From Flavobacteriales bacterium (lineage in GTDB: Bacteria; Bacteroidota; Bacteroidia; Flavobacteriales_F; PHOS-HE28), in NCBI GenBank assembly GCA_013360395.1, contig JABWBQ010000016.1:1-52332 (forward strand): a stretch of 52,332 nt of DNA, given 5' to 3'. Position numbers and translations under genes: made by a program. The notes under the pieces are model-generated. The model had not been told where the DNA came from, made no database searches, and saw nothing but the letters and a program-made list of their open reading frames with translations. Shown in pieces: positions 1 through 52,332 of this stretch (positions are counted from its first letter, which is position 1; every line of letters starts with the position of its first letter).

Positions 1-2258
1 TAGGCGCCGGGGGCCAGCCGGCCGATGTCGATGCCCTGCCGCGGTTGTTCCACGCGACCGGCCAGCACCTGCGCACCGGCGGCGTCCACCACGCGGTAGG
101 TGAGGCCTGGGGTGAACGCATCGCCCACCAGCAATTCCACCCGGTCGCCGCTCGGGTTGGGGCGCAGCACCAGCGACGCCGCAAGACCGCCGTCGCGCCC
201 GCCGATGCCCACGCCCGCATCGTTCCGCCAGAAGCCGAGGCCCCCGCGGTAGTTGCCCGTGAAAGCGTCCAGGTGCCCGTCCCCGTTGATGTCCGCCAGG
301 CTGATGCTGCTGCGCATGCCCTCGCGGATCTCCTGGAACATGCTGTCCACCTCGGTGAACAGGCCGCCGAGGTTGTTGTCGATGTTCTTGTAGTGGTGCA
401 CCCAGCCCGATTCGGAGCCCACCAACAGTTCGCGCTCGCCGTCATTGTTGACGAACATCCAGGGCACGCTGTACCCGGTCACGTTCCACCATTCGTTCAC
501 TACCACCCCGCCCAGGCTGTCGTTCTCCAGGGTCCACACCGGTGTCGTGGCGGTGCCCGTGTTGCGGTAGTAATTGATGTTGCCGTTGCGTTCGCCCACG
601 AGCAGGTCCGGCAGGGTGTCGCCGTCCACCCGCACCAGCTGGGGCGTGGCGAACTGGCCCACATCGATCTGGACCCCGTTGTTGTCGGTGATGTTGGGCG
701 TTTGCAGGCTGAAGGCGGCCACCGCACCGGTGCTCGTGTTCTGGAACCGATGGATGCGCCCTTGGAGGTCCCCGATGAGCAGGTCCTGGTCGCCATCGCC
801 GTCCAGATCGCCGAAGGCCGGATACATCGCGGCGCCTATACCGCTCCCGCTCAATCCCATGTAGTCCGTGGTCACCAAGGTGAACGCCGGGGCCGTGGCC
901 GTGCCCGTGTTCTCCAGCAGGGCCAGCTTGCCCGGGTAATCGCCGCCCGCGTTGTAGTACCCGTAGTTGGCCACCACCAGGTCCATCAGCCCGTCACCGT
1001 TGTGGTCGAAGGGCACGGGGTAGGCACCCTCGCCGAAGTCGAGCATGGCCCCCTGCCACAGGGTGCTGTCCTGCAGAATGAACACCGGCACCGCATCGGT
1101 ACCCGTGTTCAGATAGTACCACACGCTGCGGTCGTTGTGGCTCAGGCTGGTGGCGTTGGGGCTCACCACCAGGTCGCGCTTCCCGTCCTGGTTCACGTCC
1201 ACATGGTAGGCCCCGGGGAACACCGGCAGTTCCACCGGCACGTCCGAAGCGGGGTAGAGGCTGTCCTGCGCCACCATCATGGCGTTGTTCAGGCTGCCTC
1301 CGTTGAAGAGCGCGTTCAGGGTGTTGAACGAGATGTCGCCCAGGATGAGCTCCCGGACCGTATCGCCGTTGAGGTCCAGGGTGAGCAGGGTGCTGCCCAC
1401 GTGGGCGGCCGCACGGCCGTCGGCCACCAGGTCCCCATGGGTCCGCACCGCCCCCTGGCCCGGCTGCCGCATGGCGCGCACCGCATCGGCGATGGCCCCG
1501 GGCTCCAGCGGGAACTCGGGGTTGGGCACGTTGAAGCCGCAGGGGTGGTTGAGCTGCGTGGAGTTGTTGTTGATGTTCTCGCTGAAATAGCCCCAGCACC
1601 GGTTGCGCACCTCGTAGGTGAGGCTGTCGCAGGTGCCGTACTGCTCCATGCTCAAGTTCTTGTGGTACTCCACGTAGGAACCGAAGATGCTGAAGGTGAT
1701 CACGTCCAGATCGCCGTCCGCATCGATGTCGTCGATGGCCGGCACGTCCACCTGGGTCACGTACAGGTTGGGGCTCCAGGTGGGCACGTAGTTGCTGCCC
1801 ACCAGGCTGAACGCCAGTTCGAAGGCCAGCGTGCCGCCGTCGCTCACGTTGCGGTACACCCCGAAACCGCCCTGCCCCTTGGCATAGGCGAACAGGTCCT
1901 CCTTGCCGTCGCAGTTGTAATCGCGCAGCAGCGCCCAGCTGTCCAGTTCGTTGAAGGGCCAGGTGCTGCTCAGCACCGGGTCGTAGGTGTAGTTGGTGCT
2001 GCCGGGGACGCCGTCGTGCCGCAGCACCACCACTTCTCCGCCCGCCCGGTCGAAGATGAAGATGTCCTTGGTCCCGTCCAGGTCCAGGTCCGCCTGCGAG
2101 ACCTGGCACCAGTTCAACCCGCCGGCCCAGGCCATGGGCACCGGGTCGCCGTTGCGGGTCACCGGGATCGTGCCGTCGTGGTGAAGAACGAACTGGCCGT
2201 GGGCCGGGGCGCCAAGCAGGAGCAGCGCAGCGGCGGGAGGGAGGAGGGAGCGGTGCAT
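1..2258 (-). CDS. Secreted FG-GAP/VCBS-repeat protein with T9SS-like C-terminus (3' end cut by window)
   Basis: The frame read on the minus strand opens at ATG 2258 and stays open to the window edge, giving about 752 residues. The N-terminus is a signal peptide: MHR, a Leu/Ala-rich core, and a likely cut after AHG before QF. At least eight FG-GAP/VCBS-type calcium-binding motifs follow, for example DLDLDGTKDIF, DYNCDGKEDLF, DIDADGDLDV and DINGDGHLD. They are spaced about 50-80 residues apart, as in integrin-like beta-propellers. The last visible residues (RPNPSGDRVELL ... IGRLAPGA) match the beginning and middle of a T9SS type A sorting domain, so only a few residues lie outside the window. 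The protein is probably exported by Sec, crosses the outer membrane by T9SS and stays cell-surface bound. Its ligand is unknown. It is transcribed divergently from secDF. Confidence 0.9.
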   Translation of the reverse strand, partial: MHRSLLPPAAALLLLGAPAHGQFVLHHDGTIPVTRNGDPVPMAWAGGLNWCQVSQADLDLDGTKDIFIFDRAGGEVVVLRHDGVPGSTNYTYDPVLSSTWPFNELDSWALLRDYNCDGKEDLFAYAKGQGGFGVYRNVSDGGTLAFELAFSLVGSNYVPTWSPNLYVTQVDVPAIDDIDADGDLDVITFSIFGSYVEYHKNLSMEQYGTCDSLTYEVRNRCWGYFSENINNNSTQLNHPCGFNVPNPEFPLEPGAIADAVRAMRQPGQGAVRTHGDLVADGRAAAHVGSTLLTLDLNGDTVRELILGDISFNTLNALFNGGSLNNAMMVAQDSLYPASDVPVELPVFPGAYHVDVNQDGKRDLVVSPNATSLSHNDRSVWYYLNTGTDAVPVFILQDSTLWQGAMLDFGEGAYPVPFDHNGDGLMDLVVANYGYYNAGGDYPGKLALLENTGTATAPAFTLVTTDYMGLSGSGIGAAMYPAFGDLDGDGDQDLLIGDLQGRIHRFQNTSTGAVAAFSLQTPNITDNNGVQIDVGQFATPQLVRVDGDTLPDLLVGERNGNINYYRNTGTATTPVWTLENDSLGGVVVNEWWNVTGYSVPWMFVNNDGERELLVGSESGWVHHYKNIDNNLGGLFTEVDSMFQEIREGMRSSISLADINGDGHLDAFTGNYRGGLGFWRNDAGVGIGGRDGGLAASLVLRPNPSGDRVELLVGDAFTPGLTYRVVDAAGAQVLAGRVEQPRQGIDIGRLAPGA

Positions 2259-2314
2259 GGGGCGGTGGCCCACCGCGGGGCGCTGGTGCCCCGGCGGTGC
2301 CTGGCCGTGGACGG

Positions 2315-2322
2315 CAAAGCTA
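2315..2322 (-). promoter_or_regulatory. Predicted -7 box (TAGCTTTG) for the FG-GAP gene
   Basis: Read on the minus strand this is TAGCTTTG, a full match to the Bacteroidota TAnnTTTG box, 56 bases upstream of the ATG at 2258. No clear -33 TTG is visible. The leader between contains a GC-rich palindrome near 2263-2280. Confidence 0.5.
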
Positions 2323-2360
2323 GGTGGTGCCCAAGGGGTTCCGCGCGTCAGGGGGCTTTC

Positions 2361-2368
2361 TATATTTG
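2361..2368 (+). promoter_or_regulatory. Predicted -7 box (TATATTTG) for secDF
   Basis: TATATTTG matches TAnnTTTG and lies 66 bases before the SecDF ATG. It faces away from the minus-strand box at 2315-2322, so 2259-2434 is a compact divergent promoter region. The -33 region is weak (GGGGTT near 2335-2340). Confidence 0.55.
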
Positions 2369-2434
2369 CCGCCCCATTGCAAGACCGTGCCCGTCGCGGG
2401 CCGGTCCCCATCCCCCCGAAACACCCCGTCGGAC

Positions 2435-5400
2435 ATGCAGAACAGAGGCGCGTTGTGGATCTTCACCATCCTGCTGGCGCTCGCTTGCCTGTGGCAGCTT
2501 TCCTTCTCCTTCTTCACCTCGGGCGTGGAGCGGGAGGCCCGTGCGCAGGCGGCGATCCTGGCCGATTCCGTCATGGCCGTGCCGGAGAACGCCTCCGCCG
2601 ACCGGGACTCGGTGCTCATCGTCATGGAGAACCGGGTGCTGCGCGACCGGGCCGAGGAGAAGATCTATCCCCTGCTGGGCTACAGCTACCGCGAGTGCAA
2701 GGAGAAGGAAATGAACCTGGGCCTCGACCTCAAGGGCGGCATGGCCGTCACCCTGGAGGTGAGCATCCCCGAGCTGGTGGATAACCTCAGCGAGAACAGC
2801 GGCGACCCCACCTTCCAGGCGGTGATGAACGCCGCCCGCGCCCGCCAGGTCAGCAGCACCGAGGATTTCATCACCCTGTTCGCCGACGAGTGGAACAAGC
2901 AGGCCCCCAACGCCAAGATGGCCGCCGTGTTCCACTCGGCCGACAAGAAGGACATGTTCCCGCGGGAGGCCACCAACGCCGAGATCGTGGAGGCCCTGCG
3001 CCGCGAGGCCCGCACGGCCATCAACAACACGGAGAACATCCTGCGCAACCGCATCGACAAATTCGGCGTGGCCCAGCCCGGCATCCAGAAACAGCAGTTC
3101 AGCGGCCGCATCCAGGTGGAACTGCCCGGGGTGAAGGACAAGGAGCGTGTGCGCAAGGTGCTCCAGAGCACGGCCAACCTCGAGTTCTGGGAGACCTATG
3201 ACAACACCGAGGTGTACCCCCTGCTGGAGGCGGCCAACAAGCGCCTTCGGGAGGCCAAGGGCGGGGTGACGGCCACCGAGGCCACGGACGGCGGGTACAA
3301 CAAGTCCCTGCCCACGGGCGTCACCATCGACGGCCTGGCCGGCGGTGTGGAAAGCGGTCTGCTCGGCTTCCTGGAGAGCGGCCGCGCGGCGGACAAGACC
3401 ACCTGGTTCAACTTCGACCGCGTGGTGTTCCGCAGCGGCAGCGCCGAGCTGGTGACCGACAGCAGCGAGGCCCAGCTGAAGAACCTGGCCGAGATCCTCA
3501 AGGCCTATCCCGACGTGCGCCTGAAGATCGGCGGCTACACCGACAGCACCGGCAACGCCGACGCCAACCTCAAGCTCAGCCAGCAACGCGCCGAGACCGT
3601 GGTGGCCGACCTGGAGCGCAAGGGTATCGCCAAGGGGCGCCTTGAAGCCGAGGGTTACGGTGCACAGCATCCCGTGGCCAGCAACGCCACCCCGGAAGGA
3701 CGTGCCAAGAACCGCCGCATGGCACTGCGGGTGCTGGAGACCGGTGCGGTGGCCACCACCACCGACAGCACCGCCACGGATACCACCGCCGGTGAGGACC
3801 TGCTCGAAGCCCTCCGTGCCGACAGCGACTCGGCCGCCACCGACACCGCCGGTGCCCGTGCGGACTTCCAGAAGGAGAACCCCCTCTTCGCCGTGCTGAC
3901 CCCCAGCGTGTTCGGCACCCAGGCCGGCGGTTACCAGCTGGCCAAGGGCGCCGCCGTGGGCAATGCCCGCACCCTGGACACCGCCGCGGTGAACGCCACC
4001 CTGCGCGGCACCACCCTTTCCGGCGTGTTCCCGGCCGACCTGCGCTTCGCCTGGGGGGCCAAGCCCATCGAGGGCACCGACGTGCTCACCCTTTACGCCC
4101 TGCGCGTGCCGCGCGGCGGCAAGCCCAAGCTGGACGGCTCCTCCATCGTGAACGCGGCCCAGGACTTCGACATGAAGGGCGACGTGGAGGTGGTGATGCA
4201 GATGGACGCCGAGGGTGCCCAGACCTGGAAGGTGATGACCGGCGACAACGTGGGCAAGGCCGTGGCCATCGTGCTGGACGACCTGGTGTACAGCGCCCCC
4301 ACCGTGATCAGCGAGATCTCCGGCGGCCGCAGCAGCATCACCCTCGGCTCGGGCGACCTCAACCGCCAGATCCAGGAGGCCGAGGACCTGGCCAACATCC
4401 TCAAGGCCGGCGCCCTGCCCGCCCCGGCACGCATCATCGACGAAACGGTGGTGGGCCCCTCGCTCGGCGAGGAGAACATCACCAGCGGCCTCATCTCCTT
4501 CGCCGTGGCCCTGGTGGGCGTGCTGCTGGTCATGGGCCTGTACTACGCCGGCGCCGGATGGATCGCCGACATCGCCCTGCTGGCCAACGTCTTCTTCCTG
4601 GTGGGCACCATGGCTTCCATGCAGGCCACCCTCACCCTGCCCGGCATCGCCGGTATCGTGCTCACCGTCGGTATGGCCGTGGACGCCAACGTGCTCATCA
4701 ACGAACGTGTGCGTGAGGAGCTCCGCGCCGGCCGCATGCTCAAGTCCGCCATCCAGACGGCCTTCAGCAACCAGGGCGCCCTCTCGGCCATCATCGACTC
4801 CAACGTCACCACCTTCGTCACGGCCGTCATCCTCTACATCTTCGGTTCGGGCCCCATCCGCGGTTTCGCCACCACCACCGGCCTGGGCATCCTCACCTCC
4901 ATGTTCACGGCCATCTTCATCAGCCGCCTGATCATGACGTGGCGGTTGGACAAGGGTAAGACCATCACCTTCTGGAGCAACTGGTCCAAGAACATCTTCG
5001 TGAACGCCAACTACGAGTGGATGGGCCGCCGCAAGGTGTTCTACGCCATCAGCCTGGTGCTCATCGGCATCGGCATCTTCAGCATGGTCACCCGCGGTTT
5101 CAACTGGGGCGTGGACTTCAGCGGTGGCCGCGCCTATGTGGTGAAGTTCCAGGACGAAGTGGATGCCGAGGAGGTGCGCGGCGTGTTGGAACCGCTCCTG
5201 GTCGGGGAAGGCGGACGGCAATACTCCATCGGCGTGAAGACCTATGGCGGCAGCCGGCAGCTGAAGATCACCACCAACTACCTGATCGACGACCTGAGCC
5301 AGGGCACCGACGCCCGCGTGGAGCAGCGCCTCGGCGAGGGCCTGGCCAAGGTGGGCGGCGGCTACGAAGTCGTCGAGGCCCGCAAGGTGGACGCCACCAT

Positions 5401-5953
5401 CAGCGACGACATCAAGACCAAGGCCATCACCTCGGTGCTCATCGCCCTGGTCTTCATGTTCATCTACATCGGTGTCCGGTTCAACAACTGGCAGTACGGC
5501 ATCGGCGCACTGCTCTCCTTGGTGCACGACACGCTGATCGTGCTGGGCCTCTACTCCCTGTTGTGGGGCGTGGTGGGCTTCTCCCTGGAGATCGACGAGG
5601 CCTTCATCGCCGTCATCCTCACCGTCATCGGGTACTCGATCAACGATACCGTGGTGGTGTTCGACCGCATCCGGGAGTACTTGCGTGAGCACAAGCGCGA
5701 GGACACCATGACCGTGTTCAACAAGGCCATCAACTCCACCCTGAGCCGTACGCTGAACACCGGTTTCAACACCATGCTGGTGCTGCTGATCATCTTCTTC
5801 TTCGGCGGGGTGAGCATCAAAGGCTTCGTGTTCGGCCTGTTCGTGGGCATCGTGGTGGGCACCTACAGCTCCATCTTCGTGGCCTCCGCCATTGCGGCGG
5901 ACCTGCTGAAGAACAAGGAGCGCAAAGCCGCTCCGGCCGGCGTCACCGCCTGA
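2435..5953 (+). CDS. secDF: SecDF fusion protein with an OmpA-type domain inserted in the SecD periplasmic head
   Basis: This is the accessory subunit of the Sec translocon (1172 aa), which uses the proton motive force to pull proteins out of the SecYEG channel. The start ATG 2435 gives MQNRGALWIF followed by the first membrane helix (about 8-27). The SecD signature LGLDLKGG is at 95-102. The SecD membrane block spans about 673-840 with VGMAVDANVLI. The SecF half starts near 858 and carries GVDFSGG and SINDTVVVFDRIRE. Between the first part of the P1 head (ends near 285) and the rest of P1 (from about 486, QKENPLF) lies an insertion. Residues 290-320 resemble the linker of DUF937-OmpA proteins, and 323-436 form a full OmpA C-terminal domain with GGYTDSTG and LSQQRA. 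A Thr/Ser/Asp/Ala-rich linker (437-485) follows. Fused SecDF is normal in Bacteroidota, usually near 1000 aa; the OmpA insert is not. Reading frame and codon use are uninterrupted. Confidence 0.97.
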   Translation: MQNRGALWIFTILLALACLWQLSFSFFTSGVEREARAQAAILADSVMAVPENASADRDSVLIVMENRVLRDRAEEKIYPLLGYSYRECKEKEMNLGLDLKGGMAVTLEVSIPELVDNLSENSGDPTFQAVMNAARARQVSSTEDFITLFADEWNKQAPNAKMAAVFHSADKKDMFPREATNAEIVEALRREARTAINNTENILRNRIDKFGVAQPGIQKQQFSGRIQVELPGVKDKERVRKVLQSTANLEFWETYDNTEVYPLLEAANKRLREAKGGVTATEATDGGYNKSLPTGVTIDGLAGGVESGLLGFLESGRAADKTTWFNFDRVVFRSGSAELVTDSSEAQLKNLAEILKAYPDVRLKIGGYTDSTGNADANLKLSQQRAETVVADLERKGIAKGRLEAEGYGAQHPVASNATPEGRAKNRRMALRVLETGAVATTTDSTATDTTAGEDLLEALRADSDSAATDTAGARADFQKENPLFAVLTPSVFGTQAGGYQLAKGAAVGNARTLDTAAVNATLRGTTLSGVFPADLRFAWGAKPIEGTDVLTLYALRVPRGGKPKLDGSSIVNAAQDFDMKGDVEVVMQMDAEGAQTWKVMTGDNVGKAVAIVLDDLVYSAPTVISEISGGRSSITLGSGDLNRQIQEAEDLANILKAGALPAPARIIDETVVGPSLGEENITSGLISFAVALVGVLLVMGLYYAGAGWIADIALLANVFFLVGTMASMQATLTLPGIAGIVLTVGMAVDANVLINERVREELRAGRMLKSAIQTAFSNQGALSAIIDSNVTTFVTAVILYIFGSGPIRGFATTTGLGILTSMFTAIFISRLIMTWRLDKGKTITFWSNWSKNIFVNANYEWMGRRKVFYAISLVLIGIGIFSMVTRGFNWGVDFSGGRAYVVKFQDEVDAEEVRGVLEPLLVGEGGRQYSIGVKTYGGSRQLKITTNYLIDDLSQGTDARVEQRLGEGLAKVGGGYEVVEARKVDATISDDIKTKAITSVLIALVFMFIYIGVRFNNWQYGIGALLSLVHDTLIVLGLYSLLWGVVGFSLEIDEAFIAVILTVIGYSINDTVVVFDRIREYLREHKREDTMTVFNKAINSTLSRTLNTGFNTMLVLLIIFFFGGVSIKGFVFGLFVGIVVGTYSSIFVASAIAADLLKNKERKAAPAGVTA

Positions 5954-5971
5954 TCGGACCCGTCGCATCCG

Positions 5972-6000
5972 AAGGTCCCGCAGCAGCCCTGCGGGACCTT
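5972..6000 (+). terminator. Intrinsic terminator-like hairpin after secDF
   Basis: A perfect 12-bp stem (AAGGTCCCGCAG / CTGCGGGACCTT, loop CAGCC) starts 19 bases after the SecDF stop and is followed by CCTACTTTT. It separates secDF from tatA, which has its own -7 box immediately downstream. Confidence 0.75.
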
Positions 6001-6002
6001 CC

Positions 6003-6010
6003 TACTTTTG
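6003..6010 (+). promoter_or_regulatory. Predicted -7 box (TACTTTTG) for tatA
   Basis: TACTTTTG matches TAnnTTTG, lies directly after the terminator hairpin and only 8 bases before the tatA ATG. If used, the mRNA would be nearly leaderless. Confidence 0.5.
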
Positions 6011-6018
6011 GACGGACC

Positions 6019-6327
6019 ATGGGCGTGTTCCTGCTCTTCGACATCAGCGGCGGCGAACTGATCGTCATCCTGCTCTTCGTGCTGCTGTTCTTCGGGGCCA
6101 AGGGCATTCCCGACATCGCCCGCACCGCCGGCCGGGCCATGCGCCAGTTGCGCGATGCCACCGACGATGTGCAGCGCGAGATCCGCAAGGGGGCCAGCGA
6201 GGTGCGCCGCGAGGTGGAGGCCCAGCAACGGGCCTTCGACGCCCGGCCTGTCGAAGGGAGCACGGCCCAGCGGCCCGAGCTCCCGACGCCACCCGCACCG
6301 CCGGCCGAACCGCCCGCGGGCACCTGA
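6019..6327 (+). CDS. tatA: TatA/TatB-family twin-arginine translocase subunit
   Basis: A 102-aa protein with the TatA/B/Hcf106 layout. A short periplasmic start is followed by one membrane helix (GGELIVILLFVLLFFGAKGIP, about 11-31), containing the conserved Phe-Gly hinge and the Pro of the 'FG-xKxIP' motif. An amphipathic helix follows (ARTAGRAMRQLRDATDD) and then a Pro/Ala-rich tail. The N-terminal MGVFLLFDISGGE is the form common in Bacteroidota, where one TatA-like protein often serves alongside TatC. It would form the pore for folded, cofactor-bearing proteins. No tatC is in the window. The acidic-to-basic pattern after the helix fits TatA better than TatB, but the two cannot be separated firmly here. 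Confidence 0.9.
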   Translation: MGVFLLFDISGGELIVILLFVLLFFGAKGIPDIARTAGRAMRQLRDATDDVQREIRKGASEVRREVEAQQRAFDARPVEGSTAQRPELPTPPAPPAEPPAGT

Positions 6328-6519
6328 TCCGCTCTTCCCACACCCTGTCCGTGCCGCGATCTCCGCGGCCTGCCGTCCTACGCCGTGCCGCACCGTGGTA
6401 CTGTTGGAAAAATTCTCACCCCCCCCCTGGATCAATAGGGTGTTTGAAAAAAATCATTGAAATATCGGAGCATACCCCCTTTGGAAGATACCTTCGCCGC
6501 CGAAAAACCATCCATTTCC

Positions 6520-8712
6520 ATGTCAGCCCCCTATTTGCGCTCGAAGGCCCAGGAGGACGTCCTGAACCGGGAACCCCGTACGGTGGAGCCACCCGGCATG
6601 CGCATCAGCGAGTACTTCGGTGCGCACGTCTTCGGCGAGGAGGCCATGCGCATGTTCCTCACCGAGGAGGCCTATTTCGCGGTGCGGCAGGCCATGACCG
6701 ACGGCAGCCGGATCGACCGCAAGCTGGCCGACCAGGTGGCCAGCGGCATGAAGGAATGGGCCGCCAGCAAGGGGGCCACGCATTACACCCATTGGTTCCA
6801 GCCGCTCACCGGCACCAGCGCCGAGAAGCACGACGCCTTCTTCGAGCCCATCGGCAACGGCCGCAGCATCGAGCGCTTCGATGGCAGCATGCTGGTGCAA
6901 CAGGAGCCCGATGCCAGCAGCTTCCCCAGCGGGGGGATCCGCAACACCTTCGAGGCACGCGGGTACAGCGCCTGGGACCCCGGCAGCCCCGCCTTCCTGA
7001 TCGGCCGCACGCTGTGCATCCCCAGCATCTTCATCAGCTATACAGGCGAGGCGCTCGACCACAAGACCCCCCTGCTGCGCGCCATCAAGGCCGTGGACGA
7101 GGCCGCCACGCCCATCTGCCAGTGGTTCGACAAGGACGTCACCAAGGTGTCCTGCACCCTGGGCTGGGAGCAGGAGTACTTCCTGATCGATGAGGCCCAC
7201 TACTACGCGCGGCCCGACATCATGATGACCGGTCGCGCCCTCTTCGGCCATGGGCCGGCCAAGGGCCAGCAGCTGGAGGATCACTACTTCGGCAGCATCC
7301 CCGAGCGGGCCCGGTCCTTCATGCGCGACTTCGAGACCGAGGCGCTCCAACTGGGCATCCCGGTGAAGACGCGCCACAACGAGGTGGCCCCCAACCAGTT
7401 CGAGTGCGCCCCGGTGTTCGAGGAGCTCAACCTGGCGGTGGACCACAACATGCTGTTGATGGACGTGATGGAGAAGACCGCGCGCAAGCACCGGTTCCGC
7501 GTGCTCTTCCACGAAAAACCCTACGCCGGCGTGAACGGCAGTGGCAAGCACAACAACTGGAGCCTGGCCACCAACACCGGCAGGAACCTGCTCCGCCCCG
7601 CCAGGACGCCGAAGGAGAACATGCAGTTCCTCACCTTCTTCGTCAACACCATCGCCGCCATCAACGCCCATGCGGACGTGCTGCGGGCCAGCATCGCCAG
7701 CGCCGGGAACGACCATCGCCTGGGGGCCAACGAGGCGCCGCCCGCCATCATCAGCGTCTTCATCGGCGAGCACCTCAGCAAGCTGCTCGACGAACTGGAG
7801 CGCAACGTGAAGAGCACCATGAGCCCGGCCCTGAAGACCGAGCTCAAGCTCGACATCGGCCGCATCCCCCCGGTGCTGCTGGACAACACCGACCGCAACC
7901 GCACCAGTCCCTTCGCCTTCACGGGCAACAAGTTCGAGTTCCGCGCCGTGGGCAGCAGCGCCAACTGCGCCGGGGCCATGACCGTGCTCAACACCATCGT
8001 GGCCCAGCAGCTCACCACCTTCCGCCGGCGTGTGGATGCCTTGGTGGACAAGGGGACCAAGCGGGACGAGGCCATCCTGCGCGAGCTGCGCGAACTGATC
8101 GTGGAGAGCAAGCGCATCCGTTTCGAGGGCAACGGCTACAGCGATGAATGGAAGGCCGAGGCCGCCCGCCGTGGCCTGGACAACACGCCCGACACACCCC
8201 GGGCGCTGGATGTGTGGGGCCGCAAGGAGACCAAGAAGCTCTTCGCCGACATGGGGGTGCTGAGCGAGGTGGAGCTGGAGGCCCGCCACGAGATCGAGCT
8301 CCACAGCTACATGCTCAAGGTGCAGATCGAGAGCCGGGTGGCCGGCGACCTGGCCCGCAACCACATCGTGCCCCCGGCGATCACCTACCAGAACCGCCTG
8401 CTGGAGAACGTGCGCGGCCTGCGCGAGGTGCTCGGCCCCGAGAAGGCCGCCGGGGCCACCGCCGCCCAGCTCACCCTCATCGCCGAGATCAGCGAGCACC
8501 TCGAACGGGTCATCACCCTCGTGGACGAGATGGTGGAGGCCCGCAAGAAGGCCAACGCCATCACCTCCTCCCGCGAAAAGGCCATCGCCTACTGCGACAC
8601 CGTGAAGCCCTTCCTGGACCGGATCCGCTACCACAGCAACAAGCTGGAGCTGCTGGTGGACGACGAGATCTGGCCGCTGCCCAAGCTGCGCGAACTGCTC
8701 TTCACCCGCTGA
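6520..8712 (+). CDS. glnN: Type III glutamine synthetase (GlnN family)
   Basis: A 730-aa ATP-dependent enzyme that makes glutamine from glutamate and ammonia. It belongs to the large GSIII class typical of Bacteroidota and cyanobacteria. The start ATG 6520 gives MSAPYLRSKAQ; an in-frame ATG at 6457 would add 21 residues unlike the family. Family landmarks include FGAHVFGEEAM near the N-terminus, THYTHWFQPLTG (about 87-98), CTLGWEQEYFLID in the ATP/glutamate-binding core, NEVAPNQFECAPVFEE, and GVNGSGKHNNWS. Its length is standard (about 700-730). It appears monocistronic: 192 bases separate it from tatA, and a new promoter precedes the next gene. GSIII enzymes are dodecamers and are not controlled by the adenylylation system of GSI; no regulator is adjacent. 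Confidence 0.95.
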   Translation: MSAPYLRSKAQEDVLNREPRTVEPPGMRISEYFGAHVFGEEAMRMFLTEEAYFAVRQAMTDGSRIDRKLADQVASGMKEWAASKGATHYTHWFQPLTGTSAEKHDAFFEPIGNGRSIERFDGSMLVQQEPDASSFPSGGIRNTFEARGYSAWDPGSPAFLIGRTLCIPSIFISYTGEALDHKTPLLRAIKAVDEAATPICQWFDKDVTKVSCTLGWEQEYFLIDEAHYYARPDIMMTGRALFGHGPAKGQQLEDHYFGSIPERARSFMRDFETEALQLGIPVKTRHNEVAPNQFECAPVFEELNLAVDHNMLLMDVMEKTARKHRFRVLFHEKPYAGVNGSGKHNNWSLATNTGRNLLRPARTPKENMQFLTFFVNTIAAINAHADVLRASIASAGNDHRLGANEAPPAIISVFIGEHLSKLLDELERNVKSTMSPALKTELKLDIGRIPPVLLDNTDRNRTSPFAFTGNKFEFRAVGSSANCAGAMTVLNTIVAQQLTTFRRRVDALVDKGTKRDEAILRELRELIVESKRIRFEGNGYSDEWKAEAARRGLDNTPDTPRALDVWGRKETKKLFADMGVLSEVELEARHEIELHSYMLKVQIESRVAGDLARNHIVPPAITYQNRLLENVRGLREVLGPEKAAGATAAQLTLIAEISEHLERVITLVDEMVEARKKANAITSSREKAIAYCDTVKPFLDRIRYHSNKLELLVDDEIWPLPKLRELLFTR

Positions 8713-8784
8713 ACCGCCGGGCCGGGCATGGTGGGCGGGAACACCGTCCACGCCATGGAACAGGCGCCGCTTTCAACATTTGCT

Positions 8785-8792
8785 TACTTTCG
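8785..8792 (+). promoter_or_regulatory. Possible -7 box variant (TACTTTCG) for the PorE-like gene
   Basis: TACTTTCG differs from TAnnTTTG at one base and lies 34 bases before the ATG at 8827. The same octamer occurs 28 bases before the NamZ gene (43954-43961), which supports it as a local variant. Confidence 0.35.
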
Positions 8793-8826
8793 CCCGGACC
8801 CAACCGGACTTATCCCGCACGACCCG

Positions 8827-10851
8827 ATGCGTACAAGCATGTTCCTGGCCTGCCTCGGCGCCGGCCTGTTGACCTCCACCGTGGCGATGGGCCAGACCAA
8901 GCTCGCCGAGGAAGCCGACGCGGCCTTCAGCAAGGGGTATTACTTCAACGCCATCGAGCTGTACAAGAAGGCCTATACCACCGAGAAGAAGGCCAGTGAA
9001 AAGGCCGGCCTCATCTTCAAGGTGGGCGAGTGCTACCGCGTGCTCGGCGATGCCCAGCAGGCCGCCGTGTGGTATGAGAAGGCCAACAAGGCCCAGTACA
9101 GCGATCCGATCACCTATTTCCACATCGGGGAGGCGCTCAAGGAGCAGGGCAAATACGCCGAGGCCATCGCCGCCTACAACAAGTACAAGGAGAAGAACCC
9201 CGGCGACATGCGCGCCGATGCCGGCATCAGCGCCTGCCAGGTGGCCCAGCAGTGGAAGGACAACCCCAGCCGCTACAGCGTGGACCCCGAGGTGCTGCTC
9301 AACTCCCAGCAGTACGACCTCACCCCGGCCTTCAGCGACAAGAAGAACGAGGACGTGGTGTTCACCAGCACCCGCGCGGCCAGCACCGGCACCAACACCG
9401 ATCAGATCATCGGCGAGGCCTTCAGCGACCTGTTCGCCAGCAGCCGCGACAAGCTGGGCAAATGGAGCGAGCCCGTGAAGCTGCCCCCCAGCATCAACAC
9501 CGAAGGCAACGAGGGGGCCCCCGTCTTCAATGCCAAGCGCTCCATCATGTACTTCACCCGCTGCGCCTACGAGAAGAACAAGGTGCATGGCTGCGAGATC
9601 TGGATCACCAAGAAGGTGGGCAGCAACTACAGCGAGCCCGAGCTCCTGGCCCTGCGCCCGGCCAACGCCGGCAAGGAGAACAAGCTGGACACCCCCGTGG
9701 TCACCATGGGCCACCCGGCCCTCAGCCCGGACGACAAGGTGCTCTTCTTCAGCAGCAACATGAAGGGCGGCCAGGGCGGCAAGGACATCTGGATGGTGAA
9801 CCTCGACAAGGACGGCAAGCCCGTGGGCGCCCCGACCAACCTGGGCGCTGAGATCAACACCAAGAAGGACGAGATGTTCCCCTTCAACCGGCACGACGGC
9901 AGCCTGTACTTCAGCAGCGACGGACACCCCGGCATGGGTGGCTTGGACATCTTCCGCGCGGAAAAGACCGGCGACAACAGCTGGGGCCAGGTGGAGAACG
10001 TCAAGTACCCCATCAACGGCCCGGCGGACGACTTCGGGATCATCTTCGACGGCGAGGAGGAGCGCGGCTACTTCACCAGCAACCGCCCGGGCGGCAAAGG
10101 CCAGGACGACATCTGGCGCTTCTACATGCCCGACCTGGTCTTCGCCCTGCAGGGCACCGTGTTCGACAAGGAGACCAGCACCCCGCTGCCCGGCGCCAAG
10201 ATCGAGGTGGTGGGCACCGACGGTACCAGCTACAACGCCCTGGCCGATGACAACGGCGGATTTTCCTTCGCCGAGAACGGTCGCGACCGCTTCATCAAGG
10301 AGAACACCACCTACACCATCCGCGTCAGCAAGGACGAGTACCTGGTGGTGAACGATCAGATCACCACCGTGGGGCTGGACGAGAGCACCACCTTCGTGAA
10401 GGAGTACTTCCTGCAACCGGCCCGCAAGGACGTGGTCATCAAGATGCCCGAGGTGCAGTACGAACTGGGCAGCTTCGCCCTCACCCAGGCCGGCAAGGAC
10501 TCGCTCGAGTTCCTGTACGCCACGCTGACGGAGAACCCCACCATCGTGATCGAACTCGCGGCCCACACCGACTCGCGCGACACCGACAAACGCAACCAGG
10601 TGCTCTCGGAGAACCGCGCCAAGAGCTGCGTGAACTACCTGGTGAGCAAAGGCATCGACCCGGCCCGCATGCAGGCCGCGGGCTATGGCGAGACCAGGCT
10701 CCGCATCAGCGATGCCGAGATCGCCAAGATGAAGACCAAGGAGGAGCAGGAGGCCGCCCACCAGATGAACCGCCGCACCGAGTTCCGCGTGCTGAGCTTC
10801 GACTACGTGCCCAAGGAGCAGGTGCCGCAGGCCCCGGCCCCCAACAATTAG
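8827..10851 (+). CDS. PorE-like protein: TPR, PD40 propeller, carboxypeptidase-regulatory and OmpA domains
   Basis: A 674-aa exported protein. The start at 8827 gives a signal peptide (MRTSMFLACL ... VAMGQ, likely cut before Gln). TPR repeats fill about 22-160 (KGYYFNAIELYKKA, KYAEAIAAYNKY). A PD40/WD40-like beta-propeller spans about 175-435, with FSSNMKGGQGGKDIW, YFSSDGHPGMGGLDI and YFTSNRPGGKGQDDIW. A carboxypeptidase-regulatory-like fold follows (about 438-520, LQGTVFDKETSTPLPGA). The C-terminal OmpA domain (about 540-665) has AAHTDSRDT and ENRAKSC, the Asp/Arg pair used to bind peptidoglycan. This domain order is that of PorE, which anchors the T9SS PorK/N ring to the cell wall. PorE is a lipoprotein, whereas here no good lipobox is seen, so this may be a paralogue rather than PorE itself. 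No other T9SS machinery genes are adjacent. Confidence 0.85.
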   Translation: MRTSMFLACLGAGLLTSTVAMGQTKLAEEADAAFSKGYYFNAIELYKKAYTTEKKASEKAGLIFKVGECYRVLGDAQQAAVWYEKANKAQYSDPITYFHIGEALKEQGKYAEAIAAYNKYKEKNPGDMRADAGISACQVAQQWKDNPSRYSVDPEVLLNSQQYDLTPAFSDKKNEDVVFTSTRAASTGTNTDQIIGEAFSDLFASSRDKLGKWSEPVKLPPSINTEGNEGAPVFNAKRSIMYFTRCAYEKNKVHGCEIWITKKVGSNYSEPELLALRPANAGKENKLDTPVVTMGHPALSPDDKVLFFSSNMKGGQGGKDIWMVNLDKDGKPVGAPTNLGAEINTKKDEMFPFNRHDGSLYFSSDGHPGMGGLDIFRAEKTGDNSWGQVENVKYPINGPADDFGIIFDGEEERGYFTSNRPGGKGQDDIWRFYMPDLVFALQGTVFDKETSTPLPGAKIEVVGTDGTSYNALADDNGGFSFAENGRDRFIKENTTYTIRVSKDEYLVVNDQITTVGLDESTTFVKEYFLQPARKDVVIKMPEVQYELGSFALTQAGKDSLEFLYATLTENPTIVIELAAHTDSRDTDKRNQVLSENRAKSCVNYLVSKGIDPARMQAAGYGETRLRISDAEIAKMKTKEEQEAAHQMNRRTEFRVLSFDYVPKEQVPQAPAPNN

Positions 10852-10864
10852 CGACCCCACCGGC

Positions 10865-10902
10865 ACGAGCGCATCCGCCCGCAGGTGGATGCGCTCGTCT
10901 TT
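10865..10902 (+). terminator. Strong intrinsic terminator between the PorE-like gene and purM
   Basis: ACGAGCGCATCC (10865-10876) pairs perfectly with GGATGCGCTCGT (10887-10898). The stem extends three more pairs (one G-U) to a CGCA loop and is followed by CTTTTCC. It ends 6 bases before the purM ATG. Confidence 0.8.
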
Positions 10903-10908
10903 TCCGCC

Positions 10909-12084
10909 ATGAGCACCTCCGACCGCTATGCCCGACGCGGCGTCTCCGCCGCCAAGGAGGACGTGCATGCGGCCATCGCCCGCCTTGACAAGGGGCTCTT
11001 CCCCAAGGCCTTCTGCAAGGTGGTGCCCGACACCCTGACGGGCAGCCCCGACCACTGCATCGTGATGCACGCCGATGGCGCCGGCACCAAGAGCGCCCTG
11101 GCCTACGCCTACTGGCGGGAGACCGGCGACCTGTCCGTGTGGCACGGCATCGCCCAGGACGCGGTGGTGATGAACCTCGACGACCTGCTGTGCGTGGGGG
11201 CCACCGGCCACATCCTGCTCAGCAGCACCATCGGCCGCAACAAACGCCTGGTGCCTGGCGCGGTGGTGGCCGCCCTGATCGAGGGCACCGAACGCTTCCT
11301 GCAGGACATGCGCGACCGGGGCATCGACATCCGCAGCACCGGCGGCGAAACGGCCGATGTGGGCGACCTGGTCCGCACCGTGATCGTGGACAGCACCGTG
11401 ACCTGCCGCATGCGGCGCGACCAGGTGATCGACAATGCCCGGATCCAGGCCGGCGACGTCGTCGTGGGCCTGTCCAGCACCGGCCAGGCCACCTACGAAC
11501 GGACCTACAACGCCGGCATGGGCAGCAACGGCCTCACCAGCGCCCGCCACGACGTGTTCGCCAAGGCCGTGGGGGAGGCCTTCCCCGAGACCTTCGACCC
11601 GGGCACACCGTCGGACCTGGTGTACAGCGGCCAGGCCCGGCTCACCGACCCCCTGGAGGGCACTCCGCTGGACATGGGCCGGGCCGTGCTGTCGCCCACC
11701 CGCACCTACGCCCCGGTGGTGATCAAGGTCCTGGAGGCCATGCGCCCGGACGTGCACGGCATGGTCCACTGCAGCGGCGGCGCGCAGACCAAGGTGTTGC
11801 ACTTCATCGACCGCCTGCGGGTGGTCAAGAACGACCTCTTCCCCACGCCACCGCTGTTCGCCGCCATTCAGCGCATGAGCGGCACCGACTGGCGCGAGAT
11901 GTACCAGGTGTTCAACATGGGCCACCGCCTGGAGCTGTACCTGCCCGCGGAACGCGCCGGGGAGGTGATCGCCATCGCGGCCTCCTTCGGCATCGAGGCC
12001 CGGGTGATCGGCCATGTGGAGGACGCCCCGGCCGCCGAGGTGGTGGTCAGCGGCCCCCACGGTGAGCACCGGTACACCGCATAG
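10909..12084 (+). CDS. purM: Phosphoribosylformylglycinamidine cyclo-ligase (AIR synthase)
   Basis: A 391-aa enzyme of purine synthesis that closes the imidazole ring of FGAM with ATP to give AIR. The chosen ATG 10909 gives [20 protein letters not shown]; the Gly-Val-Ser-Ala-Ala-Lys segment is characteristic of the Bacteroidota branch. Landmarks are [13 protein letters not shown], the [15 protein letters not shown] core, [26 protein letters not shown] and the C-terminal HCSGGAQTK and [12 protein letters not shown]. Bacteroidota PurM is longer (about 390) than the 345-aa E. coli type, matching the length here. An in-frame start at 10885 lies inside the terminator stem and is less likely. It is followed after 47 bases by prfA and is probably co-transcribed with prfA and pyrF. 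Confidence 0.93.
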
Positions 12085-12131
12085 CCCGGCCCCGCGCCGC
12101 ACTTCGCCTGTTCCAGCACCCGGCCGTCCCC

Positions 12132-13214
12132 ATGTCCGACCTGCTCGCCAAGCTTTCCGCCCTGCACGACCGGCGCACCGAGATCGGCAAACAACTCGCG
12201 GATCCGGCGGTGATCGCCGACCAACGCCGCTTCGTGGAGCTCAACCGGAACTACCGCGATCTGGAGCCCATCGAGCAGGCCTTCCTGCGCTTCCGGAAAC
12301 TGCATGCCGACCTGGCCGGCGCCGAGGAGATCCTGCGCACCGAGAAGGACCCGGACCTGCTGGACCTGGCCCGTGCCGAGCGGGACGCGAGCCGCAGTGC
12401 CATCGATGCGATGGAGGAGGAGGTGCGCCTGATGCTGGTGCCCAAGGACCCCAACGACGCCCGCCATTGCACCATGGAACTGCGCGCCGGGACCGGCGGC
12501 GACGAAGCCAGCCTCTTCGCCGGCGACCTCTTCCGCATGTATTCCCGCTACTGCGAAGGCCGGGGCTGGAAGGTGGAGGTGGCCGACGTGAGCGAGGGCA
12601 CCGTGGGCGGCTACAAGGAGATCGTCTTCAACGTGCTGGGCGAGGGCGCCTACGGCACCCTGAAGTTCGAGGCCGGCGTGCACCGGGTGCAGCGCGTGCC
12701 CGCCACCGAGGCCAGCGGGCGCATCCACACCAGCGCCGCCACCGTCAACGTACTGCCCGAGGCGGAGGAGACCGATGTGGACCTCAAGGAGAGCGACGTG
12801 CGCATGGAGACCGCCCGCAGCGGCGGCGCCGGCGGCCAGAACGTCAACAAGGTGGAGACCAAGGTGCGCCTCACCCACCTGCCCACCGGCCTGGTGGTGA
12901 TGTGCCAGACCGAGCGCAGCCAGCTGGGCAACCGTCTCAAGGCCATGCAGATGCTGCGCACCAAACTCTACGAGGAACAGGTGCTGCGCCAAGAGGCGGC
13001 CGTGGCGGCCCACCGCAAGAGCCAGGTGAGCAGCGGCGACCGCAGCGCCAAGATCCGCACCTACAACTTCCCGCAGAGCCGCATCACCGACCACCGCATC
13101 GAATTCACCGCGCACAACCTGCCCCAGGTGATGAACGGCGACCTGCAGGCGTTGATCGATGCGCTCCAGCTCGCCGAACGCACCGAAAAACTCCGTGCGG
13201 AGGCCGGTCTTTGA
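12132..13214 (+). CDS. prfA: Peptide chain release factor 1
   Basis: A 360-aa class I release factor that recognises UAA and UAG and triggers peptide release at the ribosome. The catalytic GGQ is at 234-236 within [11 protein letters not shown], where the Gln is usually methylated by PrmC. The stop-codon reading loop includes the [15 protein letters not shown] segment with the RF1-type P-A-T tripeptide (RF2 has SPF). The N-terminal helical domain and [22 protein letters not shown] are standard. The length equals the E. coli protein. No frameshift site is expected for RF1 and none is seen. It lies between purM and pyrF, with a 30-base gap to pyrF. Confidence 0.97.
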
Positions 13215-13244
13215 ACCCCGGTACGGCCGATCTTCGCCCCCCGA

Positions 13245-14063
13245 ATGGACCGCGCCGCCCTCGCCGCCCTGATCCGCAAGCGCCGGAGCCTGCTTTGCGT
13301 GGGCCTGGACACCGAGGAGCACCTGCTGCCCGCCCACTTCCGCGCCGAAAGCCATCCGGTGCGTGCCTTCAACGAGTCCATCGTGGAGGTCACCCGCGAC
13401 CTGGCCGTGGCCTACAAGCTCAACCTGGCCTTCTACGAGGCCCTGGGCCAGGACGGCTGGCCGGACCTGGAAGCCACCATCGCCTTCATCCGCAGCACCG
13501 GCCCGTGCTTCATCATCGCCGATGCCAAGCGCGGCGACATTGGTAACACCGCCCGCAAGTACGCCGAGGCCTTCTTCGACCGCCTGGACGTGGATGCCGT
13601 CACCCTCTCGCCTTACATGGGCCGCGACAGCATCACCCCCTTCCTGGGCCGTAGCGGCAAATGGGCCGTGGTGCTCGGCGTCACCAGCAATCCCGGGGCG
13701 GACGACTTCCAGATGCTGCCCGTGCCCGGTGCGCGCCCGCTGTGGGAGCACGTGGTGGAACAATGCACCGCCTGGGGCCCGGCCGATGAGCTCATGCTCG
13801 TGGTGGGCGCCACACGCCCCGAACAGCTGGCCCGGGCCCGCACGCTCGCGCCCCACCACTTCTTCCTCGTGCCGGGTGTGGGCGCCCAAGGCGGGGATCT
13901 CGACGCCGTGCTCCGCGCCGGCGCCACCACCGACGGCGGCATGCTCATCAACAGCAGCCGCGGCATCCTCTACGCCGGCCAGGGCGCCGATGCCCTGCCC
14001 GCCGCCCGGCGCGAGGCCCAGCGCCTGCAACAGGCCATGGCGGCCGTGCTCGGTTCACGCTGA
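13245..14063 (+). CDS. pyrF: Orotidine 5'-phosphate decarboxylase, type 2
   Basis: A 272-aa enzyme of pyrimidine synthesis that decarboxylates OMP to UMP. The catalytic tetrad segment D-x-K-x-x-D is seen as DAKRGDIGNT with Asp93, Lys95 and Asp98. The N-terminal LLCVGLDTEEHLLP and the VTLSPYMGRDSITPFL loop identify the longer 'type 2' class (about 270 aa), also found in actinobacteria and many Bacteroidota, rather than the 230-240-aa E. coli class. The phosphate-binding end contains LVPGVGAQGGDL and NSSRGILYA. The start ATG 13245 is 30 bases after prfA and the gene probably closes the purM-prfA-pyrF unit. Confidence 0.95.
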   Translation: MDRAALAALIRKRRSLLCVGLDTEEHLLPAHFRAESHPVRAFNESIVEVTRDLAVAYKLNLAFYEALGQDGWPDLEATIAFIRSTGPCFIIADAKRGDIGNTARKYAEAFFDRLDVDAVTLSPYMGRDSITPFLGRSGKWAVVLGVTSNPGADDFQMLPVPGARPLWEHVVEQCTAWGPADELMLVVGATRPEQLARARTLAPHHFFLVPGVGAQGGDLDAVLRAGATTDGGMLINSSRGILYAGQGADALPAARREAQRLQQAMAAVLGSR

Positions 14064-14160
14064 GGCCGAAGCCCGCATCAAGCTCCTGGAGCGACCGGAT
14101 CGGCCGTGTCGTGAACAATGCTATATTATGCGTCGATGAATTGATGAATTTCCTGTCAGC

Positions 14161-15561
14161 ATGTTCGCCATCCCGCCCCAAGCACCGCTCCCGGTGCGTC
14201 CACGGCCCATCCTAGCGCCACTGCGGGTGGTGCGGGAGCCGGTGCGCGCGCCATTCCTCCTGGACCCGTCCTTCCCCTACGGCGAGGACCTGTTGCAGTT
14301 CATCTGGGAGGCCCGCCTCCTCGACGCGCAGGGACTGCGCACCGCCGATGGCCGCCACGTGGAAGTGCTGCATCCCGGACGGGTGCAGCACGATGCCGGC
14401 CCCGACCTCCGGGATGCCCGTATCCGGATCGACGGCCAGGAATGGGCCGGGACCGTGGAAGTGCATGTGCGCAGCAGCGACTGGGTCCGGCACGGGCATC
14501 AGCACGATCCGGCGTACGAGTCGGTGGTCTTGCACGTGGTGTACGAGCACGACGCGGAGGCCCGCACGGTGGGTGGGCGCGCGCTGCCCACGGTGGAACT
14601 GCGGTCGCGCCTGGGTACGGCGGCGCTCGACCGGTCCGCCCGGCTGCTGCAAGGCCGGGGGGCGCTGCCCTGTGCCGCCCACCTGCCACCGGCCGAACCG
14701 GACCGGATGGGCACCTGGCTGGAGAGCGTGCTGGTGGAACGCCTGATGCGCCGAACGACGGCGGCCGAGGCGCTGTACGCGCACCTGGAGGGCGATGCCT
14801 GCGCCCTGGCCTGGCACCTGCTCTGCCGGGCCTTCGGCCAGCGGGCCAACGCCGAGCCCTTCGCCATGCTGGCTCACGCCCTGCCTTGGTCCGTGCTGCG
14901 CCGCGTGCGTGATGATGGGTTCCGGGTGGAGGCCCTGCTCTTCGGACAGGCCGGTATGCTGCAGGTGGACTTCGTGGACGAGCACCCGCGCCGTCTGCAG
15001 GCCGAGCACCGCGCCCTGGCCCTGCTCCACGACCTGCGCCCGGCCCCGGTGGCCGCATGGACTTTCGGACGACTGCGACCTGCCGCCTTCCCCACGGTAC
15101 GCCTGGCCCAGCTCGCCGGGTTGGTGGCCCGTATGGCCGGCGACCTCTCCGACCTGGCCGCCGCACCCGATGCCGATACGCTGCGCCGGCTCCTGCAGGC
15201 CGAGCCCTCGGCCTACTGGGCCACCCACTACCGGTTCGACCAGGCCACGCCTGCGCGCGCCAAACCCCTGGGGGCGGCCACCGTGGATCTGCTCATCGTC
15301 AATGCCGTGGTGCCGCTGCTCTTCGTGCTGGGCCGGGCGCGTGGCGACCAGCGATCGCGCGACCGCGCCATCGGCCTGCTGGAACAACTGCCCGCCGAGC
15401 GCAACGCCCTGCTGGATCGATGGGCGGAACATGGGGTGCAGGCGGACTGCGCCGCACGGGGTCAGGCCTTGATCGAACTGCACACACGATACTGCGCCCC
15501 GCGTCGATGCTTATCTTGCGGTTTCGGCCGCCACCTGGTGGCACCCCGGCAAAGCCCATGA
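14161..15561 (+). CDS. DUF2851 family protein
   Basis: A 466-aa protein of a Bacteroidota-specific conserved family of unknown function. Family hallmarks are LLQFIWEARLLDAQGLRT, the HPGRVQHDAGPDLRDARI block, and AGTVEVHVRSSDWVRHGHQHD with conserved His and Asp residues that could bind metal or form a nuclease-like site (inference). No signal peptide or membrane segment is evident, so it should be cytoplasmic. The first 40 residues (Pro/Arg-rich) precede the usual family start; a GTG at 14239 would give a start closer to the family norm, so the N-terminus is uncertain. The stop overlaps the start of the PspC-domain gene (ATGA), implying translational coupling. Confidence 0.85.
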   Translation: MFAIPPQAPLPVRPRPILAPLRVVREPVRAPFLLDPSFPYGEDLLQFIWEARLLDAQGLRTADGRHVEVLHPGRVQHDAGPDLRDARIRIDGQEWAGTVEVHVRSSDWVRHGHQHDPAYESVVLHVVYEHDAEARTVGGRALPTVELRSRLGTAALDRSARLLQGRGALPCAAHLPPAEPDRMGTWLESVLVERLMRRTTAAEALYAHLEGDACALAWHLLCRAFGQRANAEPFAMLAHALPWSVLRRVRDDGFRVEALLFGQAGMLQVDFVDEHPRRLQAEHRALALLHDLRPAPVAAWTFGRLRPAAFPTVRLAQLAGLVARMAGDLSDLAAAPDADTLRRLLQAEPSAYWATHYRFDQATPARAKPLGAATVDLLIVNAVVPLLFVLGRARGDQRSRDRAIGLLEQLPAERNALLDRWAEHGVQADCAARGQALIELHTRYCAPRRCLSCGFGRHLVAPRQSP

Positions 15562-15788
15562 TCGAACGCATCAAGACCGCGCTGGAACAACAGGCCTTCG
15601 GCGTCTGTGCCTGGTGGGGCGAGAAGCTCAACATCAAGACCGAACAGGTCCGGCTCAGCTTCATCTACCTCAGCTTCGTCACCGCCGGCCTGCACCTGGT
15701 CCTCTACCTCATCATGGCCTTCGTGCTGGCCCACAAGGAGCGGATCAAACAACCGTTCCGCAAGCGGAGCACCGTGTGGGAGTTGTAA
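15558..15788 (+). CDS. PspC-domain small membrane protein
   Basis: A 76-aa protein starting at ATG 15558, which overlaps the DUF2851 stop. It matches the PspC domain: an amphipathic start, FGVCAWWGEKLNI, TEQVRLSFIYLSF, then one hydrophobic segment (VTAGLHLVLYLIMAFVLA, about 41-58) and a basic tail. PspC proteins are inner-membrane sensors of the phage-shock response in proteobacteria; in Bacteroidota the small stand-alone form has no assigned role. Most bases after its stop belong to the atypical islet that begins about 70 bases downstream. Confidence 0.85.
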   Translation: MIERIKTALEQQAFGVCAWWGEKLNIKTEQVRLSFIYLSFVTAGLHLVLYLIMAFVLAHKERIKQPFRKRSTVWEL

Positions 15789-15854
15789 GGGGGATCTCCG
15801 ACAACAAACGACAACAAATGAATAAGAAGCTGATCCCGAGGATGTTAATGAGTT

Positions 15855-15904
15855 GCACTAAACGGAAATAAACGCAACGGTTGCGCATATCCATAGTTAG
15901 GTGC
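15855..15904. repeat. attC-like dyad element, site 1 (50 bp)
   Basis: Outer arms GCACTAAAC (15855-15863) and GTTAGGTGC (15896-15904) pair at 7 of 9 positions. GTTAGGT is a full match to the integron R' core GTTRRRY. Inner arms 15864-15878 and 15880-15892 (GGAAATAAACGCAAC / GTTGCGCATATCC) pair imperfectly with unpaired bases on one side, as in attC L''/L'. The size is close to the shortest known attC sites. Confidence 0.5.
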
Positions 15905-16018
15905 CATCGCGAATACGCCAACGCGCAAAGCCGACGCGCTGAAAAATACAACAGAACCCGGCCCGGCTGAGAACTCAGAAAAGGGCGGCAGCCAATGCCG
16001 CCCGATAACTTCGGAGGA

Positions 16019-16456
16019 CTATTTCTTGGTGTCGGTCTTCTTGCCGCTAACTATTGCCGCAAGAACCATCATTACAGGTGGTCCGACTAAGACCCATCCA
16101 ATATCGCGACCAGCCGCAATCAACAAATATGCTCCGAGGCAACAGCCTACCAACAAGAGGCCGCCAATCACCAAGCTGAAGACCTTTACGAAACCGTCTT
16201 TCTTGGCGACCCTTCCGGTTGTCTCCTGGGCGTCCTCGGCAATTTTTGTCCGCCGCCTAATTATCTCATGTCGGAAGTCTTGCTCCTTATCAACCTTCTC
16301 CTTCACCCATGCCAATATGCCGGGGTCTATACTATGGAGAGCAAGAATCTTCTGTTCACTTGGTAGCGGGTCATCATCGACCGACTCAGCATGTGCGTAC
16401 CGCACACCCTTCTCGGGGTGCGCCTCTATCTGCTTCTGGCTCTTCCTGTTACCCAT
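16019..16456 (-). CDS. DUF2335-type small membrane protein
   Basis: A 145-aa protein. The N-terminal half is soluble and charged, with the DUF2335-like core ILAWVKEKVDKEQDFRHEII followed by more basic residues. The C-terminal half has two membrane segments (about 90-114, VFSLVIGGLLLVGCCLGAYLLI, and about 118-137, IGWVLVGPPVMMVLAAIVSG) and a Lys-rich tail. DUF2335 proteins are small predicted inner-membrane proteins of unknown function, scattered in genomes and often in mobile or defence-rich regions. Its GTA-rich codons differ from neighbouring housekeeping genes. The start ATG 16456 lies inside the end of the upstream 98-aa frame (8-base overlap), suggesting coupled translation. Confidence 0.75.
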   Translation of the reverse strand: MGNRKSQKQIEAHPEKGVRYAHAESVDDDPLPSEQKILALHSIDPGILAWVKEKVDKEQDFRHEIIRRRTKIAEDAQETTGRVAKKDGFVKVFSLVIGGLLLVGCCLGAYLLIAAGRDIGWVLVGPPVMMVLAAIVSGKKTDTKK

Positions 16457-16745
16457 TGCAACCGGCCTCTACATCGGCCAGCCGCAAGTTACGGTCGATA
16501 CTGCGTTCAACACGCTTGTGGTCCTTGTTCAGCCCACGGCGATCCTGTCCAAGGTGCGGCTCGGGTTCATTAAGCTCCCTGCGCACCACATCAGACACAA
16601 CCACCTCGTCCCCGGTGTGCGTGGAGAAGAACTCCACTGCACCATCGAGGATGTAGCGTACAGACCTGAGGATGATGGCCATAGCGAAAAACCGGGGTAC
16701 AAAGGTACGTTCCAGCCGACTCGTTTTCAACACACCGTCGTTCAT
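16449..16745 (-). CDS. Hypothetical protein, 98 aa, upstream partner of DUF2335
   Basis: I do not recognise this 98-aa frame. It starts at ATG 16745 with MNDGVLKTSRL, has a short hydrophobic stretch (FFAMAIILRSVRYIL, about 19-33) and a strongly charged C-terminal half (RRELNEPEPHLGQDRRGLNK). A full TAnnTTTG box (TACCTTTG, minus strand 16772-16765) lies 20 bases upstream of the ATG, and the stop overlaps the DUF2335 start, both of which support it as a real gene of a two-gene unit. It could be a soluble partner of the DUF2335 membrane protein (inference from context only). Confidence 0.5.
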   Translation of the reverse strand: MNDGVLKTSRLERTFVPRFFAMAIILRSVRYILDGAVEFFSTHTGDEVVVSDVVRRELNEPEPHLGQDRRGLNKDHKRVERSIDRNLRLADVEAGCNG

Positions 16746-16764
16746 GCCTTTACAACGGTCGTAC

Positions 16765-16772
16765 CAAAGGTA
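16765..16772 (-). promoter_or_regulatory. Predicted -7 box (TACCTTTG) for the first cassette's genes
   Basis: The minus strand reads TACCTTTG, a full TAnnTTTG match, 19 bases before the 98-aa ORF start. No clear -33 TTG. The 210 bases between this box and site A hold only weak frames that I do not call. Confidence 0.45.
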
Positions 16773-16981
16773 TTGTTGCGTGGTCCCTCACCTAGTCGGC
16801 TGGATGAATTGCCTCAACAGCAGTGTGTTGACATCGACCAAGCCCAGTGCAATGGTGCCCACTGCGTCTAAGGGAGGTAGCCCCAATACGAACAGCCGGG
16901 CCGGGTTCTGAGTCCCGCTTGTCCACTGACAGCAAGCCACTACCTTGCAGCAATGGGCGGGACGAATGCGGAGGACGCGAC

Positions 16982-17072
16982 GGCACCTAACATCGGGTTG
17001 CAGCAATGCGCCCGACGCACCCAAAACCCCTCGCGCAAAGCGCACTGCTTCAACCCTCATCCGTTCAGAGCC
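16982..17072. repeat. attC-like dyad element, site A (91 bp)
   Basis: Outer arms GGCACCTAAC (16982-16991) and GTTCAGAGCC (17063-17072) pair at 7 of 10. Inner arms 16995-17011 and 17040-17056 (GGGTTGCAGCAATGCGC / GCGCACTGCTTCAACCC) pair at 15 of 17. ACCTAAC is a full match to the integron R'' core RYYYAAC. The central 28 bases are unpaired. Confidence 0.5.
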
Positions 17073-17183
17073 ATGGCCTCTCCCGCCAGTAAAATGAAAG
17101 CGCACCGCACAAGCCCCACCACAGGCCCGGCCACGCTCAAACGGCCCGCCAGTGCACAGGGACCAGCGCCGTGCTCGGCACAC
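17073..17183. other. Gene-less cassette-like segment between sites A and B
   Basis: About 110 bases between two dyad elements, with no credible reading frame. With its end cores (GTTCAGAGCC ... GGCTCAGAAC) it forms a 131-base unit that would be a non-coding mini-cassette if the integron reading is right. Confidence 0.35.
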
Positions 17184-17259
17184 GGCTCAGAACAACGGGT
17201 TGCAGAAATGCACCCAACGCAATACATTGCCACCGCTCAGTCGCACTTCTTCAACCCGT
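17184..17259. repeat. attC-like dyad element, site B
   Basis: Inner arms 17195-17211 and 17243-17259 (ACGGGTTGCAGAAATGC / GCACTTCTTCAACCCGT) pair at 15 of 17 and are clearly related in sequence to those of site A. The left core GGCTCAGAAC (17184-17193) is the reverse complement (9 of 10) of the right core of site A. The right core is poor; GGTGGTGGTA (17264-17273) is the likely start of the next segment. Confidence 0.4.
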
Positions 17260-17271
17260 GAACGGTGGTGG

Positions 17272-17279
17272 TAATTTTG
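17272..17279 (+). promoter_or_regulatory. Predicted -7 box (TAATTTTG) at the start of the third cassette
   Basis: TAATTTTG matches TAnnTTTG in full and lies 41 bases before the ATG at 17321, overlapping the presumed cassette boundary. It would let the AT-rich gene be expressed without an integron promoter. Confidence 0.5.
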
Positions 17280-17320
17280 CCGACCAACAGTAAACACAAA
17301 CAACAAAAAAACAAATTGGT

Positions 17321-17875
17321 ATGATCAAAAGAATGATACTTGCCATAGCATTATTGGTAACAACAGCGACAATTTACGCACAAGACGTAAAAAATGAAGC
17401 GGAGACAGTAAAAACAAAAATGGATGTTTTTGCTTCTAAAACAGGTGCAATAACAAAATTTGTTGACACCAAACTTCCCACTTTAAAAACCTTATATGCG
17501 GGAGCAGAAACAAGAGTAAGAAAAATTAGCAATGGAATTACATCGGCATATTTCTATCAAATTGTAAAGGAAGGAAAATACAGCAATAGTACAGCGTCAA
17601 TTGAATATTCGGACCTATTAGAAGTTTTGAAAGCGTTGAAAGTCCTAAAAGCAGAAGTTAGTAATGACGTTGCGGCTAATCCCGACTATCTTGAAAACAA
17701 GTTCATTACCGTTGATGGTTTCCATGTTGGTTATTATGTAAGTGATGGAAAGGCGAATTGGTATATAAAGCTTGAAAAATACGGCTCTGACAACACCGTT
17801 TTTATTGACAATGGGGATACAATAGAAAATGCATTTATAGAAGCTAAAAACAAAATTGACGAATTGAAAAAATAG
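17321..17875 (+). CDS. AT-rich cassette gene: small exported hypothetical protein
   Basis: I do not recognise a family. The 184-aa product starts with a clear signal peptide (MIKRMILAIALLVTTATIYA, cut before QD) and is then soluble, Lys/Asp/Glu-rich and without further membrane segments. It probably acts in the periplasm or outside. Codons are strongly A/T-ending (AAA, AAT, ATA, TTA), unlike all neighbours, so it was almost certainly acquired from a low-GC relative; the Bacteroidota-type -7 box and A-rich leader (AACAAAAAAACAAATTGGT) point to a Bacteroidota donor. It is followed directly by attC-like site 3. Confidence 0.85.
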   Translation: MIKRMILAIALLVTTATIYAQDVKNEAETVKTKMDVFASKTGAITKFVDTKLPTLKTLYAGAETRVRKISNGITSAYFYQIVKEGKYSNSTASIEYSDLLEVLKALKVLKAEVSNDVAANPDYLENKFITVDGFHVGYYVSDGKANWYIKLEKYGSDNTVFIDNGDTIENAFIEAKNKIDELKK

Positions 17876-17877
17876 AA

Positions 17878-18015
17878 CTACCACCCAAAAGGGTTTTGCG
17901 TCAGGCGGGCTGACGTGCAAACTTGGAGCTTTGTGCTACTATTCAAGTTCTGTGTTGGTTGACAGTTTTGTGCTCCGAAACCCGCCCGAACGCAAAGCCC
18001 CGAACCGTTAGATAC
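17878..18015. repeat. attC-like dyad element, site 3 (138 bp)
   Basis: Inner arms 17891-17909 (GGGTTTTGCGTCAGGCGGG) and 17981-18000 (CCCGCCCGAACGCAAAGCCC) pair at about 17 positions with one extra base on the right arm. The right end GTTAGATAC (18007-18015) fully matches GTTRRRY. The left end TACCACC is degenerate. Its length resembles the long Vibrio-type attC repeats. GC-rich chromosome resumes just after it. Confidence 0.45.
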
Positions 18016-18093
18016 ACGTCGAATTTCGACGGTTGCTATCCGGAAGCGCGTACTTGGCCTCTCACACAGGCTCCCTCTCCCGAACTTCGCCCC

Positions 18094-18996
18094 ATGCGCA
18101 TCCTCATCACCGGCAGCAACGGCCTGCTGGGCCAGAAGCTCGTGGCCGCCCTGCGGAAAGACCCCGCCGTGGTGCTCACGGCCACCAGCCGCGGCCCCGA
18201 TCGTAGTCCCGACCGGCTGGGCGACCGCTACCTGCCCATGGACATCACCGTGGCCGCCGAGGTGGATGCCGTGTTCGACCGCGTGTGCCCCGAGGCGGTG
18301 ATCCACACGGCCGCCATGACCAACGTGGACGCCTGCGAGCAGGACCCAGCGACCTGCCGCCTGCAGAACGTGACGGCCACCGGCCATCTGGTGCAGGCGG
18401 CCCAGCGCCACGGCACCCACTTCATCCACCTCAGCACCGATTTCATCTTCGACGGCCTGGCCGGCCCCTACCGCGAGGACGACAGCCCGGCCCCGCTGAG
18501 CGTGTACGGGCACAGCAAGCTGGAGAGCGAGCACCTGGTGCGCAACGCGGGCCTGGCGCGCTGGGCCATCGCCCGCACGATCATCGTGTACGGTGTGGCG
18601 CCGGGCCTCAGCCGCAGCAACGTGGTGCTGTGGGCCAAGGCGGCCCTGGAGAAAGGCGAACCCCTGCGTGTGGTGGACGACCAATGGCGCATGCCCACCC
18701 TGGCCGAGGACCTCGCCGACGGATGCATCCGCATCGCCCGGCGCGGTGCCACGGGCATCTTCCACCTCAGTGGTCCGGACGGCATGAGCATCCTGGAACT
18801 GGTCCGAAGGGTGGGGGCCTTCTTCGGGCTGGACACCGCGCCGGTGACACCCGTGAAGAGCGACAGCCTGGGGCAGCCGGCACGGCGCCCACCGCGGACC
18901 GGCTTCGTGCTGGACAAGGCCCGCCGCGAGCTGGGCTATGCACCGCGCGGCTTCGAGGAGGGCCTGGCCGTGGTGCGTGCGCAGCTCGCCGGCTGA
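18094..18996 (+). CDS. SDR-family NAD(P)-dependent oxidoreductase, RmlD-like
   Basis: A 300-aa extended short-chain dehydrogenase. ATG 18094 gives MRILITGSNGLLGQKLV with the dinucleotide-binding GxxGxxG (GSNGLLG). HTAAMTNVDACEQDP and the STDFIFDG block with YGHSKLESE (catalytic Tyr-x-x-x-Lys) are characteristic of RmlD (dTDP-4-dehydrorhamnose reductase, dTDP-L-rhamnose synthesis), though no rmlA/B/C genes are near and the length and C-terminus fit RmlD-like paralogues equally well. Cytoplasmic. It is the first gene after the cassette islet and is followed after 33 bases by the HhH gene, so it may lead an operon with it, apt and the dehydrogenase. Confidence 0.85.
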   Translation: MRILITGSNGLLGQKLVAALRKDPAVVLTATSRGPDRSPDRLGDRYLPMDITVAAEVDAVFDRVCPEAVIHTAAMTNVDACEQDPATCRLQNVTATGHLVQAAQRHGTHFIHLSTDFIFDGLAGPYREDDSPAPLSVYGHSKLESEHLVRNAGLARWAIARTIIVYGVAPGLSRSNVVLWAKAALEKGEPLRVVDDQWRMPTLAEDLADGCIRIARRGATGIFHLSGPDGMSILELVRRVGAFFGLDTAPVTPVKSDSLGQPARRPPRTGFVLDKARRELGYAPRGFEEGLAVVRAQLAG

Positions 18997-19029
18997 ACCG
19001 ATCGGCTACCTTGCTGCACACCCTGCAGC

Positions 19030-19962
19030 ATGCGCCGCACCGGCTGGAAGGACGCCTTCGCCATGCACCGCGCCGAAAGGCGCGGGCTACTGGTGCTCCT
19101 GCTTGCGATCGCCATCCTCGGCGGCTGGGCCGCTGTGCAACGGAGCCGACCGCCCGACCCGGCGCTGGTGGCTGCGGCCGAAGCCCGGCTGGCGTCGTGG
19201 ATGGCCGAGCAGCAGGCTGCGGACAGTATGCGGCGGGCCGCGCCGACCGCCCGGGCCGACAGCCTGTTCGCCTTCGACCCCAACAGCGCCACGGCCGAGG
19301 AATGGCGCCGGTTGGGGCTGAGCGAACGGCAGGTGCGCGGGGTGCTGAGCTACCTGGCGCACGGCGGCCGTTTCGAGCACCGCGAGGACCTGGCCCGGCT
19401 GCGCAGCCTGCATCCCGACCAAGTGGCCCGGCTGTTGCCCTACGTGCAGTTGCCGGACCGGCGGGAGAGTGGGGGAGCACCCGGTGGTGCGCAGCGATGG
19501 ACCGCGGACAGCACCCGCCGATGGACCCGTACGGAACGCCCGGCCGCGGCCGAACGGCGACCGCTGGAGCTGAACGGATGCGACAGCGCCGCACTCGTGG
19601 CCCTGCCCGGCGTGGGCCCCGCCTTCGCCCGCGGCATCCTGCGCTACCGCGAACAACTGGGCGGCTACCACAGCCTGGACCAGCTGGCCGAGGTTTACGT
19701 GCTGCAGGACAAGCCCGAGGCCGTGGCCCGGCTGCGCGAACTGCTTTGGGTGGATACCGCACTGGTGCGGCGGGTGCCCATGAACAGCGGCACCGTGGAG
19801 CAGCTGGCCGCCCATCCCTACCTGCGGTGGAAGCTGGCCAAGGCTTTGGTGGCCTACCGGCGCCAGCACGGGCCTTTCCGCACACCGGAGGATATGCGGG
19901 GCTGCGTGTTGATCGATGAAGGGACGCTCCGTACTTTCGCGCCCTATTTTTCGGTGAAGTAA
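19030..19962 (+). CDS. Helix-hairpin-helix (ComEA-like) membrane-anchored protein
   Basis: A 310-aa protein with a basic start and one N-terminal membrane segment (about 18-36, RRGLLVLLLAIAILGGWAAV). The rest carries three helix-hairpin-helix units: about 75-140 (FDPNSATAEEWRRLGLSE), about 178-240 (ELNGCDSAALVALPGVGPAFA, with the GVGP hairpin typical of DNA binding) and about 250-300 (MNSGTVEQLAAHPYLRWKLA). Two or three HhH units after a single anchor is the Bacteroidota form of ComEA-like proteins, which in competent bacteria bind incoming DNA in the periplasm. DNA uptake is inferred, not shown. Its stop shares one base with the apt start. Confidence 0.85.
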   Translation: MRRTGWKDAFAMHRAERRGLLVLLLAIAILGGWAAVQRSRPPDPALVAAAEARLASWMAEQQAADSMRRAAPTARADSLFAFDPNSATAEEWRRLGLSERQVRGVLSYLAHGGRFEHREDLARLRSLHPDQVARLLPYVQLPDRRESGGAPGGAQRWTADSTRRWTRTERPAAAERRPLELNGCDSAALVALPGVGPAFARGILRYREQLGGYHSLDQLAEVYVLQDKPEAVARLRELLWVDTALVRRVPMNSGTVEQLAAHPYLRWKLAKALVAYRRQHGPFRTPEDMRGCVLIDEGTLRTFAPYFSVK

Positions 19963-20492
19963 TGCTTCTACAGGACCGGTTGCAGGCCGCCATCCGCGCG
20001 GTGCCTGATTTTCCCAAGCCCGGGATCCTGTTCCGCGATATCACCCCGGTGATGGAGGACCCCGCCCTGAGCCAGGCGGTGGTGGACGGCTTCGTGGAGC
20101 GCCTCCAGGGCCGCCGGGTGGATGCCATCGCCGGCATAGAAAGCCGCGGTTTCCTCTACGGCATGCCCCTGGCCTTGAAGCTGGGCGTGCCCTTCGTCAC
20201 CGTGCGCAAGAAGGGCAAGCTGCCCCACCGCACCGTGAGCACCCGCTACGCCCTCGAGTATGGCAGTGCCGAGATCGAGATGCATGTGGACGTGGTGCGG
20301 CCCGGCATGCAGGTGCTGGTGCACGACGATCTGCTGGCCACCGGGGGCACCGCCGCCGCCGCCGCCGACCTGATCCGCCTCCAAGGCGGGACCGTCGCGG
20401 GCTTCACCTTCGTCATCGAACTCGCCACCTTGTCGGGTGCCGATCGCCTGCGCCCCTACGGCGCCGAGATCATCCGCCTGGTGACCTATTGA
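19962..20492 (+). CDS. apt: Adenine phosphoribosyltransferase
   Basis: A 176-aa purine-salvage enzyme that converts adenine and PRPP to AMP. The PRPP-binding motif is [17 protein letters not shown], and [15 protein letters not shown] at 15-29 is the standard APRT N-terminal segment. [14 protein letters not shown] and VRKKGKLPH complete the active site. The length is typical (170-180). The ATG at 19962 overlaps the preceding TAA by one base, so translation is likely coupled to the HhH gene; 7 bases separate it from the acyl-CoA dehydrogenase. Confidence 0.96.
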
Positions 20493-20499
20493 ACGGACC

Positions 20500-21642
20500 A
20501 TGGAATTCACCACCACCGAGGACCAGACCCTCATCGCACGATCCGTGCGCGACCTGTGCGAACGTGAACTGCGCCCCCACGTGATGGATTGGGACGAGCG
20601 CCAGCACATGCCCATCGACCTGTTCAAGCAGCACTTCGGCCCGGCCGGCATGCTGGGCGTGCTGGTGCCCGAGGCCTATGGCGGTGCCGGCCTGGGCTAC
20701 TTCGAGTACATCACCACCATCGTGGGCACCGCCAGGATCTGCGGCAGCGTGGGCCTGAGCGTGGCGGCGCACAACAGCCTGTGCACCGGCCACATCCTGG
20801 CCTTCGGCAACGAGGAACAGAAGCGCAAGTGGCTGCCCAAGCTGGCCAGCGGCCAGTGGCTGGGGGCCTGGGCCCTCACCGAGCCCAACACCGGCAGCGA
20901 TGCCATGCGCATGAAATGCACCGCCCGCAAGGAGGGCAACGAATGGGTGTTGAACGGCACCAAGTGCTGGATCACCCACGGCATAAGCAGCGACGTGGTG
21001 GTGGCCATCGTGCGCACCGGCGAACTGCTGGACAGCAAGGGCATGACGGCCTTTGTGATCGAGCGCGGCACCAAGGGCCTGAAGGCCGGCAAGAAGGAGA
21101 ACAAGCTGGGCATGCGCGCCAGCGAGACCGCCGAGGTGATCTTCGAGGAATGCCGGGTGCCGCAGGAGAACGTGCTGGGCGAGGTGGGCCAGGGCTTCCA
21201 GCAGGCCATGAAGATCCTGGACGGAGGCCGCATCAGCATCGCCGCCCTCAGCCTGGGCATCGCCAAGGGGGCCTTCGAGGCCAGTGTGAAGTACGCCAAG
21301 GAACGGCAGCAGTTCGGCCAGCCCATCGCCAACTTCCAGGCCATCTCCTTCAAGCTGGCCGACATGGCCACCCGCATCGAGGCCGCCGAACTGCTCACCC
21401 TCCAGGCCGCCGACCTCAAGAACCGCGGGCAGCGCATGACCAAGGAAAGCGCCATGGCCAAGTACTACGCCAGCGAGGTGGCCGTGTGGGCCAGCAACGA
21501 GGCCGTGCAGATCTTCGGCGGTTACGGCTACACCAAGGACTTCCCTGTGGAGAAGTTCTACCGCGACAGCAAGCTCTGCACCATCGGCGAGGGCACCAGC
21601 GAGATCCAGAAGCTGGTGATCGGCCGGGAGGTGTTGAAGTGA
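20500..21642 (+). CDS. Acyl-CoA dehydrogenase (short/medium-chain type)
   Basis: A 380-aa FAD enzyme that inserts the alpha-beta double bond in acyl-CoA during fatty-acid or branched-chain amino-acid breakdown. Domain order is standard: N-terminal helices ([15 protein letters not shown]), FAD-binding beta-domain ([20 protein letters not shown]), C-terminal helices ([32 protein letters not shown]). The catalytic base is Glu364 in GEGTSEIQ, the position used by short- and medium-chain enzymes. The electron acceptor would be ETF. The substrate cannot be told from sequence alone. It ends the rmlD-HhH-apt group. Confidence 0.95.
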
Positions 21643-21648
21643 ACCGAC

Positions 21649-21678
21649 TTGCACGGATCGCCCGGAGAACTATCTTTG
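21649..21678 (+). promoter_or_regulatory. Predicted promoter of rpsU (TTG-N19-TATCTTTG)
   Basis: TTG at 21649-21651 and TATCTTTG at 21671-21678 with a 19-base spacer match the Bacteroidota -33/-7 promoter closely. The ATG of rpsU is 24 bases downstream. Confidence 0.7.
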
Positions 21679-21702
21679 CACCCCCTTCGAACAAAAGGAC
21701 CC

Positions 21703-21894
21703 ATGCTGATCATCCCTGTCAAGGAAGGCGAGAGCATCGACAAGGCGCTCAAGAAGTTCAAGAAGAAGTTCGAGCGCACCGGCACCATGCGCGCCCTGCG
21801 CAAGCGCCAGAGCTTCACCAAGCCTTCGGTGGCACGGCGCAAGGAGATCATCCGCGCCGCCTACAAGCTGAAGACGTACAGCGTGGAGCAATAA
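21703..21894 (+). CDS. rpsU: 30S ribosomal protein S21
   Basis: A 63-aa basic ribosomal protein of the small subunit platform near the anti-Shine-Dalgarno end of 16S rRNA. The start ATG 21703 gives MLIIPVKEGESIDKALKKFK, and ALRKRQSFTKPSVARR is the S21 core. An upstream in-frame ATG (21649) lies in the promoter -33 box and is rejected. S21 matters for mRNA selection; in Bacteroidota, which mostly avoid Shine-Dalgarno pairing, it helps occlude the anti-SD (established for Flavobacterium ribosomes). The gene has its own promoter and is followed after 67 bases by xerC. Confidence 0.97.
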   Translation: MLIIPVKEGESIDKALKKFKKKFERTGTMRALRKRQSFTKPSVARRKEIIRAAYKLKTYSVEQ

Positions 21895-21961
21895 GCCCGC
21901 GCGTTCCGCCGTATCGATAGGCGAGGGGTCCATCGGACCTTTCGCCTATCTTGCTTTCCGG

Positions 21962-22867
21962 ATGTCCCTCGAGCGCTTCCTGGAGCACCTGGCCTACGAG
22001 AAACGGTGCAGCCCCCACACCCTGGCCGCCTACCGGCGCGACCTGGAGCAGTTCGCCGCGCACCTGTCCGCGCAAGGGGCCGATGGGCTCGACACCGCGC
22101 AGGGCGGCGACGTGCGCGAGTGGGTCATGCAGCGCATGCACGGTGGGGCCGGTGCGCGCACCGTGGGCCGGCAGTTGAGCGCCCTGCGCGCCTATTACCG
22201 CTTCGCCCGCACCACCGGGGCGGTGGAAGGCGACCCCACGGCCCTGGTGGAGCCCCCCAAGGCCCCCAAGCGCCTGCCCACCTTCGTGCCCGAGGGCCGC
22301 ATGGCCCCCCTGTTCGACCCGGCCGGCCCCGCCGTCCAGCTGCGCCCCGAGGAGCGCCTGGTGCTGGAGCTGCTGTACGGCACCGGCATCCGCCTGGCCG
22401 AGCTGCTGGGCCTCACCAGGGCCGCCGTGGACCTGCAAAAGGGCACCATACGCGTGCTGGGCAAGCGCAACAAGGAACGCATCGTGCCCCTGCCCGACGG
22501 CACCATCGAGGCCATCCGGGCTTATCTTGCACAGCGACCCGCCACGGACCCCGATGTGCCCCTGTTGTTGGGGCCCACCGGGGAACCCCTGGCACGGCGC
22601 AGCGTACAACGGCTTGTCCAACGCGTGCTCGCCACCGTGACCACCCTCGAAAAACGTAGCCCCCACGTGCTGCGGCACACCTATGCCACGCACCTGCTGG
22701 ACCACGGGGCCGACCTCAACGCCGTGAAGGAGCTCCTGGGCCATGCCAACCTGGCGGCCACCCAGGTGTACACCCACAACACGGTGGAGAAGCTCCGCCA
22801 GGTGCATGCACAGGCCCACCCGCGCGGCGGGGGCGCAGCAACCCATAAACGAACTGAGAGACCATGA
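21962..22867 (+). CDS. xerC: Tyrosine recombinase XerC
   Basis: A 301-aa site-specific recombinase that resolves chromosome dimers at dif. The N-terminal SAM-like core-binding domain (FLEHLAYEKRCSPHTLAAYR) is followed by the catalytic domain with all expected residues: Arg144 (GTGIRLAEL), Lys168, His235 and Arg238 (HVLRHTYATHLL), His261 (LLGHANL) and nucleophile Tyr270 (QVYTHNT). The size and absence of an additional insertion mark it as a housekeeping Xer protein rather than an integron integrase. The stop overlaps the hpf start (ATGA). A TATCTTGC sequence about 10 bases before the ATG may be a -7 box variant. Confidence 0.93.
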   Translation: MSLERFLEHLAYEKRCSPHTLAAYRRDLEQFAAHLSAQGADGLDTAQGGDVREWVMQRMHGGAGARTVGRQLSALRAYYRFARTTGAVEGDPTALVEPPKAPKRLPTFVPEGRMAPLFDPAGPAVQLRPEERLVLELLYGTGIRLAELLGLTRAAVDLQKGTIRVLGKRNKERIVPLPDGTIEAIRAYLAQRPATDPDVPLLLGPTGEPLARRSVQRLVQRVLATVTTLEKRSPHVLRHTYATHLLDHGADLNAVKELLGHANLAATQVYTHNTVEKLRQVHAQAHPRGGGAATHKRTERP

Positions 22868-23166
22868 ACGTGAACGTGCATTCGATCCATTTCGACGCCG
22901 ACAACAAGCTCGTGAGCTTCATCCGCGAACGGCTCCAGAAACTCACCCTGTTCCACGACCGCATCCTGAACAGTGAGGTCTTCCTGCGTTTGGAACACGA
23001 CGGGGACGACCGGCGCAACAAGGTGGTGGAGGTGCGCATGGCCGTGCCCGGCCGGGAGCTCTTCGCCAAACGCAACAGCAAAAGCTTCGAGGAGGCCACC
23101 GACCAGGTGGCCGAGGCCATCCGGCGGCAGCTGGAGCGCTCGAAGACCCGCGCCAAACAGGTTTGA
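22864..23166 (+). CDS. hpf: Ribosome hibernation-promoting factor, short form (HPF/RaiA)
   Basis: A 100-aa protein of the HPF/YfiA beta-alpha-beta-beta-beta-alpha fold that binds the 30S decoding channel and stabilises idle ribosomes. It begins MNVNVHSIHFDADNKLVSFI and carries VEVRMAVPGRELFAKRNS and the second helix SFEEATDQVAEAIRRQLER. It lacks the C-terminal dimerisation domain of long HPF. Its ATG overlaps the xerC stop, so the two are translationally coupled; the xerC-hpf pair upstream of tRNAs and tuf is common in Bacteroidota. Confidence 0.93.
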   Translation: MNVNVHSIHFDADNKLVSFIRERLQKLTLFHDRILNSEVFLRLEHDGDDRRNKVVEVRMAVPGRELFAKRNSKSFEEATDQVAEAIRRQLERSKTRAKQV

Positions 23167-23197
23167 CGACCGGCCGGAACGGCCGGAACACCGCGTC

Positions 23198-23228
23198 CGC
23201 AGGGCTCCGCTTGAAGTGGGGCCCTGCG
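23198..23228 (+). terminator. Terminator-like hairpin after hpf
   Basis: CGCAGGGC (23198-23205) pairs with GCCCTGCG (23221-23228); the stem continues inward to about 13 pairs around TTGAA. There is no good T-run; it ends 5 bases before the -33 box of the tRNA-tuf promoter. Confidence 0.5.
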
Positions 23229-23232
23229 TGTG

Positions 23233-23263
23233 TTTGGAGGTGCCGGGAAGTTTCCTACATTTG
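23233..23263 (+). promoter_or_regulatory. Predicted promoter of the tRNA-tuf-secE-nusG-ribosomal operon (TTTG-N19-TACATTTG)
   Basis: TTTG at 23233-23236, a 19-base spacer and TACATTTG at 23256-23263 form the best match in the window to the Bacteroidota primary-sigma promoter. It lies 67 bases before the first tRNA. Confidence 0.8.
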
Positions 23264-23330
23264 CAGGCCCAATTCCCGGGGAGGCCTCTTCGGGAGGTGG
23301 GTGAAAGGCGTTCTTTCGCTTGCTGTACGT

Positions 23331-23403
23331 GCCAATGTAGCTCAGCTGGTAGAGCAGCTGATTTGTAATCAGCAGGTCGGGGGTTCGAATCCGTCCATTG
23401 GCT
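23331..23403 (+). tRNA. tRNA-Thr (anticodon TGT)
   Basis: 73 bases. Acceptor stem GCCAATG / CATTGGC, D-arm AGCTCAGCTGGTAGAGC, anticodon loop TTTGTAA giving TGT, and T-loop GGTTCGAATCC. The discriminator base is T and CCA is not encoded. Confidence 0.97.
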
Positions 23404-23417
23404 CCGTGATCGGAACA

Positions 23418-23500
23418 GGGGAGATACCCAAGCGGCCAACGGGGGCAGACTGTAAATCTGCTGCTTCACAGCTTCGTAGGTTCGAATCCTGCTCTCCCCA
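23418..23500 (+). tRNA. tRNA-Tyr (anticodon GTA)
   Basis: 83 bases, class II with a long variable arm. Acceptor GGGGAGA / TCTCCCC, discriminator A. Anticodon loop CTGTAAA gives GTA. An encoded CCA follows at 23501-23503, unlike the neighbouring tRNAs. Confidence 0.96.
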
Positions 23501-23556
23501 CCAATTGCTCACGGAGCCATGTCCCGGCCTGCCCCCCACGATCGGCCATCCTTCAA

Positions 23557-23629
23557 GCGGGAGTAGCTCAGTTGGTAGAGCATCAGCCTTCCAAGCTGAA
23601 TGTCGCGGGTTCGAGTCTCGTCTCCCGCT
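23557..23629 (+). tRNA. tRNA-Gly (anticodon TCC)
   Basis: Acceptor GCGGGAG / CTCCCGC, discriminator T; anticodon loop CTTCCAA gives TCC; T-loop GGTTCGAGTCT. No encoded CCA. Confidence 0.96.
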
Positions 23630-23688
23630 CTTCCACCACACGGAGGCCGGGCGCCCCAAGGCCCGCCAAACCCTCCACCAGAACATCG

Positions 23689-23760
<72 letters not shown>

Positions 23761-23864
23761 CCGCCGGGCCGGCTGCGGCTCCATCCCGCCCCAAGCGGGG
23801 AGGCACGTGCGACAGGTGAACGGACAGATCGACAACAGAGAACACCCATAACGACCGAACGACA

Positions 23865-25052
<1,188 letters not shown>

Positions 25053-25074
25053 GCACAACGACCCAAGGTGGCCG

Positions 25075-25102
25075 GGCCGGTCCGCCGCAAGGTGGACCGG
25101 CC
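25075..25102 (+). terminator. GCAA-tetraloop hairpin between tuf and tRNA-Trp
   Basis: A 12-bp stem (GGCCGGTCCGCC / GGTGGACCGGCC, one G-U) closed by GCAA, 22 bases after the tuf stop. There is no T-run, so it may be a leaky terminator or an RNA-processing structure rather than a full stop. Confidence 0.45.
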
Positions 25103-25128
25103 TTCGCCGCCGAAAACGGACACAACGA

Positions 25129-25201
25129 ACGGGTGTAGCTCAATTGGTAGAGCGACGGTCTCCAAAACCGTAGGCTGCGGGTTCGATTCCTGCCACCCGT
25201 G
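25129..25201 (+). tRNA. tRNA-Trp (anticodon CCA)
   Basis: 73 bases. Acceptor ACGGGTG / CACCCGT, discriminator G; anticodon loop CTCCAAA gives CCA; T-loop GGTTCGATTCC. It sits between tuf and secE, as in many bacteria. Confidence 0.97.
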
Positions 25202-25219
25202 CCCAAGCAAGCGATCAAC

Positions 25220-25447
25220 GTGGCAAGCTTCAAGACATACCTGAGCGAGAGCTACAACGAGCTCGTCAACAAGGTCTCCTGGCCCACCTGGAAGGAGCTC
25301 CAGAGCAGCGCCATCGTTGTGCTCGTCACCGCCCTCATCATCAGCCTGGTGGTGTTCGCCATGGACTACATCTTCGGGGTGCAGAACATGGCCAACACCT
25401 CCTTCTGGAAGGGGATCCTCGGTTTCATCTACAAACTGATGAGCTGA
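25220..25447 (+). CDS. secE: Preprotein translocase subunit SecE
   Basis: A 75-aa single-span SecE, an essential clamp of the SecY channel. I place the start at GTG 25220 (then ASFKTYLSESYNELVNKVSW). Frames extending to 25199 would begin inside tRNA-Trp. The amphipathic helix with KVSWPTWKEL is the SecE signature, followed by one membrane segment (about 28-48, SSAIVVLVTALIISLVVFAMDY). Only 18 bases separate the tRNA from this start, so the translation signal must form right after tRNA release. nusG follows after 2 bases. Confidence 0.93.
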   Translation: MASFKTYLSESYNELVNKVSWPTWKELQSSAIVVLVTALIISLVVFAMDYIFGVQNMANTSFWKGILGFIYKLMS

Positions 25448-25449
25448 CC

Positions 25450-26007
25450 ATGGCCGTAGCGACCGCCAACCGCAAGTGGTACGTCATCCGCGCCATCTCC
25501 GGCAAGGAGAAGAAGGTGAAGGAGCTGATCGAGAACGAGGTCAAGCGCTCCAACATGGGCACCTACATCACCCAGGTGCTCATCCCCACCGAGAAGTTCT
25601 ACCAGATCCGCGACGGGAAGAAGGTGAGCAAGGAACGCAACTTCTTCCCGGGCTACGTGCTGATGGAGGCCGACCTGACCGGTGAGATCGCCCACAGCAT
25701 CAAGAACCTGCCCAACGTGATCGGCTTCCTCGGGGCCGAGAAGGGGGGCGACCCCGTGCCCCTGCGCCAGAGCGAGGTGAACCGCATCCTGGGCACCGTG
25801 GATGAACTGGCCGAGACCGAGGAGGCCATCCACAACCCCTACCACGTGGGCGAGGGCGTGAAGGTGATCGACGGTCCCTTCAACGGCTTCAACGGCGTGA
25901 TCGAGGAGATCAACGAGGACAAGAAGAAACTGCGCGTGATGGTCAAGATCTTCGGCAGGAAGACCCCGCTGGAACTGAGCTTCATGCAGGTGGAAAAGGA
26001 GGTCTAG
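25450..26007 (+). CDS. nusG: Transcription termination/antitermination factor NusG
   Basis: A 185-aa factor that binds RNA polymerase and suppresses pausing or couples it to Rho and ribosomes. The N-terminal NGN domain starts at [17 protein letters not shown] and includes [13 protein letters not shown]; the C-terminal KOW domain starts around [17 protein letters not shown]. Length is standard for Bacteroidota. It directly follows secE, the conserved secE-nusG order, and precedes rplK by 67 bases. Confidence 0.98.
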
Positions 26008-26074
26008 AAAAGAAACCAACCGTCCGAGTCCCGCACCGAACGCGGGACGCCAACCAGGACACAAAACCAGAACA

Positions 26075-26521
26075 ATGGCCAAGGAAGTAGCGGGGCTGAT
26101 CAAGCTCCAGGTGAAAGGAGGGGCGGCGAACCCCTCGCCCCCCATCGGCCCGGCGCTCGGCGCCAAGGGCGTGAACATCATGGAGTTCTGCAAGCAGTTC
26201 AACGCGCGCACGCAGGACAAGCCCGGCAAGGTGCTGCCCGTGGTGATCACCGTTTACAGCGACAAGAGCTTCGACTTCATCATCAAGACCCCGCCCGCGG
26301 CGGTGCAGATCGTGGAGCAGGCCAAGATCAAGGGTGGCAGCGGCGTGCCCCACACCAAGAAGGTGGGCAGCATCACCTGGGACCAGGTGAAGGCCATCGC
26401 CGAGGACAAGATGCCCGACCTGAACTGCTTCACGCTGGAGAGCGCCATGAGCATGGTGGCCGGCACGGCCCGCAGCATGGGCGTGACGGTGACCGGTACC
26501 AACCCCTTCGAGAAAGCCTGA
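26075..26521 (+). CDS. rplK: 50S ribosomal protein L11
   Basis: A 148-aa protein of the GTPase-associated centre. [35 protein letters not shown] is the invariant N-terminus, shown here by its parts [15 protein letters not shown] and [10 protein letters not shown]. The C-terminal RNA-binding domain contains [12 protein letters not shown] and the [11 protein letters not shown] helix. The stop is followed after 4 bases by rplA. Confidence 0.99.
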
Positions 26522-26525
26522 AGCC

Positions 26526-27218
26526 ATGGCGACCCTGACCAAAAAACGGAAGGCCGCGATGGCCAAGTACGACGCCACCAAGAGCTATGAGCTCAAGGAG
26601 GCCGCGTCGATCGTGAAACAGATCAGCACCACCAAGTTCGACGCCACGGTGGACATCGCCGTGCGCCTGGGGGTGGACCCCAAGAAGAGCACCGAGATGG
26701 TGCGCGGCACGGTGAGCCTGCCCCACGGCACGGGCCGCGATGTGCGCGTGCTGGTGCTGGCCGACCCCGCCAAGTGCGAGGAGGCCAAAGCCGCCGGCGC
26801 CGACATGGCCGGCCTGGACGACTTCGTGGAGAAGATCAAGGGCGGCTGGACCGACGTGGATGTGATCATCTGCACCCCCGGCGTGATGGCCAAGGTGGGC
26901 GCCCTGGGCCGTGTGCTCGGGCCCCGCGGCCTGATGCCCAACCCCAAGACCGGCACGGTGACCATGGACGTGGCCAAGGCCGTGAAGGAGGTGAAGGCCG
27001 GCAAGATCGACTTCAAGGTGGACAAGGCCGGCATCATCCACGCGGTGATCGGCAAGGCCTCGTTCGACGCGCAGAAGCTGAGCGAGAACGCCCATGAGCT
27101 GATCCAGACCCTGATCAAGCTCAAGCCCAGCACCGCCAAGGGCGCCTACATCAAGAGCATCGCCATCAGCAGCACCATGAGCCCGGGCGTCAAGGTGGAC
27201 ACCCGCACCGTGCAGTAA
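26526..27218 (+). CDS. rplA: 50S ribosomal protein L1
   Basis: A 230-aa protein of the L1 stalk that helps release deacylated t[19 protein letters not shown] begins the protein, and the [14 protein letters not shown] and [24 protein letters not shown] segments are L1 signatures. In many bacteria L1 represses the L11-L1 mRNA by binding its leader; no such site was identified here. The start is 4 bases after rplK. Confidence 0.99.
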
Positions 27219-27237
27219 ACCCAAGATCCCCAGAACC

Positions 27238-27768
27238 ATGGCAACCCGTACCGAAAAGGACCAGGCGATCGCCGTACTGGTCGAGGAGATCAAGGCGACC
27301 AACGTGCTGTACCTGGCCGACACCAGTGAGCTCACCGCCGAGGCCACCAGCAACCTGCGCCGCAGCTGCCACAAGGCCGGCATCCGCATGAAGGTGGTGA
27401 AGAACACCCTGCTGCGCAAGGCGATGGAGCGCATCGAAGGCCGTGACTACAGCGGCCTGATGGGCTCGCTGCAGGGACAGACCTCGATCCTGTTCGCCGA
27501 CAAGGGCAACGCCCCGGCGAAGGTGATCCAGGACTTCCGCAAGAGCAACAAGAAGCCCGTGCTCAAGAGCGCCTGGATCGATGAGGCCGTCTTCGTGGGC
27601 GACGACCAGGTGGCCGTGCTGGCCAAGCTCAAGGGCAAGGAGGAGCTCATCGGCGACATCATCGCCCTGCTGCAAAGCCCGATCAAGAACGTGCTCGGCG
27701 GTCTGCAGGCCTCCGGTGGCCAGAAGGTCGCCGGCCTGGTGAAGGCCCTGCAGGAACGGGCCGCATAG
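27238..27768 (+). CDS. rplJ: 50S ribosomal protein L10
   Basis: A 176-aa protein that anchors the L7/L12 dimers to the ribosome. It starts MATRTEKDQAIAVLVEEIKATNVLYLAD, with RMKVVKNTLLRKAM in the RNA-binding domain and a C-terminal helix (about 135-176) that holds L7/L12. The sequence after its stop to rplL is 103 bases, room for leader control, but no defined element could be assigned. Confidence 0.98.
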   Translation: MATRTEKDQAIAVLVEEIKATNVLYLADTSELTAEATSNLRRSCHKAGIRMKVVKNTLLRKAMERIEGRDYSGLMGSLQGQTSILFADKGNAPAKVIQDFRKSNKKPVLKSAWIDEAVFVGDDQVAVLAKLKGKEELIGDIIALLQSPIKNVLGGLQASGGQKVAGLVKALQERAA

Positions 27769-27871
27769 AACCTACCACAAGGCGCGCCCGCCCGGTGGCG
27801 GCCGCCCATGAACGCGTTACGCACTTCCGACAGCTTCCCTTCTCTCTCAACTCAGTAACAACCCCGCAACA

Positions 27872-28252
27872 ATGGCAGACATCAAAGCCCTGGGCGACCA
27901 GCTCGTCGGTCTCACCGTGAAGGAGGTGAACGACCTGGCCCAGTACCTGAAGGACGAGTACAAGATCGAGCCCGCCGCCGCAGCCGTGGCCGTGGCCGCC
28001 GGTGGCGCCGCCGCCGGTGGTGGCGATGCCGCCCCCGCCAAGACCAGCTTCGACGTGGTCCTCAAGTCCGGCGGTGCCAACAAGCTCGCCGTGGTGAAGC
28101 TCGTGAAGGAGCTCACCGGCCTGGGCCTCAAGGAGGCCAAGGACCTGGTGGACGGTGCTCCCAAGCCGCTGAAGGAAGGCGTCTCCAAGGAGGAGGCCGA
28201 ATCCATCAAGCAGCAGCTCACCGAGGCCGGCGCAGAGGTCGAGGTCAAGTAA
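27872..28252 (+). CDS. rplL: 50S ribosomal protein L7/L12
   Basis: A 126-aa stalk protein that recruits translation GTPases. The N-terminal dimerisation domain ([20 protein letters not shown]) is followed by an Ala/Gly-rich hinge (about 32-55) and the globular domain with [20 protein letters not shown] and [15 protein letters not shown]. The length is standard. A long hairpin follows in the 173-base gap before rpoB. Confidence 0.99.
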
Positions 28253-28260
28253 AGCCCCTG

Positions 28261-28334
28261 ACGACGCAACGACCACGGCGCTCCGGACAGACCCTTTGCG
28301 GGGCCTGATCGGAAGCGTCGTGGTCGCACGTCGT
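28261..28334 (+). promoter_or_regulatory. Long hairpin in the rplL-rpoB gap: candidate attenuator or RNase III site
   Basis: CGACCACGGCGCT (28270-28282) pairs with AGCGTCGTGGTCG (28314-28326) with one wobble, and outer ACGACG (28261) can pair with CGTCGT near 28329-28334, for a stem near 20 bp. An internal small stem ACCC...GGGG closes the loop. In E. coli the same gap holds an attenuator and an RNase III site that lower rpoBC relative to ribosomal proteins. The function here is inferred from position. Confidence 0.5.
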
Positions 28335-28425
28335 TCCCCGCCCTCCCGTGCGGCCCGGGCGCCAGGCGCCCCCCGCACCCCTCAGTTCCCAGGTCCCTTC
28401 CGTTCCTTTTCCCCGATCGCAACCC

Positions 28426-32247
<3,822 letters not shown>

Positions 32248-32295
32248 CGAGCGCCATGCGGCCACACAACGTCGAACGCATTGCCTAGCCAACCC

Positions 32296-36591
<4,296 letters not shown>

Positions 36592-36624
36592 CCGTGACAA
36601 GCTGAACTGGCAGCGTTGAAAGCT

Positions 36625-36665
36625 GAAAGGGGAGCCTGACGTTCCAACGGAAGGAGTCCCCTTTC
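36625..36665 (+). terminator. Terminator hairpin after rpoC
   Basis: GAAAGGGGA (36625-36633) pairs perfectly with TCCCCTTTC (36657-36665), and flanking GTTGAAAGC (36615-) can pair with GCTTTCAAC (near 36673-36681) to extend the stem across a bulge. It lies 34 bases after the rpoC stop and ends before DUF3467. Confidence 0.7.
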
Positions 36666-36698
36666 ATCTTTCCGCTTTCAACTTCCATACTTCCACCC

Positions 36699-37019
36699 AT
36701 GGCAGACCAGAAGGACCAGCCCCGTCCCAACCAGCTCAACATCGAGATCAGCGAAGAGGTGGCCGATGGCACGTACAGCAACCTGGCCATCATCACGCAC
36801 AGCAGCTCTGAGTTCGTCCTCGATTTCGTGCGCGTGATGCCCGGTGTGCCCAAGGCCAAGGTCCGTGCCCGCATCCTGCTCACCCCGCAGCATGCCAAGC
36901 GGCTCATGCGGGCCCTGACGGACAATGTGCAGAAGTACGAGGCCGTGCACGGGCCCATCCGCGAAGGGGAGGTGCCCGAGGTGCCCATGGGCTTCGGGGG
37001 ACCCACGGCCCAAGCCTGA
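36699..37019 (+). CDS. DUF3467 family protein
   Basis: A 106-aa protein of a small conserved family without known function. The core SEEVADGTYSNLAIITHSSSEFVLDFVRVMPGVPKAKV and RILLTPQHAKRLMRAL is diagnostic when read in its parts (TYSNLAIITHS, FVLDFVRVMPG, LTPQHAKRL). The tail is Pro/Gly-rich. It is a frequent neighbour of rpoC in Bacteroidota, so a link to transcription is often supposed but unproven. It is separated from rpoC by a terminator and may have its own promoter. Confidence 0.9.
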   Translation: MADQKDQPRPNQLNIEISEEVADGTYSNLAIITHSSSEFVLDFVRVMPGVPKAKVRARILLTPQHAKRLMRALTDNVQKYEAVHGPIREGEVPEVPMGFGGPTAQA

Positions 37020-37046
37020 GCGGCCGTACGGCCTGGACAACCCCGG

Positions 37047-39326
37047 TCACTCCCAGCTGCGCTGGGCGAAGATCACGTAGCCGAAGTTGAGGCTCACCGC
37101 CCAGGGCTCCGGCAGTCCGTCGATGTAACTGGTGTTGAACCAGATCGGCCCCACGGGGCTGTTGTAGATCAGGGAACCCGACGCCAGATAGGCGCGGTCG
37201 CTCACGGCCAGCCCCGCCGCCGGTTCGTCGTCCACGGACCGCAGGATGGCCCGGTAGGGCTGGAACAGATATCCTTCCAGGCGAAGGTCGAAGCGGTTGT
37301 GTGCCAGCGCCACGATGGTGCGCAGTCCGCAGGCCACATACTGCTGCGCACGGAAGTTCTCCAGGAAGTAGGTCCGGCTCTCCGGCGTGGGTTGGAACAC
37401 GGGTGCGCGCGCCACCGTGGCCGTGTAGTTGGAAAGGAAGGGGTAGTTGCTGTACACGCCCTCCACCAGGCCGCCGAAACGGAACACGCCACGTGGCAGG
37501 AAGTACTTGTCCAGCGTGGCCTTCACGAAGAACCAGTCGTGCCGCGCACGCGTGGTCGCGGAGGCGGTGCCGGTGGATCCCGGAACGGTGCGTTCGGTGC
37601 CGCTGATGAAGCGTGCCTCCACCTTCAACTGCTCGCCCGCGTTGGGGTGCTGCTTGCGGTTCAACGAGTTCCGCTCGGTGATGAACCCGCCGGTCCAGTG
37701 CAGGAATTCGGTGACGTCGGCCGTGTCGGTGGGGCTGAAGTCGAGGTGCTGGTAGTAGCTGTCCCGCGTTTGCCCGTACTTCACGTCCAGGCGCAGCCGC
37801 CCCTTGTTGCCCATGCCCATGCCGGCGTTCAGCCCGCCCCAGGTCTCGCGCAGCACCACGAACGAGGGCCGCACCTCATCGAAGAAGGTGGCGAAGCTCC
37901 GGAAGTGGTCCGTGCGGTGGATGGTGAACAGCGGCTCCAGGTAGATGGGCGCGGCCGTGGGGAGGTCGGCACGCAGCCGCACCTGGCCCGCGGCGTAGAA
38001 CTTGCCGAACCAGGAGAGGGCCTGCAGCGACGCGCTCCAGCGACCGAACAGGTTGTAGCGCAGCCCCACCATGCCCGTGTTGATGGGTCGCGAGGAGAAC
38101 ATGCCGCCGAAGCGGGCGTGCAACTCCTTCTCCGCGGCCACGTCGAGCCGCAGGTCGAAGTCGCCACGATCGGGCCGGTAGCGGGCCGTGGGGTACAACC
38201 GCCCGATGTTGTCGTCGTCATGCAGGCGGAAGTAGAGGCTCTTGAACCGTCGCATGTCGATCGCCCCGTCGCGGTCGGTGAGCATGCGCTGCACGTACTG
38301 CGCCCGCCCCTTGCGCAGTCCTGTGACCTCCAGCCCGCCGAAGTGCAGCGGTGGCCACTTCGCACGGAAGGCCGCCCGGCGCGCCACCAGGTCCGCGGCA
38401 TCCGCACGGCGCCACACCAGCGCTTCGATCTCGGGCATCCGCGCCATGGCCGCGGCATAGCCGTCCTCGATGGTGGCGCCGATGCGGCTGAAGTCGAACA
38501 GGCCGGTGGTGGTGCGCGGCTCGATGATCAGCCCGTCCGCGCAGTGCACCGCATAGTTCGTCGGTTCTTGGAGCATGGCCCGCAGCTGGCTCAGCAGGTC
38601 GTCCTCGTCCGGCGGTGCCGAGTTGCTTGCGACGTTGCTGCCGATGATCACGTCGGGCATGAACTCCTCGTACATGATGTCACTGGGGAAGTTGTTGTAC
38701 AGCCCGCCGTCCATCATCAGGTGGCCATCGACCCGGATGGGCTTGAAGTAGAACGGATAGCTCATGCTGGCCCGCACCGCCTGCGCCAGGTCGCCCCGCC
38801 GGAACAGCACCGGCCGCTGGGCGGTGATGTCGCTCGCCACACAGCGGAAAGGCACGAAAAGGCTGTCCAGGTCGTATCCGCTGGCGGCACTGGCACCGGC
38901 GAACCCGCGCATCTGTTCGAAGTCGATGAGCACAGGGCTCCGCAGGTTGGTGGGCAGCGAGGTTTGCAACAGCGTGTCCAGATCGATCTTCACGTTGATC
39001 ACCGAGGCATCCGGCTGGTCGTGCTTGAAGAAGTAGGTGTAGCGGTCCTCCACGCCGCCCTCGGCCATGGTCCGGTACAGGTCCGTGCGGAACAGGCTGT
39101 CGATCTCGCGCGGGGCGTACCCCGCTGCGTACATCGCGCCCACCAAGGCCCCCATGCTGCTGCCCGCGATGTGGTCGATGGGGATGCCGCGGTCCTCCAG
39201 GGCCATCAGCACTCCGATGTGCGTCATGGCCGTGGCGCCCCCGCCGCCCAGCACCACCCCCACACGCTGGCCGTGCGCCGGGCCCTGCAGCCCAAGGAGC
39301 AGGAGGGGGAGGAGGAGGGTACGCAT
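37047..39326 (-). CDS. Patatin-like phospholipase with C-terminal outer-membrane beta-barrel
   Basis: A 759-aa exported protein. The signal peptide is MRTLLLPLLLLGLQGPAHG, cut before Gln20. The patatin domain (about 21-300) has the nucleophile Ser57 in GSSMG and the dyad Asp206 in MDGGLYNNF. The oxyanion loop reads GGGGATAM (27-34), where Thr32-Ala33 replace the usual Lys/Arg/Ser-Gly. A central domain (about 330-380, LHFGGLEVTGLRKGRAQYVQRML) resembles a POTRA-like fold, and the last 350 residues form alternating aromatic beta-strands of a barrel ending in GYVIFAQRSWE. This layout is that of type Vd autotransporter-like patatins (PlpD/FplA family), which place a lipase at the surface or periplasm. 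A -7 box lies 10 bases before the ATG. Confidence 0.88.
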   Translation of the reverse strand: MRTLLLPLLLLGLQGPAHGQRVGVVLGGGGATAMTHIGVLMALEDRGIPIDHIAGSSMGALVGAMYAAGYAPREIDSLFRTDLYRTMAEGGVEDRYTYFFKHDQPDASVINVKIDLDTLLQTSLPTNLRSPVLIDFEQMRGFAGASAASGYDLDSLFVPFRCVASDITAQRPVLFRRGDLAQAVRASMSYPFYFKPIRVDGHLMMDGGLYNNFPSDIMYEEFMPDVIIGSNVASNSAPPDEDDLLSQLRAMLQEPTNYAVHCADGLIIEPRTTTGLFDFSRIGATIEDGYAAAMARMPEIEALVWRRADAADLVARRAAFRAKWPPLHFGGLEVTGLRKGRAQYVQRMLTDRDGAIDMRRFKSLYFRLHDDDNIGRLYPTARYRPDRGDFDLRLDVAAEKELHARFGGMFSSRPINTGMVGLRYNLFGRWSASLQALSWFGKFYAAGQVRLRADLPTAAPIYLEPLFTIHRTDHFRSFATFFDEVRPSFVVLRETWGGLNAGMGMGNKGRLRLDVKYGQTRDSYYQHLDFSPTDTADVTEFLHWTGGFITERNSLNRKQHPNAGEQLKVEARFISGTERTVPGSTGTASATTRARHDWFFVKATLDKYFLPRGVFRFGGLVEGVYSNYPFLSNYTATVARAPVFQPTPESRTYFLENFRAQQYVACGLRTIVALAHNRFDLRLEGYLFQPYRAILRSVDDEPAAGLAVSDRAYLASGSLIYNSPVGPIWFNTSYIDGLPEPWAVSLNFGYVIFAQRSWE

Positions 39327-39336
39327 GGCCGACGGG

Positions 39337-39344
39337 CAAAAGTA
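39337..39344 (-). promoter_or_regulatory. Predicted -7 box (TACTTTTG) for the patatin gene
   Basis: The minus strand reads TACTTTTG, a full TAnnTTTG match, 10 bases upstream of the ATG at 39326, again implying a very short leader. Confidence 0.5.
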
Positions 39345-39363
39345 GCCCGGTCGCAGCCGGCGT

Positions 39364-40155
39364 TCAGACCGTCGGTCCCCCCAACAGACCGTTGAAGTAT
39401 GCCGGAGCGCTCAACAACCTGCTGCCATACCAGCTGAAGGGCTCGCCGTCCACCAGCAGCGCCGTCGCCTTCGGAAGTGCATCTCGCAATTCAGGGAGGT
39501 GTTTGTCGCCGAACGGATAGGGTTCCGAGGACAACAGGACGAGGTCCGGGCCGCGGGCGGCCAGCTCCTCCAGATCGATCGCAGGGTAGCGATCCGCATG
39601 GTCGCGGAAGACATTCACGAGACCGCAGCGCCCGAGCATGTCGTCGATGAAGGTGCCCGGTCCGGCCACCATCCACGGATCGCGCCAGATGAGGTAGGCC
39701 GCCCTGCGTCCATGGCCCCCGGCCCGGAGCCCTGCGAATGCGGCCTCGATCCCCCGGGCGATGCCTTCGGCCCCGGCCCCGGTGCCGGTCATTGCGCCCA
39801 CACGGCGGATCATGTCCAGCGCACCGCCCAGGTCGTCGATGTCGCTCATCCAGACCGGAAATTCCTGTTCCAGCGCCTCGATGTCGGCCCGTGCGTTCTC
39901 TTCCTTGTTGCCGATGATCAGGTCGGGCATCAATGCGCGCACCTTCGCGATGTCCACCTGCTTGGTGCCGCCCACGCGCGCCTTGCTCCGGAACCAGGCC
40001 TCCGGGTGGATGCAGAACTTGGTGATGCCCACCACGCGGTCGCCCAGACCAAGGTCGTGGAGCAGTTCGGTTTGGGAGGGGACGAGCGAGATGATGCGCT
40101 GGGGGAGGTCGGGCACCAGAACGGTACGGTGCATCTGGTCGGTGAGGGAGCGCAT
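39364..40155 (-). CDS. Helical-backbone metal receptor, cobalamin-binding-protein-like (BtuF family)
   Basis: A 263-aa protein of the periplasmic-binding class III fold (PF01497). RIISLVPSQTELLHDLGLGDRVVGITKFC is characteristic of the family, seen here as ISLVPSQTELL and VVGITKFCIHPEAW; VGGTKQVDIAKV and DLIIGNKEEN complete lobe 1. There is no signal peptide or lipobox, which is usual for this Bacteroidota subfamily, so it may be cytoplasmic or act outside ABC import. A corrinoid ligand is inferred from family similarity; no transporter genes are adjacent. It reads towards the patatin gene. Confidence 0.85.
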   Translation of the reverse strand: MRSLTDQMHRTVLVPDLPQRIISLVPSQTELLHDLGLGDRVVGITKFCIHPEAWFRSKARVGGTKQVDIAKVRALMPDLIIGNKEENARADIEALEQEFPVWMSDIDDLGGALDMIRRVGAMTGTGAGAEGIARGIEAAFAGLRAGGHGRRAAYLIWRDPWMVAGPGTFIDDMLGRCGLVNVFRDHADRYPAIDLEELAARGPDLVLLSSEPYPFGDKHLPELRDALPKATALLVDGEPFSWYGSRLLSAPAYFNGLLGGPTV

Positions 40156-40181
40156 GCGATCAGATGATCAGATGATCGAAT

Positions 40182-40373
40182 TCAGCAAGCGAAGAGGAAC
40201 AGGCATAGCGCTGCCATTGCAGCAAGGGTGCCGATGCCAACCAATGTGTTGTCCCTGGTCCTGATGACCTCATTCAGGTGAACGTTGGATCAGCCCAAAG
40301 CCTTGCGCACAGCCACGCCAAGCATGTTTAGCAGGTTGAACAGACCTTGTATAGCGACCACCGATCGATCCAT
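40182..40373 (-). pseudogene. Small ORF interrupted by an in-frame TGA, C-terminal membrane segment
   Basis: On the minus strand a frame from ATG 40373 (MDRSVVAIQGLFNLLNMLGV) is stopped by TGA at 40292-40290 after 27 codons. It then continues open in the same frame (SNVHLNEVIRTRDNTLVG) to a hydrophobic tail (IGTLAAMAALCLFLFAC) and a final TGA at 40184. A TGG-to-TGA change would explain it. No family recognised. The remaining 260-base gap to the DUF2442 gene contains nothing else I can support. Confidence 0.3.
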
Positions 40374-40446
40374 AAAGTGCCGATCAGATCGGTTCAGGAT
40401 AGTATGTGGTCTGTCGTGCTACAGGATCAAGGGGCAACATGCATGA

Positions 40447-40695
40447 TCACGCTGCCGCCTGTCGCTTCTCGGCCAATTCCCGCAGGAATTCCGGACACAG
40501 ATCGAACCCGTTCGGCCAGGCTATCCCGCCACCGGGTTCCGTGGTCACCTGCGCGAAGAGGTCGGGAGGGGCCACCTGTTGGGCGATGCCTTTGGTGAGC
40601 AGGGGCTTTAGGTCGACCTCCGCTTGGAAGCCATCCGCGAAGGTCAGGATGAGCCGGTTGGCTTCTTGCGGAATGACCTTTACGACCGTGTTCAT
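40447..40695 (-). CDS. DUF2442 domain protein
   Basis: An 82-aa protein starting at ATG 40695 (MNTVVKVIPQEANRLILTF). The DUF2442 pattern is visible: an N-terminal beta region ending FADGFQAEVDLKPLL, a central FAQVTTEPGGGIAWPNGFDLCPEFL, and a short helix. An upstream in-frame start at 40746 lies within the DUF4160 gene and is not needed. DUF2442 and DUF4160 genes are regular neighbours in bacteria, in a layout like a toxin-antitoxin pair, but their activity is unknown. Separation from the DUF4160 stop is 4 bases. Confidence 0.85.
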   Translation of the reverse strand: MNTVVKVIPQEANRLILTFADGFQAEVDLKPLLTKGIAQQVAPPDLFAQVTTEPGGGIAWPNGFDLCPEFLRELAEKRQAAA

Positions 40696-40699
40696 GTCC

Positions 40700-40960
40700 C
40701 TAAGGTAGTGGATCGATCGGCGATGGAAGTTCGCCCTCCACGGCACGGTTCCAGTTGGTCAGCAGTTCCGCGCGATGCATGGATGCCCATTCCAGTACCA
40801 GCGCATGCGCCCTGCCGGGCAAGGAACCGGCGATCAGTTCAAGGGTGCGGATGTCAAACTCGGCGCGATGACCTTGGTATTCCGCGTGGAAGTGCGGCGG
40901 GTCGTGGTCCATGAAATACATCCGGATGATGATCCCGTAGAAGCGGCAGAGTTCAGGCAT
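40700..40960 (-). CDS. DUF4160 domain protein
   Basis: An 86-aa protein. The family signature is MPELCRFYGIIIRMYFMD with HDPPHFHAEYQGHRAEFDI, a His-rich segment (HxxPHFH) that could coordinate metal (inference), then a Leu-rich helix and TNWNRAVEGE. It precedes DUF2442 by 4 bases on the same strand and is surely co-transcribed with it. The pair sits between unrelated housekeeping genes and beside a broken small ORF, consistent with a mobile accessory pair. Confidence 0.88.
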   Translation of the reverse strand: MPELCRFYGIIIRMYFMDHDPPHFHAEYQGHRAEFDIRTLELIAGSLPGRAHALVLEWASMHRAELLTNWNRAVEGELPSPIDPLP

Positions 40961-40972
40961 GACCCAGGCGGA

Positions 40973-42328
40973 TCACCGCAATTTCCCGATGATGTCCTGC
41001 TTGGTGAGAATCCCATACCCGTTCGCCTGTTCCACCAACACCGCCGGCGAACCGTTGCCCAGCTTCGCCGCCACTTCGTCCAGCGTGGCATCCACCTTCA
41101 GCACGGGCAGGGCGGGGCCCATCACCACACGAGCTTTCTGGGTGCGCACCTCGGCATCCTCCAGGATCGCGTCGAACAGCCGGGCGTCGGTGATGGTGCC
41201 CACGGGCTTCCCACCGTCGAACACGGGCAGTTGGTCGATGTTGTGCTTGCGCATCTTGTCGATCGCCGCCAGCACGGGCTCTTCAGCCTCCACGCTCAGC
41301 AGCGCGAGCTCCTTGCCCTTCAGGAGATCGCCCGCCGTGGGCTTCTCCTCCACCAGGAAGCCGCGCTCGCGCATCCAGTCGTCGTTGAACATCTTGCCCA
41401 CGTACCGGCTGCCGTGGTCGTGGAAGATCACCACCACCACTTCGCCCTTGCGGAAGTTGTCCTTGAGCTGGATGAGCCCGGCCATGGCCGCCCCCGCGCT
41501 GTTCCCCACGAAGATGGCCTCGTCCCGCACGATCTTCCGCGTGTAGATGGCGGCATCGCGGTCGGTGACCTTCTCGAAGTGGTCGATCAGGTCCATGTCC
41601 ACGTTCTGCGGCACGAAGTCCTCACCGATGCCTTCGGTGATGTACGGGTAGATCTCGTTCTTGTCGAACTCGCCGGTCTCCTTCAGTTTCTTGAACACCG
41701 AGCCGTAGGTGTCGATGCCCCAGACCTTCAGCTTGGGGTTCTTCTCCTTGAGGAACCTGGCCGTGCCGCAGATGGTGCCCCCGGTACCGACGCCGACGAC
41801 CAGGTGATCCACCTTGCCCCCGGTCTGTTCCCAGATCTCGGGCCCGGTGCTTTCGTAGTGGGCCTGCGCGTTGCTGGGGTTGTCGTACTGGTTGGCCTTC
41901 CAGCTGTTGGGCGTCTCCTTCACCAGGCGGCTGCTGACGCTGTAATAGCTGCGCGGGTCCTCGGGGTCCACGTTGGTGGGGCACACGATCACCTCGGCCC
42001 CGAAGGCCCGCAGGATGTCCACCTTCTCCTTGCTCTGCTTGTCGGTGGTGGTGAAGATGCACCTGTAGCCCTTGATGATGGCGGCGATGGCCAGCCCCAT
42101 GCCCGTGTTGCCGCTGGTGCCTTCGATGATGGTGCCGCCGGGTTTCAGCAGACCGGCCTTCTCGGCATCCTCCACCATTTTGATGGCCATGCGGTCCTTG
42201 ATGCTGTTGCCGGGGTTGAAGGTCTCCACCTTGGCCAGCACGGTGGCGGGGATGTCCTTCACGATCTTGTGGAGGCGCACCATGGGCGTGCGGCCGATGG
42301 TGCTGAGGATGTTGTCGTGGATCTGCAT
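40973..42328 (-). CDS. Cystathionine beta-synthase
   Basis: A 451-aa PLP enzyme that joins serine (or O-acetylserine) and homocysteine to cystathionine. The start ATG 42328 gives MQIHDNILSTIGRTPMVRL. The PLP lysine is Lys44 in NPGNSIKDR, the phosphate loop GTSGNTG is at 70-76, and GVGTGGTICG lies in the catalytic core. The C-terminal third carries a pair of CBS domains (about 335-451, VLAAIDKMRKHNIDQLPVFDG), the usual regulatory module, whose ligand (AdoMet in humans) is unknown here. The form is the Bacteroidota CBS lacking the heme domain of animal enzymes. A TAACTTCG sequence 24 bases upstream may be a -7 box. Confidence 0.92.
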   Translation of the reverse strand: MQIHDNILSTIGRTPMVRLHKIVKDIPATVLAKVETFNPGNSIKDRMAIKMVEDAEKAGLLKPGGTIIEGTSGNTGMGLAIAAIIKGYRCIFTTTDKQSKEKVDILRAFGAEVIVCPTNVDPEDPRSYYSVSSRLVKETPNSWKANQYDNPSNAQAHYESTGPEIWEQTGGKVDHLVVGVGTGGTICGTARFLKEKNPKLKVWGIDTYGSVFKKLKETGEFDKNEIYPYITEGIGEDFVPQNVDMDLIDHFEKVTDRDAAIYTRKIVRDEAIFVGNSAGAAMAGLIQLKDNFRKGEVVVVIFHDHGSRYVGKMFNDDWMRERGFLVEEKPTAGDLLKGKELALLSVEAEEPVLAAIDKMRKHNIDQLPVFDGGKPVGTITDARLFDAILEDAEVRTQKARVVMGPALPVLKVDATLDEVAAKLGNGSPAVLVEQANGYGILTKQDIIGKLR

Positions 42329-42413
42329 GACGGCACCGGGAATGGTGTTGGCGAAGTTACCTGCTTCGCGACGGCGACGGGACCTTTCCGCCGGGGCTGC
42401 GCGACGCGGCCCT

Positions 42414-43922
42414 TCAGTCGAACCGGATGGCACGCGCCGGGGCGATGCGGGTGACCAGCATGCTGGGCAGCACCAGGGCCGACACGCAGACGATCAGGGT
42501 GCCGGCGTTCAGCAACAGGATGGGGAGGAGGTCCAGGTCCACCGGCACCACGTCCACGTAATAGCTCTCCACGGGCAGTCGCACCCAGCCCGTCCAACGC
42601 TGCACCAGCGCCAGCACGATGCCGAGCACATCGCCCCCCAGGATGCCGATGCCCAGGATGCACGCCCCGTCCAGCAGGAAGATGCGGCGCACCTGCCCGT
42701 TGGAGGCCCCCAGCGCCTTGAGCACACCGATCATGGTGGTGCGTTCCAGGATGATCAGCAGCAGTGCGCTGGTCATGTTGATGACGGCCACCACCACCAT
42801 CAGCACGATCACCACGGCCACGTTGGTGTCCAACAGTTCGAGCCAGGCGAAGATCTCCGGGCTGCGTTCGCGCACGGTGGTGAGCCGCTGGTCGGGCTCC
42901 AGCACTTGCGCATGCACCACCTCCTCCAGTTCGTCCAGGTGCTCGAAGCTGTTCAGGTCCACCTCGATGCCGCCCACATAACGCCGGTGGCTGCCGCCGC
43001 CTCCGCCGCGTTGCAGCATCCCCGGCACGTGACTGAAGCGCACCCAGGCCGTGTCCGGCAGGGTGCCGGCCGCGTCGGCGACCACCAGGGCGATCGGCTC
43101 GCGGCCCATGCGTTCCCGCACCGCGTCATCCACCCGGTGCGGTCCGGGGCCCGTCCATTCCGGCACCGACCAAGCGAACGTGTGGTGCCCATCTCCTCCG
43201 AAGGCCAGGCCTTTCACGGTGATCCCCCCGTCCACCGTGTCCACCAGCACTTCGGCCGTAAGGCCCCACTGGGCGAAGCGTTGCAGGTGGCCGATGTCCA
43301 CCACCACCACCTGATGGTCCACCTGTTCGAGCCCGGTGCGGTAGGTGCCGCTGACGATGAACTTGCGCGGACGGATGTCGTCGCGATCCTTCACCAGGTA
43401 AATGGTGACCGTGTCGCCCACGGCGATGCGCAGCCGGTCGGCCAGGTAGTTGCTCACCAGCACCTCGTTGGGGCGTTCCGCTGCGCCGAAAGCGGGCAGG
43501 CGTCCTGCGGTGAGGTGTTGCCGGAGGTAGGCCGGGTCCATGTCGCCGCCCAGGCCGCGTACCACCACGCCCTCCAGGTCGCCGTCGGTCTCCACGATGC
43601 CGGGCTTGGTGGCGTACGCCTGCACGTGGGCCACGCCTGGAAGGGCGCGCAGGGCCGCCACCTGCGCCGGGTCCAGCACCATGCGCGGGGTCTCCTTGGG
43701 GTCGTTCTGCTCGATGGCCGTGAGCTGCAGGTGCCCGCCCACGCCCACCACTTTGGCCCGGATCTCGCGTTGGAACCCGCGGGTGATGCCCACCGTGAGC
43801 ATCATCACGGCCATGCCCAGCACGATCCCCACCATGGCGATCAGCACGATCGGACGCGAGAGCCGGTCCTGCCGCTCGGGGTCGGCCAGGATGCGGCGCG
43901 CGATGATGGTGGCCAGACCCAT
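42414..43922 (-). CDS. FtsX-like ABC permease, LolC/LolE type
   Basis: A 502-aa inner-membrane permease with the MacB/LolCE layout: one N-terminal membrane helix (about 24-50, IVLIAMVGIVLGMAVMMLTVG, followed by GFQREI), a large periplasmic domain (about 55-365) and three C-terminal helices (about 373-402 VVIVLMVVVAVINMTSAL, about 425-455, and about 470-495). It would pass lipoproteins or other substrates from the inner membrane together with a LolD-type ATPase, which is not in the window. The start ATG 43922 gives MGLATIIARRIL; a TTG at 43931 is less likely. It is divergent from the lipoprotein gene namZ. Confidence 0.88.
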   Translation of the reverse strand: MGLATIIARRILADPERQDRLSRPIVLIAMVGIVLGMAVMMLTVGITRGFQREIRAKVVGVGGHLQLTAIEQNDPKETPRMVLDPAQVAALRALPGVAHVQAYATKPGIVETDGDLEGVVVRGLGGDMDPAYLRQHLTAGRLPAFGAAERPNEVLVSNYLADRLRIAVGDTVTIYLVKDRDDIRPRKFIVSGTYRTGLEQVDHQVVVVDIGHLQRFAQWGLTAEVLVDTVDGGITVKGLAFGGDGHHTFAWSVPEWTGPGPHRVDDAVRERMGREPIALVVADAAGTLPDTAWVRFSHVPGMLQRGGGGGSHRRYVGGIEVDLNSFEHLDELEEVVHAQVLEPDQRLTTVRERSPEIFAWLELLDTNVAVVIVLMVVVAVINMTSALLLIILERTTMIGVLKALGASNGQVRRIFLLDGACILGIGILGGDVLGIVLALVQRWTGWVRLPVESYYVDVVPVDLDLLPILLLNAGTLIVCVSALVLPSMLVTRIAPARAIRFD

Positions 43923-43953
43923 GGCGCGCAAGGTAGCGCCACCGCCCCCGGCC

Positions 43954-43961
43954 TACTTTCG
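43954..43961 (+). promoter_or_regulatory. Possible -7 box variant (TACTTTCG) for the NamZ gene
   Basis: The same octamer as before the PorE-like gene, 28 bases upstream of the ATG at 43990, in the 67-base divergent gap with the LolC/E-type gene. Confidence 0.35.
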
Positions 43962-43989
43962 CCACCGGCACACCGGCCACAGCCTCCGC

Positions 43990-45192
43990 ATGCACCTCCC
44001 GCTCCTTCTTGCCCTGTTGTGTCTAAGCGCCTGTGGCGGGCGTGTGCCGGCCCAGGTGGAACCCCTGCCGCCAACGGGCACCGCGACCCTCCAGGTGGGG
44101 GCCGAGCGCACCGCCGAATACCTGCCATTGTTGATGGAGCGGCGTGTGGCCGTGGTCACCAACCAGACAGGCCGCATCGGCGAGCGCCATCTCGTGGATT
44201 CGCTGCTCGCCGCCGGGGTCCGCGTGGTGAAGGTGTTCGCTCCCGAGCACGGCTTCCGGGGCGATGCCGATGCCGGGGAACATGTGAAGGACGGACGGGA
44301 CGTGCGCACCGGCCTGCCCCTGATCTCCCTGTACGGAACTGATAAAAAGCCCAGGCCGGAACAGCTGCAGGATGTGGACGTGCTCTTGTTCGACGTGCAG
44401 GACGTGGGTGTGCGGTTCTACACCTACATCGGCACCCTGCACCACATCATGACCGCGGCCGCCGATGCCGGTCTGCCGGTGATCGTGCTGGACCGACCCG
44501 ACCCCAACGGCTTCTATGTGGATGGTCCGGTGCTGGATATGGCGCACCGCAGCTTTGTGGGCATGCACCCCGTGCCCCTGGTCCACGGGATGACCGTGGG
44601 CGAGTTCGCCCGCATGATCCTGGGCGAGGGCTGGCTGGGGCCGGGCCGTACCCTGGACCTCACCGTGGTGCCCTGCACGGGGTATGAGCACGGCATGGCC
44701 TACGCACCACCCGTGCGGCCCAGCCCCAACCTGCCCAACCTGGCGTCCATCCTGCTGTATCCGGCGCTCGGCCTTTTCGAGGGCACCATCGTCAGCATGG
44801 GGCGGGGCACCGACATGCCGTTCCAGTGCATCGGCTATCCGGGCTGCACCCTGGGTTCCTTCCGCTTCACCCCGCGGTCGATGCCGGGCGCCAAGGAGCC
44901 GCCCTACAAGGGGCAGGAATGCACCGGGCTCGATCTGCGGGAGTATGGAACGTTCTACAGCCGGCTGGAACCGCGCCTGCATCTGGGCTGGCTCATCGGC
45001 ATGTACCAGGCCGCGCCGGACAAGGAGGCGTTCTTCACACCCTTCTTCGACAAGCTGGCCGGCGGACCGGACCTGCGGCTGCGCATCCGGCGTGGCGAGA
45101 GCGAACAGCAGATCCGCGATTCCTGGAAGCCGGCGGTCGAGGCCTTCCGCCTTGTGCGGGCCCGTTACCTGCTGTATCCGGAAGGCCGCTGA
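43990..45192 (+). CDS. namZ: Exo-beta-N-acetylmuramidase NamZ-type lipoprotein (DUF1343)
   Basis: A 400-aa lipoprotein. The signal MHLPLLLALLCLSACGG has the lipobox LSAC with Cys15. The DUF1343 body includes RVAVVTNQTGRIGERHLVD, VFAPEHGFRGDADAG (the conserved Glu-His-Gly-Phe region), LFDVQDVGVRFYTYIGTL and LDRPDPNGFYVDGP. NamZ enzymes remove terminal N-acetylmuramic acid from peptidoglycan fragments (shown in Bacillus and Tannerella), for recycling or scavenging. Length is standard (about 390-420). Attachment to the inner face of the outer membrane is likely. It is monocistronic and ends in a shared hairpin before a convergent gene. Confidence 0.9.
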   Translation: MHLPLLLALLCLSACGGRVPAQVEPLPPTGTATLQVGAERTAEYLPLLMERRVAVVTNQTGRIGERHLVDSLLAAGVRVVKVFAPEHGFRGDADAGEHVKDGRDVRTGLPLISLYGTDKKPRPEQLQDVDVLLFDVQDVGVRFYTYIGTLHHIMTAAADAGLPVIVLDRPDPNGFYVDGPVLDMAHRSFVGMHPVPLVHGMTVGEFARMILGEGWLGPGRTLDLTVVPCTGYEHGMAYAPPVRPSPNLPNLASILLYPALGLFEGTIVSMGRGTDMPFQCIGYPGCTLGSFRFTPRSMPGAKEPPYKGQECTGLDLREYGTFYSRLEPRLHLGWLIGMYQAAPDKEAFFTPFFDKLAGGPDLRLRIRRGESEQQIRDSWKPAVEAFRLVRARYLLYPEGR

Positions 45193-45207
45193 GCGCCCCC
45201 GTAAGCA

Positions 45208-45239
45208 CCAAGGGCCGTCCCGAAAGGGGCGGCCCTTGG
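45208..45239. terminator. GAAA-tetraloop hairpin between convergent genes
   Basis: CCAAGGGCCGTCCC (45208-45221) pairs with GGGGCGGCCCTTGG (45226-45239) with one wobble around GAAA. It lies between the namZ stop (45192) and the stop of the minus-strand T9SS cargo gene (45256). Neither strand has a strong T-run; it probably serves both genes. Confidence 0.65.
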
Positions 45240-45255
45240 CGTGAGGGCGCGGCGC

Positions 45256-48200
45256 TTACTGGACCACCAGGCGCAGGGCGCGCTCGCTGTCCTGGGTGCG
45301 CAGGACCACGGTGTAGAGGCCGGGCACGGCACGACCCTGGAGGTCCAGGACGTACTGCACGGTGCCGTCGGTCACCGGCACCTGCTGGGCGATCACGATG
45401 CGGCCGGCGAGGTCCACCAGGGCCAGCTCGGCGGAGCCGGCCTCCAGGGGCAGACCGTCGGCCAGGACGTTCACGCGGTCGCCGCGGTTGGGGTTGGGCC
45501 AGAGCTGGAAGGTGGCGGGCTCATCCGCAGGCAGGGCCTGCAGGCCGCGTCCCTGTCCCTGTCCGGGAGGCAGGGGAGCGGTGGTGATGGTGCAGGCCGC
45601 CCCCCAGGGACACCAGTTGGCGCCGCCGTCGTAGCTCACACGCACCCGCACACTGTAGGAGGTGTTGTACTGCAGGGGCAGGGTGGCCCAGGCCGAGAGG
45701 TGCAGGGCGCTGCTGCCGGCGGCGATGCGCCGCAGGTAGGCGCTGTTGATGTCGTCGAACTCCCACTGGTAGGTCACCGCGTTGCCCACATACTGGGCGT
45801 GCAGGTACTGCGAGCCGTCGAGCAGCACGTTGGTGATGCCGCAGGAGTGCAGGGGGCTGTTGATGTCGTCGACCAGCTGTGTGGTGGGGCACTGGGCCAC
45901 CGGGTCGATGCGCAGGCGGCATGCCGGGCCGAAGGGGGCGTAGCTGCCGTTGACCCGTGCGCGGACGCGGACGTTGAGCAGGGTGTTGTGGGGCAGGGGG
46001 CTGGTCACCATGCTGGTGAAGCGCAGGTGGCTGCAGCGTGCGGGTCCATAGGGGAAGGTGGGGTCGCTGTTGGCGTGCGTGACCAGGATGCGGCGGCTGT
46101 AGGTGCCGTTGGGGTCGAAGAACCAGAACTGGTAGCCGTCGTCGGACTGGTTGCCCTGGCCGAACTGGGCGCTGACGGCGGGGTTCTCCTGGGCGGCGGT
46201 CCAATCGGTGGGCAGCAGGTTCTCCAGGTCGCAGCGGCTGGGGCGCACATGGTCGGTGCCCAGGGGCAGGCAGAAGCCGCCGTTGTTGGCGATCTGGCTC
46301 AGGGTGCCGAAGTCGCCGTTGCCGGTGTTGTCGATGATGCGTTGGTTCTGGGCATCGCGCAGCAGGTATCCGCCGATGGTCATGCCGTCGCCGAAGCTGT
46401 CCATCACGCGCAGTTCATAGCAGCCGTCGGCCAGGGGGCAGGAGAGGGTGACGGTGCTGTTGTTGGGGTAGTTGGCGCCGGAGCACAGCGGGGTGCCGCC
46501 GCCCTGGGGGATGATCTCCCAGCTGGTCTGGTCGCCGTCGTCGTCGGTGTCCAGGACCAGGGCCACGGACTGGCTGGTGGGCGTGCCGGCGCAGGTGCAG
46601 TTGGCGTCGTAGACATCGTTGGCGGTCCCTGGGTCGAGGTCATCGCAGGGGGTACCCGGCAGCGCCGGGCCACCGGGGGTGCCGGCGCAGTCCAGGGGCT
46701 GTCCCAGGCACTGGCAGTTGGCGTTCACCGTGTCGTTGCCGGTGTTGGGGTCGCCGTCGTCGCAGGCGGTGCCGGGCTCAGCGTGCCCGCAGCCGCAGCT
46801 GCCCGGAGCGGTCTTCAGGGGGTCCAGGGGGCAGAGGTCGTTGCAGTCCAGGACGCTGTCGCCGTCGGTATCGGTGTCGGGGACACCGCAGCCGCAGACC
46901 CCCGGCTCGAACTTGTTGGGGTCGGTGGGGCAGCCGTCCAGGCAGTCCATCACCGTGTCGCCGTCACCGTCCACATCGGGGTTGCCGCAGCCGCAGACGC
47001 CCTCCCAGGTCTTGTTGGGATCGTTGGGACAGCCGTCCTCGCAGTCGGCGGTGAGGTCACCGTCGGTATCGGTGTCCGGAACACCACAGCCGCATTGCCC
47101 GGGATCGATCTTGTTGGGATCGGTGGGGCACAGGTCGTTGCAGTCGGCCGTGAGGTCGCCGTCGGTATCGGTGTCCGCCACGCCGCAACCGCAGATCCCC
47201 GGGGCGATCTTGTTGGGATCGGTGGGGCACAGGTCGTTGCAGTCGGCCGTGAGGTCGCCGTCGGTATCGGTGTCCGCCACGCCGCAGCCGCATTGCCCGG
47301 GTGCGGTCTTGTTGGGATCGGTGGGGCACAGGTCGTTGCAGTCGGCCGTAAGGTCACCGTCGGTATCGGTGTCCGGAACACCACAACCGCATTGTCCGGG
47401 CGCGGTCTTGTTGGGATCGCTCGGGCAGCCGTCGTTGCAATCGGCGGTGAGGTCCCCATCCGTATCCAACTGCTCCACGTTGAAGCTGCACTGCGCACTG
47501 TTGCCCGCCTGGTCCATGGCCGTCAGGGTGACCAAGGTGGTGCCCAAGGCCAACGCACTGCCCGGAGCGGGCGATTGCGTCACCGTGATGGAACCCGGCG
47601 GGGTGCAGTTGTCGCTCACCGTGGCCAGCGCCGTCAGGTCGGGCATGGTGTTGCACGCCGACTGCGTGCCCGGGCAGGTGATGGTGGGGACGGTGACGTC
47701 CGCACCGGTCACCGAGAGCGTGATGTTCCCGGTGGGACTGCTGCTTCCATAGCTGCCCACGCTGATGTAATAGGTGGTGCCTGCCGTGCCGGTCCAGCTC
47801 ACCGAGCCTTGCAGACCGCCGCAGGCCGGGCCGTTGTCGTCGTTGCAACCCACCTCGGTGAACGATCCGCACGATCCGGTGAACACCGCGATCTCCGTAT
47901 CGAAGGAACTGCCACAGGTGCTGGCCGTCATGGTGCCGCATACGCCCGTCACGGTCCACCACAGGTTCTTGTACGGACCGGCACAGGCGCTCGCCGGCAC
48001 ATCGTCCGTGGCCGTGGCGTTCGATACCGCCCCGCTGGTATAGGGCAGCGAAGCGATGGCGATGGCGTTCGCGCAGAGGTCGTTCGTGGTGGTGTTCTGC
48101 ACCGTGGTGGTCATGCAGGTGAAGGCCGTACCGCAGGAGGAATTGGTGTTGTAGTGGATGAAGTGCGTGCCGGAAGTGGTGGCGGTCCAGGCCAGCGGCG

Positions 48201-49455
48201 TGGTCCCCATGGCCACCACCGGTCCGTTGTAGGTGCCGGAACGCACCGTGATGTACGTGCCTGCGATGCTCGCCGTGCTGGTGAATGAATGTCCGGCGGT
48301 CACGTTGTTCATCGTGTTGTACTCGCTCTGGTACTGGCAGGTGCTGATGGTGTAGGCCGGGGCGAGCGGGGCCGGTGCATTGAAGGCTGAGGGGTAGGAG
48401 GATGTGTTCGTGCAGCCTCCCGCGCTCACGTTCGCGGTGTAGTCATGCGTCTCCCCGTAGGTGAACAGGGTGCAGGATTGTGTGGAGGTGGGTGTGCTGC
48501 CGTACTGCAACCGCACCCGCAGGCGGTGGTTGCCCACCGGCACGCTGACGGGTACCGTGAAGGATCCCGTGATCGTGAGGCCGCTCGCGCTTGCGCTGCC
48601 GATGTACTCGTTCGCATCGGCGAAGTCACCATCATCGTTCCCATCGATGTACCAGGCCACGCCGTGCAGCCCACTGAAGTTGGTGGTGATGGTGAAGGGT
48701 ACCACTGCGCCCTGTGAAACGTTGGCCGTGGTGCCCGTGTAGTTCGCGATCCCGGTGCCGCCCGTGCAGCCCGTGCCCGTCTGGCTCACGTTGGCGAAGC
48801 TGATGTCGTCGATGTCGTCGCCGTCCGAACAGTTCTGGCCCGACCCACCGCTGTACAGGCCCGTGGTGCAATAGGCCGGGCCCCCTGCCTGCGTCACGCT
48901 GATGTTGTCCATCACCGCCCAGAAGTCACCGTTGTTGCGATGCGCCCAGATCCGGATGTACACGGGCGAGCCATTGGCCGGGGTGAAGGTGCGCGCGGGC
49001 GAGGTGGTGCAACTGCCCGAGGAGACGTTGTTGATCAGTGCGCCCACGTTGGTCCACGAACTGCCATTGGTGCTCCACTGCACCCGGAATCTGCAGTATC
49101 CGGCCAAGGTCGCCGCCCCGGTACCGTAATCCAGGCACTTGTAGGAGAAGGTCACCGTTACGAGCGATCCGTTGGAAGTACCCAGGCTCGTGTTCGACGC
49201 CAGATAGGTGTCTGTCTCAGAACCATAGATGTTCGACTTGGCCGAGGCGTTGGCGCAGGGGGAGTAGCCCGTGCCGGATGTGGAGGTGATGTTTTCCTGA
49301 AACCCTTGGGAAATCGTCCAGTTGTTGCAGGTCGCGGCGTTGCACCCGTTGAAGTCCTGCGTATAGTTCACCTGTGCGTGCAGTCCGGGCGAAAGGGCCG
49401 CAGCGAGCGTGAGGAGAACGGCGGCGATCCGCCAGGGGCGTAGTGATGTGCGCAT
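45256..49455 (-). CDS. Large T9SS cargo protein: GEVED, HYR, thrombospondin type 3 repeats, sorting domain
   Basis: A 1399-aa secreted protein. ATG 49455 gives a signal peptide (MRTSLRPWRIAAVLLTLAAA ... LHAQ). Visible parts in order: an N-terminal lectin-like region; a GEVED domain (YIDGNDDGDFADANEYIG ... YGETHDY); a CUB/PPC-like domain with NLWWTVTG; a HYR domain (VPTITCPGTQ, CTPPGSITVTQ, MDQAGNSAQC); seven 33-residue Cys/Asp-rich repeats (664-894); a 430-residue module shared with the next gene (CYELRVMDSFGDG, DDGYQFWFFDPNG, NTLLNVRVRARVNG); and the T9SS type A sorting domain (FQLWPNPNRGDRVN to RALRLVVQ). The sorting domain is removed and replaced by a lipid or A-LPS anchor in known systems. 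Adhesion or matrix roles are plausible; none can be shown. Confidence 0.9.
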   Translation of the reverse strand: MRTSLRPWRIAAVLLTLAAALSPGLHAQVNYTQDFNGCNAATCNNWTISQGFQENITSTSGTGYSPCANASAKSNIYGSETDTYLASNTSLGTSNGSLVTVTFSYKCLDYGTGAATLAGYCRFRVQWSTNGSSWTNVGALINNVSSGSCTTSPARTFTPANGSPVYIRIWAHRNNGDFWAVMDNISVTQAGGPAYCTTGLYSGGSGQNCSDGDDIDDISFANVSQTGTGCTGGTGIANYTGTTANVSQGAVVPFTITTNFSGLHGVAWYIDGNDDGDFADANEYIGSASASGLTITGSFTVPVSVPVGNHRLRVRLQYGSTPTSTQSCTLFTYGETHDYTANVSAGGCTNTSSYPSAFNAPAPLAPAYTISTCQYQSEYNTMNNVTAGHSFTSTASIAGTYITVRSGTYNGPVVAMGTTPLAWTATTSGTHFIHYNTNSSCGTAFTCMTTTVQNTTTNDLCANAIAIASLPYTSGAVSNATATDDVPASACAGPYKNLWWTVTGVCGTMTASTCGSSFDTEIAVFTGSCGSFTEVGCNDDNGPACGGLQGSVSWTGTAGTTYYISVGSYGSSSPTGNITLSVTGADVTVPTITCPGTQSACNTMPDLTALATVSDNCTPPGSITVTQSPAPGSALALGTTLVTLTAMDQAGNSAQCSFNVEQLDTDGDLTADCNDGCPSDPNKTAPGQCGCGVPDTDTDGDLTADCNDLCPTDPNKTAPGQCGCGVADTDTDGDLTADCNDLCPTDPNKIAPGICGCGVADTDTDGDLTADCNDLCPTDPNKIDPGQCGCGVPDTDTDGDLTADCEDGCPNDPNKTWEGVCGCGNPDVDGDGDTVMDCLDGCPTDPNKFEPGVCGCGVPDTDTDGDSVLDCNDLCPLDPLKTAPGSCGCGHAEPGTACDDGDPNTGNDTVNANCQCLGQPLDCAGTPGGPALPGTPCDDLDPGTANDVYDANCTCAGTPTSQSVALVLDTDDDGDQTSWEIIPQGGGTPLCSGANYPNNSTVTLSCPLADGCYELRVMDSFGDGMTIGGYLLRDAQNQRIIDNTGNGDFGTLSQIANNGGFCLPLGTDHVRPSRCDLENLLPTDWTAAQENPAVSAQFGQGNQSDDGYQFWFFDPNGTYSRRILVTHANSDPTFPYGPARCSHLRFTSMVTSPLPHNTLLNVRVRARVNGSYAPFGPACRLRIDPVAQCPTTQLVDDINSPLHSCGITNVLLDGSQYLHAQYVGNAVTYQWEFDDINSAYLRRIAAGSSALHLSAWATLPLQYNTSYSVRVRVSYDGGANWCPWGAACTITTAPLPPGQGQGRGLQALPADEPATFQLWPNPNRGDRVNVLADGLPLEAGSAELALVDLAGRIVIAQQVPVTDGTVQYVLDLQGRAVPGLYTVVLRTQDSERALRLVVQ
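46774..47466 (-). repeat. Seven tandem 99-bp repeats coding thrombospondin type 3-like units
   Basis: Seven head-to-tail units of 33 codons. The shared pattern is DTDGDLTADCNDLCPTDPNK then PGQCGCGV. Units 2-4 are almost identical in DNA; units 5-7 have diverged. Each unit has an Asp-rich calcium loop and four cysteines. All are in frame within the cargo gene. Confidence 0.9.
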
Positions 49456-49497
49456 GGGTCCGGGGGATGGGAGGTGGGTCAGGGGTCGGGATGGGGC

Positions 49498-49532
49498 TTC
49501 CCGCGGAACAGCGGGAATGCCCGAGAAAATTA
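49498..49532 (-). promoter_or_regulatory. Candidate -7 box (TAATTTTC) and leader hairpin of the 1399-aa cargo gene
   Basis: The minus strand reads TAATTTTC at 49532-49525 (one mismatch to TAnnTTTG), and a 7-bp hairpin (TTCCCGC / GCGGGAA, 49498-49517) lies in the leader, 43-62 bases before the ATG. The rest of the 281-base gap up to 49736 holds only the next gene's terminator. Confidence 0.35.
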
Positions 49533-49682
49533 TCATTCGTCCCTTCATCGACAAGCGCCTGTCGTTGCAGTACTACACCATAGGCCAGCCCTCGCGGATC
49601 GCGGGGCGTCGCGGCGGCCCTGCCGGCCTTCCGGGCCATGGCGGGACGCTTCCATCCCCGCATGCCGGCCCCACCGAACGCG

Positions 49683-49717
49683 CGGAGGGGCCGCCCCGCT
49701 GTGGGACGGCCCCTCCG
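49683..49717 (-). terminator. Terminator hairpin of the second T9SS cargo gene
   Basis: CGGAGGGGCCG (49683-49693) pairs with CGGCCCCTCCG (49707-49717), 11 bp, with further CCC/GGG pairing in the loop. It starts 20 bases after the minus-strand stop at 49737. Confidence 0.6.
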
Positions 49718-49736
49718 AAAGTGCGCAGGGCGTGGC

Positions 49737-52331
49737 TCAGCGCACCACCAAACGCTCGGTGCGTTGCAGCTCACCCGCGGTGAGCCGTACGAAGTACAGT
49801 CCGCTGGTGAGGGCGGCCTCCGGCGTGATGCGGGCCGCCATCAGGCCGTCGGCCGCGGCCAGTTGCTGTTGGTGCATCAGGCGACCGCTCAGGTCCAGCA
49901 CCGCCAGCTCCACCTGGGTGGCCTCCAGGGGCAGGCCGCTCCAGCGCAGGTCGAAGGTGCCGTCCGCCGTGGGGTTGGGCCACAGCGCCAGCTCGTCGGC
50001 GCCCACCGTGGCGTCCAGCACCCGCTGTTCGGGCTGGCCCGGCGGGTTCAGGATGGTCACCGCGCAGATGTCGCCCAGCGGGCAGTAGGTGAGGCCGCCG
50101 TCGAAGCTGGCCTGCGCCTGCACATCGTAGGTCACCCCGTTCTGCAGGGGCAGCGTCAGCCAGTTCAGCACCAGGGTGGGGTTGGTGGTGGCCACGTGGC
50201 GCAGGTAGCCTTCGCCGATGTTCTCGAACCGGAAGCGGTACTTGTTGGCACCGGCCACCGGGAAGCAGCTCACCTTGTCGCTGCCACCGAAACTGCGCGT
50301 CACGTCGCAGCTGTAATTGGGGTGGTTGGGCGTGTCGATCAGCTTGGTCTGCGGGCAGGCCACCGTGCCGATGCGGAAACGGCAGGCCGGACCCCAGTCG
50401 CTGTCCACGCCGTTCACCCGGCTGCGCACCCGCACGTTCAGCAGGGTGTTCGACGGCACCGGGTTGGTCACGATGCTCGCCAGGGCCAGCTTGGTGGCGC
50501 GCACGGCGTTCGCCGGGCCGAAGCCGCCGCTCGTGGCGTGGCTGCGGAAGATGCGCCGGCTGTAGCTGCCGCAGGGGTCGTGGAACCAGAACTGGTAGCC
50601 GTCGTCGGTCTGGTCGCCAATACCCCACTCGGCGCTCACCAGCGGGTTCTCGCTGGCGAACACGTTGCCGCCGGGCTGGTGGTCCTCCTTGTCGCAATCG
50701 CTGAAGATCAGCTTGTCGGTACCCACGGCGTTGCAGATGCTCTCATTCACCGAGGTGCTGCTCGTGGCGAAGCAGCCGCCGTTGCCGACGTTGTCCAGCA
50801 CGCGCTCGCCCTGGTCGTCCGTGAGCAGCCAGCCGCCACCGGGGATGCCGTCACCGCCCGCATCGTTCACCGTGAGCTCGAAGCACGCGCCCACCGGCAC
50901 GCAGAAGCTGTTGTTCACCGTGGTGTTGCTCGGCAGCGAGCTGCCGCTGGCCAGGATGTACGGGCTGTTGGCGTCCTTCAGCTGCCAGCTCACGTCGCCG
51001 CCGTTCGCGTCGGTGGTGATGGCCAGGTTCCAGTTGGTGCACGGCACCGGCGTACCCGTGCAGTTGCAGCTACCGTCGATCACATCCCCGGTGGTGAAGG
51101 GGTTGCTGTCGTCGCAGGCGCTGCCCACCGTGCCGCTCACGGCGGGGCACAGGTCGGTGTTGTCGGCCACGTAGCCGGGCGGTTGTGCGCAGGCCATCAG
51201 GGGGCTGCCCGGGTCACCCAGGCCGTCGCCGTCCAGCAGGTCGCTGTACCAGGTGGTGGCCGTGGTCACGTCGATGTTGAAGGTGCAGGTGTTGGTGCAG
51301 CCGTTGCCGTCGGTGTAGCTGTAGGTGATGGTGTGCGTGCCCCCACCGGCCACGGCGGGGTCGAAGTTGCCACCGCTCACGCCCGTGCCGCTGTAGGTGC
51401 CGCCGGCAGGCGTGGCCCCGCTGAGGGCGAAGGGCGCGTCGGCGGAGCACACCCCGGAGATGTCGGGCGGGCAGCTCATGATGGGCAGGGGGTTCACCGT
51501 GACGGGGATGACCTGCACGGCCGCGCCGCAGGCGTTGGAGACCGTCAGGGTGTAGTCGCCGGTGGCGGCCCCGGTCACCGTTACGTTGGCGCTGGTGTTG
51601 TTGGGGCTGAAGGTGCCGGTACCGCTCCAGCTGAAGGCCAGGGGGGCATCCCCGGTGGCCGTCGAGTTCAGCGTGAGGGTGCTGCCTTCGCAAATGGGGC
51701 TGTTGGAGCTGAAACTGGTGATCAGCGGCACGGTGCAGAAGTTGAGCTTGGCCATCACGAAACGGCCCACGTCCAGGCCGGCGTTATCGCAGACGTTGAT
51801 CACCCAGGTGCCGTTGGGGTCGCCGGTGAAGCCGTCCAGGGTCTGCTCGGGGGCGTAGGTGCCGCTGACGTTGCTCATGTTGGTGTTGACCAGGGCGGCC
51901 GCACCGTCCGTGAGGGTGAGCACCGTGCCGGGACAGGCGCCGGGGTTGCCCAGGTTGTCGCCGTTGCCGAAGCGGTTCAGCACCAGGTTGCGGGTGGTGC
52001 CGGCCGGGGAGGTGAGGGTGATGCGCAGGTCGCTGTTGTAGGTGTGCTCCACGATCAGTTCCACGCTGGCCAGGCGGGCGTTGCCCGGTGCGGTGCCCAG
52101 GGTGGTGGGCAGGCCGCTGATGGCCATGGGGGCGTGCATGCGGATGCTTCCCGAGCAGCCGTTGTCGGGGATGCTGTTGAAGCCGTTGGTGCCGCTGATG
52201 CAGTCGCCGTTGTTGTAGTAGGTGACGATCACCTGGCCGTCGGCCCCGGCGCCGCCGGTACGGGTGCCGCTGCTGGTGCGCACCGCGCCGCCACCGCCAC
52301 CGCCCGGGGGAAAGCCCGGCGAGCCGTTGGC
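49737..52331 (-). CDS. T9SS cargo protein with P-domain and sorting domain (5' end outside the window)
   Basis: The frame is open from the window edge to the stop at 49737, 864 residues; the true start lies beyond 52332. The visible N-terminal part is glycine-rich (GFPPGGGGGGAVRTSSG). Next is a proprotein-convertase P-domain (about 60-205, VELIVEHTYNSDLRITLTSPAG, DGFTGDPNGTWVINVCDNAG), then Ig/PKD-like repeats (PICEGSTLTLNS, YTLTVSNACG, TITYSYTDGNGCTN), then the 430-residue module shared with the neighbouring cargo protein (CFELTVNDAGGDG, DDGYQFWFHDPCG, NTLLNVRVRSRVNG), and a T9SS type A sorting domain (LALWPNPTADGTFDLR to RTERLVVR). It is likely exported through Sec and T9SS and cell-surface attached; function unknown. 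Confidence 0.88.
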   Translation of the reverse strand, partial: ANGSPGFPPGGGGGGAVRTSSGTRTGGAGADGQVIVTYYNNGDCISGTNGFNSIPDNGCSGSIRMHAPMAISGLPTTLGTAPGNARLASVELIVEHTYNSDLRITLTSPAGTTRNLVLNRFGNGDNLGNPGACPGTVLTLTDGAAALVNTNMSNVSGTYAPEQTLDGFTGDPNGTWVINVCDNAGLDVGRFVMAKLNFCTVPLITSFSSNSPICEGSTLTLNSTATGDAPLAFSWSGTGTFSPNNTSANVTVTGAATGDYTLTVSNACGAAVQVIPVTVNPLPIMSCPPDISGVCSADAPFALSGATPAGGTYSGTGVSGGNFDPAVAGGGTHTITYSYTDGNGCTNTCTFNIDVTTATTWYSDLLDGDGLGDPGSPLMACAQPPGYVADNTDLCPAVSGTVGSACDDSNPFTTGDVIDGSCNCTGTPVPCTNWNLAITTDANGGDVSWQLKDANSPYILASGSSLPSNTTVNNSFCVPVGACFELTVNDAGGDGIPGGGWLLTDDQGERVLDNVGNGGCFATSSTSVNESICNAVGTDKLIFSDCDKEDHQPGGNVFASENPLVSAEWGIGDQTDDGYQFWFHDPCGSYSRRIFRSHATSGGFGPANAVRATKLALASIVTNPVPSNTLLNVRVRSRVNGVDSDWGPACRFRIGTVACPQTKLIDTPNHPNYSCDVTRSFGGSDKVSCFPVAGANKYRFRFENIGEGYLRHVATTNPTLVLNWLTLPLQNGVTYDVQAQASFDGGLTYCPLGDICAVTILNPPGQPEQRVLDATVGADELALWPNPTADGTFDLRWSGLPLEATQVELAVLDLSGRLMHQQQLAAADGLMAARITPEAALTSGLYFVRLTAGELQRTERLVVR

Positions 52332-52332
52332 C

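Follow-up and report, generated by a model that had tools for sequence, protein, structure and literature searches.

The window analysed here, the whole stretch of 52,332 nucleotides of Flavobacteriales DNA, carries a SecDF gene (fused SecD-SecF) whose frame runs unbroken from the ATG at 2435 to a stop at 5953 and encodes 1172 aa. The original prediction had described this single uninterrupted frame and placed an OmpA insert at 3302–3745, which corresponds to residues 290–437. The protein scores 1174.5 bits against NCBIfam SecDF NF009585 (cut-off 1037), and the best stretch of that match begins at aa 435, directly past the OmpA insert. One chain holds SecD_1st, the P1 head, the GG motif (Pfam Sec_GG, aa 882–908) and two SecD_SecF_C stretches, the makeup of the SecDF family. 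The features are as follows.

2435..5953, + strand: SecDF (fused SecD-SecF), 1172 aa plus stop (reading frame, Pfam, NCBIfam NF009585)
3023..3193, + strand: N-terminal (base) part of P1, SecD_1st (Pfam, aa 197-253)
3290..3415, + strand: pre-domain segment (aa 286-327) of the module, in which a beta-hairpin and a helix are predicted (alignment, model)
3428..3715, + strand: OmpA C-terminal domain of the peptidoglycan-binding family (Pfam, aa 332-427)
3542..3589, + strand: predicted diaminopimelate-gripping residues Asp370, Asn378 and Arg385 (alignments; correspondence to PorE from excerpts of PMC7192894)
3746..3874, + strand: Ala/Thr/Asp/Ser-rich linker after the OmpA domain (aa 438-480)
4121..4423, + strand: P1 head, SecDF_P1_head (Pfam, aa 563-663)

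The OmpA domain is complete, as had been claimed (PF00691, E 1.6e-20, 73.7 bits against a cut-off of 27.2), and the motifs quoted for it (GGYTDSTG, LSQQRA and KNRRMAL) are present in the translation. Because of the Pfam domain order we place the insert between the N-terminal part of P1 and the P1 head, and therefore on the predicted periplasmic side. A position between P1 parts was foreseen correctly, but not one between two halves of the head: judged by Pfam, the insert occupies the variable linker from P1 base to P1 head and lies outside the head itself. The Thr/Ser/Asp/Ala linker expected after the domain is there, with 71% A/D/S/T across aa 437–478. Most of aa 439–504 has a pLDDT below 50 in a full-length model that is itself poor (mean pLDDT 60), and the linker is taken as flexible.

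No tandem repeats were found within 2300–6000 of the window, and a SecD_SecF_C profile search found no second SecDF in the source genome (99.85% complete). Three further SecD_SecF_C matches in the genome, all above the Pfam cut-off (E 5.6e-7 to 3.5e-4), were rejected as a second SecDF in favour of two AcrB-type transporter frames of 1063 and 1086 aa. Directly downstream of SecDF, at 6019–6324, lies a TatA/B-type protein (Pfam TatA_B_E). A 707-aa protein at 8728–10851 ends in a C-terminal OmpA domain and by eye has TPR and PD40-like repeats, a layout that we take to be PorE-like.

Fold of the module and predicted peptidoglycan grip

The insert is a module of about 150 aa. Structure modelling, which had been proposed as a check, gave a good model of the module (155 aa, 54 sequences, pLDDT 93.3, pTM 0.89) but not of full-length SecDF. 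The pre-domain segment is modelled as a beta-hairpin and helix, with a pLDDT of 84 over the first ten residues and 93–97 over the next thirty, and is conserved with DUF937-OmpA and HppA-OmpA proteins. Foldseek searches of the PDB with the module model returned OmpA_C-type domains as best matches, including 5wtp, the peptide-bound 3td5 and PorE 6top. Superposition on Capnocytophaga OmpA gives an rmsd of 1.1–1.3 Å over 104–106 columns; the best-fitting structures align over roughly 105 of the 155 columns, and others extend over 130–138 columns at an rmsd of 4–5 Å. On the modelled structure, the SecDF insert has the OmpA_C fold.

In PorE, according to excerpts of PMC7192894, the side chains of Asp576, Asn584 and Arg591 hold the stem peptide, and Asp370, Asn378 and Arg385 of SecDF show the identical +8/+15 spacing. 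The original prediction named a diaminopimelate-binding Asp and Arg; both are present, together with the Asn, and the triad is kept in all 15 whole SecDF inserts. In the alignments it is invariant (14/14 SecDF, 54/54 modules), where the Asp conservation of loci found by pattern search is partly built in, because one of the two search patterns includes the Asp. The 15 inserts came from genus genomes and not from the pattern search, and carry no such bias. Asp370, Asn378 and Arg385 are thus a predicted peptidoglycan-binding grip.

Distribution and history of the insert

The family and order samples are the same 45 genomes, all of one genus, from which SecDF was extracted and 42 pieces over 600 aa were aligned. 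Of the 43 assessable genomes, 16 have the OmpA insert in frame and at the same place: 15 contain all of it (in one of them, G029, the contig ends further on in the gene), and the sixteenth, G004, is a fragment. It is absent in the other 27, 26 by alignment and G001 from match rows; G026 and G036 were left out of the count, as their SecDF pieces miss the insertion place. The 26 aligned non-carriers have 54–77 aa of linker at that place (median 58.5% A/D/S/T); the 27 non-carriers show a short Ala/Asp/Ser/Thr-rich linker or no space for an insert.

These counts bear on the reading that a frameshift, chimera or assembly artefact joined SecDF to an OmpA gene. All named carriers are metagenome-assembled genomes (MAGs) by title (14/14 SecDF loci) and some SecDF genes are mosaic, as an artefact would allow. 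Yet the same in-frame insert recurs in 16 genomes from records of different projects by title, in G040 it lies on a 207-kb contig, and the modules form one clade. Many separate assemblies thus rule out an artefact in practice, and we consider it exceedingly improbable.

In ten pairs (NG86, with dS saturated in three), dN/dS of the OmpA part is 0.05–0.26 compared with 0.08–0.20 for SecD residues 1–270, and it is higher in the pre-domain segment (0.12–0.38 in the nine pairs giving values). Judged by these ratios, the OmpA part is under purifying selection. GC3 is 0.89 in the insert and 0.95 in the flanks, and the base composition is not strongly foreign. Presence of the insert shows no association with a C-terminal OmpA module (tail) on the H+-pyrophosphatase HppA (Fisher p 0.49; 38 of 45 genomes: 3 with both, 11 SecDF only, 8 HppA only and 16 neither), with states read by hand and seven genomes left out as undetermined.

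The class sample comprised 395 genomes from 196 genera, including 16 genomes of the same genus. Among the matches listed, no alignment outside that genus showed an OmpA domain inserted into P1 of SecDF, and the listed SecDF frames outside it reach at most 1087 aa. A general Bacteroidota trait, raised as something that would undercut the original prediction, is thereby rejected as far as searched: among the matches listed, only the own genus carries the domain, and by sequence SecDF-OmpA appears confined to it in the samples searched.

We also used two peptide patterns of the module to scan 84,980 species, one genome per species, which gave 374 relatives, of which the best 80 were analysed. Blastp matches to a few references let us assign the host frames by hand to SecDF (14), HppA (29), DUF937-like proteins (26; matched to a single reference at E 1e-4, with L085 confirmed by Pfam) and others (11). 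The 14 SecDF loci are all MAGs titled Flavobacteriales or Bacteroidetes. H+-pyrophosphatases with the C-terminal module (L056-L062, L086, L094, L105 and others) occur in Spirosoma, Fibrella, Larkinella, Dyadobacter, Arcicella, a Flavobacterium and others, as well as in the own genus. Pfam, run on four of the 11 other hosts, gave COX2 (L112), COX4_pro (L117), cytochrome c (L111) and OmpA alone (L145). In L112 (2915-4450), cytochrome c oxidase subunit II bears the module at its C terminus and adjoins COX1; in L117 (3503-4441), the module is on cytochrome oxidase subunit IV, with COX3 and a UbiA prenyltransferase encoded in the same stretch. The cytochrome c of L111 (module frame ending at 4450-4453), in a stretch with an NrfD protein and COX2, is presumably ActE, and its cluster presumably alternative complex III. 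Among the matches listed for the 395 genomes, the COX2-module protein aligned over its full length (40–43% identical) in G182, G240, G354 and G374, four of five genomes sampled from a single family (f63); in the fifth, G392, COX2 has a frame of 509 aa with the tail unaligned and may also carry the module.

Four HppA tails of the same genus (L065, L066, L193 and L197) depart from the common pattern, with the triad missing in G001 and G002 and degenerate by eye in G012 and G021. The module can therefore persist elsewhere without its triad.

In a tree of 79 module rows the SecDF rows need two changes, and three degenerate HppA tails sit on a long branch among them. With these three and 23 rows of other hosts dropped, the 15 SecDF modules form one side of a branch in the resulting 53-row tree (support 100/98), so that a single origin of the SecDF inserts is likely. 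The segment ahead of the domain had been likened to DUF937-OmpA proteins as a possible donor. Such relatives exist, but the nearest tree neighbours are, with weak support, the HppA tails of the same genus (69–77% bootstrap), and DUF937 proteins are no more than a candidate donor. One clade for the HppA tails of the own genus and of other families is itself rejected (AU p 0.012, 16 thinned HppA rows, in a test devised with the first tree already known and to be read with caution), and at least two separate HppA-OmpA fusions therefore probably took place.

On SecDF trees built without the insert, presence changes seven times for the whole core (seven forced by starred branches), six times for P1 (three forced) and seven times for the TM half (six forced). 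In several species the P1 half groups with other neighbours than the TM half does. The SecDF of G041, insert excluded, is 92–99% identical to G008/G028 in bins up to residue 660 and 58–80% identical beyond. Mosaic genes with a break near residue 660 were observed in G041, G029, G044 and G013; some of this mosaicism could stem from chimeric MAG contigs. The clearest loss is that of G038 (listed with 9% contamination), which the P1 tree places inside a group with G013, G021 and G029. We think that one gain was probably followed by losses and by exchange of P1 between species through recombination; a less favoured alternative is that recombination alone produced several gains. Since the insert is absent in 27 of 43 assessable genomes and was lost at least once within a nested group, it is, by this distribution, dispensable.

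Such a pattern could also be that of a near-neutral passenger, a folded, soluble domain that does little and is tolerated by a disordered linker. Patchy presence, at least one nested loss and an insertion point in a variable A/D/S/T-rich linker would all suit a passenger, but the low dN/dS of the OmpA part and the triad kept in 15 of 15 inserts speak against it, as do the related modules that recur on ion-motive proteins unrelated to one another, and we regard it as quite improbable.

Proposed role and comparison with known systems

Our preferred reading, at a probability of roughly two in three, is that this SecDF carries a mobile OmpA module by which it is tethered flexibly and non-covalently to peptidoglycan. 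Spliced into the disordered stretch that links the P1 base to the head, the module would bind the diaminopimelate stem peptide non-covalently, and flexible leashes would hold SecDF to the wall with P1 still free to cycle. The export site would then be kept near, or immobile against, peptidoglycan. It has been proposed that P1 binds the emerging chain and moves with proton flow (excerpts of PMC6028853), and two machines are described as held to peptidoglycan by anchors of OmpA_C fold, the MotB motor (excerpts of PMC3080404) and PorE of the T9SS (excerpts of PMC7192894). Binding to peptidoglycan in the cell and a restraint on SecDF are predictions that we consider most likely, and positioning is a likelier benefit than extra pulling force.

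The main rival is a recruitment handle that brings SecDF to where new wall is being made, or to gaps in the peptidoglycan at which the translocon contacts BAM/SurA on its periplasmic side. Published modelling puts SurA at the P1 head, and contact between SecDF and BAM has been proposed (excerpts of PMC9987972); the module adjoins that head, but no finding here distinguishes a handle from a simple tether. Related modules also occur on H+-pyrophosphatase, COX2, COX4 and cytochrome c, which fits a general-purpose anchor. We know of no link to BAM for the modules on HppA and oxidase parts, which counts against a handle, and we judge recruitment unlikely.

If the module binds as predicted, a Sec export motor would be held to the cell wall, and both the need of SecDF for a fixed point as against freedom to move and the placement of export sites relative to peptidoglycan would become testable, with close relatives that have and lack the module (for example G029 and G038 in the P1 tree) as natural controls. 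The more surprising part is perhaps the related modules across ion-motive machines, as those on pyrophosphatases and oxidase parts point to a broader anchoring of bioenergetic complexes. A peptidoglycan-anchor module may have been added repeatedly to such machines (SecDF, H+-pyrophosphatase probably twice, COX2, COX4 and cytochrome c), fixing energy and export machinery to the wall as a general ordering of the envelope; we offer this tentatively, with the odds somewhat against it.

No description of a SecDF with an OmpA or other peptidoglycan-binding domain was found among the papers listed from the open-licence literature, in line with the novelty originally claimed, though one may exist elsewhere, and we file this protein as a new SecDF variant. 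Papers listed from the same literature yielded no OmpA module on pyrophosphatase, alternative complex III or cytochrome c oxidase, and among 60 of 77 matched sequences listed from the PDB no entry covers both SecDF and OmpA parts. Bacteroidota-type SecDF (NF009585) and Thermus SecDF (3aqp) share with the present protein the P1 parts, the GG motif and two SecD_SecF_C stretches, from which it differs by the module of about 150 aa, of a peptidoglycan-binding family, in its P1 linker. DUF937-OmpA and HppA(H+-PPase)-OmpA proteins carry homologous modules, pre-domain segment included, that are 54–64% identical to the SecDF module, but there the module is a C-terminal tail and in SecDF an internal insert. 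The OmpA_C domains of MotB/PomB, TssL/TagL, Pal and PorE, which anchor envelope machines to peptidoglycan, have the same fold by model comparison and sequence, and that of PorE has the same triad (excerpts of PMC7192894); the domain described here, which follows a conserved hairpin-helix, differs in lying inside the Sec motor, on its periplasmic side.
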